The notes below the pieces were generated by a model, which was not told where the DNA came from, searched no databases, and worked only from the letters and a program-made list of their open reading frames with translations. A stretch of DNA of 38,938 nt, taken from positions 1 to 38,938 of the IMG/VR virus record IMGVR_UViG_3300047284_000055; one strand, 5' to 3'. The stretch comes from a virus. The translations under genes and the position numbers were made by a program. Shown here one piece after another: positions 1-38,938 of the stretch (positions are counted from its first letter, which is position 1; the number at the start of each line of letters is the position of its first letter).

Positions 1-1
1 A

Positions 2-367
2 CGACTAGGTGAGGAACTCTCTACTGTTGGCCCAGACGGGTACTACAACATGTCTGCGTCCGAGTGGTTGGATTGGGCAATGAAGCACATCACGCCAGCA
101 AGAATAGAGCAGGAGCCGGTGGCGTGGGTGTATCCAAAGTTTTGGGATGACTTGCAGCGGGTTAATTGTGGAACTGCTTACCGCAATCCAACCGTTGATC
201 GTCAGCCACTCTACACCGCCTTACCACAGCGCGAATGGCAGGGGCTGACGGATGAGGAGATCAAGTCCGAATGGTTAGATGCGCTGTCAATCAAAGGTGA
301 AACATTTCTCCCATATATTCATTTTGCACGCGTTATCGAACAAATCTTAAGAGAAAAAAACGCATGA
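2..367 (+). CDS. Phage hypothetical protein, C-terminal part (split by the window ends)
   Basis: The frame is open from base 2 with no stop, and the first internal ATG (position 50) has no Shine-Dalgarno site, so the gene starts outside the left end. The protein carries EPVAWVYP, then QPLYTAL and a closing block PQREWQGLTDEEI. These motifs recur in small accessory proteins of many proteobacterial phages, with no known function. Base 1 completes the last codon of the frame open at the right end (from 38799), and joining the two gives a 168-residue protein with the usual MTTDRELMQ-type N-terminus. The stop overlaps the next start (364). Function unknown. Confidence 0.75.
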   Translation, partial: RLGEELSTVGPDGYYNMSASEWLDWAMKHITPARIEQEPVAWVYPKFWDDLQRVNCGTAYRNPTVDRQPLYTALPQREWQGLTDEEIKSEWLDALSIKGETFLPYIHFARVIEQILREKNA

Positions 368-504
368 ATATACCAAACTGTCCGCAGTGCAGTGCAGCAA
401 AACCTGAAGTTATGCGTTACCGAAAAGGCAGTATGAATAGCACAGTCACACTACGCTGTAGAGTTTGCAGTCACGTATTTACCCGTAAGGAGAAGAACAC
501 ATGA
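364..504 (+). CDS. Small zinc-ribbon protein (46 aa)
   Basis: A 46-residue protein has two Cys pairs, CPQC near residue 6 and CRVC near residue 32, separated by about 20 residues, as in a zinc ribbon. The rest is basic and polar, suggesting nucleic-acid or protein binding. It starts inside the stop of the preceding gene and its TGA overlaps the ATG of the exonuclease gene (ATGA at 501), so it is translationally coupled in the recombination operon. It could be an accessory factor of the exonuclease/annealase pair, which is inference only. Confidence 0.7.
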   Translation: MNIPNCPQCSAAKPEVMRYRKGSMNSTVTLRCRVCSHVFTRKEKNT

Positions 505-1277
505 ACACACAAGAGTACGAACGACAAGAAACAGCAGGACTAGATGAAATGCATGGCGCAAAATATTATGACTACGATAGTAGTTATGAAGCAACAAAAC
601 AACGCTATGAAGAAAGTTTTGCAAATGCTTTGGGTGAATACTTAGGGGTAAACATGATGGATACAAGATTGTTAGAACAAGGTAGTGATGAATGGAAAGC
701 AGCGCGGATAGGTCATGTGTCTGCCAGTAACGCAGCAGCAGTAATGAGCAAAACAAAAGAAGGTAAAGAATCTGCTACGCGCAAAGCATACAAGATCAAA
801 CTGGTAGCAGAACGGTTAACAGGACAAGCGCAGGAAACATATAAGAATGCAGCAATGGAATGGGGTAATGAGCAAGAACCGTATGCGCGTATGGCATATG
901 AAGCAATGCAAAATGTATTGGTAGAAAAAACTGGTTTTTGGAAGCATCCAAATAAAAAATGGATTGGTGTATCACCAGATGGTTTAGTTGGTGACGATGG
1001 TTTGATTGAAATCAAATGTCCGAACACGACTACGCATTTGGAATATATTTGGGATGGTGTAGTTCCTACGGAATATCGAAAGCAAATACAAATGCAGTTA
1101 TGGGTGACGGGCAGACAATGGTGCGATTTTGTAAGTTATGATCCGCGACTGCCAGTAAAGAATCAATTGTTCGTGAAGCGTTGTATGCGTGACGAAGATT
1201 TGATATTGGAAATGGAAAATGAAGTAACAAAATTTTTGGGTGAGATAGAAGCAATCATTGATAAACTAGGAGCGTAA
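501..1277 (+). CDS. YqaJ/lambda-exo-type recombination exonuclease
   Basis: The 258-residue protein matches the YqaJ viral recombinase family, which digests one strand of double-stranded DNA ends 5'-3' to expose single strands for annealing. Family signatures visible: GSDEWKAARIGHVSAS (61-76), an Arg-Ser entry motif; WGNEQEP (121-127) with the first acidic residues; SPDG with catalytic D160; and the metal-binding E170-I-K172 of IEIKCP. The first 55 residues are acidic and Tyr-rich and lie outside the core domain; an alternative start at the ATG of position 654 would remove most of them. AAGGAGAAG before 501 supports the longer form. It would partner the ERF protein and SSB encoded on either side across the circular junction. 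Confidence 0.9.
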   Translation: MNTQEYERQETAGLDEMHGAKYYDYDSSYEATKQRYEESFANALGEYLGVNMMDTRLLEQGSDEWKAARIGHVSASNAAAVMSKTKEGKESATRKAYKIKLVAERLTGQAQETYKNAAMEWGNEQEPYARMAYEAMQNVLVEKTGFWKHPNKKWIGVSPDGLVGDDGLIEIKCPNTTTHLEYIWDGVVPTEYRKQIQMQLWVTGRQWCDFVSYDPRLPVKNQLFVKRCMRDEDLILEMENEVTKFLGEIEAIIDKLGA

Positions 1278-1279
1278 TC

Positions 1280-1561
1280 ATGGAAAATCCAATAGAAAGC
1301 AGCATTAAATATTTAGTGGATTCTGGCTGGACTGAAGATCAAGCAAAAAATTTGATACGCGCATTAAAAGACAAAGACCCGGAACGTCTATGGGAACTCG
1401 CGCCGAAATGGATACAACATTGCGGTGAAACAAAATTTTATGTGCATGGAATGTTGGAGTCTGTAGCAATGGGGTTAATCGATGTTACAAAAGGTGAGAA
1501 AGATGATTGGTTGTTTGCTTTGAATGATGAAGGTTTAAATGTTGGCAAGCAATTAAATTAA
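1280..1561 (+). CDS. Hypothetical protein in recombination operon
   Basis: A 93-residue acidic protein that I do not recognise. Residues 1-45 have a helical pattern reminiscent of a UBA-like three-helix fold ([17 protein letters not shown]), and the C-terminal half is mixed. It begins two bases after the exonuclease stop. The 15-base string AGGAGCGTAATCATG covers its ribosome-binding site and start (1268-1282), and the same string is repeated exactly at the ssb start (1561-1575). Placement between exonuclease and ssb suggests a DNA transaction role, which is inference. Confidence 0.7.
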
Positions 1562-1572
1562 GGAGCGTAATC

Positions 1573-1992
1573 ATGTCTATAAATAAGTTCATTGGCATCG
1601 GTAATCTTGGTCGTGATCCTGAATATCGCGTTGCGGCATCAGGAAGTAGTGTTGCGAACATAGCGATAGCAATAACCGAAAAATATAGAGATAAGAATGG
1701 CGAGCAAAAAGAAGTAACCGAATGGGTCAATGTAGTTTTCTTTGGGAAACTGGCAGACATTGCTGACCAATATTTGACCAAAGGAATGCAGGTATATGTG
1801 GAAGGAAAATTAAAAACAGAAAAGTATGAGAAAGATGGGGTCACGCGGTACAGCACGAAAGTAGTTGCTGAAAAAATGCAAATGCTTGGTGGTGAGCGCA
1901 AACAGAAACAACAGCGCGATGATGACCAGCACGAACAAATAAATAAACAAACATCGCAGCAAGATGTGTTTGACGATGACATACCGTTCTAG
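1573..1992 (+). CDS. ssb: Single-stranded DNA-binding protein
   Basis: The 139-residue protein begins [18 protein letters not shown], the standard OB-fold start of bacterial and phage SSB. It continues with the [18 protein letters not shown] and [13 protein letters not shown] strands (to about residue 105). A Gln/Asp-rich linker leads to the acidic tip DDDIPF (134-139), the tail that recruits partner proteins. It coats single strands made by the exonuclease and during replication, and protects them until the ERF annealase acts. It is the last gene of the recombination operon; the next 430 bases lack a gene. Confidence 0.95.
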
Positions 1993-1999
1993 TATTCTG

Positions 2000-2190
2000 T
2001 GAAAGCCGAAAGCAACTCGGTCTTCATGGTTGGTCTTTTGGGAGCGATGGCAGTCCTCGGCACGACTAAAAACTACCGTCGGACTCCTCTCCGGCTCCTT
2101 TCGTGGTCATCGCTCCCACCCTTTTTGGAACCGCTTCCTGCTTGATAAACTGTAGTTTGTTGAGGATAGATCAGGTTGCGGTTCCACCAG
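2000..2190 (+). ncRNA. Candidate structured RNA after ssb
   Basis: No convincing ORF lies in 1993-2424, but three strong folds do. Fold 1: 2001-2009 pairs with 2017-2025 (one mismatch). Fold 2: a 12-pair helix 2040-2051/2106-2117 (GGGAGCGATG with CATCGCTCCC) encloses 2052-2056/2081-2085 and 2058-2060/2076-2078. Fold 3: a rod of helix 2126-2134/2178-2186, a symmetric UU/UU loop, helix 2137-2140/2172-2175, a 7-base bulge, and a 10-pair helix 2141-2150/2155-2164 capped by UGUA. Helix 2141-2164 contains three G-U pairs that would be A-C mismatches in the opposite strand, so the transcript would be plus-strand. I know no matching RNA family. A 3' UTR element or a DNA element such as an origin are alternatives. 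Confidence 0.55.
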
Positions 2191-2299
2191 TACAAACCGT
2201 CGAGCGCGTGAGCAGTGCCACCAAAACGCCTCAGTCAATGGCAATACCTAGCCAACGCCTAAATCCCTTTAAATCGCTCCCCGTACCGATTATTTCCGC

Positions 2300-2318
2300 T
2301 GTTTACTATTTGTAAACA
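2300..2318. promoter_or_regulatory. Perfect palindrome TGTTTAC-N5-GTAAACA, possible operator
   Basis: Two 7-base arms are separated by TATTT, giving a 19-base dyad typical of a dimeric repressor site. It lies about 27 bases upstream of the -35 box of the promoter at 2345. The half-site GTTTACTA recurs at 2391-2398, between that promoter and the first gene. The binding protein is unknown; the winged-helix product of 4450 is one candidate. Confidence 0.4.
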
Positions 2319-2344
2319 TTAGCCTGTTTTTGGAAAAAAGTTTG

Positions 2345-2372
2345 TTGCCAACTGTCGCAGTTAAGGCATAAT
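2345..2372 (+). promoter_or_regulatory. Sigma70-type promoter for the 2425 operon
   Basis: TTGCCA (2345-2350), a 16-base spacer and CATAAT (2367-2372) each match the consensus hexamers at five of six positions. Transcription would start near 2379, giving a leader of about 45 bases before the 2425 gene. Nearly the same boxes occur at 38161-38189 and, on the minus strand, at 37808-37780, which supports a shared promoter class. Confidence 0.6.
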
Positions 2373-2408
2373 ACTATTTGCATCACCGTAGTTTACTAAA
2401 TGACAACA

Positions 2409-2418
2409 CACGAAAGGA
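2409..2418 (+). repeat. CACGAAAGGA leader motif, copy 1 of 4
   Basis: The 10-base string CACGAAAGGA carries the ribosome-binding site of four genes: here (gene at 2425), at 3408-3417 (DUF932), at 38220-38229 (ERF) and on the minus strand at 37768-37759 (YdaU). The AAGGA core explains ribosome binding, but the constant CACG prefix exceeds what a Shine-Dalgarno site needs, so a shared leader element is likely. Confidence 0.55.
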
Positions 2419-2424
2419 GTCATC

Positions 2425-2673
2425 ATGCAAGTAGAAATCAATCAATCGCAAATCGTTGACAAGCCGCTGGTGTATTTAGACGGACGCGAGACGGAATTGC
2501 GTATGTGCGATAACGGCGAATTTTTTAAGCGCACACAAAAAGCAAAAAAAGTCTGGATTCGTGGTGATTATGTTCCAAGCAAAAAAGCATTCTTGTGTCA
2601 TGCGTGGGATGACGTATGTCAAGAAATGTTGATTAAAGCAGATAAAAAAGTTTTTGTAGATTTTTATTTCTAA
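2425..2673 (+). CDS. Hypothetical protein (82 aa)
   Basis: I do not recognise this 82-residue protein. It has a beta-rich N-terminal half, a Lys-rich centre (KRTQKAKKVWIRGDYVPSKK) and an aromatic C-terminus ending FVDFYF. Two Cys (residues 27 and 58) are isolated, so zinc binding is not suggested. It is the first gene behind the promoter at 2345, with AAGGAG well placed before the ATG. Being first in an early-looking operon of small genes, it could be a host-takeover factor, which is inference. Confidence 0.65.
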   Translation: MQVEINQSQIVDKPLVYLDGRETELRMCDNGEFFKRTQKAKKVWIRGDYVPSKKAFLCHAWDDVCQEMLIKADKKVFVDFYF

Positions 2674-2683
2674 GGGGAACGAC

Positions 2684-3001
2684 ATGGCTATTTACCGCGA
2701 AGTTAACTACACCATTGATATGGAATCTAATTGGAAGATTGCATATGGACCAAAAGGTTATGCGTTTGCCATTAAGCGTGATGACAACAGCGATGTTTGC
2801 ACGTTGCACAATGGTCTTACTCCGCAGGACAAAGCATTGGCGATGTTGATTACTGCTGCGCCGGATATGCTCAATGCGTTGCGTGATATTTGGAGCGATG
2901 AATTTGTTCGTTCTAAATTGACGTATGAGCAAAGTATTGCAGTGCATGACGCGTTAGCCAAAGCCGAGAACTGGTACAAGACGGAGGTGAGCCATGTATA
3001 A
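2684..3001 (+). CDS. Phage hypothetical protein with AAPDMLNAL motif
   Basis: The 105-residue protein has a beta-rich first half (WKIAYGPKGYAFAIKRDD) and then LITAAPDMLNALRDIW with a closing ALAKAENW. This tail resembles the AAPDLLEAL...AIAKAE block seen in many small phage proteins of unknown function. AAGGGGAAC precedes the ATG. Its stop region overlaps the start of the next gene by eight bases (2994), indicating coupled translation. Confidence 0.7.
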   Translation: MAIYREVNYTIDMESNWKIAYGPKGYAFAIKRDDNSDVCTLHNGLTPQDKALAMLITAAPDMLNALRDIWSDEFVRSKLTYEQSIAVHDALAKAENWYKTEVSHV

Positions 3002-3287
3002 CAATACTTATCAAAGAACTTTTTGGGCTGATGTGTATGAAATCGATGAGTTGATTAAAACAATGGAGGACATAAGCAGCGATGACAAGCGTCGGCTGGA
3101 AAGTTATACGCATGAAGAAGTAGCGTTGGAAGCAGAGTATGTATTGTCCACATTTTATGAATCTGGTCACATCAACAATAGTTCATACATCGGCGAACAT
3201 GGGGAGGATGAATATCATTGGGCAGTTAACGAAGTAGAGAAATTGAAAGCATTTTTGAAAAAATTTGAAGGACGTAATCGTGCGTAA
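2994..3287 (+). CDS. Hypothetical acidic helical protein (97 aa)
   Basis: I do not recognise this 97-residue protein. It is rich in Glu and Asp and looks mostly helical (DVYEIDELIKTMEDI; VNEVEKLKAFLKKFEG). The start has a strong ACGGAGGTG site inside the previous gene. The C-terminus overlaps the GTG start of the small membrane protein (3280). Acidic small early proteins often bind host proteins, but nothing in this sequence decides its role. Confidence 0.6.
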   Translation: MYNNTYQRTFWADVYEIDELIKTMEDISSDDKRRLESYTHEEVALEAEYVLSTFYESGHINNSSYIGEHGEDEYHWAVNEVEKLKAFLKKFEGRNRA

Positions 3288-3423
3288 CTTCATATCCATA
3301 TTTCTATCCATGGCGTTTGCCGCATGGCTCGGTGCTGTGTTGGCATTCGCAATGATGGACACCAATTTCACCGAATGGTTCGGTGAATTCCAGCAGTACT
3401 ACTTCCACACGAAAGGAAATTAA
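3280..3423 (+). CDS. Small membrane protein with GTG start (47 aa)
   Basis: From the GTG at 3280 the frame encodes 47 residues: a short basic N-terminus, one hydrophobic helix (about residues 4-26: FISIFLSMAFAAWLGAVLAF) and an aromatic tail (FTEWFGEFQQYYF). GAAGGA lies at suitable distance before the GTG. It fills the gap between the 2994 gene and DUF932 exactly and ends with the ribosome-binding site of DUF932 inside its last codons. It is likely an inner-membrane peptide; possible roles such as superinfection exclusion are guesses. Confidence 0.55.
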   Translation: MRNFISIFLSMAFAAWLGAVLAFAMMDTNFTEWFGEFQQYYFHTKGN

Positions 3424-3425
3424 TC

Positions 3426-4394
3426 ATGGCACATCAAATCACTATTCGCGCTGACGGTTTTGCTGAAATGGCATTCGTTGGTGACACTCCTTGGCATGGT
3501 CTTGGTCAGGAACTCGACCCAAATGCTGGTATGGATGCGTGGCGTAAAGCAGCAGGAATGGATTGGACAATAGAATCTACTCCAGTTACTTATGCACCAA
3601 ACAATTATGATGCAATCACGTTTCCAGAGCGTTTTGTACAGTATCGTAGTGACACGCTGGCTCCGTTGAGCGTGGTGTCAGCGCGTTACAAACCAGTGCA
3701 GCCTAGCCAAGTATTAGAATTCTTCCATGAACTAGCGCAGGAACACGGATTCAAATTGCACACTGCTGGCACGTTGTTTGGTGGCAAACGTCTGTGGGCA
3801 TTGGCTGAAACCGGCAAGTTTGCGGAAGTGAGCAAGGATGATGGTATAGGTGGCTTCCTGCTTCTATCTACGTCATGCGATAAATCATTGGCAACTACAG
3901 CGCGGTTTACCAGTGTCCGCGTTGTTTGCAATAATACTTTGAGTTTCGCTACGCAAAGCAGCGATTACGTTTCCTTCACTCACCTGACACAGTGGGATAG
4001 TTCCAAGATGCATGATCGTATCGCGCAGCAGGTGGAATCATTTGGCGCATTCATGGAAATGGCGAAACATTTAAAGAAACAGAAATGTGATGCAGCCGCA
4101 GCACAAGAATTCCTAAAGCAGATTCTATTCACGCCGAAGGAACTGCAAACGCTTGAGCCAACCAGTATTGAAAAATACCGTCCGTATAACCGCATCTTGG
4201 AATTGTTTTATGGGGAGGCTAAAGGGTGGCAATTAGATGGTGTTAGGGGGACTAAATGGGGGCTATTGAATTCGATTACCGAATACTTAGACCATCATTC
4301 ACCTGCACGTTCCGATGATGCGCGATTAAATTCCGCTTGGTTCGGTGGTGGCGATGCAATTAAATCGAAAGCAGTGGAGTTACTTGCCGCTTGA
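3426..4394 (+). CDS. DUF932 (phage/plasmid TIGR03299-type) protein
   Basis: The 322-residue protein matches the DUF932 family found in phages and plasmids. It shows AFVGDTPWHGLGQEL near the start, VVSARYKPVQPSQVLEFF and LFGGKRLWALAETG in the middle, and TSVRVVCNNTLSFA before a helical C-terminal half. The length is typical. The biochemical function is unknown; members lie among early replication and recombination genes, as here. The CACGAAAGGA leader precedes the ATG. Its stop codon overlaps the TTGACA-like box at 4391 and a terminator follows 28 bases later, so this gene closes the 2425 transcription unit. Confidence 0.88.
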   Translation: MAHQITIRADGFAEMAFVGDTPWHGLGQELDPNAGMDAWRKAAGMDWTIESTPVTYAPNNYDAITFPERFVQYRSDTLAPLSVVSARYKPVQPSQVLEFFHELAQEHGFKLHTAGTLFGGKRLWALAETGKFAEVSKDDGIGGFLLLSTSCDKSLATTARFTSVRVVCNNTLSFATQSSDYVSFTHLTQWDSSKMHDRIAQQVESFGAFMEMAKHLKKQKCDAAAAQEFLKQILFTPKELQTLEPTSIEKYRPYNRILELFYGEAKGWQLDGVRGTKWGLLNSITEYLDHHSPARSDDARLNSAWFGGGDAIKSKAVELLAA

Positions 4395-4437
4395 CATACT
4401 AATACTCAGCGGTAATACTATCCCCCGACTAATACTC
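4391..4437 (+). promoter_or_regulatory. TTGACA box and TAATACT repeats
   Basis: TTGACA (4391-4396) overlaps the DUF932 stop. TAATACT occurs three times, within 4400-4406, 4413-4419 and 4431-4437, the first and last inside the identical 10-mer ACTAATACTC about 30 bases apart. A -10 box at 4413-4418 (TAATAC, 16-base spacer) is weak. The repeats may be operators for the winged-helix protein encoded just downstream, which is inference. Confidence 0.35.
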
Positions 4438-4449
4438 GGGGGATTTTTT
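4422..4449 (+). terminator. Intrinsic terminator before the winged-helix gene
   Basis: A perfect 7-pair stem, CCCCCGA (4422-4428) with TCGGGGG (4436-4442), has a 7-base loop and is followed by ATTTTTT. This is a textbook rho-independent terminator ending the DUF932 unit. The T-run directly abuts the ATG at 4450, and the G-rich right arm occupies the position where a Shine-Dalgarno site would lie. Confidence 0.85.
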
Positions 4450-4707
4450 ATGCCTAACGCCAGCAGCACACTAATGACGATTTTCCGTGAGTCTAGTGAG
4501 CCTTTAACGATGCATGAATTGTTACCAATGGCTGAATCATTGAAAAAGAATGAAATTTCAATGGCACTTTGTTACCTGCTAAAGCAAGGATATTTGTCAC
4601 GAGAAAAAGTAGAGCGTCGCGGTACTCGCGGACGCAAAGAAATATGGTTGTACACATTTCATGCTGATCGTCAAAAGGAACAACACAATGAACCAAATGC
4701 AAATTGA
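4450..4707 (+). CDS. Winged-helix DNA-binding protein
   Basis: The 85-residue protein has a winged helix-turn-helix pattern: TMHELLPMAESLKKNEISMALCYLLKQGYL forms helices 2-3, and REKVERRGTRGRKEIWLYTF the basic wing. It resembles small phage or MarR-like regulators. I chose the ATG at 4450 because the frame upstream runs through the terminator stem. No separate Shine-Dalgarno site exists; the terminator arm CGGGGGA, six T residues away, may serve. The end overlaps the ParB-like start (4688). It is the best candidate for a transcription regulator in the window and may act on the TAATACT repeats next to its own start. Confidence 0.7.
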   Translation: MPNASSTLMTIFRESSEPLTMHELLPMAESLKKNEISMALCYLLKQGYLSREKVERRGTRGRKEIWLYTFHADRQKEQHNEPNAN

Positions 4708-5293
4708 ATATAAACCTACTGCTGACCTAATACCATACGCAAGAAATAGTAGGACGCATACAGACGCACAAATCAATCAAATTGCTGCGTCTATCCGTGA
4801 ATTTGGTTTCCGTGTGCCAGTGTTAGTAACTGGTGACAACACGATCATTGCCGGTCATGGTCGCGTACTGGCTGCGTTGAAACTTGGTATTGATGAAATA
4901 CCTACAGTAGATGGTAGTGATATGGATGACATACAGCGCAGGATGTACGTCATCGCTGATAACAAAATCGCACTGAATGCAGGATGGGATGAAGAAGTAT
5001 TAATGCTAGAAATTGAAGATTTGCGTAGTCTTGGTGCGGATATTGAATTGCTCGCATTTGATCCTTCAGAAATTAAAAAGAACGACATTGATTATTCAGT
5101 ATTAGATGACCACAACATTGATGACCAAATTGATGACATGGCGAAAGGTGTCCGCAAAGCAATACAAATTGAATTTGAGGTAGATCATTATGACGAAGCA
5201 TTTGAACTGGTGAAGTATTGGCGTGATGAAGGCGCATATGTGGGATACATGATTATGGATTTCCTTCGCAAAGAAAAAGCGAAAGTGCAATGA
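4688..5293 (+). CDS. ParB-like N-terminal domain protein
   Basis: From the ATG at 4688 (AAGGA eight bases upstream) the protein has 201 residues. Residues 8-130 form a ParB/sulfiredoxin-type domain: DLIPYARNSRTHTDAQINQIAASI, FRVPVLVTGDNTIIAGHGRVLAALKLG with the box GHGRVLAA (56-63), and MYVIADNKIALNAGWDEE. In many phages this domain is fused to a DNA methylase; here no methylase follows, and the C-terminus is a 70-residue acidic and aromatic tail. The stop overlaps the glycosyltransferase start (ATGA), so it belongs to the predicted DNA-modification operon. Nuclease, NTPase or targeting activity are all possible for the fold. Confidence 0.82.
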   Translation: MNQMQIEYKPTADLIPYARNSRTHTDAQINQIAASIREFGFRVPVLVTGDNTIIAGHGRVLAALKLGIDEIPTVDGSDMDDIQRRMYVIADNKIALNAGWDEEVLMLEIEDLRSLGADIELLAFDPSEIKKNDIDYSVLDDHNIDDQIDDMAKGVRKAIQIEFEVDHYDEAFELVKYWRDEGAYVGYMIMDFLRKEKAKVQ

Positions 5294-6120
5294 AGGTATT
5301 TACCTTCTTTTATAACCGATTTGAAAACGCTTCAACGTCTATCGCGTTGGAAGCAAACAGCATTCCTCATTATGTGTTGATTCATAAACCAGAAGATCAC
5401 GATAAATTTCGTCGGCATAATACCTGTCGTGGTACAGCAGTAGTAACAAATAATGGCAAAGGATTGGCATACCAGCGGAATAGCGCACTAGACATGATGA
5501 ACACTGGCGAGTGGGCAGTTTTCATGTGCGATGATTTTATGAAAATAAAAAGTATGCCGGAGGAATGGATACTTAGTGGCAATCAAGAATTGCCGATTAA
5601 CTTTGCTAACCAAAATAAATTTAGGCTGAAGGAAAATGGATTTACGCTAAAAAAAATGTTTGCGTTGTTTCCGCGGTTGATAGAACTGGCTGAACGTAAT
5701 CACATTCATTTGGTTGGATTTGGTTTGCACGACAATCCTATGAATCTGCGAAAAAAATTTAATCATCGTGGATTGGCTGATGGACGGTTCTGGTTGGTAA
5801 AAAAAGCAGGATACAAATTTGATACCAACGCGCAGTTAATTGATGATGTGGCGTGGACAGCAGAAAATTTAGTGCGTCACCGAAACGTTCTGGTACTTAA
5901 TTGGTTAGTTCCTTATTTCCAGCGTTATACAGCAGGAGGGTTCGGCAGCACTGCGGAACGTCTGGCTTTGCGTCGTAAAGAATGTGCTTATCTTGCCAAC
6001 AAATACAATCCATTGGTAAAGATCGCTCAGAAACCTGGATGGGAAAGCGGAACTCACATTCGTTTGTTTGGAACTGATAAAAATATCGAAATCGTAAGAA
6101 AGCGGAACGGATTGCTATGA
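5290..6120 (+). CDS. Glycosyltransferase, TET-associated (TAGT) type
   Basis: The 276-residue protein looks like a GT-A-type glycosyltransferase: MKVFTFFYNRF and an IPHYVLIH strand, then NGKGLAYQRNSALD (55-68) and the acidic metal and nucleotide-sugar site FMCDDF (78-83). A second half has GLADGRFWLVKKAGYKFD and DDVAW. This pattern fits the TET/JBP-associated glycosyltransferases described from phage gene neighbourhoods, and it overlaps a TET/JBP-type oxygenase by four bases (6117). The predicted job is transfer of a sugar to hydroxymethylated bases in phage DNA. A glycosyltransferase acting on another acceptor remains possible. There is no signal peptide or membrane segment, so it should be cytoplasmic. 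Confidence 0.72.
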   Translation: MKVFTFFYNRFENASTSIALEANSIPHYVLIHKPEDHDKFRRHNTCRGTAVVTNNGKGLAYQRNSALDMMNTGEWAVFMCDDFMKIKSMPEEWILSGNQELPINFANQNKFRLKENGFTLKKMFALFPRLIELAERNHIHLVGFGLHDNPMNLRKKFNHRGLADGRFWLVKKAGYKFDTNAQLIDDVAWTAENLVRHRNVLVLNWLVPYFQRYTAGGFGSTAERLALRRKECAYLANKYNPLVKIAQKPGWESGTHIRLFGTDKNIEIVRKRNGLL

Positions 6121-6890
6121 AAACATTGGAATTAGTGTTGCAACCGCATAACGTGAAGATTGGCGATGTAACGCCAGACTACGAACCAAATATTACTGAG
6201 GATACGCTTTTTGTGTCCGATGGAGAGGTAGTTGGTTTTTATTTAAAGCAAATTCCTGAAAGCGTACGGAAGTATGTAGAAATAGCAAATGCAGAACTGT
6301 TAAGTGATAGAGTTCCTAAATCAGAAATGCGTAGATCAAGCGGATTACGCAATGAAGAAGCAGAGGTAAGGCAATATTCAACGATTATTGGCTCATGTGC
6401 GCCTAAACCGCATATGAAGCGTCCTTATCCAGCGATTTCTAGTGTCCATAATGTCAAATCAGCGCAAACATTTATCAAAGCGATGCTCCTCGCCTGTCAT
6501 GAGTCCGAGAATCTCATTCGAGAAATCGCGCCATCGGTTTTCGAGCGGCAGGAAAAAATTATCAATGAGAAGGTTCCACCAAAATGGCGATTCGGTAGAT
6601 TGTTCACCAGCAGCATTTCCAATTTCAACATTGCAGCAAACTATCATCGAGACGCAGGGAATCTGGAAGGATGTGCCAATGTCATCATCGCCAAAAAATC
6701 TCACGCTCGGGGAGGTAATACTACGATTCCTGACTATTCCGCTACTGTTGACAGTGCCGATAATTCGATGCTTGTATATCCTGCTTGGAGGAATGTACAT
6801 GGTGTTACGCCAATTGTTCCTTTGCGTGAAGATGGTTATCGCAATTCTTTGGTCTTTTATCCGTTGAAAGCGTTTACCGCGTATGAGTGA
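6117..6890 (+). CDS. TET/JBP-type 2-oxoglutarate Fe(II) dioxygenase
   Basis: The 257-residue protein has the iron-binding pattern of TET/JBP oxygenases: H177-R-D179 in NYHRDAGN, H228 in RNVHGV, and R242 in GYRNSLVFY for 2-oxoglutarate. Between them lie ANVIIAKKSHARGG and ADNSMLVYPAW, matching strands of the double-stranded beta-helix. Phage members oxidise the 5-methyl group of 5-methylcytosine, and JBP members that of thymine. Residues 1-100 are a poorly conserved N-terminal region. It overlaps the glycosyltransferase upstream and the Cys-rich gene downstream by a few bases, so one operon. I see no cytosine-5 methyltransferase gene in the window, so the substrate base is open. Confidence 0.82.
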   Translation: MKTLELVLQPHNVKIGDVTPDYEPNITEDTLFVSDGEVVGFYLKQIPESVRKYVEIANAELLSDRVPKSEMRRSSGLRNEEAEVRQYSTIIGSCAPKPHMKRPYPAISSVHNVKSAQTFIKAMLLACHESENLIREIAPSVFERQEKIINEKVPPKWRFGRLFTSSISNFNIAANYHRDAGNLEGCANVIIAKKSHARGGNTTIPDYSATVDSADNSMLVYPAWRNVHGVTPIVPLREDGYRNSLVFYPLKAFTAYE

Positions 6891-7146
6891 TTGTAAATAT
6901 TGCGAAACTGCAAAGGACAGGATATGCGGAAGTTACAATTTTGGGTGTCACGGATGCCGAGAGCGCGTGTTATTCGATGAGCCATGCAAAATTGTCAGGA
7001 AAGCATTAGCGGCACGAATTATTATTTGGGGTGAAATACCGGATTGGCAGCGTGAACCGTCTTGCGGATGTAAATACAAATGCAAACGAATGGAGGCCAT
7101 TGAAGGCGCGAGAATAGAAACGTCTATTCCGTATAACCGGAGGTAG
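6883..7146 (+). CDS. Cys-rich small phage protein
   Basis: The 87-residue protein has nine Cys: CKYCETAKDRIC at the N-terminus, GCHGCRERVL near residue 20, DEPC, and CGCKYKC near residue 62. The blocks GCHGCRERV, WGEIPDWQREP and CGCKYKCKR recur in small zinc-binding-looking phage proteins of unknown function. It starts eight bases inside the dioxygenase gene and has CCGGAGG of the next gene at its end. Its place in the modification operon may be meaningful or merely positional. Confidence 0.7.
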   Translation: MSDCKYCETAKDRICGSYNFGCHGCRERVLFDEPCKIVRKALAARIIIWGEIPDWQREPSCGCKYKCKRMEAIEGARIETSIPYNRR

Positions 7147-7147
7147 T

Positions 7148-7633
7148 ATGCCAATTAGGAAAACGAATCAGGGATGGTATTGGGGCAGTAAAGGACCATT
7201 TGCGACTAAGCAAAAGGCTATAGACGTAGGACGCGCTGCTCACGCAGCAGGATATAAGGAGGCAGTACAAATGGACAAAGACAAGGTTGTTAACTTTGCG
7301 TCAACTATGTTGCATAGTATTACCTGTGTACATATGCTTCACTTGAAGACAACGTCGTATGCCGCCCATATTGCTCTCAGCGAATACTATGAAAGCATTG
7401 ATGACCTAATAGATTTGTGGATAGAAGCGTATCAAGGAAAGTATGGTTTGATAGAGAAGTATGATGATTCATTTGAGGATCACGATAACGCGTTGGAATA
7501 CATGATTATGATGAGTGATTATGTAGCGGATATGCGTGTCCGGTTGCCAGAAGATAGCGAACTACAGAACATCATTGATGAAATGGTCGCTTTGATTGAC
7601 CGCACAATATACAAACTCAGAACATTTAAATAA
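7148..7633 (+). CDS. DUF5856-like helical protein with N-terminal extension
   Basis: The 161-residue protein has two parts. Residues 1-38 (GWYWGSKGPFATKQKAI and GRAAHAAGYKE) resemble a short module found at the start of several phage proteins. Residues 41-161 form a helical bundle (FASTMLHSITCVHMLHLKT, YYESIDDLIDLWIEAYQGKYGL) resembling DUF5856 phage proteins of unknown function. GGAGG lies before 7148. A second, stronger AAGGAGG (7256-7262) lies eight bases before an in-frame ATG at 7271, so a 120-residue form containing only the bundle may also be made. The stop overlaps the HNH gene start. Confidence 0.72.
   Translation: MPIRKTNQGWYWGSKGPFATKQKAIDVGRAAHAAGYKEAVQMDKDKVVNFASTMLHSITCVHMLHLKTTSYAAHIALSEYYESIDDLIDLWIEAYQGKYGLIEKYDDSFEDHDNALEYMIMMSDYVADMRVRLPEDSELQNIIDEMVALIDRTIYKLRTFK
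7256..7273 (+). promoter_or_regulatory. Internal Shine-Dalgarno site and in-frame start
   Basis: AAGGAGG, perfectly complementary to the 16S rRNA tail, sits eight bases before an in-frame ATG inside the 7148 gene. The start separates the N-terminal module from the helical bundle, which is what a real internal initiation site would do. Confidence 0.5.
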
Positions 7634-8100
7634 TGCCGACAGTTCCCAAACAAGGTAAGTGTCAAACACTTGGTTGCAAAAACAATCGGGCTAAGTTTGG
7701 CGCACATTGTACGGAACACGGAGGCACTGACGCATTTCCAAGCAAGCGATACAACATCACCAGTGGACGCAAAGAAGCAATGGCGATGTACAAAACAAAG
7801 CATTGGGAAAGTATGAGGAAAGCGCAATTGTCGGCTCATCCGTTATGTGCTGGCTGTTTATCGGGTGGACGCATTGCTCAAGCATCACAGGTTGACCACG
7901 TATTCCCATGGCAACAAATTGGTGACCATGCATTCTTCCGTAATATCTTTCAGTCGCTATGTACTGAATGCCACTCATCAAAAACAGGGATGGAAAAGCA
8001 TGGTGTGTTCCGCAGGTACGGTCAGCCCCATATGGAATACAAAGCAGAAGATTACGAACGAGTGATGCGATTGATATACGATGCCGAAGAAAATAATTAA
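7633..8100 (+). CDS. HNH endonuclease next to terminase
   Basis: The 155-residue protein has an N-terminal Cys/His cluster (C10, C15, C26, H29) and a C-terminal HNH domain. The domain shows HPLCAGC with structural Cys 72 and 75, QVDHVFPW with the catalytic D88-H89, and SLCTECHSSKT with C110 and C113. HNH proteins encoded directly before the small terminase are known to assist DNA packaging and cos cleavage in HK97-type phages. The order HNH, small terminase, large terminase, portal is that arrangement. It overlaps the 7148 gene by one base. Confidence 0.9.
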   Translation: MPTVPKQGKCQTLGCKNNRAKFGAHCTEHGGTDAFPSKRYNITSGRKEAMAMYKTKHWESMRKAQLSAHPLCAGCLSGGRIAQASQVDHVFPWQQIGDHAFFRNIFQSLCTECHSSKTGMEKHGVFRRYGQPHMEYKAEDYERVMRLIYDAEENN

Positions 8101-8220
8101 TTAAAAAATAATTTTTTGGATTAGAAACTTAAAAAATTGCCCTATATATAGCAGCAAGCGCGCGACCAATCTTCCACAAAGTAATTTGGGGAAGGGGGGT
8201 GTCAGCGGGAAGGAAAAGTC
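8101..8220. other. Intergenic region before small terminase, possible cos or promoter
   Basis: The 120 bases are very AT-rich at first, including the dyad AAAAAAT-A-ATTTTTT (8103-8117) and TATATA (8143-8148) as a weak -10 candidate. A G-rich tract follows (8188-8199) and GGGAAGGA supplies the ribosome-binding site for 8221. Cohesive-end sites of HK97-type phages lie next to the HNH/terminase genes, so this is where I would expect one. No cos consensus can be proved by eye. Confidence 0.35.
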
Positions 8221-8694
8221 ATGGGAAATAAAAAACCGCCGGAACTCCATTTGATTGATGGAACGACTCCACGCAAGGGAATGCCTTCCTCACTTCCGGA
8301 ATCCATCAAAAAAAGAATTCCACGCGCTGAGTGGATGGACAGACCGGAACAATGGAACAAAGAAAAATTCATAGAAGAAACTTCCGAGTTTTTGTATTCC
8401 GTTTATGGAATTGGCAACGATCAGGATAAGCACACGCTGGCGATGCTTGCGGATCATATTGACTTGTATGTGAAATGCACAAAAGGAATTGCAAAAAATG
8501 GTGTCATCACACAATTCAATAATGGGCAAACGGTAGGACCGAATCCGTATATCCCAATACGGAATAAGACCATGACAATCATTATCCAGTTGATGAATGA
8601 ACTTGGACTAACTCCGCGTAGCCGATTGTCCGCTGGCAAAATGGAACAGGAAAGTCCGGTTGCTCAGTTCCTTAAAGGACCACTAGCGCAATGA
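8221..8694 (+). CDS. terS: Terminase small subunit, P27 family
   Basis: The 157-residue protein begins MGNKKPPELHLIDGTTPRKG, a typical start of P27-family small terminases. It has a helical DNA-binding region and ends with MNELGLTPRSRLSAGK, the family's conserved LGLTP-SR motif. It recognises the packaging start and loads the large subunit. GGAAGGA precedes the ATG, and the stop overlaps the large terminase start by four bases. Confidence 0.9.
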   Translation: MGNKKPPELHLIDGTTPRKGMPSSLPESIKKRIPRAEWMDRPEQWNKEKFIEETSEFLYSVYGIGNDQDKHTLAMLADHIDLYVKCTKGIAKNGVITQFNNGQTVGPNPYIPIRNKTMTIIIQLMNELGLTPRSRLSAGKMEQESPVAQFLKGPLAQ

Positions 8695-10364
8695 ACTGGC
8701 AAGACGGTGTTGTATATGCGCGTGATGTAGCGAAAGGCGAAATTAACGTATGCCGCGATGTTCGTTTAGCCTGTCAGCGTTTTATCAATCAATATGAGAA
8801 TCAAGAATGGCAATACGTTTTTGATGAGCGGTTTCCACAACACGTTTTAAATTTTGCCGCTACGCTAGTTCACACCAAAGGACCACAAGCCGGTCAACCT
8901 GTAGTATTAGAACCATTCCAAATTCTTTTAATTTGTGCGGTATATGGTTTTCGCAAAAAAAGCGATTTAACCGCAAGGATGGTCACAGACGTAATACTAT
9001 TTATTCCACGCAAAGCAGGTAAGTCAACGCTGACAGCAGCAATCGCATTATATGAATTGTTATGCGGGGAAGCAGGTGCAGAAGTATTTACATTGGCAAC
9101 CAGCAGGGAACAGGCAACCATTGTGTTCGACGCTGCAAAAGGGTTTGTTGAAAATATGCCTACAGAACTGGCAAATATGTTCAACCCAAGTAAATACAGT
9201 ATTAGCAAACGCGGTGACACCCAAACGATGTTTAAAGCATTAAGCCGTGACACCAAAAAAACGGGTGACGGTAAAAACCCTTCATGCGTCATCATTGACG
9301 AAGCAGCACAAATCATTGATCGCAACAGTATAGAAGTATTACATTCCGGTATGGTGGCGCGGAAAAATCCTTTGCGGATTTACATCACGACTGCTTCATT
9401 TACCAAAGACACTAAGTTTTACGAAGATTATTCTTTGTTTCGTGCGCGATTGATGGGCGAAGCAGAAGACAATCCGCGATGGTTTGGTTTGCTGTATGGG
9501 CTGGACATGGGCGACGATTGGCGCGACCCAAACATATGGGCAAAAGCAAACCCGATGCATGGCATTAGTATTTTTGAAGATTCAATTTTTCAAAGAGCAG
9601 AAGAAGCCAAGCATAAGCCAGCAGCGTTAAATGAATTCTTATGTAAGACGCTAAACATCTTTGTTTCTGCCAACGCAGCATGGATTGATCGCGCTCATTG
9701 GGATGACTCAAAAAGTATTATCACTGTTCCACGTGAAACGCCAGAAGCAGTATTTATTGGATTTGACTTGGCAGCGACCCGTGATTTGAATGCAGTTTGT
9801 ACTTTAAAACGATATGGCGAAATGGATTATGAAGCGCATTGGAAATTCTTTTTGCCAGAAGAAGGATTAAACCTAATACCTAAACATTATGCGGATATAT
9901 TCCGCGTTGCAATAAAAAGTAATATATTAAAAATTACGGAAGGTAACGTAATGGATGATCGTGAAATTTCCGAATACATAAAACAAGAATGCGGGAAGTA
10001 TGATGTAAAAGAAGTAGGATACGATGCTTATAATGCGGCATCTTTAGTTGCTCGCTTGCATGATGAAGGAATACCTGTTAAAAAGGTTGGACAAGGCATG
10101 GCGGTTTTAAATAATCCGTCAAAATATGTTGAGAAATTGATTCTAAACAATAAAATAAAACATGACGGAAATCCATTTCTTGGCTGGCAATTAGGCAATT
10201 GCGAAGTCTTTGCAGATGTAAACGGAAATATTAAAATCCGCAAAAATGAAGCGGATAAAGCAGCAAAAGTTGACGGAATAATTGCATTAATCATTGCTGC
10301 ACATTGTTCGCTGGACAATCCATTCGTTTCAAATAGTTTTGGTTTCAGAAGTTTTCAGATGTAA
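8691..10364 (+). CDS. terL: Terminase large subunit
   Basis: The 557-residue packaging motor has an ATPase domain with Walker A PRKAGKST (106-113) and Walker B CVIIDEA (199-205). The RNase H-like nuclease domain has its acidic triad at D359 (GFDLA), D445 (GYDAY) and D528 (KVDGI). Length and motifs fit the HK97-type large terminase family. It pumps DNA into the prohead through the portal and cuts concatemers. A 24-base gap separates it from the portal gene. Confidence 0.97.
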   Translation: MNWQDGVVYARDVAKGEINVCRDVRLACQRFINQYENQEWQYVFDERFPQHVLNFAATLVHTKGPQAGQPVVLEPFQILLICAVYGFRKKSDLTARMVTDVILFIPRKAGKSTLTAAIALYELLCGEAGAEVFTLATSREQATIVFDAAKGFVENMPTELANMFNPSKYSISKRGDTQTMFKALSRDTKKTGDGKNPSCVIIDEAAQIIDRNSIEVLHSGMVARKNPLRIYITTASFTKDTKFYEDYSLFRARLMGEAEDNPRWFGLLYGLDMGDDWRDPNIWAKANPMHGISIFEDSIFQRAEEAKHKPAALNEFLCKTLNIFVSANAAWIDRAHWDDSKSIITVPRETPEAVFIGFDLAATRDLNAVCTLKRYGEMDYEAHWKFFLPEEGLNLIPKHYADIFRVAIKSNILKITEGNVMDDREISEYIKQECGKYDVKEVGYDAYNAASLVARLHDEGIPVKKVGQGMAVLNNPSKYVEKLILNNKIKHDGNPFLGWQLGNCEVFADVNGNIKIRKNEADKAAKVDGIIALIIAAHCSLDNPFVSNSFGFRSFQM

Positions 10365-10388
10365 TACATTAAAAAATTTGAGGCAAAC

Positions 10389-11783
10389 ATGGGATTGTTT
10401 GACATATTCAGAGGGAAAAAGCAGCAAATAAACGAGGCAAACGTAGTCCTCGGTCAAATGCAATTAGGTAACCAAGTAGTCATTGGTAACCAAAACAAAC
10501 AACCTGCTCAACAATTACTATACGTCACAACATCCAGTTCTACTGTTGCCGGTAGAACTTTGGATATGTCCGCGTTAACACGCAATTCAACCGTTATGGG
10601 ATGTGTGGGTGTTAAGGCAAGAGCATTATCCCAATGCAGTATTAGTATTATGTCGAAGTCCGAGGACGGTACATTTATTAATGCTGTAACTGATCCCACT
10701 GTAGGACCAAGAGATAAATCGAAAGCGAAACAAGTTTTAAGTCTGTTGCAAAACCCGAATAATTTCCAAAGCCAATATGAGTTTTGGTATCAGTGGTGTA
10801 TGTGGCAAGACCTCGCTGGCGAATCATTTACGTTATGGTGGCGCAAAGATCAGAAGGACAGCAGCGCAACACCAATGGAGATGTACAACCTAGATTCCAC
10901 GTTAATTACGGTCAAACTATCTGACACTAGGTATCCGCTATATGTATTAAGTAGTCCGTCTTATGGTTTTTCCAAAGATCAGCCGCTTGATTATTATCAG
11001 GTGATGCACGTTAAAGAAGCGGCATGGCAAGGATCATCCGGTTTTAACAAAGGCATTTTGGCTACGGAACTGGTTGCGCTAGACCAAGATATTGATGTTT
11101 ATGCAAACTTTATAATGCAGAATGGCGCAAAACCATCCGGCTTATTTATGACGGATCAGGTTATTCCAGACGCTAAATATAAAGAAATTGCAGCACGTAT
11201 TAAAGAAGCGTGGAATAGTCTTATGGGCAGTCGCGCTAATGATCCAAGCAAACCCGGACAAGGTATGTTGCTAGATCAAGGCATGAAGTATGAGCCGGTG
11301 AAAATGCTGACGCTGCAAGATGCAGACGCGGCAAATTTAAAGGTTCAAACTATGAAGCGGATTTGTGGTTTGTTCGGTGTTCCACCAGCAATGCTTGGCA
11401 TTGCAGACCAAAAGTATAATAATACTCAAACGATGCTTGATGAGTTTTATAAAACTGTCATGTATCCGATGATTATCAATATTGAGCAAAAATTAAATAA
11501 ATCGCTACTAAAAGGATACCCAAATCTATGTGTGCGTTTTGACACAAAAGATTTCTTAAAAGGCGCGGCACTTGACCAAATGAATTTTGTGTCGGCTGGA
11601 ATTAACGCAGGTATTATGACCGTCAATGAAGCGCGTGAATATTTAAATATGGCGCAAATTGAAGGGGCAGACGAATTAAAAGACAACGCGACAGAACCGG
11701 ATCCTATTCCCGGAACTTCGCCACAAGATACTGGTGGTGGTGGTGGCAATCAAACTCGGCGCATGAATATTGGAACGACATGA
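10389..11783 (+). CDS. Portal protein, HK97 type
   Basis: The 464-residue protein starts MGLFDIFRGKK, the usual HK97 portal N-terminus. It contains the stem and wing signatures DYYQVMHVKEA, KRICGLFGVPPAMLGI and MNFVSAGINAGIMTVNEAREYLNM. A low-complexity Pro/Gly-rich tail (GTSPQDTGGGGGN) ends it. It forms the dodecameric ring at one capsid vertex through which DNA enters. The TGA overlaps the ATG of the small ORF at 11780. Confidence 0.96.
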   Translation: MGLFDIFRGKKQQINEANVVLGQMQLGNQVVIGNQNKQPAQQLLYVTTSSSTVAGRTLDMSALTRNSTVMGCVGVKARALSQCSISIMSKSEDGTFINAVTDPTVGPRDKSKAKQVLSLLQNPNNFQSQYEFWYQWCMWQDLAGESFTLWWRKDQKDSSATPMEMYNLDSTLITVKLSDTRYPLYVLSSPSYGFSKDQPLDYYQVMHVKEAAWQGSSGFNKGILATELVALDQDIDVYANFIMQNGAKPSGLFMTDQVIPDAKYKEIAARIKEAWNSLMGSRANDPSKPGQGMLLDQGMKYEPVKMLTLQDADAANLKVQTMKRICGLFGVPPAMLGIADQKYNNTQTMLDEFYKTVMYPMIINIEQKLNKSLLKGYPNLCVRFDTKDFLKGAALDQMNFVSAGINAGIMTVNEAREYLNMAQIEGADELKDNATEPDPIPGTSPQDTGGGGGNQTRRMNIGTT

Positions 11784-11995
11784 ATCGACAAATGAAATTT
11801 GCCGTGACATTATTATCTTCACAAATTAAAACATCTAATGTTAGACTTCCGGCAATTGATCCACCCCATAAGATACGAGATGACAATCAATCTATTAAAA
11901 ATGGGGTGATAAATGAAGAATGTGACATTCGTATGCGAAGCGAGGGTGAGCCTCCAATCAAGCGCAAACGAGGCAGACCAAGAACCAAGCGGTAA
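11780..11995 (+). CDS. Small basic ORF with AT-hook-like tail
   Basis: A 71-residue frame starts within the portal stop (ATGA) and fills the 129-base gap before the protease gene, then overlaps that gene by 83 bases in another frame. The C-terminus KRKRGRPRTKR matches the AT-hook core RGRP with basic flanks, which would bind the minor groove of AT-rich DNA. The upstream ribosome-binding site is weak. It could be a real coupled gene or a chance frame; the exact filling of the gap favours a gene. Confidence 0.42.
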   Translation: MNRQMKFAVTLLSSQIKTSNVRLPAIDPPHKIRDDNQSIKNGVINEECDIRMRSEGEPPIKRKRGRPRTKR

Positions 11996-12710
11996 ACTGG
12001 AAGCAGTTGTTACTACTTGGGGACCGCGTGAAGGCGCAGATGGTCGCCGGTTTAATTATCAGCCAGAAGGATTTGCCGATTGGATGAAGGAGTATGAGGC
12101 GAATGGGCGACCATTGCCAATGTTCCTAAACCATAACGATCATGGAATGCCGGTCGGCGAATGGACACAATTTGAAATGACCGATGACGGTATGAAAGCG
12201 GCAGGACGCTTGTACCTAAATACTGTTGGCGGTTCCGATCTTTACCAAATCCTAAAAGAATCTCCTTCCATGTTTGGTGGCGTTTCTGTTGGCGCATATG
12301 CGGAAGAAGCGCGATGGGTTGATGGAGAAGGTAATCCACTAATGTCAGGCGATGATGACGAAGAAGGATATTTCCAAATTACCAAAGGTGGTTTGCGCGA
12401 AGTATCTGTTGTCATGTATCCCAATAATCCAAATGCAGAAATCCAAAAACTAGAAGCATTTGGAATTGACGGAAAAATAAACCCAAGAGTTCTAGAGCGT
12501 ATTCTGCGTGATGCAGGACTCGCCAAGAAAGATGCGACTGCCGCATCTAGTATCTTCAAGAAAGTATTAGAACAGCGTGACGCTACTAATACTCTTGAGG
12601 ACACGCCTAATCGGAGTGAATCTGATGCGGCAGTGGAGGAAGCCGAAGCAATTGTTGCTGCGTTAGAACAGCATATGTTGTTAAAGGCATTGGAAAAACG
12701 TCTTAAGTAG
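11913..12710 (+). CDS. Prohead protease, HK97 family
   Basis: The 265-residue protein has the HK97 prohead protease core. MFLNHNDHGMPVGEW holds the catalytic His (H74 or H77), GGVSVGAYAEE holds Ser125, and LREVSVVMYPNNPNA is the conserved motif after it. The C-terminal 80 residues are helical and likely scaffold-like. It enters the prohead and removes the delta domain of the capsid protein before DNA packaging. GGGGTGATAAATG provides the start signal; the capsid gene follows after ten bases. Confidence 0.93.
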   Translation: MKNVTFVCEARVSLQSSANEADQEPSGKLEAVVTTWGPREGADGRRFNYQPEGFADWMKEYEANGRPLPMFLNHNDHGMPVGEWTQFEMTDDGMKAAGRLYLNTVGGSDLYQILKESPSMFGGVSVGAYAEEARWVDGEGNPLMSGDDDEEGYFQITKGGLREVSVVMYPNNPNAEIQKLEAFGIDGKINPRVLERILRDAGLAKKDATAASSIFKKVLEQRDATNTLEDTPNRSESDAAVEEAEAIVAALEQHMLLKALEKRLK

Positions 12711-12720
12711 AGGGATCATC

Positions 12721-14079
12721 ATGTCTATTGAAAAAATTCTAGAAAAAGTTGACGCTATTGAAGCGTCAAACATCGCCAAAATTGAGGAAGTAAAAACTCA
12801 AATGGTGGAAGATGTAAACAAAACTGTTGATGCAGTTAAGTCTGAATTGGCAGAACAAGTAGCAGCACTAGAAGCAAAAGTCGCTTCTATCGGTTCGCCT
12901 GAAATTATTCGTGCGCCAACCAAAACAGTTCGTGGTGATGTAAACCGTCGCGTTCGTGAACAACTCGCAGCGTTCACAAAACAAGGTGGCAACAAACTAC
13001 ATCAAGAAATCAAACTGTGGGAAAGCGAAGATCAACACGCAGCATACATGACCGAAGCATCAACGCTGACTGGTTCTGGTGCTGGCATTGGTGGTCGTAC
13101 TGCGTATGATCCAGTGTTCCATAAACTGCGTTTGCTAAACCCAATGCGAGGCGTTTCCCGTCAAGTTTCTACTGACGGTTCTACGTATCAGTTCCGCGCT
13201 AAAACCGGCGACGCTGGTGCAGCATGGGGATATGCAATTCAGAACAACGGCGCAGCAACAACCGAAGCAACGTCGATTTGGCAACTGAATATGCAAGATA
13301 TTAATGTCCAGTTCCCAATTCGTACCGCAGCACTAGATGATATTGATGGTCTGGAAGCAAATGTAGTTGACGATATGCTGCAAGAATTCTCGCAGCAAGA
13401 AGGTCTGTCCATGATCCTTAACAACGATCAGGCTGGATCAACAACAACCGCATACGGCGCAACAAATGGTTTGCGTGGTCTAAACCAATATCCGGGCGCA
13501 AATGCTTCCTACACTGGCGGCACTATTTCTACTGCTTCGTTTGGTAGTAGCGGAACTGCGTCAACCGATGGTTTGCATAACATTGCTACCTATGACCAAA
13601 TCACAACCAATGCAGCAGGTTCGGCAAACAATGTGACTTTTGCAGATATTGTGAACTTCCTACATAACTTGCCACAGCAATATTGGAGTGCAGGAAATAA
13701 ATTTATCATTAATCCAATTATGCTTGCTGGTATTCGTGGTTTGGTTGATGACAACGGCACTCCAGTATTTGAGCGTATGTCGCCATTGGTGTACGAAGGT
13801 ATTGTTGGCAAACTGATGGGTTACGATGTTGTCGTTAACTCCTATCTGGAAAGTCCTATTGCTGCTGGTGCATCTCCCGGAACCAATAGCCAATATCCAA
13901 TGTACTTTGGTGACTTTACGCGTGGTCATACCATTGTTGATCGTTTGAGCATGGTGTTGCGTCGTTATGAACAGACACAGCCCGGATTCATTACCTTCTA
14001 TGGTGAGAAGCGTCTGGCTACGTCTGTGGTTGATCCGTTTAGCATTATCCGTTATCGCTCAACGGCGACTGGTGCTTAA
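12721..14079 (+). CDS. Major capsid protein 1, with delta domain
   Basis: The 452-residue HK97-fold capsid protein has an N-terminal delta (scaffold) region of about 105 residues with heptad-like coiled coil (IEEVKTQMVEDVNKTV; LAEQVAALEAKV). The shell domain starts near LTGSGAGIGGRT (116-127). Shared capsid signatures are AALDDIDGLEANVVDDM, EFSQQEG, NNDQAGSTTTAYG, NGLRGL and the C-terminal PGFITFYGEKR. The delta domain would be cut off by the protease encoded upstream. A close paralogue without the delta domain follows (14135). This is probably the main shell subunit. Confidence 0.95.
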   Translation: MSIEKILEKVDAIEASNIAKIEEVKTQMVEDVNKTVDAVKSELAEQVAALEAKVASIGSPEIIRAPTKTVRGDVNRRVREQLAAFTKQGGNKLHQEIKLWESEDQHAAYMTEASTLTGSGAGIGGRTAYDPVFHKLRLLNPMRGVSRQVSTDGSTYQFRAKTGDAGAAWGYAIQNNGAATTEATSIWQLNMQDINVQFPIRTAALDDIDGLEANVVDDMLQEFSQQEGLSMILNNDQAGSTTTAYGATNGLRGLNQYPGANASYTGGTISTASFGSSGTASTDGLHNIATYDQITTNAAGSANNVTFADIVNFLHNLPQQYWSAGNKFIINPIMLAGIRGLVDDNGTPVFERMSPLVYEGIVGKLMGYDVVVNSYLESPIAAGASPGTNSQYPMYFGDFTRGHTIVDRLSMVLRRYEQTQPGFITFYGEKRLATSVVDPFSIIRYRSTATGA

Positions 14080-14080
14080 T

Positions 14081-14110
14081 GAAGCGGGGAAGGGAAACCT
14101 TCCCCTCTTT
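14081..14110 (+). terminator. GNRA-capped stem-loop between the two capsid genes
   Basis: An 8-pair perfect stem GGGGAAGG (14086-14093) with CCTTCCCC (14098-14105) is capped by the tetraloop GAAA. It is extended below one mismatch by GAAG/CTTT. Only a short T-rich tail follows, so it may be a leaky terminator or a 3' mRNA stabiliser. Either way it would set the first capsid protein above the second in amount. Confidence 0.6.
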
Positions 14111-14134
14111 GTATAACTATTGGGGAAAGATCAC

Positions 14135-15157
14135 ATGAGTGCAAATCAAAAAATTCTAGACGGAATCAAATTGTCTATACGCGAAAATAAACGCGTGACA
14201 ATTGATCTGAGTGAGGCATCTTCCTTGACCGGATCGGGTCTTGATATTGGTGGTCGCACTCATTTTGACGATGTGTTTGCAAAACTTCGTTTGCAAAATC
14301 CATTTCGTATGGGCGCAAGAAACATCAAAGTGCCAAATAATTCAGCGGTTCAATTTGTTGCAAAAACAGGTAACGCAACAAATCAAGCAAATCCGTGGGG
14401 ATATACATTTACGCCGAACACAGGTACGCCAAATACCGCAACGTCTATTTGGCAGTTGCCAACGCGTGTTATTACCGCACAATTGCCAATTCGTACCGCA
14501 GCATTGGATGACATTAACGGATTACAAGCGGAATTGATTGAAGATATGACGCTGGAATTTTCTCAGCAAGAAGCATATTCAATGGCACAAAATAACGATC
14601 AAGCCGGAAGTGTAACAACTACATACGGTGGCACTAATGGTCTGCGCGGTTTAGATTTTTATAATTCAGGAGCGTCAGCAGCGTTTGGCAATAGTGGTAC
14701 TGCTATGACAGATGGTTTGCATCAAATTAGTACAGTATCGCTTGGAGGATTGCCGCCAACTTATAACAAAATTGTGGATATTGCTAACGCGTTGCCTTCG
14801 CAATACTGGTCATTGCCAACAACTGCATGGCATATGTCACCAACAATGATTCAAACACTACGCCAGTTGAAAGACAATTCTGGATTGCCGTTGTTCCTTG
14901 ATATTGGTGAAGCATATGAAGAAGGCGCATTGGGTTCTATCTTTGGTTGGCCTGTAATTCCAAATGCATATCTTAGTTCTGCATTCCCAATCTATTTGGC
15001 TAATTGGGAAAAGTTTATGACTATTGCCGATGTGGAAGAAATGGCAATACAAATGATGGATCAAACTGCGCCGGGATTCATTACCATGTACGCCGAAAAA
15101 CGGATGGTATCTACAGTACGTGATCCGTTTGCTGGTGTTCGTGCAAGCGCAGCGTAA
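14135..15157 (+). CDS. Capsid protein 2, paralogue without delta domain
   Basis: From the ATG at 14135 the protein has 340 residues and aligns by eye along its length with the shell part of the 12721 product. Matches include LTGSGLDIGGRT (31-42), FAKLRLQNPFR, LPIRTAALDDINGLQAEL, EFSQQEA, NNDQAGSVTTTYGGTNGLRGL (in two overlapping pieces), QYWS and PGFITMYAEKRMVS. It lacks about 85 N-terminal residues, meaning the delta domain, so it needs no such maturation. A specialised role, such as pentamers or the portal-proximal shell, is inferred by analogy with T4 gp23/gp24. The N-terminal MSANQKILDGIKLSIRENKRV is unique. Confidence 0.9.
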   Translation: MSANQKILDGIKLSIRENKRVTIDLSEASSLTGSGLDIGGRTHFDDVFAKLRLQNPFRMGARNIKVPNNSAVQFVAKTGNATNQANPWGYTFTPNTGTPNTATSIWQLPTRVITAQLPIRTAALDDINGLQAELIEDMTLEFSQQEAYSMAQNNDQAGSVTTTYGGTNGLRGLDFYNSGASAAFGNSGTAMTDGLHQISTVSLGGLPPTYNKIVDIANALPSQYWSLPTTAWHMSPTMIQTLRQLKDNSGLPLFLDIGEAYEEGALGSIFGWPVIPNAYLSSAFPIYLANWEKFMTIADVEEMAIQMMDQTAPGFITMYAEKRMVSTVRDPFAGVRASAA

Positions 15158-15168
15158 AGGATTCAGCG

Positions 15169-15837
15169 ATGCCTGTCGAAAATCAAACTCTGGCGCCGTT
15201 TTATTCAGATCAACGTAATCCGTTCAATTACGCAAAAATTGAACAGGTAAACCGCGACCTATCAACCGAATGGTTGACGATGGAAGAAATAACGCAGCAA
15301 TTAAATTTGTTTGATGATGAAAGCCAAGATTCTTATCTTTCGGGATTGGAATTGGCTACGCGAATGGCAATCGAAGATTATTTAGGTCAAGCAGTTTTTC
15401 CAACACAATACAAAATTTATTATCCTAATTTTGGTTTGTACAACACGGCGGTATATTTAGATTTGCCGGAAGTATCACCGCCATTACAAGGTCAGCCCGG
15501 AGTGGTTATAAATAAGGTTGAATGTTATACAACATCAAACACTATTCCGGTAACTATTGCGCCAAATTTATATTCGTATGATCCAACAGGAAACCAAGTT
15601 ATTTTAACTGCGTTACCAAATGCTTTGAATCAACAAGTAGCAAATCCGGTCATGGTGACGTACACACAAAACCGCAGCCCGATTGCAAACTATCCAGTAG
15701 TGAAGCAAGCAGGATTAATGTTGTTGACGCATCTGTATAACAATCGTTCTACCGTCGGCGATAGCGTAGCAATGAAAGCGCAAATACCGTTTGGTGTAGA
15801 TCAATTGCTGCGACCATATAAAACTTTGGTGATGTAA
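15169..15837 (+). CDS. Head-tail connector (gp6-like adaptor)
   Basis: The 222-residue protein has the helical adaptor core WLTMEEITQQLNLFDDESQDSYLSGLELATRMAIEDYLGQ (described in parts) followed by beta strands. It ends with VKQAGLMLLTHLYNNRSTV and a closing LLRPYKTLVM, as in HK97 gp6-type connectors. It would sit beneath the portal ring. The order after capsid and before the closure protein is the standard one. The stop overlaps the next ATG by one base. Confidence 0.85.
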   Translation: MPVENQTLAPFYSDQRNPFNYAKIEQVNRDLSTEWLTMEEITQQLNLFDDESQDSYLSGLELATRMAIEDYLGQAVFPTQYKIYYPNFGLYNTAVYLDLPEVSPPLQGQPGVVINKVECYTTSNTIPVTIAPNLYSYDPTGNQVILTALPNALNQQVANPVMVTYTQNRSPIANYPVVKQAGLMLLTHLYNNRSTVGDSVAMKAQIPFGVDQLLRPYKTLVM

Positions 15838-16181
15838 TGACAATTGTCCGGTACGAAAACATTACGGTAAACAACGTAACCAATAGTGTGAATAGTATTG
15901 GTGAGTACACAACAGCAATAACAAAATGGTTTGAAACAAGAGCATTAACGCATGATGTAGCAAACAGCGTAAGAATTTCAGAGCGTTATCGTGTTTATTC
16001 GGACTTAGTTACATTCACAATTAATTACACGCCAAATGCTAAATTGATTGTTGATAATCAAAACGATTATTCAATTACTTGGCGTAATGCAGATTGGCGA
16101 ATTACGGATGTGCGGGAATCAAATGATCGAATGAAAGTTACATTGATGTGTTACAGGAATGATCCGGACACTAGAGTATGA
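15837..16181 (+). CDS. Head closure protein
   Basis: The 114-residue beta-rich protein ends with YSITWRNADWRITDVRESNDRMKVTLMCYRN, the characteristic final strands of phage head-tail adaptor or stopper proteins. It also has KWFETRALTHDVANSVRISERYRV earlier. It lies between connector and tail terminator, overlapping both by a few bases, as head closure genes do. It would retain DNA and form the tail docking interface. Confidence 0.72.
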   Translation: MTIVRYENITVNNVTNSVNSIGEYTTAITKWFETRALTHDVANSVRISERYRVYSDLVTFTINYTPNAKLIVDNQNDYSITWRNADWRITDVRESNDRMKVTLMCYRNDPDTRV

Positions 16182-16600
16182 GCGTACAGCAAAATCCATT
16201 TCAATATGCTGAATGTATTCAGTATCAACTTGGCGGCATAGTCGATCCAGTGCCGGTGTATGCTGCATTCAATCGAAATTGGGCAACGCAAACTAAATTT
16301 GTAACGTGGCAATTAAGAAGTATTCATCAGCCGGTTTATACGGGTCAAACACAAAACAATAAAGGGATAGATAGACCAATATTCCAGATCACAGTTTTTA
16401 CAAAAGATATGGATGATTGTTTTAATCTATCTGATACGATATTACAAGCATTGCATGGTTACTCTGGTATGTTTGGTGATCCTGCTGGTTCTGGCTTTTT
16501 CATTGCAAAAGCCGATGTGTTTTGGTTATACAACACATACGATGATGATATAGGTATGAACCAGATTGTTATGGATTGCACAATCGATGTTCCGACATAA
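16178..16600 (+). CDS. Tail terminator / completion protein
   Basis: The 140-residue protein sits directly before the tail tube gene, where the tail terminator is expected. It contains FVTWQLRSIHQPVYTGQ, RPIFQITVFTKDMDDCFNLSDTILQALHGY and a final VMDCTIDVPT, an alpha-beta arrangement like lambda gpU-type terminators. It would cap the tube and join it to the head. The family assignment is by position and fold-like pattern; direct similarity is weak. Confidence 0.65.
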   Translation: MSVQQNPFQYAECIQYQLGGIVDPVPVYAAFNRNWATQTKFVTWQLRSIHQPVYTGQTQNNKGIDRPIFQITVFTKDMDDCFNLSDTILQALHGYSGMFGDPAGSGFFIAKADVFWLYNTYDDDIGMNQIVMDCTIDVPT

Positions 16601-16639
16601 GACAAGATTGATTAACTTTTCTTTATAAGGAAATTAAAA

Positions 16640-17164
16640 ATGGCTCTTATTAATAAAGTCCTACCGGGATATGTTGCTACCCTATGGTGTCAAGATGACG
16701 CAGTGCCAACGCCATTAACCGATACTCAACTTGGCACTTGGACAGGTCAGGTTGCTTCAATCATTGGTACTTCTGCTGGTGGTACAGGCGGCAGTGGCAT
16801 TCAAATTCCCGTTGAGCAGGTTCCTCCATTTGGTTCTGATGATGCGTTTGCTGCGTACTCTGTTGCTGGTGCAAGAACAGGCGCAAAGATCACAACTCAA
16901 AACCAAGTAACTTCGTTGACAATTACTTGTCCATGGAATCCAGCCGATGTAGCGCAATTATTGATGCGTGATGACGGTGATAACGGTACGATTATTCGTA
17001 CATATGTTGTTGCTGTTTATGACGGTACTGATACCGTTGCATATGCATTTAACGGTCGCGTTGGTGGTTTGAAATGGACAATGAGTACAGCAGCAGAAGG
17101 TCAATTCGAATTTACTATTCATCCAGTTGGTGGCAATTCTTACGGATGGTCAAACAATCCTTAA
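16640..17164 (+). CDS. Major tail tube protein
   Basis: The 174-residue beta-rich protein includes GARTGAKITTQNQVTSLTI, a middle strand AYAFNGRVGGLKW and a C-terminal GQFEFTIHPVG. This fits a siphovirus tail tube subunit. It has its own strong AAGGA site and is followed at once by a terminator (17173), as expected for an abundantly made structural protein. Position between tail terminator and chaperones supports the call. Confidence 0.85.
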   Translation: MALINKVLPGYVATLWCQDDAVPTPLTDTQLGTWTGQVASIIGTSAGGTGGSGIQIPVEQVPPFGSDDAFAAYSVAGARTGAKITTQNQVTSLTITCPWNPADVAQLLMRDDGDNGTIIRTYVVAVYDGTDTVAYAFNGRVGGLKWTMSTAAEGQFEFTIHPVGGNSYGWSNNP

Positions 17165-17172
17165 TAAAAACA

Positions 17173-17196
17173 ATGCCTCCTTCGGGGGGCATTTTT
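17173..17196 (+). terminator. Intrinsic terminator after the tail tube gene
   Basis: Stem ATGCCTCC (17173-17180) pairs with GGGGGCAT (17185-17192) with one G-U pair, capped by the stable TTCG tetraloop and followed by a T-run. It would limit read-through from the highly expressed capsid and tube genes into the chaperone and tape measure genes. Confidence 0.85.
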
Positions 17197-17203
17197 ACAT
17201 GAC

Positions 17204-17425
17204 ATGACAACCATAAATAATTCACAAGATTTACTGACTTACATAATTAACCAATCCAGCAGCGGTCAGAAAAATTGGTTTGGTTATCAACAGCAACGTA
17301 TTGCTGGCATTGATGCTGCGTACAAAATGGCAATAATCCACGCAGACAAATTAACGCCAGAGCAAATAGTTGATTATGTAATTAAGTTGAACAATACAAT
17401 CTACGACAAAATGTTGAGGGCATAA
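17204..17425 (+). CDS. Small hypothetical tail-region protein
   Basis: The 73-residue helical protein (SSSGQKNWFGYQQQRIAGIDAAYKMAI; LTPEQIVDYVIKLNNTIYDKML) is not one I recognise. It sits between the tail tube terminator and the chaperone gene, overlapping the latter by one base. No Shine-Dalgarno site is obvious. It may belong to tail assembly because of position. Confidence 0.62.
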   Translation: MTTINNSQDLLTYIINQSSSGQKNWFGYQQQRIAGIDAAYKMAIIHADKLTPEQIVDYVIKLNNTIYDKMLRA

Positions 17426-17886
17426 TGAAATTATCAGAACTATTGAAAGTGAACCAGCAGCAATTAAGAACAAGAACATTTAATCTAGGTGGACAAAAGT
17501 TTAAGGTTCGCGTTCCGTTGTCGGTCGAATTGGAAGCAATCAATAAACGAGTAATGGAAGTAAACGCGGAAAGCAAAACGAACGAAATGCTTACTCCGTT
17601 GTTTGAAAAGAAAAAAGAATTGGAAAGCGAATCAATTGTTTTCTTGCAAGATGATGTAATAGTAGATGGGCGGTCAACTAGAGAATTGGCAAAGATGACC
17701 GCACAAACAGAACAAAGAATTTTAGAGATGGTTAAATTGCTTGTGCCGGAAGTTGAAGGCGCGACAATGGAAAATTTAACGTATCAAGAAATAAACGATG
17801 AATTTCCGTTTCCAGTTCAATTGGAGTTAATGAAAAAAATTGCGGAAGTAATTTCTCCGGGATATGAGGAAACCAGAAAAAACTAA
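17425..17886 (+). CDS. Tail assembly chaperone (gpG-like)
   Basis: The 153-residue protein starts with a beta-rich segment (RTFNLGGQKFKVRVPLSVELEAINKRVMEV, in parts) followed by helices and ends QLELMKKIAEVISPGYEETRKN. Its position before the tape measure gene and the frameshift signal at its end (A AAA AAC at 17877-17883, then TAA) identify it as the lambda gpG analogue. It would bind the tape measure protein during tail assembly and be absent from the virion. Confidence 0.85.
   Translation: MKLSELLKVNQQQLRTRTFNLGGQKFKVRVPLSVELEAINKRVMEVNAESKTNEMLTPLFEKKKELESESIVFLQDDVIVDGRSTRELAKMTAQTEQRILEMVKLLVPEVEGATMENLTYQEINDEFPFPVQLELMKKIAEVISPGYEETRKN
17877..17883 (+). promoter_or_regulatory. Programmed -1 frameshift heptamer A AAA AAC
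   Basis: The heptamer follows the X XXY YYZ rule in the zero frame (AAA AAC) and is followed at once by the stop TAA. Slipping one base back opens the frame that runs to 18224. It is the counterpart of the lambda G/GT slippery site. Confidence 0.88.
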
Positions 17887-18224
17887 TTGGCTCATTACGT
17901 TTACAAACTCGCGCATACATTTTGGCGCATGGAGGAAATCCAGACGTAATGAGCGAAGAAGATTTCCGCTTAGTTATGGTGTCGTATGCAGACGGAATTG
18001 TTGGCAATAAAAAAATTCTTACAACATTAGGATCATTAACAGCAGGTATATTTAATTATTTACGATCAGATCAAAGCCAAGCATATTCGTTAGAAAATAT
18101 TATCGATACGGCATATGAATATATTTATCCACCATTGTCAGAAGAACAAAAACAAAATGAAGTAAATGAGCGATTAAAAATGTTTTTAGCATCAAGACCC
18201 GGATCGGAGGGATATATAAAATGA
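17883..18224 (+). CDS. Tail chaperone frameshift extension (gpT-like part)
   Basis: In the -1 frame after the slippery site the reading frame continues LIGSLRLQTRAYILAHGG and covers 113 codons to 18224, giving a 266-residue fusion with the 17425 product. The text has features of tail chaperone T domains: MSEEDFRLVMVSYADGIVG, LGSLTAGIFNYLRS and YEYIYPPLSEEQKQNEV. Read alone it would need a TTG start (17922) without a good ribosome site, so the fusion is the likely product. It recruits tail tube subunits to the tape measure. Confidence 0.85.
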   Translation, partial: LIGSLRLQTRAYILAHGGNPDVMSEEDFRLVMVSYADGIVGNKKILTTLGSLTAGIFNYLRSDQSQAYSLENIIDTAYEYIYPPLSEEQKQNEVNERLKMFLASRPGSEGYIK

Positions 18225-18796
18225 GAAAAACAGAATCCGATATTTGGGGTACGGAAGAACTGGCATATTTGCTTGAGCAAATCAGCAAAGATTATGGCGT
18301 ACCTAGCGCAGATAAAAATGTCTTAATTCCTGCTGCGCGTAATGCAATGAAAATTGTATTGGAATCCGCTAAATCAAAATTAGTTCCGGGTCATGGCTAT
18401 GACACTGGACAACTAAAACGCACATTGCGCGTAAACGCAAAAATTGCAAAACCAAAAGATAAACGTTCCAAATATGTAGAACCAAATGATTTGGTGATTG
18501 CACAAGTCAGTGCATTGTTAAATAAAAAAGGCGATGACGTTTCTGATGGTCGCGCTATGTTTGTTGAATACGGAACAAAGAATAAAAACAAAACTATTAC
18601 AGCACCAAAAGGCGCATCCAAACAATCTGTTAGCGCGTTGCAAAGGGAATTTGGTACAGTGCGTATGGCTCCGCGACCTTATTTGCGACCAGCATTGCAG
18701 GAAAATACTACGAACGTAACGTCAAAATTAAAAGAAGAAATTGCTAGACAAATTGAAAAATACAAAGCAAAAATGAATTCTCCAACAGGAAAATAA
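18221..18796 (+). CDS. HK97 gp10-like tail component
   Basis: The 191-residue protein has the HK97 gp10-like pattern: early helix RNAMKIVLESAKSKLVPGHG, TGQLKRTLRV, RAMFVEYGTKNK and the family's closing MAPRPYLRPALQEN. Such proteins sit at the head-tail junction and are usually encoded between closure and terminator genes. Here the gene lies between the frameshifted chaperone and the tape measure, overlapping the chaperone stop (ATGA). The C-terminus is helical and Lys-rich. Confidence 0.75.
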   Translation: MRKTESDIWGTEELAYLLEQISKDYGVPSADKNVLIPAARNAMKIVLESAKSKLVPGHGYDTGQLKRTLRVNAKIAKPKDKRSKYVEPNDLVIAQVSALLNKKGDDVSDGRAMFVEYGTKNKNKTITAPKGASKQSVSALQREFGTVRMAPRPYLRPALQENTTNVTSKLKEEIARQIEKYKAKMNSPTGK

Positions 18797-18799
18797 ATT

Positions 18800-21349
18800 A
18801 TGTCTTTAATCGCTCGCCTCGGCGTAATACTTGGGATTGATACATCCCAATTCGTTTCTGGTGTGGATACTGCCACCAAGAAAACACGCGAATTCGAAAT
18901 GAATCAAAAACGTGCTTTGCGTAATGCACAAAAAGCACAAGAAGAAGCCATGCAAACATTAGGCAAGGCAACTATCGCACTTGCTGGTTTTGGTACTGGC
19001 GTTGTTGCTGCGTTTCAATATGCAGACAAAATAGACGAAACCGCCAAAGCATTTGACGTAACGACAGCGTCATTGGTAGCAATGCAAGCGGCATTCATAG
19101 CGTCAGGAGGACAAGCGGATTTTGTAGAAGGCGCATTGCAAAAACTAGCCATTGCTCAACAAGGCGCAAGGGATGGAAGCGATGAATTAAGAGAATCATT
19201 TAAAAAATTAGGAATCAGCGGCAAAGATGTTCAAGAATTAAAACTGCCAGAATTATTTAAGCGTGTCGCTTTTGAATTGTCAAAGGTATCTGATACAACT
19301 CAACGGACAGCATTGCAAACTGATTTGCTTGGTAAAGCAGTGCGCGGAACAGATTGGCGGCAATTCGTTGCCAACTATAAAGAATTGGGCAATCCAAATC
19401 TTTTAATGGCATTGCAAGAAAATGCAAAAGCATGGGGAAATATAGAAGCGGCAATTAAATCTGTGTATATGGTGATACAACAAATGGTTGCGCCATTTGC
19501 GCTGTTGGTGAATCACATGGCAGATTTGGTATCTGAATATAAAAGATTAACGGAAGGTGGTTCAACAGAAATAGATTTCGGTGCTGCACTTGGTGGTGCT
19601 CCGGGAGAAGCAATTGTCGGTCAATATGGAGCGTCACCTGACGAAATGAAATCCGTCAATATTGCCAAAACTCCTCAACAAGGAAATTACAAAACCCTAA
19701 CGGATAAGGAAAAAAAGATTGCTGAAGCAAGAAAAAACTTGCAAGAGGAAATTAAGTTATTGGTAAAACGTGCTGACATTAATTCCAAAATGTTTTTGTT
19801 GGATCAACGCGCAGTAATGGTTGGTGAAAAAGCAGTTAGCGAAGAAAAATTGCGGTTGAATTTAGCAACAGACTTGGCAAATATAAGATCAACTGCTGCA
19901 AAGGATAGACAAAAAGAAGGCGCACAAATTGATTTAATAAACAAAAAAGAAGCCGCGCAAATTGCGGTTAGATTGGCACAATACAATCAAGAAGAAAAAC
20001 TGCGACAGGAAATAACTCAACGTCAATTGCAATTAACTTTGCAATCTATTGAAGAAGAAAAAATAGCGCGTACAGATGCAAATGAAATTGCAGTTATCAA
20101 TCAAATGGATTTGTTTGATGTAGAAAAACAAAGATTTGAATTAGGTGCAGATCAATATGATTTAAAAAAATTAGATGTTGAAACAGAAAATAGGATGCGT
20201 GAATTAAGATCGCAATATCTTACGCAATCTAAAGCAATAAATAAAGAATATGAATTGTCTGCAAAAACAGCAGAAGATTTAGAAATTTATGAAGCAAAAA
20301 TAAATGCGCTGCGAGAAAACCAATTGCAGTTAATTACATGGACAACGGCGCAAGAAAAACAAAGAAAAGAAGTAATGGAAGGGCAACTAGACATTAATAA
20401 AAAATTATTGATGCTAGATTTAGAACAGCAAAAAGAAAAAGAATTGAGAACAATAGAAGCGCAAACAGATGCAGAAAAACGAAGATTAGATATTGAAAGA
20501 AAACGATACGAATTGACGGTAAATGAATACAACATGGCAACAATGTTGTTGGATAATACTAATCAATTAATTGAAGCCGAAAGAAAATATAATGAGTTGA
20601 TGCAAGAAGCGTATTACGAAATGCAACGACAAGGTGGCGGTCAACGAGCGCGTGAACAATACGAAATGCGCGTAAAGATGATTAATGAAGTAAAAGATGC
20701 AGAATTAAAAGCGTTAAAAGAAGTAAATGAAAAACGGGAAGAAAATTTCCAAAAGGATATATTACGTCAACAGTCATGGGCAGCCGGTTGGCAATATGCT
20801 TCTATGCGTTATCAAGAAAATTCATTGAAAGCATTTGAGCGAGGCGAAAAAGTATTTGGCACTGTCATGGCAAATATGGAAAACGCGATAGGAAATTTTG
20901 TAGATACAGGCAAATTTAAATTTAGCGAATTTGCTGGCTCAGTTATTAAAGATATTTTACGAATGGAAATGCAAGCGCAAGCAGCGCAATTGGTACGAGG
21001 ATTGTTGCAATTCATTGGCATGGGAGCAAGAACATATACCAGCATGAACTATGACGCTGGTATTGCGCGGATACCAATGGCAGCAAACGGTGGCGATATT
21101 AATGGTCCAACGATTGTTGGCGAAATGGGTCCAGAATTGTTTATTCCCAAAAGTAGTGGAACCGTAATACCTAACAACAAACTTAGTTCGTTTGGCAATA
21201 TGGGAACCAGTAATTATGTGACAAATAATTACATCAATGCTATTGATGTTAAATCATTTGAAGAAAGAATTATGTCTAGTCCAAATGCGGTATGGGCTGC
21301 AAATCAATATGCAAATAAATCTTTGCAATTAGGCAGAGGTAGAACATGA
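18800..21349 (+). CDS. Tape measure protein
   Basis: The 849-residue protein starts LIARLGVILGIDTSQF, typical of tape measures. It has a hydrophobic segment (ATIALAGFGTGVVAAFQYAD) and then long coiled coil (about 310-670, dense in K/E/Q). The C-terminal signature is GEMGPELFIPKSSGTVIP. Using the usual 0.15 nm per residue, the tail would be near 125 nm, which is inference. It fixes tail length and enters the host envelope with the DNA. The stop overlaps the next gene. Confidence 0.95.
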   Translation: MSLIARLGVILGIDTSQFVSGVDTATKKTREFEMNQKRALRNAQKAQEEAMQTLGKATIALAGFGTGVVAAFQYADKIDETAKAFDVTTASLVAMQAAFIASGGQADFVEGALQKLAIAQQGARDGSDELRESFKKLGISGKDVQELKLPELFKRVAFELSKVSDTTQRTALQTDLLGKAVRGTDWRQFVANYKELGNPNLLMALQENAKAWGNIEAAIKSVYMVIQQMVAPFALLVNHMADLVSEYKRLTEGGSTEIDFGAALGGAPGEAIVGQYGASPDEMKSVNIAKTPQQGNYKTLTDKEKKIAEARKNLQEEIKLLVKRADINSKMFLLDQRAVMVGEKAVSEEKLRLNLATDLANIRSTAAKDRQKEGAQIDLINKKEAAQIAVRLAQYNQEEKLRQEITQRQLQLTLQSIEEEKIARTDANEIAVINQMDLFDVEKQRFELGADQYDLKKLDVETENRMRELRSQYLTQSKAINKEYELSAKTAEDLEIYEAKINALRENQLQLITWTTAQEKQRKEVMEGQLDINKKLLMLDLEQQKEKELRTIEAQTDAEKRRLDIERKRYELTVNEYNMATMLLDNTNQLIEAERKYNELMQEAYYEMQRQGGGQRAREQYEMRVKMINEVKDAELKALKEVNEKREENFQKDILRQQSWAAGWQYASMRYQENSLKAFERGEKVFGTVMANMENAIGNFVDTGKFKFSEFAGSVIKDILRMEMQAQAAQLVRGLLQFIGMGARTYTSMNYDAGIARIPMAANGGDINGPTIVGEMGPELFIPKSSGTVIPNNKLSSFGNMGTSNYVTNNYINAIDVKSFEERIMSSPNAVWAANQYANKSLQLGRGRT

Positions 21350-21942
21350 GTTTTCAAACAATCATTGATATACATCAATCGATAGATGTAAACAGTCGGC
21401 GCACTGTTGGACAAACGTATAGCCGATCAGGGCAAATAACAGTGGCTCAATATCTGACTACTGTTCCTTGGGTGTTCACGGTAACGCCCCATAAATATTT
21501 ATCCTATGCCGATGCGCGTAGTATTATTCAATCAATTGACAATGCTGATAGGCAAAATCCGCAATACATTAATTTTTCGTCCAGTAATCTAAATTGGTTT
21601 ACAAAAAATCGCGGCACTGCAACATCATCATATTTAACAACAACTCCAGCAACAAATACTCAAACGCTTACATTAACAAGTAACGGAAATTTCAAAGCGG
21701 GCGATTTTTTATCTATCGATGGATATGTTTATAAAGTAACTGCCGATTCTGCTGGTACAGTTGTAAACATCCATAGACCTTTAATTGGTGCGCCAATAGC
21801 CGGAACATATTTGGTTTTAGGTTCTGCAGTGCAATTCCAAGTAATTGCGGAAAAGTGTCCTACATATATTTTGACACCGATGAAAGATACAGCGTTTGTG
21901 GAATGGAATGGCGATTTTGTTTTTCGAGAATACATTACATAA
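21346..21942 (+). CDS. Minor tail protein (distal tail region)
   Basis: The 198-residue beta-rich protein lies directly after the tape measure, where distal tail proteins are encoded. It has RSGQITVAQYLTTVPWVFTV, an inner Thr-rich segment, and ECPTYILTP-like final strands (AEKCPTYILTPMKDTAFVEWNG). A role at the tail end linking the tube to the tip complex fits by position. I cannot assign a specific family from the sequence alone. Confidence 0.7.
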   Translation: MSFQTIIDIHQSIDVNSRRTVGQTYSRSGQITVAQYLTTVPWVFTVTPHKYLSYADARSIIQSIDNADRQNPQYINFSSSNLNWFTKNRGTATSSYLTTTPATNTQTLTLTSNGNFKAGDFLSIDGYVYKVTADSAGTVVNIHRPLIGAPIAGTYLVLGSAVQFQVIAEKCPTYILTPMKDTAFVEWNGDFVFREYIT

Positions 21943-21955
21943 AAGGAATTGAAAA

Positions 21956-22579
21956 ATGCCTACAACAATGGCAGCGTTAAATAGCGCATCTATTAGACAC
22001 GCTGAATTTATCCGTATCACGGTTAATGGTACGCCATATGCATTTTGCAATGCAGCAACACCAATTACAGTTAGTGGAATTACGTTTACTGGACTATCTG
22101 GTTTGTTAAGTATTGGTGATGTTCAGCGCGATTTGAAAGCAACCAGTGACGATTTTGTATTCGAATTAACTGGAATCGATCCGGCATATATTTCGTTAAT
22201 TTTGTCCGATGATATTAAAGGAAGTATTGTTGAATTTTGGCGCGGATTTTTGGATGCCAACAATCAAATAATCAATACGCCAACATTACAATTTTTTAAG
22301 CGGTATCAAGGAATTGTAAATACCGTATCTATATCTGAAAAATTTGAAGAAGAAATTAGGCAACGAATTGCTACTTGTTCTATTTCTTGCGCGTCATTTA
22401 GACAAATTCTAGAAAACAGAATGGCAGGTATAAAAACAAACCAACAATCATGGCAAGTATTTTATCCTAACGATACATCAATGAACAGAACGGCAATTAT
22501 TCAAAATCAATATTTTGATTTTGGTAAAGAACCAAAAGAGGGTAGTCAGGCAAATCCAGATCAAAATACACAACGATGA
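21956..22579 (+). CDS. Minor tail protein (DUF2163/gpL-like position)
   Basis: The 207-residue protein starts with HAEFIRITVNGTPYAFCNAA and contains YEWRG-type strands (IVEFWRGFLDANNQII). Its Cys pair RQRIATCSISCASFRQI recalls the Cys region of gpL-like tail tip proteins that bind metal. Position before GNAT and J supports a tip-complex role. The last 20 residues are polar and low complexity. The overlap with the next gene is four bases. Confidence 0.68.
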   Translation: MPTTMAALNSASIRHAEFIRITVNGTPYAFCNAATPITVSGITFTGLSGLLSIGDVQRDLKATSDDFVFELTGIDPAYISLILSDDIKGSIVEFWRGFLDANNQIINTPTLQFFKRYQGIVNTVSISEKFEEEIRQRIATCSISCASFRQILENRMAGIKTNQQSWQVFYPNDTSMNRTAIIQNQYFDFGKEPKEGSQANPDQNTQR

Positions 22580-23010
22580 TAAGAATTGCAAACAAATTTG
22601 ATAAGTCAGAAATTATAGAAATGTTGCGAATGTTCAGATCGGAAAGCAACATTGAGCAATACAAAAATTTAGATAACGAAGATTATATAAATTATTTGCT
22701 AGATCAAATCTTAGGTGGGTTAGGTATTATTTATATTGAAGAAGGCAAAGGAATGATTATAGGTTTGATTGCTCCGGTTATTTGGTGCAACAACCATTAT
22801 GCTTTGCATGAATTGGCATGGTATGTAAAACCTGAATATCGCAATACATCAGTTGCTTATAGATTGGTCAAAGCCTACATTGAATTTGGCAAGCAATTAA
22901 AAGAAAATAAAAGAGTGATTTTATTCACGTTGTCAAAATTACCCGACACGCCAAGTTTAAATTATGAAAAACTTGGGTTTAAAAAAATAGACGAAAATTG
23001 GATGCAGTAA
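22576..23010 (+). CDS. GNAT-family acetyltransferase in tail operon
   Basis: The 144-residue protein shows the GNAT fold order: IRIANKFDKSEIIEMLRMF, then GLGIIYIEEGKGMIIGLIAP, HELAWYVKPEYRNTSVAYRLVKAY with the R-x-x-S/A-type acetyl-CoA loop, and a C-terminal FTLSKLPDTP and YEKLGFKKIDENW. Substrate unknown. GNAT genes are found between tail tip genes in several siphophages, so modification of a tip protein or of a host target on entry is possible. It overlaps the genes on both sides by four and one bases. Confidence 0.85.
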   Translation: MIRIANKFDKSEIIEMLRMFRSESNIEQYKNLDNEDYINYLLDQILGGLGIIYIEEGKGMIIGLIAPVIWCNNHYALHELAWYVKPEYRNTSVAYRLVKAYIEFGKQLKENKRVILFTLSKLPDTPSLNYEKLGFKKIDENWMQ

Positions 23011-26000
23011 TGAAAATTATCCTTGCACTTTTATTGTTAACAGCAACCGCACCATCATGGGCAGTTGGAACCATGATCGTCATGTCATATTACGGATTGC
23101 AAACTGTAGGCATGATGAGTGCATTGCAAGTGGCAGCAGCATTCGTAATTAATTATGGCGTATCGACAATTGTAAGCAGAGTATTTTCAAAGGATTTTCC
23201 GAGGCCAATAAACAATGGTGTTCGTACACAAGTGCCACCGGCAAGCACTAATAGCATTCCTATTGTCTATGGTGATGCATATTTGGGCGGTACGTTTGTT
23301 GATGCAGTGTTAAGCACAAATCAGCAGGTAATGTGGTATGTCATGGCAATATCACAAATATCGCCTAATGGTCAATTCACATTTGACAAAACAAAATTTT
23401 ATTATGGCGACAGATTAATAACTTTTGATGCAACAGAACCGGCAAAGGTTGTGTCATTAACTGACGGTGCAGGAAATGTAGATACAAAAATTGCTGACAA
23501 CTTATATATTTATTTGTATAGGTCAACAGAAGCGGGCGTAATAACAAATTTAGATTTAAACGGTAATTCTCCCGGAAGCGGTTTGCCAGATTCTATTATG
23601 AGTATTGGCAATGGGGTTCCTTCTGGTCAGCAATGGACTAGTAGTAATCGGCAAATGAATGGTTTGGCATTTGCAATTGTTAAATTAATTTATAGTCAAG
23701 ATGACGAAGCAACAGCACTTCAGCAAATTACATTTAAATGTAAGCAAGCATTAAATGGTACTGGCGTAGCAAAGCCGGGAGATGTTTGGTTCGATTACAT
23801 AACCAATTCGAAGTATGGCGGCGACATACCTAGTTCACTGGTGGATGCTGCTTCTGCAACTGCGTTAAATACCTACGCCGATCAAATAATTACGTTTACT
23901 GATTACAACGGCAATCCGGCAACGCAACCAAGATACCGTATCAATGGTGTTTTAGATACTGGCATTCCAGTATTAGAAAACATCGACAAAATTTTAATGG
24001 CGGCTGATTCATGGATGGCGTATGACGCGCCTACTGGTGATTGGTCAATTGTTATAAACAAAGCAGAAACAACAGCAATCGCGTTTAATGATTCCAATTT
24101 AGTTGGCGATATAAGAGTAAGTACAGTTGACATAAATCAGACAATTAATCAGATTGAAGCGCGGTTTCCAAATAAAGAAAACAAAGATATACCGGCATTT
24201 GTATTTTTAGAAACGCCAGCGGGATTGTTATACCCAAATGAACCGACAAACAAATATGAATTGTCGTTTGATTTGGTTAATGATTCCGTACAAACACAAT
24301 ATTTGGCAAACAGAATTCTTGAGCAAGCGCGGGAAGATTTGATTGTAACAATCCGCACTACATATGCTGGCATTCAAATTAATGCAGGTGACGTAGTATC
24401 AATTACAAATACAGCATATGGATGGAATGCAAAATTATTCCGCGTTATCAAAGTAAATGAAGTAGCAATGCCGGATGGTCAACTTGGCGCAAGTTTGGAT
24501 TTAAATGAATACAACGCACAAGTGTATGATGACAAACCAATAACGCAATTTACTCCTGCGCCAAATACAGGAATCCCAAATCCGTCTTATTTTTCAGGTT
24601 TAACTGCACCGACAATACAAGGTCAATTGCCTAACGCTGCTGTTCCAAATTTTGGCGTTCTTTGTACATTACCTGCAACTGGAAGAATTACAAAAGTATT
24701 GCTGTTTTATACGACAGTTTCATCACCTACATCATCGGACTGGAAATTGTTGGGATTTCAACAATTAACCGATGGAAGCGTATATATCAACAGTTCATTA
24801 TTTTTGTTTGAACATATTTCATTGCCAACTGATACATATTATTTTGCATTTCAAGTCGCTAATGAAATAAGTCAATCTTCTTTATCTCCAATAAGTTCCG
24901 CATATGCATGGTCGCCAAATCCTACATCAACAAGTGTAGCCAATTCGTTTGCTGCTGGATTTAGTCCACCAGTTTTGCAAGTTCCATATGCTAGTGGTAC
25001 GCCAAATTTTGCTGGCATTAATCCACAACTATACGGAACTGCTGGTGGTGCGGCTATTGATTATGTATTGGTAAATACGGACGCAGACCCATTATTTTTA
25101 AATAATACATGGCGTATTGGAGCATCATCAACAACTGGTTTAAGCGACATAGTATCAACCAATATAACAATTGGTCCACCAACTGATGCAGGAAATTATG
25201 CATTTTTCCCTCAGCCAACGGCAATGCCTGGAAATCCTGCGACGATTGAAGTACCAGTTAGATATAAAAGCGCGACAGGAGTTGTCTATCAAAGCGCAAC
25301 AGCAATTTGCCAATTAACTTGGAATATTGCAGGAACAAGTGGCGTATCACCAGATAAATACGCAACAGCAAATTTATATCAGTGGTCAACGTCAACTCCC
25401 GGAAATCCAACAGGCAATTCAACATGGACATGGGCAACAGCATCTAACAGTTCTTACACTGGAACAAATGGATGGTCTGTTTCTGTACCGGCTAATCCGG
25501 GAACTCCGGGAATTAATCTTTGGATTGCAAGCAAATCTGTATCTGCACCAGCATTAGATACAACCACATTAGTGGATTGGACTGCTGGATTTAACGTAAG
25601 TTCAATTAGTCAAAACGGAGCAAATGGCGTTAATGGATTGCAGACTGCAAGTCCAACAGTTTTTCAATGGGCAGCAACAATACCATCAGGTCCAACAGGA
25701 ACATCTACATATACATGGGCATCTAATTCGTTTACGCCAACTCCTGCTGGATGGTCATTAACAGGTGGCACTTCACCAAGCGCAGGCTTTACATTATGGG
25801 CAGCGCGGGTAAATTTGGTAGATTCGGCTAGTGTTAGCACCAGCACAATTAATTGGACAACGGCAAGTATTAGTGCAGTAGGTTATGCAGGTTCAAATGG
25901 AGCAAGTGGAACTGCTGGAGCATCATCACGAATTTGTTATGCAAGGGTAGCAAGCAATCCAACGCCTGTTTCTGGAACTATCACAACGTCTGGAAGTGCA

Positions 26001-27179
26001 ACATTTCCATCTAGCGCACAATCATCTGCAACATGGGGGTTTTCAGCAACATGGAGCGCAACCGATCCAAACCCAAGCAGCACTAATTCTTTATATCAAT
26101 CTGACGGTATCTATAATCCAACAACCAATCAAACCGTTTGGTCAACGCCATATATATCAAGTCTTAAAGTAGGAACGCTATCAGCAATTACCGCAAACTT
26201 AGGAACGGTTACTGCTGGAAATATTGATGGTTTAACAATCACTGGCGGCACTATTAGAACTGCAACGACAGGTGCGCGGGTTCAAATGAGTGCTTCCACT
26301 AATTATTTGGAAGTATTTAATTCTGGCGGTACGCGAGTGGCATCTGTTGGTGGAACTTTTGGAGGTTCTGTATATGGTTCTGGTACTGGCGCAAGTGGTC
26401 CGGCAATTTACGGAACATCAACAAATATACCAGCAGTTTATGGAAACTCAAGTGCAAATTATGGAGTGCAAGGCGTTTCTAGTTCCAATTCATTTGAAAG
26501 TGTATATGGTGTTGCAACATTAAGAGGAGGATCTAATCATGCTGTTAGAGGAGTAAATACTAATGGTGTATCTTCTGGTGTAAATACGGCAGGATTTATT
26601 GGCGGCGCAAATGGATTTGATTTTTATGCCGATGGTTCTGGAACAAACTATGGGCCATTTACAGGTGCGCATGATGTTTTGATGCCTGTTGGAATTAATA
26701 TAGATATTGGGTACATTGTTTGTGACGTTCAATGTATTGCTAGAAAAAATATATCTAATACTATTTTTGAAGTGGAAATATCTAATACAGTAAACCAAGT
26801 TCCATTAGGAATTATTGCAACGACGAATGGGTTATTAGCAAATTCAAAACCGTCAGCGTTCATTGCCGATCAAAAAACGGAAGAAGTGAACGGAATATTT
26901 ACAACAATTACTATTATGTCGCCTGAATATGAAGCAATAAAAAATGATTATGATTTATATGCCGCAAATGCTGTAGGTGAAGGTCAAGTATATGTATGTG
27001 GCGAATCTGGCAACATTAATAAAGGCGATCTAATAGTTACCAGTTCAATTGCTGGTGTTGGAATGAAACAGTCGGATAATGTTGTGCGGAATATTACGGT
27101 AGCAAAAGCCAGAGAATCATTAACGTTTGATTCGCCAACTGAAACGAAATTAATTGCTTGTATTTATTTGTGCGGTTAG
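23010..27179 (+). CDS. Tail tip / host specificity protein (gpJ-like)
   Basis: From the ATG at 23010, inside the GNAT stop, the protein has 1389 residues. The N-terminus looks like a signal peptide (MKIILALLLLTATAPSWA) followed by another hydrophobic stretch. A gpJ-like core follows (NSIPIVYGDAYLGGTFVDAV near 80; RILEQAREDLIVTIRTTYAG near 435). Two beta-rich repeats of about 90 residues begin near 788 and 883 (YQWSTSTPG; FQWAATIPSG). Then comes a GTLSAITANLGTVTAGNIDGL trimer-like segment split over that region, and a C-terminal domain ending GDLIVTSSIAGVGMKQSD and LIACIYLCG. It should bind the host receptor. The signal-like start is odd for a virion protein. Confidence 0.88.
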   Translation: MKIILALLLLTATAPSWAVGTMIVMSYYGLQTVGMMSALQVAAAFVINYGVSTIVSRVFSKDFPRPINNGVRTQVPPASTNSIPIVYGDAYLGGTFVDAVLSTNQQVMWYVMAISQISPNGQFTFDKTKFYYGDRLITFDATEPAKVVSLTDGAGNVDTKIADNLYIYLYRSTEAGVITNLDLNGNSPGSGLPDSIMSIGNGVPSGQQWTSSNRQMNGLAFAIVKLIYSQDDEATALQQITFKCKQALNGTGVAKPGDVWFDYITNSKYGGDIPSSLVDAASATALNTYADQIITFTDYNGNPATQPRYRINGVLDTGIPVLENIDKILMAADSWMAYDAPTGDWSIVINKAETTAIAFNDSNLVGDIRVSTVDINQTINQIEARFPNKENKDIPAFVFLETPAGLLYPNEPTNKYELSFDLVNDSVQTQYLANRILEQAREDLIVTIRTTYAGIQINAGDVVSITNTAYGWNAKLFRVIKVNEVAMPDGQLGASLDLNEYNAQVYDDKPITQFTPAPNTGIPNPSYFSGLTAPTIQGQLPNAAVPNFGVLCTLPATGRITKVLLFYTTVSSPTSSDWKLLGFQQLTDGSVYINSSLFLFEHISLPTDTYYFAFQVANEISQSSLSPISSAYAWSPNPTSTSVANSFAAGFSPPVLQVPYASGTPNFAGINPQLYGTAGGAAIDYVLVNTDADPLFLNNTWRIGASSTTGLSDIVSTNITIGPPTDAGNYAFFPQPTAMPGNPATIEVPVRYKSATGVVYQSATAICQLTWNIAGTSGVSPDKYATANLYQWSTSTPGNPTGNSTWTWATASNSSYTGTNGWSVSVPANPGTPGINLWIASKSVSAPALDTTTLVDWTAGFNVSSISQNGANGVNGLQTASPTVFQWAATIPSGPTGTSTYTWASNSFTPTPAGWSLTGGTSPSAGFTLWAARVNLVDSASVSTSTINWTTASISAVGYAGSNGASGTAGASSRICYARVASNPTPVSGTITTSGSATFPSSAQSSATWGFSATWSATDPNPSSTNSLYQSDGIYNPTTNQTVWSTPYISSLKVGTLSAITANLGTVTAGNIDGLTITGGTIRTATTGARVQMSASTNYLEVFNSGGTRVASVGGTFGGSVYGSGTGASGPAIYGTSTNIPAVYGNSSANYGVQGVSSSNSFESVYGVATLRGGSNHAVRGVNTNGVSSGVNTAGFIGGANGFDFYADGSGTNYGPFTGAHDVLMPVGINIDIGYIVCDVQCIARKNISNTIFEVEISNTVNQVPLGIIATTNGLLANSKPSAFIADQKTEEVNGIFTTITIMSPEYEAIKNDYDLYAANAVGEGQVYVCGESGNINKGDLIVTSSIAGVGMKQSDNVVRNITVAKARESLTFDSPTETKLIACIYLCG

Positions 27180-27194
27180 AATCTAAATAAGATT

Positions 27195-27219
27195 CGGCCT
27201 TCCTGCTAGAAAGCAGAGG
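27195..27219 (+). promoter_or_regulatory. Short stem-loop after the tip gene
   Basis: GCCT and CTGCT pair with AGCAG and AGGC around an AGAA loop, with a two-base bulge. No T-run follows, so it is not a standard terminator. It may protect mRNA ends or regulate fibre expression. Confidence 0.3.
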
Positions 27220-27242
27220 CTCAACCGGAAAAGGGGAATCGT

Positions 27243-27731
27243 ATGGCAGTATTTAATAAAAACACGCTGACACAGGTTAGCGGTTTTGACAATCCAATTA
27301 TTGCTGGCGAACTTGTATTCGACCAAGTAACGTATTGGAACCTTGCGCTAACGGCAGAGGACAATGTAACTCCTGTCGATTTAACTGGCGCAACAATCAA
27401 CGCACAAATTGTTCGTCGCACATTGTCTAATGTTAAAGATACTCGATATGGGTTAACGTTTGACATTGGTAATTACACGCCGACACCAACTCCAATTCCT
27501 TTAAGCATTACCAATCGCGATGATGAAGCGGGAACGTTCACGCTGTTAATTGATGGTGATGCATGGGGATTAGTGGATAACGATACCCAAATGGATATTG
27601 CATCTATTAATGGAGCGGGATTTAGTGGGCGCATCAAAATATCTTTCCCACAAATTAATTCTACGCCACCAGAGGACAATATTATTTTCTTGTTATTTTT
27701 GGTTCGGTCAGATGGTATTGTAAAAATTTAA
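27243..27731 (+). CDS. Phage structural hypothetical protein, tip or fibre associated
   Basis: The 162-residue beta-rich protein has FDQVTYWNLALTAEDN, PVDLTGATINAQIVRRTL, SITNRDDEAGTFTLLIDGD and a closing LLFLVRSDGIVKI. This looks like an immunoglobulin-like or upper-baseplate type fold seen in fibre-adjacent phage proteins. AAGGGGAAT gives the ribosome site. It is first in a six-gene adhesion module on one strand. Specific function unknown. Confidence 0.68.
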   Translation: MAVFNKNTLTQVSGFDNPIIAGELVFDQVTYWNLALTAEDNVTPVDLTGATINAQIVRRTLSNVKDTRYGLTFDIGNYTPTPTPIPLSITNRDDEAGTFTLLIDGDAWGLVDNDTQMDIASINGAGFSGRIKISFPQINSTPPEDNIIFLLFLVRSDGIVKI

Positions 27732-27740
27732 GGTGACGTA

Positions 27741-28010
27741 ATGGGAGCAATAAATGTTACTGCTACAGGAACGTCGATAAATTTAAATGTTACGCCGACT
27801 CCTGTTCAAAAAATACAAATTAATCGTGGGGTTGGTGGGCCTCCCGGCCCTATCGGCCCTCCCGGACCTCAAGGTCCAGCAGGCCCAAATGATATTGGCG
27901 GTTATCCAATTAATATACAGACACCACAAAACTTAAATGCATTAATGTTTTTGAATAATGAATGGACAAACATTCCACAAACAGAAATCGCCGATGGCGG
28001 TAATTTTTGA
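27741..28010 (+). CDS. Short collagen-like tail protein
   Basis: The 89-residue protein has a collagen-type Gly-X-Y run at about 32-50 (GGPPGPIGPPGPQGPAGP) between a short beta-rich N-terminus and a C-terminus with LNALMFLNNEWTN. Collagen-like stretches in phage fibres form trimeric rods. It probably links or extends fibres encoded next to it. GC content rises locally in the repeat because of Gly and Pro codons. Confidence 0.8.
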   Translation: MGAINVTATGTSINLNVTPTPVQKIQINRGVGGPPGPIGPPGPQGPAGPNDIGGYPINIQTPQNLNALMFLNNEWTNIPQTEIADGGNF

Positions 28011-28020
28011 AAGGTAAATC

Positions 28021-29208
28021 ATGGCAAATACAATTCGGATTAAAAGACGCGCAAATGGTGGTGGTTCCGGCGCACCGGCAACATTGGCAAATGCTGAATT
28101 AGCATTTAACGAACAAACCAATATTCTTTATTATGGAACTGGAACTGGTGGTGCAGGGGGTTCTGCTACTTCCATTATTCCAATTGCTGGTAGTGGCGCA
28201 TTTGCTGAATTAAATAGTCCAGCGTTAACTGGCACTCCAACTGCGCCAACAGCAACCAGTGGAACAAATACAACGCAGATTGCAACGACTGCGTTTGTGC
28301 AAACAGCAGTTAGTGGTGTAAGTGGCGTTACTTCTGTAACTGCAACCGCTCCGCTTGCTTCTACAGGAGGCGCAACGCCTGACATTAGCATTACACAATC
28401 CAATACAACGACAAGTGGTTATTTGTCTAGTACAGATTGGAATACATTTAATAACAAAGCACCAACGGCAAGTCCAACGCTTACTGGTGTTCCAACAGCA
28501 CCAACGGCAGCAAATACAGACAATTCAACGCAACTGGCGACAACAGCATTTGTAAAATCTGTAAGATTAGATCAATTTGCTGCGCCAAATACGTCTGTTA
28601 CATTTGGCAGTCAATTAATTACTAATGTTCTGGATCCTGTTTCGGCTCAAGATGCAGCAACAAAAAATTATGTTGATAATGTTGCTCAAGGATTGGATGT
28701 AAAAGCATCTTGTATTGCTGCATCTACGGTAAACATTGCATCATTATCTGGATTGTTGACAATTGATGGAATTACATTGTCAGCAGGTGATAGAGTTTTA
28801 GTAAAAAATCAAACCGCACAAGAACTAAATGGAATTTATGTTGCTGATTCAGGTGCATGGACACGCGCAACTGACGCAAACACATGGGATAAATTACGTT
28901 CTGCATTTACATTTATTGAACAAGGAACGGCGCAAGCAGATAGTTCGTGGGTTTGTACTATTGACGCTGGTGGTACTCTTGGTGTAACGCCGGTAACATG
29001 GGCGCAATTTGGCAATGCTGGAACTTATACTGCTGGCACTGGTCTTACGTTACTTGGCAATCAATTTAGCATTACTTCAACTGGCGTTGCTGCTGCAACA
29101 TATGGCAATGTAAACGGAACTCAAACTGTTGTATTTGCAGTTAACGCACAAGGACAATTAACTTCCGCAACTACATACGACATTAATGTGGATGGTGGTA
29201 CGTTTTAA
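28021..29208 (+). CDS. Tail fibre protein with LTG-PTAPTA repeats
   Basis: The 395-residue protein starts MANTIRIKRRANGG with ATLANAELAFNEQ, like an Mtd-type N-terminal attachment domain. Two copies of the fibre motif follow: PALTGTPTAPTA with TTQIATTAFV (about 67-92) and PTLTGVPTAPTA with STQLATTAFV (about 155-180). Then come AATKNYVDNVAQGLDVKASC and GITLSAGDRVLVKNQT. The motif is common in long fibres and prophage side fibres. It would form a trimeric receptor-binding fibre. Confidence 0.86.
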   Translation: MANTIRIKRRANGGGSGAPATLANAELAFNEQTNILYYGTGTGGAGGSATSIIPIAGSGAFAELNSPALTGTPTAPTATSGTNTTQIATTAFVQTAVSGVSGVTSVTATAPLASTGGATPDISITQSNTTTSGYLSSTDWNTFNNKAPTASPTLTGVPTAPTAANTDNSTQLATTAFVKSVRLDQFAAPNTSVTFGSQLITNVLDPVSAQDAATKNYVDNVAQGLDVKASCIAASTVNIASLSGLLTIDGITLSAGDRVLVKNQTAQELNGIYVADSGAWTRATDANTWDKLRSAFTFIEQGTAQADSSWVCTIDAGGTLGVTPVTWAQFGNAGTYTAGTGLTLLGNQFSITSTGVAAATYGNVNGTQTVVFAVNAQGQLTSATTYDINVDGGTF

Positions 29209-29217
29209 ATTTGTTCG

Positions 29218-29229
29218 GACTATATAGTC
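29218..29229. repeat. 12-base perfect palindrome GACTATATAGTC
   Basis: A short perfect palindrome lies in the 38-base gap between two fibre genes. It could be a small hairpin in mRNA or a protein site; nothing else supports a function. Confidence 0.25.
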
Positions 29230-29246
29230 AATAAAAGGACAGCCAT

Positions 29247-30695
29247 ATGGCTAATAAAATTCAAGTAAAACGATCAGCGGTTGCCGCAAAAATTCCAACA
29301 ACCGGCGATTTGGATTTAGGTGAAATTGCTATCAATACATTTGATGGCAAAATGTTTATCAAGAAAGATAATGGAACAGCGTCTATTGTTGAGATTGGCG
29401 GCGGAAGTGGGTCAGGAGATGTTGTTGGCCCTGCTTCTGCTACCGACAACGCTATTGCTAGATACGATGGTACAACTGGCAAATTAATCCAAAATTCTAC
29501 CGTCACAATTAACGACGATGGAACTATAGGAGGTGCAAATGGGATCGAACTTGATATTTCTCCAACTAATGCCCCAACTGCTACTGGATCAATTGCTTGG
29601 GATGTGGGCGATGGTACGCCATATGTCGTTCTCAATGCCGATGTTTCTTTGCAACTTGGTCAAGAAAATGTAGCAAAAGTTTACAACGGATCAGGCGCAA
29701 CAATAACAAAAGGAAAGGTTGTCGCCGTTAGTGGAGCGCAAGGACAAAGACCAAGCGTTGTATTAGCCGATGCGGATTCTGAAGCATTAAGCGCACCAAC
29801 TCTTGGAATTACAACAGAAAATATTGCAAACGGAGCAGAAGGATTTGTATGTACGTTTGGGTTGCTGCGCGGCATTGATACAAGTGCGTTTACCGCTGGA
29901 CAACCAATTTATTTATCTTCAACAGCAGGTGATTTTACCGCGACAAAACCAGTTGCTCCACAGCACATTGTGGCACTTGGATGGGTTGTAAAAGTTAACG
30001 CATCAAGCGGCGAAATTTTTATTAACATCAATAATGGTTGGGAACTTGACGAATTACATAACGTATTAATTACAACACCAGTTACAGGCAACTTGCTTGC
30101 GTATGATGGAACAGCAAGTGTATGGAAAAACACTAACACAATTCAAGCAGCAACAACGTTCCAAGCAGGTGATGCGATTCGTTCCGAAGCAGCAGCAACG
30201 CAAGATGCAATTGTTATTGCTGGTCGTACTGGTGGAACAAACTCCTATGCAGTTACATTAACTCCAGATTCATTAGCGTCAAACACTACTTTAACGCTTC
30301 CAAACATTACCGATACGGTAACAACGAATACAGCAACACAAACATTAACAAACAAAACAATTGTTAATGCAACGATCACAAATTACACAGAAACAAGATT
30401 TACTGCAAACAGCGGAACTGCTATTACGCTTGATCTTGCCAATGGCACAATGCAAGACATTACGTTAACAGGCAATGTCACAATTACTATGCCAACAGTA
30501 ATTGCTGGTAAATCATTTATTTTGATGATTCGTTCTGGTGCTGGATCATATGCTGTAACGTGGTCAACTGTTAAATGGCCGAGTGGAACTGCGCCAACCG
30601 TTACAACAACTGCCAGTCGATTAGATATTTATTCGTTTTTTTGTGATGGAACGAATTGGTATGGATTGACCGTTAGTCAAAATTACACACCATAA
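29247..30695 (+). CDS. Tail fibre protein with Mtd-like N-terminus
   Basis: The 482-residue protein begins MANKIQVKRSAVAAKIP and DLDLGEIAINTFDGKMFI, the same attachment-type start as the 28021 product. Middle repeats such as GDVVGPASATDNAIARYDGTT and HNVLITTPVTGNLLAYDG recur in fibres of many phages. TATQTLTNKTIVNATIT precedes a closing beta segment ending FFCDGTNWYGLTV. A second trimeric fibre or a partner segment of the same fibre is likely. Confidence 0.84.
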   Translation: MANKIQVKRSAVAAKIPTTGDLDLGEIAINTFDGKMFIKKDNGTASIVEIGGGSGSGDVVGPASATDNAIARYDGTTGKLIQNSTVTINDDGTIGGANGIELDISPTNAPTATGSIAWDVGDGTPYVVLNADVSLQLGQENVAKVYNGSGATITKGKVVAVSGAQGQRPSVVLADADSEALSAPTLGITTENIANGAEGFVCTFGLLRGIDTSAFTAGQPIYLSSTAGDFTATKPVAPQHIVALGWVVKVNASSGEIFININNGWELDELHNVLITTPVTGNLLAYDGTASVWKNTNTIQAATTFQAGDAIRSEAAATQDAIVIAGRTGGTNSYAVTLTPDSLASNTTLTLPNITDTVTTNTATQTLTNKTIVNATITNYTETRFTANSGTAITLDLANGTMQDITLTGNVTITMPTVIAGKSFILMIRSGAGSYAVTWSTVKWPSGTAPTVTTTASRLDIYSFFCDGTNWYGLTVSQNYTP

Positions 30696-30704
30696 AGGGT
30701 ATCA

Positions 30705-33239
30705 ATGTTTACTGGTAGCGGAAAGGTTGATCAACCAACTACAACTGTTCCTGCATATGTTGAGGATGTATTTTCAACAAGTTTATATACAGGAACAGGA
30801 AACATTCAAACGATTAGCAATGGATTGGCACTTGGTGAATTTCCTGTTGTTTACCAAACGAGCATAACAGCAACGGCTTTTAATTCTAATATAGAAACGC
30901 AACAAGGAGATTTCATTATAGTTTTTATATTTGATCCAATATCACCAACTTGCACAATTAATGGATCATCTGTAACAGCAAATTCTACTAGGGTAGTAGA
31001 TTCAAATACGGTTTGTTTATTTATACAACAAGCAACAACATCATTCACCAGAATAATCACAAGTAGTGTGGCATTAGGAAGTATTACAATACTTCGCGGC
31101 CCAACATCTATGGCGATTGCTCGGAGTTTAACAGATACCGTAAATGATACTTTAAATTTATCTTCATATACGACAACTGGATTCGGTTTACTGTTGTTAA
31201 TGGACTCGGAGATTATTACCCCAACCATAAATGTGGATAACGGCTCATTCGCTATTTACAATGGAACAACGGCGAATTCTGTAGCAATATTTGGAATAAA
31301 CGGCAATGGTAATGGAACTCAACCAAGAACGGTATCTGGGCTAAGCACTAATGCTAGAACGGGTTACGCAATTGTTACTTTTGCAGGAGCAGGTACAGTA
31401 GTCGGCGATTCTGGACCTGCAACTAATGGTGGCATGGTATGGATAAAAAATCGTTCATTAAATTCTGATTATGCAATATATGATACGGTGCGCGCAGCAA
31501 CGTTTCAATTGTCATCAAATTTAACAGCGGCACAATCAACACAAACAGCCGGACTATTGTCTTTTAACACAAACAGTTTAAGCATTGGTTCCTTGGGAAC
31601 CATAAATGCAAGTACATCAAATTTTGTTGCATGGTCATTTGGGAAAAAAGAAAAATTTTTTGATGTTGTTACATATACTGGTAACGGATCGGTTCAAAAC
31701 ATTCCGCACAATCTCGGATCAACTCCGGGATGCATTATGATAAAAAGATTAAACGGAATTGCCAGTTGGTATGTTTATCATAGAAGTCTTGGTAATAATA
31801 ATGTTATAACTTTACCCGGATCAGCGGGAGCATTTACAGCAAACACTTGGAATTATACAAACCCTACAGAAACACAATTTACCGTTTCTGGAACAGGTGA
31901 TGCTGGATTAAATGGCGCAACATATGTGGCTTACATATTTGCTCACAATGCTGGTGGGTTTGGAGATGGTGGACAAGACAATATTATTACTTGTGGCGTT
32001 TATACTGGAAATGGTTCTAGTAATGGCCCTCAAATCAATTTAAATTACGAGCCTCAATGGGTTTTGATAAAAAATGCGGACGCAACTGGTAATTGGGTTA
32101 CGCAAAATAATATGACATCGGGATTCAATGCAGCAGGAAGTGATACCAGATATTTATTTGCAAATACAATAAACAACGAAAGTGTATCATCAAACACAGC
32201 ACTTATACCAAATGGGTTTGCTTTAACTACAAGCGACCAAAATTATAATAGTGCAAACAGGAATTACATTTATATAGCAATTCGTCGAGGTCCAATGAAA
32301 AAACCGGAATTGGGAATAAATGTATTAGGAATAATAGCAAGAAATGGTACTGGTACAAATGTTACGGTATCTGCTGGATTATTAACAGATTTAGCCATTA
32401 TAAAAAATACAGGTTCAGCATATCTACCAGCATGGTTTTCAAGGCCAACATCAAATTTTTATTTAGCATCATCTAGTGTTTCGGCACAAACTGCTGGTGG
32501 AGTCGCTGTTATTCAACCACAGCCTTTTGATGTTATGACAGGTATCAGAGTAGGATATTCATCAAATATAACTAATATAAGTGGCAATACATTTATAAAT
32601 TATTTATTTAAACGGTTTCCAGCAACATTCGATTTAGTTTGTGATACTGGAACAGGAACAGCACATTCAATTCCGCATAATTTAACAGTTGTTCCAGAAT
32701 TAATGATTCGTAAAAAACGAAATTCTGCGACAAATTCGGATTGGCTTGTTTGGCATTCATTATTTAGCGGAACTGATAAATTTTTATATTTAAATTTGCC
32801 AAATGCCGAAGCAACCGATAGTAATTTTTGGACATTAACGCCTCCAACGGCAAGCGTTTTTAATGTTGGAACAGGTTTAACAGCAAACAATGCAAATCAA
32901 ACTTTTATTACATGGTTATTTGCTACATTAACGAACGTTTCAAAGATTGGAAATTATACTGGTACAGCAGCATTACAAACAATTAATTGCGGATTTACAA
33001 CTGGCGCAAGATTTGTAATGATTAAGCGCATTGATTCAACTGGTGATTGGTATGTATGGGATAGTGCAAGCGGCATATCATCTGGAAATGATCCATATTT
33101 TTTATTGAATTCAACTGCGGCACAAGTTACAACAACAAATTATGTTGATGCAGATGCAACAGGATTTAAAATTACTGCAACAGCACCAGCAGCAATTAAC
33201 GCAAATGGCGGCACATTTATTTACCTTGCAATAGCGTGA
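30705..33239 (+). CDS. Large tail fibre protein, DUF7483-like repeats
   Basis: The 844-residue protein has repeated blocks of the type YTGNG-x-QNIPHNLGSTPG followed by a MIKR and W-V-W/Y segment. Copies are DVVTYTGNGSVQNIPHNLGS (near 325), VYTGNGSSNGPQINLNYEPQ (near 430), DTGTGTAHSIPHNLTVVPEL (near 645) and YTGTAALQTINCGF (near 750). This resembles DUF7483-type fibre domains, likely glycan-binding beta sandwiches. It is probably the main receptor-binding or virion decoration fibre. Function beyond adhesion is unknown. Confidence 0.82.
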   Translation: MFTGSGKVDQPTTTVPAYVEDVFSTSLYTGTGNIQTISNGLALGEFPVVYQTSITATAFNSNIETQQGDFIIVFIFDPISPTCTINGSSVTANSTRVVDSNTVCLFIQQATTSFTRIITSSVALGSITILRGPTSMAIARSLTDTVNDTLNLSSYTTTGFGLLLLMDSEIITPTINVDNGSFAIYNGTTANSVAIFGINGNGNGTQPRTVSGLSTNARTGYAIVTFAGAGTVVGDSGPATNGGMVWIKNRSLNSDYAIYDTVRAATFQLSSNLTAAQSTQTAGLLSFNTNSLSIGSLGTINASTSNFVAWSFGKKEKFFDVVTYTGNGSVQNIPHNLGSTPGCIMIKRLNGIASWYVYHRSLGNNNVITLPGSAGAFTANTWNYTNPTETQFTVSGTGDAGLNGATYVAYIFAHNAGGFGDGGQDNIITCGVYTGNGSSNGPQINLNYEPQWVLIKNADATGNWVTQNNMTSGFNAAGSDTRYLFANTINNESVSSNTALIPNGFALTTSDQNYNSANRNYIYIAIRRGPMKKPELGINVLGIIARNGTGTNVTVSAGLLTDLAIIKNTGSAYLPAWFSRPTSNFYLASSSVSAQTAGGVAVIQPQPFDVMTGIRVGYSSNITNISGNTFINYLFKRFPATFDLVCDTGTGTAHSIPHNLTVVPELMIRKKRNSATNSDWLVWHSLFSGTDKFLYLNLPNAEATDSNFWTLTPPTASVFNVGTGLTANNANQTFITWLFATLTNVSKIGNYTGTAALQTINCGFTTGARFVMIKRIDSTGDWYVWDSASGISSGNDPYFLLNSTAAQVTTTNYVDADATGFKITATAPAAINANGGTFIYLAIA

Positions 33240-33245
33240 GGCATT

Positions 33246-33686
33246 ATGGAAATAATAATCAAAAACACAGGTCAAGTGATTAGTGAAAAACAATTTAGAA
33301 ACTTGTTTCCTAATACAAGTTTCCCTGTTTATCTATCCAAAGAATTGTTAAATGATTTTGGTGCTGACGTAATATTGCAAGGTGTTCAACCGATTCCTAC
33401 CAAATATCAAATTGTGTATCGTGATGGTTACGAACAAATAAACAATCAATGGTTTACTAAATATGCCATTGAAAATATGAATGCCGAGGCTATAAAAAAT
33501 GCAGATGCAAATCAAGCAAGTGCTGTTCGGCAAAATAGAAATGAAAAACTCACAGCAAGCGATTGGACACAATTAGAAGATTCTCCAGTAAACAAAGCAG
33601 CATGGGCAGTATATCGTCAAGAATTAAGGGATATTACAACGCAACAAGGATTTCCTTGGGAAATTATTTGGCCCGAGGAACCATAA
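33246..33686 (+). CDS. Tail fibre assembly chaperone-like protein
   Basis: The 146-residue protein ends with RNEKLTASDWTQLED, VNKAAWAVYRQELRD and FPWEIIWPEEP. This is the signature of phage tail assembly chaperone (tail_APC) domains encoded after fibre genes. The N-terminal part (about 1-80) is a separate beta-rich region (FPNTSFPVYLSKELLNDFGAD; KYQIVYRDGYEQI). It would fold or attach the fibre encoded just before it. Confidence 0.82.
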   Translation: MEIIIKNTGQVISEKQFRNLFPNTSFPVYLSKELLNDFGADVILQGVQPIPTKYQIVYRDGYEQINNQWFTKYAIENMNAEAIKNADANQASAVRQNRNEKLTASDWTQLEDSPVNKAAWAVYRQELRDITTQQGFPWEIIWPEEP

Positions 33687-33688
33687 AA

Positions 33689-33922
33689 ATGGAAATTCAG
33701 TCATTAATTAATTTTGCAATGGCTACAGCAATTGGTATTGCTGGATGGTTTGCTCGTACATTGTGGGATGCTGTTAAAGAATTGCAAAATGATTTGCATA
33801 ACGTAGAAGTTCATTTGCCACATACTTATGTCAAGCAAGCAGAGATCAATGCAAGGTTTGACAAACTAGAAAATATGCTTGAGAAAGTTTTTGATCGATT
33901 GGATCAAAAGCAAGATAAATAA
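33689..33922 (+). CDS. Small membrane protein with coiled coil
   Basis: From the ATG at 33689, two bases after the fibre chaperone gene, the protein has 77 residues: a hydrophobic helix (about 6-20: LINFAMATAIGIAGWF) followed by heptads (LWDAVKELQNDLHNVEVHL; INARFDKLENMLEKVFDRLD). This architecture is common just before phage holin and lysin genes. A role as antiholin or spanin-like helper is possible. No lipobox is visible. Confidence 0.72.
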   Translation: MEIQSLINFAMATAIGIAGWFARTLWDAVKELQNDLHNVEVHLPHTYVKQAEINARFDKLENMLEKVFDRLDQKQDK

Positions 33923-33932
33923 CGGAGGCATT

Positions 33933-34355
33933 ATGTTTATGCTCGAGGCATTGCTAAACATTGGCGGCAAGTTAATAGACAAACTTATCCCCGATCCAGA
34001 ACAAAAAGCAAAAGCGCAATTAGAACTTGCGAAGATGGCGCAAGATGGCGAACTTGCGAAAATGGCAAACGAAACAGATTTGTTTAAGACTGAGCAAAAC
34101 AATCTGACGCAACGCCTACAGGCAGACATGGCAAGCGATTCATGGCTGTCTAAAAACATCAGGCCATTAACGTTGATTTACATTTTGGTTGCTTACCTAT
34201 TGCTTGCAATCGTTGACGCTTCTGTTGTGGATATTGCAGATTCGTTCGTTGAATTGCTTGGGCAATGGGGAATGTTGGTTATGTCGTTTTATTTTGGCGG
34301 TCGTACACTAGAAAAAATCATGGACATAAGAGGAAAAAATGACAGACAATTTTGA
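33933..34355 (+). CDS. Holin, 3TM gene-transfer-agent type
   Basis: From the ATG at 33933 (GGAGG site) the 140-residue protein has a soluble helical first half (IPDPEQKAKAQLELAKMAQ). Then comes WLSKNIRPLTLIYILVAYLLLAIV, continued by a second hydrophobic run ending SFYFGGRTLEK. This matches the GTA_holin_3TM pattern, in which the RP of IRPLTL is conserved. It would time lysis by permeabilising the inner membrane. Its end overlaps the endolysin start by 17 bases. Confidence 0.8.
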   Translation: MFMLEALLNIGGKLIDKLIPDPEQKAKAQLELAKMAQDGELAKMANETDLFKTEQNNLTQRLQADMASDSWLSKNIRPLTLIYILVAYLLLAIVDASVVDIADSFVELLGQWGMLVMSFYFGGRTLEKIMDIRGKNDRQF

Positions 34356-34875
34356 AGATGCATTGCATCATTTGTTGAAATCAGAAGGTGGTTTTACAAA
34401 CGACAGGCGAGATCCGGGAAATTCTTTGCCAGATGGTCGCGCTGGTTGCACGATGCTTGGTGTCACGCAAGCAACATGGGAATCCTATGTAGGTAAGCGC
34501 GTGACGCAAGAAAAAATGCAGCAACTTACACCAGCAGATGTTGCACCAATCTACCGTAAAAAGTATTGGGATGTGGTGCGCGGAGATGAACTCCCATCAG
34601 GATTAGATTATTTGATGTTCGACTTTGCCGTGAATGCTGGACCCGGACGCGCTATCAAAGTGATGCAATCTGCTTTGGGCGTTACCGTTGATGGTGTCAT
34701 TGGTCGCATCACAATGAAAGCAATTCAGGATGCCGATCCGGTACGCTTGATAGAAATTTTTAGCGATGCTAAAGAAGAATATTATCGTAGTCTAAAAACA
34801 TTTGAAACATTCGGCAAAGGATGGATTAATCGCATAACCGATGTGAAAAAATATGCCGTTGAAATGCTGGCTTAA
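34339..34875 (+). CDS. Endolysin, glycoside hydrolase family 108
   Basis: The 178-residue protein has the GH108 signature LLKSEGGFTNDRRDPG with the catalytic Glu16. DYLMFDFAVNAGPGRAIKVMQ follows, and then the C-terminal peptidoglycan-binding-like part GVTVDGVIGRITMKAI and RLIEIFSDAKEEYYRSL. It cleaves the glycan strands of peptidoglycan at the end of infection. There is no signal peptide, so it needs the holin. AGAGGAAAA is the ribosome site. Confidence 0.93.
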   Translation: MTDNFEDALHHLLKSEGGFTNDRRDPGNSLPDGRAGCTMLGVTQATWESYVGKRVTQEKMQQLTPADVAPIYRKKYWDVVRGDELPSGLDYLMFDFAVNAGPGRAIKVMQSALGVTVDGVIGRITMKAIQDADPVRLIEIFSDAKEEYYRSLKTFETFGKGWINRITDVKKYAVEMLA

Positions 34876-34934
34876 ATTGACAGTGCAAGCATCATTAACT
34901 TCAAACACGCAGCAGCAACAACAGCATAATATAT

Positions 34935-34954
34935 AAGAATCCAATCTTCTTTTT
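34935..34954 (+). terminator. Weak terminator between convergent gene sets
   Basis: AAGAA (34935-34939) pairs with TTCTT (34947-34951) around a 7-base loop and is followed by T residues. The stem is short and AT-only in part, but it lies exactly where the plus-strand lysis genes meet the minus-strand early genes. Confidence 0.4.
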
Positions 34955-34957
34955 GCA

Positions 34958-35161
34958 TTACGTTTCTATTGCATCACGGTTCTGTTTGAACAAATAATCA
35001 TTGCGATACTCGCTTGGTGGTGTCCATCCATATTTGCGCCAAACCGCTTGTACGTTTGCGCCAGAAGTCCATTTGAAATTATCAAGTGGATTCATTTTTT
35101 GATCGCCTTGATACGCATCAGGCACAATTAAATTTTCCCTACCTACAATTTTAAATTTCAT
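34958..35161 (-). CDS. Small phage hypothetical protein (67 aa)
   Basis: The 67-residue protein has NPLDNFKWTSGANVQAVWRK and YGWTPPSEYRNDYLFKQNR, a pattern seen in small proteins of other proteobacterial phages without known function. It is the last gene of the minus-strand early block. Its start overlaps the stop of the Ref-like gene by four bases, so translation is coupled. Confidence 0.7.
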   Translation of the reverse strand: MKFKIVGRENLIVPDAYQGDQKMNPLDNFKWTSGANVQAVWRKYGWTPPSEYRNDYLFKQNRDAIET

Positions 35162-35436
35162 AAATCCTCCTGCAAAAGTTTGTTAGTAATGTTTAGTAAT
35201 TCTTCCTCGGTTATGTTGTAACGAACTGCAAACGATTTCCTACCTAAACCATGAACACCAGTGTTTCCTCGGTGATGCTCTGGACATAATCCGATTACTG
35301 GTGATCTATCACGCTTCATGCCAAATCTTCTGATGTGATGTATTTCGCATGGCGTATTGGTATAGCCAAGATGCCGACACAAAATGCAGCCTAATGAGGC
35401 AACTGTTTCATAATGTTTTTTTAGGGTTGAATTCAT
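35158..35436 (-). CDS. Ref-like RecA-dependent nuclease (HNH superfamily)
   Basis: The 92-residue protein has LGCILCRHLGY with C17 and C20, then PCEIHHIRRFG with the His pair 33-34. IGLCPEHHRGNTGVHGLG follows, with C51, H54 and H55. This is the zinc and active-site pattern of the phage P1 Ref family of RecA-dependent nucleases. It is shorter than P1 Ref because it lacks the disordered N-terminus. It may cut DNA at RecA-coated displacement loops. It overlaps the 35408 gene by about 29 bases. Confidence 0.82.
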   Translation of the reverse strand: MNSTLKKHYETVASLGCILCRHLGYTNTPCEIHHIRRFGMKRDRSPVIGLCPEHHRGNTGVHGLGRKSFAVRYNITEEELLNITNKLLQEDL

Positions 35437-35896
35437 TTAGTGGCTTTAGATATTTTTGGGGCAATGAATAAAATGGACCATTGCCGATGTCATATATATT
35501 ATCTTCTACCAAAAATGTATGACGGTCAATCCACCCAATAACATCAACATGATCGTGATGTATTTCGCACAATATAAAAATGTCAGCGGGTTTAGTTCGT
35601 GACCATCCAACCGCGTTTAAGTTTCCTCCTTCTGTAGTGGTTGATTTAACATCAATAAAGTTTCCTTTATGAGAAGTTAAATCTGCTTCAAATTTTCTGT
35701 AATCACAATTCAAATCAAAATGTAGATTCAACATTTTGCTGACAGCATATTCCCCCCATACACCATCCAAAACAATTTGGAATGGTCGTTTGCTTGACTG
35801 AATCATTTCTGTAGTTCGTGATGAAGTTATTTCATAACGCCTACCTGCAACGAATTCCAATACCTGCATTTCGGTAATGGTCAGATAAATTTTCAT
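35408..35896 (-). CDS. PD-(D/E)XK nuclease-like protein
   Basis: The 162-residue protein contains VWGEYAVSKMLNLHFDL with Glu49 and later NFIDVKSTTTEGG with D82-x-K84. This is the order expected for a PD-(D/E)XK nuclease fold. The remaining strands WSRTKPADIFILCEI and VDVIGWIDRHTFLV fit the fold core, as in restriction-like enzymes. Substrate unknown; Holliday junction or branch-cutting activity would suit the neighbours. The start overlaps the stop of the upstream gene (ATGA). Confidence 0.68.
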   Translation of the reverse strand: MKIYLTITEMQVLEFVAGRRYEITSSRTTEMIQSSKRPFQIVLDGVWGEYAVSKMLNLHFDLNCDYRKFEADLTSHKGNFIDVKSTTTEGGNLNAVGWSRTKPADIFILCEIHHDHVDVIGWIDRHTFLVEDNIYDIGNGPFYSLPQKYLKPLNEFNPKKTL

Positions 35897-36249
35897 TGCG
35901 TTACTTTGTCTTGCATTCGATTACTGGCTTCGATGCTGCGCCATACTTCTATCTTTGCTTCGGCTGCAATCATCCACCAACGCAGATGCTCTGCAATTTC
36001 TACTGCGTTTTTTAACGTCTTTAAATGCGTTTGATATTTAATGTGAGCATATGCATAAGATTCTTTGGCTGATTCTGTTTTGTCAGCGCATTCACGCATC
36101 AATATTGCTTTCAAAGTTTTTCGATATTCCATCATGTAGGTTACATTTGCTTTTGCGTGAGCATATGCTTTTGCGTTGTTGCGTATGTAATCTAACGCTT
36201 CGTATGGATTAAGATTTTCTTTCGTTGTCGGTTCTGGTGGCTTGGACAT
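35893..36249 (-). CDS. Conserved phage helical protein
   Basis: I chose the ATG at 36249 because AAGGAGA lies eight bases before it; a frame extended to 36282 has no such site. The 118-residue protein is almost all helix. KAYAHAKANVTYMMEYRK, ESYAYAHIKYQTHLKTL and EHLRWWMIAAEAKIEVWRS form a pattern found in small early phage proteins of unknown function. The gene sits among replication and repair genes, so a DNA-related role is plausible but unproven. Confidence 0.72.
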   Translation of the reverse strand: MSKPPEPTTKENLNPYEALDYIRNNAKAYAHAKANVTYMMEYRKTLKAILMRECADKTESAKESYAYAHIKYQTHLKTLKNAVEIAEHLRWWMIAAEAKIEVWRSIEASNRMQDKVTQ

Positions 36250-36466
36250 TAAGCATTCTCCTTTTCGTGTCTTTTGTGGCATAGATACTGATACTTGTTT
36301 TGTCTATGCAATTCTTGCAACTCCATCCTCTGCTTGAATTTGGTTTCTTATATCCTCCTTCTATTGGTTGATGTCGTTGGCAGGAAGTACAGAATCTTTT
36401 GCCTTCATTCTTTAACAAATACTCCTGAACTGTTGAGATACCCTTTCCTATCTTTAATTTCATCAT
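36209..36466 (-). CDS. Zinc-finger-like small protein
   Basis: The protein (up to 85 residues) has CTSCQRHQPIEGG and GWSCKNC about 20 residues apart, a treble-clef or zinc-ribbon-type site. The start is uncertain. The ATG at 36466 overlaps the MazG-like gene by 62 bases, whereas a TTG at 36418 would start at LLKNEGKRF with AGGAG only three bases away. The C-terminus is basic. Its role is unknown; such small zinc proteins often bind DNA or replication enzymes. Confidence 0.62.
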   Translation of the reverse strand: MMKLKIGKGISTVQEYLLKNEGKRFCTSCQRHQPIEGGYKKPNSSRGWSCKNCIDKTSISIYATKDTKRRMLNVQATRTDNERKS

Positions 36467-36710
36467 ATGCGTGTTTTAAACATTGTGTTAAATCCAAGTC
36501 TTCAAGAGCAGCAACATTAATAAGGCATACAAGAACATCACCAAGTCCATCGATAATTGCGTCACGGTTTCGCTTGGTAATTGCGTCAGCCAGTTCACCC
36601 ATTTCTGAAAACGCTTTAAGCAATTGAGTTTTGCTATCGCTGTTTTCAATTATGCCTCGCGCCTCAGACCATCTAATTACTTCTAATTCAACTATGTTCC
36701 ATGTCATCAC
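36405..36710 (-). CDS. MazG-like nucleotide pyrophosphohydrolase
   Basis: The 101-residue protein has the MazG metal-binding order: KAFSEMGELADAI with E36 and E39, then IIDGLGDVLVCLINVAA with D54 and D58. MazG enzymes hydrolyse (d)NTPs to monophosphates, and phage forms may lower alarmones or sanitise nucleotides. In a phage predicted to modify its DNA, removal of unwanted nucleotides would fit, which is inference. It overlaps the genes on both sides. Confidence 0.8.
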   Translation of the reverse strand: MMTWNIVELEVIRWSEARGIIENSDSKTQLLKAFSEMGELADAITKRNRDAIIDGLGDVLVCLINVAALEDLDLTQCLKHAYDEIKDRKGYLNSSGVFVKE

Positions 36711-37107
36711 AAACCCTTTTCATTTTCAAAGTGGATAGAAGTACCGCTAATTTCTTTTTGTTTTCAGCAATTTGTTCAGGCGTTTGTTGTTCAGTAATCG
36801 CCAATGTATTTGGCGGCACATAATTCAAACGCATCAGTTCACAAAATTGCGGTAATGAAGGTGGATCAGGTGGCAAATGTTCTAATGTACGCTTGATGGT
36901 TTCTGGACTATTAGCATAACCAGCAAGTTTCCTACTCCAATGATCCATTGCATTACGAACACCGGCATCAGTACCGTCTGGCAATACTTGTCCGGTTTTC
37001 CACATATTTAAAAACCGGCTTCCATAATGTCCTTGCATAATGGCAAAAATTTTTTGAATCCAATTGGCAGGTAGCGAACGATTAGATGTCAATGATATGT
37101 CGTTCAT
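36688..37107 (-). CDS. Lambda P-like replication protein
   Basis: From the ATG at 37107 the protein has 139 residues. LPANWIQKIFAIMQGHYGSRFLNMW is followed by WSRKLAGYANSPETIKRTLEH and PPSLPQFCELMR. This resembles phage replication P-like proteins that load or recruit the host replicative helicase. I preferred this start over one at 37215 because it limits the overlap with the upstream gene to 26 bases, though its ribosome site (GAAAGAAA) is weak. It would pair with the YdaU-like protein as initiator and loader. Confidence 0.75.
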   Translation of the reverse strand: MNDISLTSNRSLPANWIQKIFAIMQGHYGSRFLNMWKTGQVLPDGTDAGVRNAMDHWSRKLAGYANSPETIKRTLEHLPPDPPSLPQFCELMRLNYVPPNTLAITEQQTPEQIAENKKKLAVLLSTLKMKRVCDDMEHS

Positions 37108-37753
37108 GTTGATTTCTTTCGTCACCAAAGATTGATCGAGCAGCGGCAAGACTTTTATCGTTGCCAACTTTTGTTTGTATCCACTCCGCTTTAAATCCTG
37201 TCCATCCGCGCTCACAACATAACTTCAACGCTGCTTCCAATGGCATCCCTGCTTTTGCTGCTTCCCTTGCAAAACCATTCATTGCAGTTTGAGTGATTGG
37301 TGCTTTCTTATTCTTCCTAAGTATTACGAAATCTTGCCATACAGAATCGCTCACTCCGTCAGGAGTGGCGTATATAGTTTTTTTATTGGTTACTGGTTTA
37401 TGGTTTATGGTTGCTATTGGGGCAGCAGTAGGGGGGCTATTGCCTCCCCATCTTTTTGCTGCGCCACGTTTACCGGCAGCAGCGTATTCTTTGTACTTTG
37501 CAATTTCTTCTTCGGCGCGGGTATTTATCCAACCAGCATCAGTCAAACTAAAAAAGTTTTCCAACACAAAATGCACTTCGGTAACGTGTTCACGCATACC
37601 AATTTTTCGCGCCAACGCTTCTACGCCAGTCATCAACGGCACTTCATGCAGGTAGTACTCATCTAGCAATCTGCGATACGCTAAATCCTCCATAAGCGAC
37701 AGGTTGCGCGTGTGACTGATGTAGTCGCCAATGTGGAACTGGTAATAGTTCAT
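37082..37753 (-). CDS. YdaU-type (DUF1376) replication protein
   Basis: The 223-residue protein begins with the DUF1376 pattern: YYQFHIGDYISHTRNLSLMEDLAYRRLLDEYYLHE (in two parts), with LARKIGMREHVTEVHFVLENFF after it. It then has a Lys/Gly-rich linker (AAAGKRGAAKRWGG) and a C-terminal helical part (DFVILRKNKKAPITQTAMNGF). Such proteins have a winged-helix N-terminus and act in phage replication initiation. AAGGAGG within the CACGAAAGGA leader gives a strong start, and the promoter at 37808-37780 lies just upstream. Confidence 0.82.
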   Translation of the reverse strand: MNYYQFHIGDYISHTRNLSLMEDLAYRRLLDEYYLHEVPLMTGVEALARKIGMREHVTEVHFVLENFFSLTDAGWINTRAEEEIAKYKEYAAAGKRGAAKRWGGNSPPTAAPIATINHKPVTNKKTIYATPDGVSDSVWQDFVILRKNKKAPITQTAMNGFAREAAKAGMPLEAALKLCCERGWTGFKAEWIQTKVGNDKSLAAARSIFGDERNQHERHIIDI

Positions 37754-37779
37754 ATGCCTCCTTTCGTGATGACGAGCGA

Positions 37780-37808
37780 ATTATGCAGTCGTAATACTTT
37801 GCTGACAA
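37780..37808 (-). promoter_or_regulatory. Sigma70-type promoter for the YdaU operon
   Basis: On the minus strand TTGTCA (37808-37803), 17 bases and CATAAT (37785-37780) form a near-consensus promoter at the very end of the RusA gene. The hexamers are identical to those of the ERF promoter at 38161-38189. Transcription would start near 37773, about 20 bases before the YdaU start codon. Confidence 0.65.
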
Positions 37809-38176
37809 GTCAATGGTTCGATACGAACTAAACACAATCCGTCTTTCCATATCGGTTTGCGAATTATTGTCAAATGATCTATTTGACTGTCATCATCAAA
37901 AGCACCGGCTTGACATAAAGAATCTAACAAACTTTTTACGTGGTTATCTATGTCGCGTTTCCGTCGGTCTGGCGCAAATAGTTCGACACGAACTTGTAAT
38001 CGCTGGTCGCCAAATCCTTTGTGATTGCTGCGTAGGAAAGCGTCAAAACAGTTTGTTTTAAACTCTTTCGCTTTTTTGGTAAGGAACCGATGCGATCCTT
38101 GAAATCCCCAATAGGTGTTAACTGAAGGAGGGAAAGGAACTCGCAGCATTAATGTTTTGCTTGTCACGTTATCCAT
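37781..38176 (-). CDS. rusA: RusA-type Holliday junction resolvase
   Basis: From the ATG at 38176 the protein has 131 residues. MLRVPFPPSVNTYWG is the RusA start, and KRDIDNHVKSLLDSL followed by AGAFDDDSQIDHL supplies the conserved catalytic Asp residues. It resolves four-way junctions from recombination and replication, which fits the exonuclease, ERF and SSB genes. A longer frame to 38215 would cross the ERF promoter and operator, so I rejected it. It is the first gene of the minus-strand block, divergent from ERF. Confidence 0.9.
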   Translation of the reverse strand: MDNVTSKTLMLRVPFPPSVNTYWGFQGSHRFLTKKAKEFKTNCFDAFLRSNHKGFGDQRLQVRVELFAPDRRKRDIDNHVKSLLDSLCQAGAFDDDSQIDHLTIIRKPIWKDGLCLVRIEPLTCQQSITTA

Positions 38177-38189
38177 GCTCACCCATAAT
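38161..38189 (+). promoter_or_regulatory. Sigma70-type promoter for the ERF recombination operon
   Basis: TTGTCA (38161-38166), a 17-base spacer and CATAAT (38184-38189) match consensus at five of six bases each. Transcription would start near 38196, directly at the palindrome 38197-38210. The -35 box and spacer overlap the first codons of the divergent RusA gene. Confidence 0.65.
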
Positions 38190-38196
38190 AATACTT

Positions 38197-38210
38197 CTGG
38201 CAGATGCCAG
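38197..38210. promoter_or_regulatory. Palindromic operator CTGGCA-GA-TGCCAG
   Basis: Six-base arms with a two-base centre form a perfect dyad at the predicted start of the ERF transcript and upstream of the divergent RusA gene. A repressor here would block the ERF promoter and could affect RusA expression. The binding protein is not identified. Confidence 0.5.
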
Positions 38211-38233
38211 TACACACGACACGAAAGGATAGT

Positions 38234-38812
38234 ATGAAAACGTCAGAATCCATAAAACACATTGCACCAGCATTGTTGTCAGCGCAACGCAATATTACTT
38301 TTGCTGCAAAGAATGCTCGCAATCCACACTTCAAAAATCACTACGCCGATTTGCCAGCAGTCATTGATGCGGTCAAGGATGCGCTGAACAATTCCGGCAT
38401 TGTGTTTATTCAAACCGCTACACCAAGCGAAGATGGTCGGCTGCATTTGGTAACGCGCATGATCCATGAAACAGGCGAATGGATTGAAGATACAGCAGTA
38501 TGCTCATTGCAAAAACAAGACGCGCAAGGATTTGGTAGCGCGATGACATATTTGCGTCGCTATTCACTCGCGGCATTTTGTGGTTTGTATCAATCCGATG
38601 ACGATGGAGAGGCAGCAAGGTTTGACACTGAACCGCATATCAAACAATTACGTTCATGCAAAGACATGGATGAATTGAAAAATTTGTGGATGGAAATTTA
38701 CAAGGTGGCGCAGGTGGATAAGCAAGCGTTACGCATTCTGGAAGCGGAAAAAGACAAGCGTAAAAAAGAATTGGAAAGCACAACGCAAGGGGAAAATAAT
38801 GACCACGGATAG
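38234..38812 (+). CDS. ERF-family single-strand annealing protein
   Basis: From the ATG at 38234 (CACGAAAGGA leader) the protein has 192 residues. IAPALLSAQRNITFAAKNAR, HYADLPAVIDAVKDALNNSG and the core GSAMTYLRRYSLAAFCGL with DDDGEAA are the ERF hallmarks. The C-terminus is charged and helical. ERF proteins anneal complementary single strands, here those exposed by the YqaJ exonuclease at 501. The ATG at 38204 in the same frame lies upstream of the ribosome site and is unlikely to be used. The end overlaps the next gene by 14 bases. Confidence 0.92.
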   Translation: MKTSESIKHIAPALLSAQRNITFAAKNARNPHFKNHYADLPAVIDAVKDALNNSGIVFIQTATPSEDGRLHLVTRMIHETGEWIEDTAVCSLQKQDAQGFGSAMTYLRRYSLAAFCGLYQSDDDGEAARFDTEPHIKQLRSCKDMDELKNLWMEIYKVAQVDKQALRILEAEKDKRKKELESTTQGENNDHG

Positions 38813-38938
38813 AGAACTTATGCAACGGGCGTTGGATGCGTTGGAACAAATGGCAAAGGAAGGATGGCTGCTACACGGTCCTGAAGGAATGGATGAGGCG
38901 CAGACAAAATGCATCCAATCTTTGGAAGCCCTACGCGC
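38799..38938 (+). CDS. Phage hypothetical protein, N-terminal part (runs off the right end)
   Basis: The frame starts with ATG at 38799 after a GGGGAAAA site, inside the ERF gene end. It encodes MTTDRELMQRALDALEQ, then a Gly-rich turn and CIQSLEALRA, typical of the N-terminal half of small phage proteins that end with GLTDEEI-type motifs. It reaches the last base in the middle of a codon (two bases, GC). Adding base 1 gives Ala and continues in phase into the frame that ends at 367. Confidence 0.75.
   Translation, partial: MTTDRELMQRALDALEQMAKEGWLLHGPEGMDEAQTKCIQSLEALR

Follow-up and report, generated by a model that had tools for sequence, protein, structure and literature searches.

A covarying RNA family downstream of phage ssb genes, probably an antisense repressor of a repeated ribosome-binding leader

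Introduction

The c4 antisense RNA of phages P1 and P7 (RF01695) is a small structured RNA whose complementary stretches, probably held in loops, pair around the ribosome-binding site of ant and block its translation (PMC12197685). The sar RNA of P22 also pairs with the ant mRNA and interferes with translation initiation (PMC12197685). VpdS and PreS (lambda) are Hfq-dependent trans-acting phage sRNAs; PreS acts on host genes, and VpdS affects several RNAs, acting on host sRNAs and on host and phage mRNA levels (PMC12197685). At the protein level, T4 encodes the repressor RegA, which acts on many early and middle phage mRNAs, at the AUG or immediately 5' of it, and whose gene belongs to the replication gene cluster (PMC3014915).

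The locus described here is the region directly 3' of ssb in IMG/VR virus record IMGVR_UViG_3300047284_000055, the whole of which (38,938 nucleotides) was analyzed and is called the window. Like c4, it would encode a structured phage RNA, in which an unpaired stretch (2096-2105) complements a phage ribosome-binding site. It differs in position, following ssb, and in its identified targets, which are genes for an ERF protein, a DUF1376 replication protein and a DUF932 protein rather than ant. The c4 RNA has been described with one target, the ant mRNA, as has sar, whereas here a single stretch faces four to five dispersed leaders on both strands. Neither the window nor the relatives scanned matched the RF01695 model, and membership of the c4 family is ruled out by covariance model and target alike. 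Trans action is shared with VpdS and PreS, although a dedicated repeated leader is not described for either in PMC12197685. With RegA the likeness is one of scope, many early phage genes, and of action at the start of translation; RegA, however, is a protein with loose A+U-rich sites, whereas the repressor proposed here is an RNA with an exact complementary site. The phage antisense RNAs treated in PMC12197685 mostly have one phage mRNA or host targets, whereas an RNA-run regulon within the virus is predicted here.

A folded RNA family downstream of ssb

An earlier note on this DNA had described a candidate for a large folded RNA directly 3' of ssb, made up of two long helices and a smaller hairpin. 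Folding of window 2000-2200 (+) bears this out: the predicted energy is -76.8 kcal/mol against -56.6 ± 4.4 kcal/mol for shuffled sequences (z -4.6, 0 of 200 as low), and the long helix, the rod and the 5' hairpin are all predicted (Table 1). The long helix, previously counted as 12 pairs at 2040-2117, is predicted with 13 and encloses two inner hairpins and a single strand in a layout termed domain 1. A hairpin similar to the 5' one occurs in relative L001 with one apparent C-G to G-C change, judged by eye.

The starting set for comparison was 48 IMG/VR loci fetched as SSB relatives, among which the stretch 3' of ssb is often conserved. Further loci were added by two pattern scans on the RNA core, and the resulting alignment A2 holds 29 distinct copies, the window included. 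Covariation among aligned relatives, on which the earlier note had made its proposal depend, was looked for and found in the outer helix. Eight of its nine core pairs carry double-sided changes in A2 and none is broken, while nine of ten pairs called by RNAalifold change on both sides; the covariation score is 0.685, compared with 0.22 after shuffling (0/500) and no more than 0.21 when partners are slid. Since pattern-found rows were retained only if the arms were present, pairing was recounted for the 21 rows that SSB homology by itself had brought in, where all outer-helix cells (189/189) are paired with the same compensating changes. Both-sided changes also occur in helix 3 (inner hairpin 1), with 75.9% of cells paired owing to a one-position offset in register. 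The folded RNA at 2039-2122 is real, and the earlier suggestion of a new plus-strand phage noncoding RNA is strongly supported by this covariation.

Domain 1 (84 nt, + strand) is an RNA family absent from Rfam 15. No Rfam family was matched at gathering score by the window RNA or by the relatives scanned, and a search of 1980-2430 up to E 10 returned a chance match only, c4 not being among the results. At least 30 distinct relatives carry the family, each record with a single copy that is almost always directly 3' of ssb, the RNA starting 9-880 nt downstream of the SSB match; L080 has a different small gene, likewise with the DIPF end, in the place of ssb, and retains the RNA. Covariance model R1 matches the window at 70.8 bits (E 3.5e-12), the window being one of its 29 sequences, and yields a single copy in each contig, among them L083/L084 and L085, none of which was used in training. 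On whole records it gives a single copy in 10 of 14, the other four being relatives without the RNA. CCUUUCG is the only invariant primary sequence in A2, and some phages have one more U in it.

Searches further afield returned little. Cultured phages gave no DNA similarity to 1980-2430, and R1 found nothing in the SSB regions of three cultured phages with related SSBs, Manatee Spring podovirus, Xanthomonas phage PBR31 and Burkholderia phage DC1. In bacterial genomes the core-motif pattern had seven matches, none upheld by the covariance-model search (one at chance level, 13 bits, E 1.9). Pattern matches L050-L052, L061-L063, L065-L067 and L073 lack the stem and are attributed to chance. No earlier description of this RNA was found in open-access papers, a coverage outside which most subscription papers and preprints fall.

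The idea of a tRNA mimic did not survive. ARAGORN reported no tRNA or tmRNA gene in the window region, a T-arm is absent, and the A-CCA after the rod, formerly read as an acceptor-like end, is not conserved, with L001 and L002/L003 having GGTTCCTTCC there. The ARAGORN result and the non-conserved ACCA rule out a tRNA or tRNA-like identity (cloverleaf, T-arm, CCA end).

Table 1. Features of the RNA locus and its putative targets, in window coordinates.
Feature	Position	Strand	Evidence
YqaJ/RecE-like exonuclease, same operon	501..1277	+	protein-family match
ssb, gene immediately upstream of RNA	1573..1992	+	Pfam SSB 5.6e-34
Possible ncRNA promoter, TTGACG-17-TATTCT	1970..1998	+	9/12 matches; weakly supported in relatives
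5' hairpin, between ssb and domain 1	2001..2026	+	fold
ncRNA domain 1, core of new RNA family	2039..2122	+	CM R1 match; covariation in alignment A2
Outer helix 5' arm, pairs with 2106-2118	2039..2051	+	fold; covariation
Inner hairpin 1, then conserved UAAAAACURC	2052..2067	+	fold; alignment A2; helix 3 both-sided changes
Inner hairpin 2, variable	2078..2095	+	fold
Antisense stretch UCCUUUCGUG, predicted unpaired	2096..2105	+	family-invariant core CCTTTCG; unpaired probability
Outer helix 3' arm, then conserved ACC(C)	2106..2118	+	fold; alignment; covariation
Rod (second long hairpin), clade-specific	2126..2186	+	fold; besides window only L001, L002/L003
Promoter-like site of downstream gene, TTGCCA-16-CATAAT	2345..2372	+	10/12 matches
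Target leader CACGAAAGGA of gene 2425-2673 (82 aa, first gene after ncRNA)	2409..2418	+	duplex -25.1 kcal/mol, strongest of 156 ORF starts
Target leader of DUF932 gene 3426-4394	3408..3417	+	10-mer match; duplex -16.7 kcal/mol
Weaker possible target CGAAAAGG (4 A, not 3), ATG ~36249	36260..36267	-	within longer ORF, start site uncertain
Target leader of DUF1376/primosomal replication gene 37753-37082	37759..37768	-	duplex -23.5 kcal/mol, second of 156 ORF starts
Target leader of ERF ssDNA-annealing protein gene (start 38234)	38220..38229	+	10-mer match

The exposed stretch matches a repeated leader

The earlier reading had named no target, and one is now apparent: the conserved single strand of the RNA complements a ribosome-binding leader repeated in the same phage. 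The stretch UCCUUUCGUG is the exact reverse complement of CACGAAAGGA, which occurs five times in the 38.9-kb window, self site included, where 0.06 would be expected. Each of the four other copies lies 5-9 nt upstream of an ATG and overlaps or contains the Shine-Dalgarno. The stretch has a mean unpaired probability of 0.89 in the window, and over 30 relatives the motif averages 0.68 vs 0.39 for the rest of the RNA; in the predicted ensembles of L054, L016 and L085 it is only about 45% unpaired, a point against. When 9-mers were scanned along the RNA in these 30 relatives, complementary sites upstream of an ATG numbered 3.8 per genome at CCUUUCG and near zero elsewhere, and about 98% of the sites complementary to this position precede an ATG. 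A count blind to the RNA agrees: the commonest 9-mer before ATGs is the motif complement in the window and in L042. The RNA thus has what is expected of a trans-acting base-pairing sRNA, a conserved stretch that is predicted to be accessible and complements several mRNAs where translation starts. A U-run of the kind looked for in Hfq-dependent sRNAs follows the stem in some members, the window among them, and is absent from others (L016, L019).

RNA and leader change together across relatives. RNAs with UUU occur with CGAAAGG leaders and those with UUUU with CGAAAAGG leaders, and the A-run length of a leader equals the U-run of its own phage's RNA in 129 of 144 cases (permuted mean 86.0, p 5e-5, the contigs being related). 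Three run-length changes are needed on the SSB tree and the leaders follow each. Because the contigs are related and only two independent pairs lie on well supported branches, too few for a significant independent-pairs test, phylogenetically independent replication of the co-change is small. In L042 (UCGA type) and L010 (AACG type) the leaders fit their own RNAs beyond run length.

The two also occur together. All ssb-fetched contigs with the RNA have leaders (35/35), while the CACGAAA(A)GG leader before an ATG is found in none of the 12 untruncated ssb-fetched contigs without it; a looser CGAAA(A)GG site occurs once in each of two of these 12 (the distant L047 and L048). A leader is also present in L035, the sequence of which ends just after ssb. 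The whole-record pattern CGAAANGGA... counts the 4-A class only and was left out for 3-A phages. Leaders stand before genes of about 65 clusters without detectable mutual homology, which means that they were not inherited with a single gene start.

Targets and proposed role

The next gene downstream and the DUF1376 gene give the strongest predicted duplexes of all window ORF starts (Table 1). The DUF932 leader ranks only ninth, and predicted duplexes are also strong at several starts that lack the leader; the regulon is therefore not defined by pairing energy alone. Leader-bearing genes other than those for ERF, DUF1376 and DUF932 are small and without assignment. The genes for ERF, the YqaJ/RecE-like exonuclease and ssb, followed by the RNA, appear to form one operon across the ends of the record, a contiguity seen in L001; ERF is the first gene of the operon whose end is this RNA. 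The leader of the gene just downstream (window 2402-2421 and equivalents in L001, L003 and L083) apparently sits in the loop of a small hairpin with arms TGAC...GTCA (TGAT...ATCA in L083), an arrangement that might expose the target to a loop-type contact. Elsewhere in the window (4661-6890), ParB-like, glucosyltransferase-like and queuine tRNA-ribosyltransferase-like genes stand in a row, suggesting DNA base modification.

What would such an RNA do? Structure, repeated leaders, the match between them and their co-change in relatives are all properties of the sequences, and on these grounds we regard window 2039-2122 as the likely core of an antisense RNA, encoded by the phage and acting in trans, by which the translation of a set of phage early genes would be blocked. 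The RNA, whose transcription we infer, would come from the 3' end of the ERF-exonuclease-ssb operon, through processing of the operon transcript or by initiation at a promoter located where ssb ends. Its covarying stem would display UCCUUUCGUG unpaired, and in cells this would presumably pair with the CACGAAAGGA leader that holds the Shine-Dalgarno of several phage genes. With the Shine-Dalgarno masked, 30S subunits could not bind and less of the targets would be translated; in the window these would be the DUF932 gene, the gene that directly follows the RNA, the DUF1376 replication gene, which is divergent, and ERF, which heads the operon that the RNA ends. Repression is the effect expected of pairing over the Shine-Dalgarno, activation or mRNA stabilization being formally conceivable alternatives.

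The RNA is thus very probably, judging from its complementarity, a built-in switch that turns down a set of the phage's own genes together. Its effect may be a negative feedback, presumably delayed, that ends the early replication and recombination programme, or else the early programme may be held down in already infected or lysogenic cells. By analogy with P1 c4, a role in immunity is possible; among the subset of window proteins scanned, no integrase or phage repressor was matched in PHROGs. A broader proposal, to which we give an even chance, is that one RNA acts as master repressor of a leader regulon, an RNA counterpart of T4 RegA, in which unrelated genes have gained leaders independently, RNA and leaders co-evolve, and the whole serves as an addressable off-switch or in superinfection immunity. 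A function is thereby proposed for the folded structure, with a prediction of which genes go off together. A common leader would mark the targets, and the co-change of RNA and target is visible across dozens of uncultured phages. Targets of a regulatory RNA thereby become readable from metagenomic phage contigs alone; the RNA and its leader also offer a portable, testable pair.

Alternative explanations

The RNA lies directly upstream of a leader-bearing gene with a promoter-like site between the two, and could instead be a cis element that sequesters the Shine-Dalgarno of gene 2425 in ssb read-through transcripts, leaving only transcripts from the gene's own promoter to be translated. This is unlikely, given that further leaders are found at 3408 and 38220 and, on the opposite strand, at 37759, beyond cis reach or on other transcripts, and that the predicted fold of 2000-2440 leaves the RNA stretch and the leader unpaired with each other; cis-only pairing with the next gene was discarded on that absence. 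Its position at the end of the operon, and the U-run that follows the stem in several members (CCCUUUUU in the window), would suit a 3'-end structure of the ssb operon, a terminator or transcript protector, with the leader match a by-product of C/U-rich sequence like the 16S tail. We think this quite improbable: invariance is limited to the CCUUUCG stretch, which tracks the leaders in run length and flanking bases, and many members lack the U-run (such as L016 and L019) or have a separate terminator, none being called at the window site.

The stretch CUCCUUUC resembles the 16S rRNA 3' end of many proteobacteria, and on the strength of this likeness the RNA might act on host mRNAs or ribosomes by mimicking the 16S 3' tail, phage leaders being secondary. 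There is little to commend this account, however, as the adjoining GUG, which is outside the Shine-Dalgarno complement, also matches the phage leaders, and in L042 and L010 the flanking bases vary with these leaders. That the 10-mer occurs on both strands would also accord with a DNA site for a protein, the ncRNA copy being one more site on the opposite strand. Such a reading is extremely unlikely: almost every copy includes the Shine-Dalgarno and stands 5-10 nt ahead of an ATG, and the ncRNA copy is reversed in 30 of 30 relatives and sits inside an RNA-type covarying stem. An antisense RNA acting in trans on the leaders is the preferred explanation.

Promoters, rod and other RNAs of the region

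A promoter of the RNA's own at 1970-1998 is plausible from the sequence. Promoter matches over the relatives average 7.4/12 vs 6.8 after shuffling, and no strong promoter is common to all. Several RNA copies begin 9 nt after the SSB match, which fits processing of the operon transcript.

Both helices, treated in the earlier note as one RNA, are predicted, but their histories differ, domain 1 being widespread and the rod confined to the closest relatives of the window. In L001 and L002/L003 base changes in the rod preserve pairing, as judged by eye, and CCTGCTTGA...GGATAG(A/G)TC(A/G)GG is conserved; other relatives have U-tract terminators or nothing in its place. The rod is an accessory 3' element, a clade-specific add-on and no tRNA mimic.

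In L036 and L011 the interval between ssb and the RNA contains hairpins that have a further exposed C/U-rich stretch, CTCCTTCAC, in their loop. Three SSB relatives without the domain 1 RNA and leaders (L014 at ~4085-4160, L017 at ~6597-6672 and L043 at ~4440-4513) have another conserved stretch in the same position after ssb, GGGGGAAAGCGGATG...GCGAGTACCCC, with a variable inner stem, and this may be another unassigned RNA. L017, which lacks the new RNA, also carries the Rfam int-alpA RNA (RF02996) at 3107-3181 (-).

Follow-up and report, generated by a model that had tools for sequence, protein, structure and literature searches.

What do three overlapping genes upstream of the terminase genes do for the phage that carries them and, if their products modify DNA, upon which base would they act? 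The question is raised by a window that is a complete virus record, 38,938 bases long, for which the original prediction had proposed a phage DNA-hypermodification operon encoding a ParB-like protein, a TAGT-like glycosyltransferase and a TET/JBP dioxygenase. That proposal is upheld by family profiles, predicted folds, invariant catalytic residues and the conservation of the operon among relatives. Given the TET fold, the GT-A fold and the invariant residues, we consider it highly likely that the window encodes a TET-plus-glycosyltransferase module for DNA hypermodification. Phage TET-dependent hypermodification as such is already known; what this module adds is an exchangeable slot, a setting in which ParB and terminase genes are constant, and the hypothesis that thymine is the base concerned.

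The source phage is aquatic. Its TerL is 71% identical (tblastn) to that of Methylophilaceae phage P19250A and its head genes are collinear with those of that phage, from which we infer that the host is probably a related freshwater methylotroph. P19250A, a cultured phage, has no TET match, although TerS, TerL and the head genes run in the same order in both phages; the modification module is thus accessory, and dispensable in this lineage. Adjacent genes at 12721-14079 and 14120-15157, both matching Phage_capsid (PF05065) and present as the same pair in P19250A, are possibly a duplicated major capsid gene. Elsewhere in the window, a GNAT acetyltransferase gene (22576-23010) stands amid the tail genes, ahead of that for a 1393-aa tail protein, and a MazG-like pyrophosphatase is encoded on the minus strand close to the replication genes (36405-36710).

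All three ORFs of the operon are present where they had been placed (Table 1), with a DUF932 gene on one side of the module and TerS and TerL on the other. Overlaps of four bases had also been described, and these are found at the ParB/glycosyltransferase (ATGA, 5290-5293) and glycosyltransferase/TET (ATGA, 6117-6120) junctions, whereas TET and the following Cys-rich ORF overlap by 8 bases (6883-6890). The ParB-like, glycosyltransferase and TET genes are translationally coupled. For the ParB-like protein, the start at 4688 fits the homologs better than that of the longer ORF at 4661.

Table 1. Genes of the predicted modification module and its downstream neighbours in the window.
Feature	Position	Strand	Remarks
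ParB-like protein	4688..5293	+	201 aa; 210 aa from the alternative ATG at 4661
TAGT-like GT-A glycosyltransferase (predicted)	5290..6120	+	276 aa; fills exchangeable slot
TET/JBP Fe(II)/2-oxoglutarate dioxygenase (predicted)	6117..6890	+	257 aa
Cys-rich, probably zinc-binding protein	6883..7146	+	87 aa; neighbour, not obligate part
Terminase small subunit (TerS)	8221..8694	+	Pfam PF05119 E 3e-14; downstream landmark
Terminase large subunit (TerL)	8691..10364	+	Pfam PF20441/PF03354; downstream landmark

The TET assignment draws on profile, fold and motif. The window protein matches Pfam Tet_JBP (PF12851) with E 4e-8 and 33.1 bits against a curated cut-off of 34.9, and its relative in locus L162 exceeds that cut-off with 43.7 bits. 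An AlphaFold2 model built from 47 sequences of the window family (pLDDT 95.1) has NgTET1 as its best match among solved structures (Z 18.7, 2.7 A over 210 residues), followed by TET2 (Z 18.3), CcTet (16.9) and CMD1 (16.2), while the best non-TET structure reaches Z 13.8. This model makes the 6117 product a TET/JBP dioxygenase with a double-stranded beta-helix fold, lying inside the 2-oxoglutarate dioxygenases, where the original prediction had put it, and nearest to the TETs. H177-x-D179, H228 and R242 stand at the positions claimed for them; they do not vary across the 100 rows of the larger set of TET relatives, nor in 52 aligned TETs that include distant proteins only 25-29% identical, and would provide the HxD...H iron site and the Arg for 2-oxoglutarate. 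A search of PDB sequences with the single TET sequence gave no TET match, whereas the profile search did. The label 'queuine tRNA-ribosyltransferase' that RefSeq and PHROG attach to this family (phrog_6059) was rejected, the fold and motifs being those of TET; proteins so mislabelled occur in NC_020857, NC_020847, NC_051582 and others. In two sets of cellular genomes (398 and 395), searched with Tet_JBP for TETs from outside this family that are paired with a C5-methyltransferase, the sole match was the phage-like centre contig.

The glycosyltransferase can be placed in a similar way. Pfam TAGT (PF20691) is matched over the full domain with E 1.7e-4 and 22.1 bits against a curated cut-off of 27.5, which the TAGTs found between ParB and TET in L132 and L123 exceed, and PHROG 842, which takes its name from the T6-type DNA glucosyltransferase, is matched with E 5e-7. 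Its AlphaFold2 model (pLDDT 91.6) has a GT-A/GT2-like fold similar to those of GalNAc-T2, BcsA and TarP, and profile and model together identify the 5290 product as a predicted GT-A (TAGT-like) glycosyltransferase. The FMCDDF site and the GLAYQRNSALD block, to which attention had been drawn earlier, are residues 78-83 and 58-68, respectively; K57, R63, N64, D81, D82 and D186 do not vary among 21 relatives, so that both the DD and the RN of these blocks are retained throughout, and D81 D82 would be the DD/DxD metal motif. In tblastn searches, no record of the phages collection matched the glycosyltransferase, and 14 viral contigs matched at 64-78% identity.

Among the matches listed, at least 580 viral stretches encode relatives of the window TET, and we took 112 non-redundant TET loci for a census of what lies between ParB and TET. 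TAGT is linked to TET in 22 of these loci, in that position. The same place is occupied by an FkbM methyltransferase (PF05050 E 2e-11) in 29 loci and by a P-loop kinase, a class-II glutamine amidotransferase and ADDT, an amino-acid:DNA transferase, in about 22 (PF18724 E 1e-21, PF13522 E 1e-6), to which a GNAT-like gene is sometimes added; other slots hold different glycosyltransferases or nothing. Among culturable relatives, Prochlorococcus phages MED4-117 and MED4-184 have the FkbM slot and Mycobacterium phage LilMcDreamy is of the ADDT type. In L106, L113, L116, L131 and L133 the slot is empty, ParB standing directly before TET and the terminase genes following. Because some phages have ParB, TET and terminase genes without any slot gene, ParB plus TET is the core of the module. 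In 24 of 30 loci, TerL follows TET at a distance of no more than 5 kb. The window glycosyltransferase gene occupies a slot whose putative base-decorating enzymes are repeatedly exchanged among phages, and this exchange of unrelated tailoring enzymes between ParB and TET goes beyond what the original prediction had envisaged.

How often the slot is exchanged can be counted on a maximum-likelihood TET tree (100 rows, quick method; support is weak for 29 of 97 inner branches). This tree requires no fewer than 29 changes of slot type, compared with a possible minimum of 5 and a mean of 58.9 after shuffling, and the well-supported branches alone force 7 changes for FkbM, 8 for TAGT and 5 for ADDT; a slot type is therefore inherited for a while and then exchanged. 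Comparison of the window with its nearest relative, L021, whose TET is 89% identical, shows such an exchange directly. Their alignment, at 77.8% nucleotide identity, ends 36 bases short of the ParB stop and resumes 28 bases after the TET start with 74.8% nucleotide identity; between these breaks at the gene junctions, L021 carries an FkbM methyltransferase gene unrelated to the window TAGT.

A few individual loci deserve mention in their own right. The slot of L123 (7547-9728) holds an NTP-transferase-like gene and a gene with weak RIO/phosphatase matches along with TAGT, a set which suggests that the nucleotide sugar for the DNA adduct may be synthesised by the phage itself. In L005 (2656-3759), gp4 of phage LilMcDreamy matches aspartyl/asparaginyl beta-hydroxylase and constitutes a second oxygenase adjoining TET and ADDT. 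Synechococcus phage S-CBWM1 (L006) has no ParB at its locus; its TET relative carries a long N-terminal region and is encoded near a glucose-1-phosphate thymidylyltransferase gene.

Two neighbours had been put forward as possible further parts of the system, and they fared differently: the ParB-like protein stands with the operon, whereas the Cys-rich ORF does not. ParB lies upstream of TET in 65 of the 66 loci with enough sequence, S-CBWM1 being the sole exception. The window protein matches PHROG 620, a ParB family (E 5e-49), and PHROG 498, a DNA methyltransferase family with a ParB-like domain (E 3e-47), and reaches 21.5 bits, a weak match, for Pfam ParB_N (cut-off 26.3); over residues ~5-138 it shares 50-58% identity with part of proteins that carry a DNA methyltransferase annotation in other phages. 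The label 'DNA methylase' on the ParB-like gene of the cyanophages was set aside: the similarity to ParB covers 87% of the window protein, and the domain is annotated as DNA methyltransferase in many other phages. Since this domain is used together with DNA-modifying enzymes and is constant beside TET, the ParB-like protein is best read, from its context, as a recruitment or scanning factor on DNA. The Cys-rich ORF has a Cys pattern conserved in 9 sequences and no convincing family match in Pfam or PHROG. It is present at only about nine TET loci, lying 3' of TET in the window phage lineage and upstream of ParB in L061, and this patchy occurrence and shifted place led us to reject it as an obligate part; its product is probably a zinc-binding protein of the window lineage, outside the pathway.

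Let us consider whether these genes might do something other than modify DNA. GT-A folds are versatile, and the wall-teichoic-acid enzyme TarP is among the best Foldseek matches, so one could imagine a glycosyltransferase acting on a tail, capsid or host surface and adjoining TET by chance; such an acceptor seems improbable for an enzyme whose Pfam family is the TET-associated one, which 22 non-redundant loci carry between ParB and TET, and which is replaced at the same spot by other base-tailoring enzymes. Decay of the module into non-functional remnants, to which the dispensability of TET in P19250A might point, is hardly credible when the frames are intact, the active sites invariant and dN far below dS among relatives (for TET against L021, dN 0.07 and dS 1.8).

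If DNA is the target as we propose, which base would be oxidized? H177, D179, H228 and R242 are identical across all slot types, and these shared TET residues suggest that all slot types may feed on one oxidation product. C5-methyltransferase (PF00145) has no match in the window, and 9 of 9 isolates with a related TET and 7 of 7 ADDT-slot contigs are likewise without one; among 37 TET-family contigs it is found in 9, where slots hold TAGT or FkbM or are empty, and absent from 28, an absence that weighs less than that in the isolates as many of these contigs are incomplete. A dUMP hydroxymethylase/thymidylate synthase (PF00303) as the source of 5hmU was rejected, with no match in 16 of 16 genomes. 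The slot ADDT is homologous to proteins of Salmonella, Escherichia and Dickeya phages, which from this list of hosts we read as ViI-group phages, and in that group the hypermodified thymidines derive from 5hmdU (PMC6449724). The lack of C5-methyltransferase in the window, isolates and ADDT-slot contigs, the thymidine-hypermodification homologs, the shared TET residues and the lack of PF00303 matches in the 16 genomes together favour oxidation of thymine to 5hmU over that of 5mC, and thymine is, in our estimation, the probable TET substrate.

The same module would make glycosylated 5-hydroxymethylcytosine at a few methylated sites if its TET acted instead on 5mC provided by the host or by a missing methyltransferase. 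Characterised phage TETs reportedly oxidise 5mC made by a phage C5-methyltransferase (the work of Burke et al. 2021 in PNAS), TET2 and NgTET1, the nearest folds, oxidise 5mC, and the C5-methyltransferase genes of the 9 contigs mentioned above would fit such a scenario, as would N182, which aligns with the Asn of the TET2 HxDxxN motif; this identity with TET2 also led us to reject N182 as a mark of thymine specificity. The absence of C5-methyltransferase from the window, the 9 isolates and the 7 ADDT-slot contigs weighs against it, and so does L250, Leu in 100 of 100 relatives, which replaces the His of TET2 and NgTET1 (RxSLVFYxH/RxGLVYFxH). This His presumably contacts the base, and its replacement is a lead only as regards base preference. 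On balance 5mC is a conceivable but rather unlikely substrate, and we keep to thymine in the scenario below.

We propose that the three genes would constitute a post-replicative base hypermodification module in which the ParB-like protein may recruit or position the enzymes on phage DNA, TET would hydroxylate a 5-methylpyrimidine in the DNA, most likely thymine to give 5-hydroxymethyluracil, and the glycosyltransferase would then add a sugar from a host sugar nucleotide to the hydroxyl. The predicted product is a base-J-like glycosylated base, perhaps made late in infection around packaging. Exchange of the slot gene would alter the adduct, which might be sugar, methyl or amino-acid derived, and the altered adduct would probably escape different nuclease or glycosylase defences. 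Hypermodified bases guard phages such as T4 and ViI against restriction or base-directed defence. We see an even chance that, more broadly, a large clade of phage TETs hydroxylates thymine rather than 5mC, with a swappable slot that tailors the product in close relatives. On this reading the products would be glycosylated, O-methylated (by FkbM; possibly 5-methoxymethyluracil) or amino-acid-derived thymines, and the whole would amount to prokaryotic base-J-like chemistry with interchangeable final steps. Matched phage pairs differing in the tailoring gene offer a natural experiment on adduct chemistry versus host defence and, if thymine is the substrate, the module would be the equivalent in phages of the base J pathway, from which enzymes that write new DNA bases could probably be drawn.

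Lastly, we need to place this module among the systems already described. Phage TET/JBP operons with TAGT, ADDT/aGPT-Pplase and kinase are said to have been predicted as hypermodification systems by Iyer et al. 2013 (NAR; cited in PMC6449724); in comparison with those operons, the present analysis shows the tailoring gene being replaced in situ, with ParB and TET conserved on either side, and uses a tree to count the replacements. The phage TET and C5-methyltransferase clusters of Burke et al. 2021 likewise combine a phage TET/JBP oxygenase with linked tailoring genes, but the window is without the C5-methyltransferase, has ParB as the constant partner and would probably use thymine. The T6 TAGT, a beta-glucosyl-HMC-alpha-glucosyltransferase (PF20691), adds a second glucose onto an already glucosylated base (PMC13216743). 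The window glycosyltransferase probably belongs to the same family, to judge from profile and predicted GT-A fold, although the T6 enzyme acts after another glycosyltransferase and no such first enzyme was found in the window. A 2026 study reported solitary TAGT homologs in 288 of 753 phage genomes and regarded them as potential novel transferases (PMC13216743); the slot finding gives a hypothesis for their function. ViI-like thymidine hypermodification (5-NeOmdU) involves an ADDT homolog and a P-loop kinase, as are also found in the slot of close relatives of the window, but in ViI-like phages 5hmdU is believed to enter the DNA as a nucleotide (PMC6449724), whereas TET here would make 5hmU within DNA, PF00303 being absent from 16 of 16 genomes. 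In the base J pathway of kinetoplastids, JBP1/JBP2 and JGT carry out 2-oxoglutarate-dependent hydroxylation of a DNA base and then its glycosylation (PMC11065753). The window module would follow the same logic of hydroxylation and then glycosylation, in a phage, with thymine, the substrate in the base J pathway, as its predicted substrate as well.

Follow-up and report, generated by a model that had tools for sequence, protein, structure and literature searches.

The virus DNA analysed here (an IMG/VR record of 38,938 nucleotides, hereafter the window) comes from a small phage of freshwater type and encodes a TET/JBP-type oxygenase in an overlapping operon with a ParB-like protein and a glycosyltransferase (GT), and searches of it revealed no cytosine-5 methyltransferase. 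We think it probable that this TET oxidises thymine and that the GT decorates the product, with the ParB-like protein as a helper and the gene slot beside TET open to replacement. A broader proposal is one that we favour with somewhat less assurance: that TETs of a widespread phage family oxidise thymine in finished DNA, leading to base-J-like glycosylated 5-hydroxymethyluracil (5hmU) or, in members with an FkbM methyltransferase, possibly to O-methylated 5hmU, the swappable slot giving different end products. The first-pass annotation considered TET by itself; more is learned from the whole ParB-decorator-TET operon, in which the decorator is the gene that fills the slot.

A TET oxygenase in a three-gene operon

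The open reading frame at 6117-6890 (plus strand, ATG start, 257 amino acids) had been annotated as a TET-type oxygenase, and Pfam, PHROG, the predicted fold and invariant motif residues all bear this out: it is a real gene for a TET/JBP 2-oxoglutarate/Fe(II) oxygenase. Its match to Pfam Tet_JBP (PF12851; E 4e-8, 33.1 bits) just misses the gathering score of 34.9, and it matches phrog_6059 at 1.5e-55. Among PDB structures, the AlphaFold2 model (mean pLDDT 95.3) matches human TET2, CcTET, NgTET1 and CMD1 best (E 2e-11 to 1e-8); a PDB sequence search gave nothing beyond one chance match. The protein has a single TET-type fold, in which no J-binding domain was seen, with the double-stranded beta-helix, the HxD...H iron triad and the distal arginine of this enzyme class. 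H177 (nucleotides 6645-6647), D179 (6651-6653), H228 (6798-6800) and R242 (6840-6842) show no variation across a 76-sequence alignment. The third position after the iron-binding Asp, N182 (6660-6662), is Asn in every sequence of the window TET family compared by decorator and Asp in the TETs of Melnitz, P12024L, HTVC112P, Cr30 and DLP_6, and may on alignment be a specificity marker among phage TETs. As a marker for cytosine versus thymine substrates it was dropped, since TET2, a 5-methylcytosine (5mC) enzyme, presumably has Asn at this position too. In phage MED4-117, the TET oxygenase (CPWG_00022, 12347-13132) is annotated as a 'queuine tRNA-ribosyltransferase', a label that accompanies phrog_6059 and is repeated in many actinophage records.

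TET is the last of three plus-strand genes, after those for the ParB-like protein (4661-5293, 210 amino acids) and the GT (5290-6120, 276 amino acids), with a 4-base overlap at each junction. The ParB-like protein (phrog_620, 5e-49; PF02195, 2e-4) is the constant partner 5' of TET, and neighbour clustering places its homologues next to TET in most related loci. It also matches phrog_498, 'DNA methyltransferase', and was considered as an unrecognised methylase; this was rejected because the match runs through the ParB part alone (profile positions 25-175 of 633). A ParB-domain match of this kind probably explains the 'DNA methylase' label of CPWG_00024 in MED4-117 (NC_020857.1, 13830-14471), which consists of a ParB-type domain alone.

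The GT occupies the decorator slot. It scores 22.1 bits against PF20691, the TET-Associated Glycosyltransferase (TAGT) family (E 1.7e-4; cut-off 27.5), and a protein of the same homology cluster from a related locus (L272) reaches 51.2 bits; the window GT also matches phrog_842 (5e-7). Its structure model (pLDDT 93.7) has a GT-A fold and matches glycan and protein glycosyltransferases in the PDB, namely TarP and GalNAc-T2 (best E 7e-7). The D81-D82 motif is invariant in alignment A6, and tblastn of the GT against the phage collection returned no matches. A small open reading frame (6883-7146, plus strand, 87 amino acids, cluster c76) overlaps the 3' end of TET; a Pfam scan of it gave no matches at E 1, and its homologues lie 3' of TET in a few relatives.

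Absence of a cytosine-5 methyltransferase

The first-pass annotation had reported a TET without a phage cytosine-5 methyltransferase and had proposed an HMM search for methyltransferases as a check. PF00145 had no matches in any of the six frames of the window, in a search whose positive control, the methyltransferase of phage Melnitz, was detected. Among the main gene calls of the window, Pfam scans found no DNA methyltransferase of any class, adenine methylases included, and PF00145 was likewise absent from the eight TET-bearing phage isolates tested.

The window appears near-complete, much as the first reading of it as a whole genome had it, and little sequence can be missing. An exact terminal repeat was not found in it. 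The genes for a YqaJ exonuclease (501-1277, plus strand; PF09588, 8.5e-34) and an ERF single-strand annealing protein (38204-38812, plus strand; PF04404, 1.9e-22) lie at its opposite ends, yet they are neighbours on contiguous DNA in two relatives (L009 and L010), and many relatives of this phage measure 37.5-41 kb. Given this contiguity and the similar sizes of the relatives, a methyltransferase gene beyond the contig ends is unlikely.

The closest terminase to that of the window, with 71% identity, is found in Methylophilaceae phage P19250A (KX815270.1), which has a circular genome of 38.7 kb. P19250A is absent from the TET matches, which suggests that phages of this type carry the modification operon as an accessory module.

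A swappable decorator slot

Scans of IMG/VR added 270 further TET loci, all of them encoding TET, and decorators were counted by clustering the neighbours at 278 related loci. An amino acid:DNA transferase (ADDT) lies beside TET at 69 loci, a GT at 63 (the window included) and an FkbM methyltransferase at 105; a few unknown proteins are found in the slot as well. Co-occurrence of any two of ADDT, GT and FkbM at one TET locus was not seen among the 278. In the window's own group, ADDT is accompanied either by a glutamine amidotransferase (GATase) together with a P-loop kinase or by another kinase; in the actinophage-like group, genes for DAO, PALP or an Asp/Asn hydroxylase are frequent companions. 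By Pfam scans the window has neither ADDT nor 5hmU kinase genes, whereas relatives with the same TET have both.

Decorators change between very similar enzymes. Close relatives with ADDT include L090, L015, L025 and L020; the TET of L090 is 77% identical to that of the window, and the same DUF5856 and HNH genes follow downstream. The TETs of L025 and L108 are 93% identical and coupled to ADDT and GT, respectively, and those of L025 and L096 are 96% identical and coupled to ADDT and FkbM. A maximum-likelihood tree of 99 TETs implies at least 42 decorator changes, with at least 19 for ADDT, and a quick tree of 100 TET rows gave 44. On sequence comparison, GT-coupled TETs are no separate lineage. 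The catalytic pocket residues are identical among ADDT-, GT- and FkbM-coupled enzymes, and in 16 ADDT/GT pairs of TETs the differences avoid the pocket: only 97 of the 929 fall in pocket segments, which make up 26% of the length.

The slot can be followed into cultured phages. The window TET is 51.5% identical to those of the Prochlorococcus siphophages MED4-117 and P-HS2, in which the slot holds FkbM, and about 26-30% identical to actinophage TETs, whose gene adjoins a ParB gene near the terminase. Gordonia phage Wooper has an ADDT (PF18724, 1.4e-25) and a P-loop kinase (PF18751, 9e-59) 3' of TET, in Microbacterium phage Kozie TET is followed by ADDT and a DAO oxidoreductase, and the family is also found with ADDT in Rhodococcus phage Tonitrus. 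Hosts of TET-operon phages include Prochlorococcus, Mycobacterium, Gordonia and Microbacterium, and there are freshwater phages as well.

Several further loci deserve mention. The slot proteins of L012 (9045-10004), L072 (4037-4966) and L036 (922-1842) are 306-319 amino acids long, belong to clusters c75, c65 and c111, have no Pfam or PHROG match in any of the three, and are possible candidates for enzymes acting on hydroxymethylated bases. Operons without PF00145 were also seen in HTVC112P (L363, 5045-7267; ParB-TET-FkbM), P12024L (L362, 6125-8390; TET-TAGT-N4/N6 methylase) and Altadena (L366, 3702-7077; ParB-TET-TAGT-glucosaminyl deacetylase).

Thymine as the likely substrate

The ADDT family that takes the slot in relatives also includes gp51 of Pseudomonas phage M6 (1.4e-46), near which lie the M6 5-hmdU kinase (HMUDK) genes. 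A tblastn search with the Wooper ADDT retrieves M6 and PhiW-14, to whose ADDTs it is about 23-27% identical, and both phages make hypermodified thymidines through 5hmdU (PMC6449724). Since the ADDT family is shared with M6 and PhiW-14, the ADDT-coupled TETs very probably, by analogy, deliver 5hmU. PF00303, the thymidylate-synthase homologue that is present in M6 and that we take to be its source of 5hmU, was found in none of the 48 TET records tested, which makes TET the evident 5hmU source there.

ADDT replacing GT in the same slot points to a common hydroxymethyl-pyrimidine product in DNA. A switch from thymine to 5mC at every decorator swap is not credible, and one substrate common to several decorators would be the economical reading of the sequences. 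Some points run counter to thymine. ADDT chemistry on thymine is known from homologues alone, and the TAGT family takes its name from TET systems thought to use 5mC. Furthermore, TAGT-type glycosyltransferases act on cytosine derivatives in T6-type and T-even phages (PMC13390438).

Of the three options raised in the first-pass annotation, thymine, used as JBP uses it, is thus the best supported, and the Pfam scans gave no sign of the unrecognised methylase. The third, in which the host methylates cytosine, the phage TET converts 5mC to 5hmC and the GT glycosylates 5hmC, we regard as unlikely. TET2, NgTET1 and CMD1, all among the best structural matches of the window TET, act on 5mC, the T-even TAGT enzymes work on cytosine derivatives as noted, and PF00145 is present in 27 of 60 Prochlorococcus genomes (strain MED4 is not distinguished among them). 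However, C5 methylation by hosts is patchily distributed and confined to certain sequences while the TET operon is conserved over very different hosts, and host-made 5mC does not explain why close relatives repeatedly combine TETs of the same pocket with thymidine-type ADDT genes.

Phage-made 5mC, from a C5 methyltransferase that lies off the contig, has diverged beyond recognition or was lost, is very improbable for the window, even though phage Melnitz pairs such an enzyme directly with a TET. In Methylophilales phage Melnitz-3 (MZ577098.1, 3257-5441), an HhaI-like C5 methyltransferase lies immediately 5' of an unannotated TET. PF00145 also occurs in 12 of 100 records of the TET family, but the six-frame search is negative in the other 88, as it is in the window and in all eight isolates. 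Where the methylase is found it lies outside the operon, roughly 3-11 kb or more away (distances that partly assume joined contig ends), and it does not correlate with decorator type (2 of 23 ADDT records vs 10 of 77 others, p 0.73). These methyltransferases look like independent accessory genes, and the near-completeness of the window also weighs against a missing one. One relative (L062, 2400-10789; TET identity 69%) may use another modification pathway or a mixed one: a C5 methyltransferase gene lies about 7 kb 5' of its TET, and a CmcI-like O-methyltransferase and two glycosyltransferases can also be recognised. It is improbable, too, that TET acts on another methylated base, on RNA or on nucleotides while the GT works elsewhere, for example on host glycans. 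CcTET also uses N6-methyladenine (PMC12730594), and the GT-A fold resembles glycan and protein glycosyltransferases; but the two genes overlap in an operon with a ParB-like gene, the slot-sharing with ADDT argues for a hydroxymethyl-pyrimidine in DNA, and the Pfam scans found no adenine methylase in the window.

Proposed pathway and significance

Under the thymine reading that we prefer, the three genes would be a DNA-modification operon able to work without a methyltransferase, since thymine already has a 5-methyl group. TET would hydroxylate selected thymines of the phage DNA to 5hmU, and the TAGT-like GT would place a sugar on the new hydroxyl to give a base-J-like glycosyl-oxymethyl-uracil, which probably protects the phage genome against nucleases. 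A role in guiding or tethering the modification enzymes is probable for the ParB-like protein; ParB partners are also frequent, with unknown function, in work on phage cytosine carboxymethylation (PMC12783734). In relatives, ADDT, with a kinase or other tailoring genes, or FkbM would fill the swappable slot.

The first-pass annotation held that each of its options would be new for a small siphophage, which was too strong. A thymine-acting phage TET is not a new idea, since a putative thymidine hypermodification system of TET, aGPT-Pplase2 and 5-hmU kinase has already been described in Tonitrus (PMC11955845), and annotations of such genes are present in actinophage records. What appears to be new, as far as we found, is the mutually exclusive and often-swapped decorator slot, its GT and FkbM branches, and the extension of this pattern to small cyanophage-like and freshwater siphophages. 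The two branches predict base-J-like and possibly O-methylated 5hmU, and we found no literature demonstration of a base-J-like route in any phage. If the model is true, there are at least two groups of phage TETs by substrate, one 5mC-dependent with a methyltransferase partner and one thymine-dependent that needs none, and the latter would be the equivalent of base J synthesis in bacterial viruses. The swapped decorators also provide a natural collection of candidate enzymes for work on 5hmU in DNA. With P-HS2, MED4-117, Wooper, Tonitrus and Nigel available as isolates, the model is open to direct mass spectrometry.

Comparison with known systems

The phage 5mC-hypermodification systems, which combine a C5 methyltransferase, TET and GT, have the TET fold and the TAGT-like family in common with the window, but they carry the phage-encoded methyltransferase that the window lacks. 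The Melnitz TET belongs to a different clade and has an HVDSGD motif where the window TET family has HxDxxN. Thymidine hypermodification in M6 and PhiW-14 passes through a 5hmU intermediate, and its ADDT has homologues in the window's relatives; M6 differs in having the thymidylate-synthase homologue that the 48 TET phage records lack. Kinetoplastid base J synthesis (JBP1/2 and JGT) has the same chemistry as that proposed here from gene content, thymine hydroxylation in DNA and then sugar transfer. However, it is eukaryotic, no J-binding domain was seen in the window, and the relation of the GT to JGT is unproved. Tonitrus and Wooper, with a putative system of ParB, TET, ADDT/aGPT-Pplase2 and 5-hmU kinase, share with the window the TET family (30% and 26-27% identity), the ParB neighbour and the lack of a C5 methyltransferase, but their decorator is ADDT plus kinase where the window has a GT and neither of these. 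MED4-117 and P-HS2 (ParB, FkbM, TET) resemble the window in the order of the three genes, in their place a short way upstream of the terminase, in a genome of 38 kb and in the lack of a C5 methyltransferase, and differ in the slot itself, which holds an FkbM methyltransferase in these phages and a GT in the window.

Follow-up and report, generated by a model that had tools for sequence, protein, structure and literature searches.

The window, i.e., the whole stretch of 38,938 nucleotides that was analysed, carries two HK97-fold capsid genes in tandem, P1 and P2. The two ORFs are intact, adjacent and located on the same strand, and the long N-terminal scaffold helix predicted for P1 is missing from P2. 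P2 is very probably a shell subunit specialised in some way and, on balance, probably a dedicated vertex (penton) subunit resembling gp24 of T4, in a phage with a genome of about 39 kb; we infer its location in the virion, its copy number and the attenuation of its expression. While HK97-fold heads built of two paralogues (T4 gp23/gp24) are already known, what is new here is a conserved terminator-like hairpin in the gap between P1 and P2, which is nearly absent from the rest of the head operon.

The features concerned are the following:

10389..11783, + strand: portal protein (PF04860, E = 1.7e-58)
11913..12710, + strand: prohead protease, S78-like (PF04586, E = 1.5e-7; PHROG 3244, head maturation protease)
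12721..14079, + strand: P1, HK97-fold major capsid protein with a long N-terminal scaffold (delta-like) domain, 452 aa (PF05065, PHROG 10, AF2 and Foldseek)
12727..12888, + strand: P1 residues 3–56, predicted single long helix (coiled-coil "tower"), absent in P2 (AF2, P1-only alignment columns)
14086..14105, + strand: terminator-like hairpin between P1 and P2, with an 8-bp stem, a GAAA loop and a T-rich tail (19.5-kb scan, folding)
14135..15157, + strand: P2, second HK97-fold capsid protein, without the long scaffold helix, 340 aa (PF05065, conservation of M1, AF2 and Foldseek)
15169..15837, + strand: head–tail adaptor, directly 3' of P2 (PF05135, E = 4e-6; PHROG 40, adaptor Ad1)

Tandem capsid genes and their predicted products

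The head operon of the window has the order terminase, portal, protease, P1, P2, adaptor. The preliminary description of this DNA, made without database searches, had proposed two tandem HK97-fold capsid genes, and profile searches bear this out: both products match PHROG 10 (major head protein) and the Phage_capsid family PF05065 (P1, E = 3e-29, 102.7 bits; P2, E = 2e-19, 70.4 bits), above the curated cut-off of 24.2 bits. The two proteins align with 43% identity over 359 columns (E = 2e-89), and the sequence blocks that had been listed as common to them are indeed shared in this alignment. Judging from sequence conservation, the correct start of P2 is ATG 14135, whose M1 is invariant in an alignment of 16 orthologue sequences (A1); it replaces the start given in the ORF list, TTG 14120, which overlaps a Shine–Dalgarno-like GGGGAAAG. 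With the start thus corrected, 112 residues of P1 and 27 of P2 extend up to and including the E of a common EAS motif, and this difference of 85 residues lies within the 85–105 extra residues claimed earlier for P1. The accompanying claim that P1 alone carries a delta domain stands as far as the long scaffold-type domain of P1 is concerned, but P2 keeps about 26 residues before EAS.

The AlphaFold (AF2) models, built from alignments of 98 and 106 rows, are of moderate confidence (mean pLDDT, 75 for P2 and 65 for P1). The top Foldseek matches of both models are the capsids of RcGTA (6tb9) and HK97, with a probability of 1.00 (E-values, 3e-17 for P2 and 3e-16 for P1). RcGTA Rcc01687 (PDB 6tb9) is the nearest solved relative of P1 and P2 by sequence profile as well as by fold, the profile match being limited to the C-terminal part. 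The RcGTA has a single capsid protein.

At its N-terminus, P1 is predicted to form helices at residues 3–56 and 70–87, a strand at 94–97 and a further helix at 103–111; the block pLDDT of the 3–56 region is mostly 54–69, and falls below 50 at residues 50–65. The N-terminus of P2 is modelled as a helix (residues 3–17) followed by a strand (21–24), with block pLDDT of 54–72. According to passages of a study of HK97 Prohead I (PMC10275583), scaffold residues 76–103 form a helix (76–88), a turn and a strand (92–97) under the capsomer, and the scaffold is cleaved at 103/104. The predicted shape of the P2 N-terminus resembles this helix–turn–strand, suggesting that the part missing from P2 is chiefly the coiled coil. 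From the models, it looks as if P2 has kept the scaffold spoke and lost the coiled-coil tower. Homology of the first 26 residues of P2 to the P1 helix 70–87 was also considered and set aside, as it is the predicted shapes alone that agree: in a comparison of the first ~26 residues of P2 with P1, with EAS left out, sequence homology was not found (17/98 above the shuffle threshold).

Columns of the joint alignment that are present in ≥90% of P1s and ≤10% of P2s comprise the N-terminal part and P1 residues 264–271, 294–300, 380–387 and 449–452. Three of these stretches (264–271, 294–300 and 380–387) are loops that are absent from all P2s, and columns found only in P2 are few. From the anatomy of the HK97 fold, the lost loops presumably face the capsomer axis.

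The prohead protease would cut P1, and possibly P2 too. By eye, the protease itself has about 85 charged-rich residues beyond its Pfam domain (window 12454–12710), possibly a scaffold-like tail.

Distribution and evolution of the pair

Among 50,697 phage records, P2 was found only in P19250A (KX815270), which infects a freshwater bacterium of the Methylophilaceae (LD28 clade) and in which the pair and the gene order are as in the window (identity, 60% for P1 and 54.5% for P2). In the annotation of P19250A, P1 is designated "gene transfer agent capsid protein" and P2 "hypothetical protein". No report of a second capsid gene in P19250A or its kin was found in the literature searched, by listings and selected passages. 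OM43 phage Venkman was discarded as a relative, since it has a different head operon with a separate scaffolding gene and was unmatched in the protein searches with P1 and P2.

A profile search of IMG/VR confirmed at least 592 P2 stretches among at least 599 candidates and at least 499 P1 stretches among at least 600 candidates. Loci were kept for the best 80 of at least 592 matches to the P2 profile and for the best 80 of at least 499 matches to the P1 profile; the locus set comprised 151 distinct P2 and 151 distinct P1 sequences, with L021–L023 left out. The search for the same pair in related phages, which the preliminary description had recommended, was thus positive: P1 lies upstream in 134/134 distinct P2 loci having at least 1500 bases upstream, and P2 lies downstream in 139/139 distinct P1 loci having more than 900 bases downstream, these counts describing the P1–P2 family and not phages generally, because the loci had been selected for their similarity to P1 or P2. 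A scan with a distant P1 yielded 41 loci, of which 35 have both genes and six end inside or right after P1.

In HK97, a single gene (gp5) serves for pentamers and hexamers alike. The preliminary description regarded one capsid gene as the usual state, and the outgroup relatives agree: 79 of the 80 outgroup loci, retrieved with the MCP of a Rhizobium phage as lead, contain a single MCP-like ORF, and the two named outgroup phages have one annotated MCP apiece. The outgroup phages share the order terminase, portal, protease, MCP with the window, and HK97 gp5 and the MCPs of single-MCP siphophages combine the HK97 fold with an N-terminal scaffold domain, as does P1. The exceptional outgroup locus, L228, has three MCP-like ORFs (including 2087–3285 and 3974–5272), which perhaps represent one intact and one split capsid gene.

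In a tree of 26 diverse genomes (from 124) and nine outgroup MCPs, obtained by a quick method with a long-branch warning for outgroup versus family, P2 forms one clade (SH-aLRT, 97; stem, 0.88 changes per column), which points to one old duplication. A branch also sets the P1 sequences apart, but its support is weak (39), so P2 could have originated either next to P1 or from inside it. Both proteins are under purifying selection: the median dN/dS over all pairs is 0.146 for P1 (557 pairs) and 0.127 for P2 (536 pairs), and over 47 disjoint genome pairs 0.093 and 0.095, respectively, with P2 higher in 25/47. The mean pairwise difference is larger for P2 (0.369 vs. 0.243 for P1), in 94% of genome pairs P2 is the more divergent protein in amino acids, and the two sets of distances are correlated (Mantel r, 0.63; 0/500 permutations). 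Of the 57 columns fixed in both proteins, 54 have the same residue, the E and S of EAS being among them. Gene conversion between the two genes was rejected, as there was no sign of it in their identity within the same genome (0.427), which exceeds that across genomes (0.423) by only 0.004.

Several members of the family depart from the common layout. In L121, L122, L123, L125, L127, L148 and L164, an in-frame extension of about 100 codons lengthens the stop-to-stop ORF of P2 on its upstream side (L125 was judged by ORF length only), and this extension matched PHROG 2859 (function unknown) in 4/4 extended loci scanned. The old P2 start is kept in these loci and several have AAGGA-like stretches before it, so two products are possible. 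Two divergent P2s (L124:6095-7336 and L150:4976-6214) have an insert of about 70 residues in the predicted E-loop that matches PHROG 38233 (tail fiber protein) and PHROG 21413, which suggests a surface-displayed domain. Homing-endonuclease-like ORFs are inserted in the P1–P2 gap of L014 (PHROG 314, homing endonuclease), L156 (HNH, Pfam), and L015 and L170 (by eye, like L014).

The hairpin in the P1–P2 spacer

In most genomes, the spacer between P1 and P2 is 47–77 bases long. The hairpin of the window has the most G–C pairs of, and stands first among, the terminator-like sites found in a 19.5-kb scan, and the spacer of the window folded as RNA has a dG of −21.4 kcal/mol (z, −3.4); six spacers folded in this way gave z from −1.7 to −3.7. 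A G+C-rich hairpin followed by a T-rich tail was detected in 104/105 distinct P1–P2 spacers, a spacer score that shuffles reached in 14/2100 cases. Under a stricter test of the 75 bases after P1, the hairpin was found at 104/105 distinct P1 3' ends and in 3/525 shuffles, so that the 3' ends of P1 have the G+C-rich hairpin and subsequent T-rich run of an intrinsic (rho-independent) terminator. The same hairpin test gave 5/108 after P2, 1/108 before P1, 0/104 after the adaptor, 0/95 after the portal, 0/105 after the protease and 22/84 after the putative major tail protein gene. The stem sequences diverge widely between genomes. A second terminator-like hairpin of the window (17176–17189) lies immediately 3' of the putative major tail protein gene.

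Being conserved in this gap and rare elsewhere in the head operon, the hairpin suggests that P2 is probably produced at a lower level than P1. Transcription would be partly halted after P1, bringing P2 below P1 and nearer to the ratio of vertices to hexamers. As the putative major tail gene is also 3' of the hairpin, readthrough must be substantial. Terminators after the major capsid gene are known in other phages, such as T7; hence, the P1 hairpin may serve all downstream genes and not P2 alone. Codon bias is stronger in P1 than in P2 in 109/124 genomes, which supports a higher expression of P1 there, with the exception of the window, where the bias is equal (ENC, 41.2 for P1 and 41.1 for P2). 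If the hairpin does act in this way, the stoichiometry of the shell would be readable from sequence.

The place of P2 in the head

The explanation we favour is that P1 and P2 are both shell subunits and products of one old capsid gene duplication. P1 would be the major subunit, forming hexamers and nucleating the prohead on the portal by means of its scaffold domain. P2 would be a low-copy subunit, most likely forming the pentamers at the 11 vertices other than that of the portal (for a T=7 head, 55 copies), and would have lost the coiled-coil tower, unneeded in a penton, together with the capsomer-facing loops of P1. The earlier statement that P2 has to enter a shell nucleated by P1 is plausible. 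On the whole, the preliminary interpretation is largely sound, its statement on the scaffold being refined; of the roles it had named, the vertex is favoured, while a portal ring and size control are less likely.

The likeness to T4 gp24 on which it drew has become stronger. In T4, according to the parts of PMC9958956 consulted, gp24 forms pentamers, the A-loop of gp23 stabilises hexamers, and the propeptide of gp24 is 10 residues long versus 65 in gp23. T4 likewise has two HK97-fold paralogues, the low-copy one with a much shorter propeptide (PMC9958956), and its asymmetry of 10 versus 65 residues parallels the 27 versus 112 residues to the common motif in P2 and P1. Furthermore, gp23 has an extra A-domain loop, as P1 has loops absent from P2. 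P2 resembles a gp24-type vertex protein in being a paralogue of the major subunit (43% identity, a clade beside P1). Its N-terminal part is 85 residues shorter in sequence, and a cleaved propeptide shorter than that of P1 is possible. T4, however, is a large prolate phage and its pair is about 20% identical, whereas P1 and P2 are about 43% identical, in tandem and in a genome of about 39 kb, for which no relationship to T4 was seen. A profile search of solved structures (98 P2 rows) gave three sequences at E ≤ 0.01; two are RcGTA entries, the third is a "major head protein", and T4 is named in none of them. Homologous membership of P2 in the gp24 family is not claimed.

HK97, as described in passages of PMC10275583, offers a further precedent. 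Portal contacts there involve at least 30 scaffold domains, and those around the penton vertices have no substantial interaction with the penton subunits. The pentons of HK97 are nevertheless built from full-length MCP, with scaffold density beneath each of them (PMC10275583), so a penton can be made without losing the tower. Foldseek was uninformative as a test of penton versus hexon, as the models of P1 and P2 alike favoured HK97 chain G, which we take to be the penton chain, over the remaining chains of those entries.

Alternatively, P2 could be mixed with P1 inside hexamers, at fixed or random sites, altering the stability or the surface of the shell. Compatible interfaces are plausible, as P2 keeps the whole HK97 core and the 54 same-residue fixed columns, and its surface E-loop tolerates inserts; however, the conserved hairpin indicates a lower, set amount of P2, and the uniform loss of the P1 loops suggests a distinct environment, which makes such mixing unlikely. 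That P2 acts in assembly only, setting the head size or capping growth, and is absent from or scarce in the mature head, we consider quite improbable: a subunit lacking the scaffold helix might poison prohead growth or restrict it, but the entire shell fold and the surface-loop inserts are strongly conserved, which is better suited to a part of the virion. A special ring of P2 around the portal vertex would agree with its position next to the adaptor gene and with the low copy number expected, yet it is highly doubtful, since about 30 subunits hold the HK97 portal through their scaffold domains (passages of PMC10275583), the very part absent from P2. Finally, the reading of P2 as a functionless gene, whether a recent duplicate, a decaying one or an assembly artefact, is refuted by conservation and selection: nothing in its favour was found beyond the greater divergence of P2, and the relaxed selection that the preliminary description had named as a sign of decay is contradicted by universal linkage, intact frames, dN/dS of about 0.1, one old origin and the presence of P2 in the named phage P19250A.

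According to passages of a review (PMC13185644), separate penton genes are rare and tied to large genomes able to afford them, the head of T4 being set against the single-protein heads of HK97 and P22. The conserved pair described here occurs in phages of about 39 kb, and one of its paralogues has lost the scaffold helix; this amounts to a natural experiment on the purpose of the scaffold domain, bearing on which capsomers require it and on the way the portal is chosen. Freshwater metagenomes contain many members of the group, and one, P19250A, has been cultured, which makes the group testable. More tentatively, we consider it possible that these freshwater siphophages of about 39 kb represent a lineage with two-subunit heads, a towerless penton, a ratio of subunits set by the hairpin and, in some members, vertices displaying adhesin-like domains in the E-loop.

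Elsewhere, positions 4661–6890 of the window hold a cluster of ParB-like, TET-associated glycosyltransferase-like and TET/JBP-like oxygenase genes, all below the curated Pfam cut-offs, which suggests hypermodified phage DNA; the PHROG name for the family of the TET/JBP-like oxygenase is queuine tRNA-ribosyltransferase.
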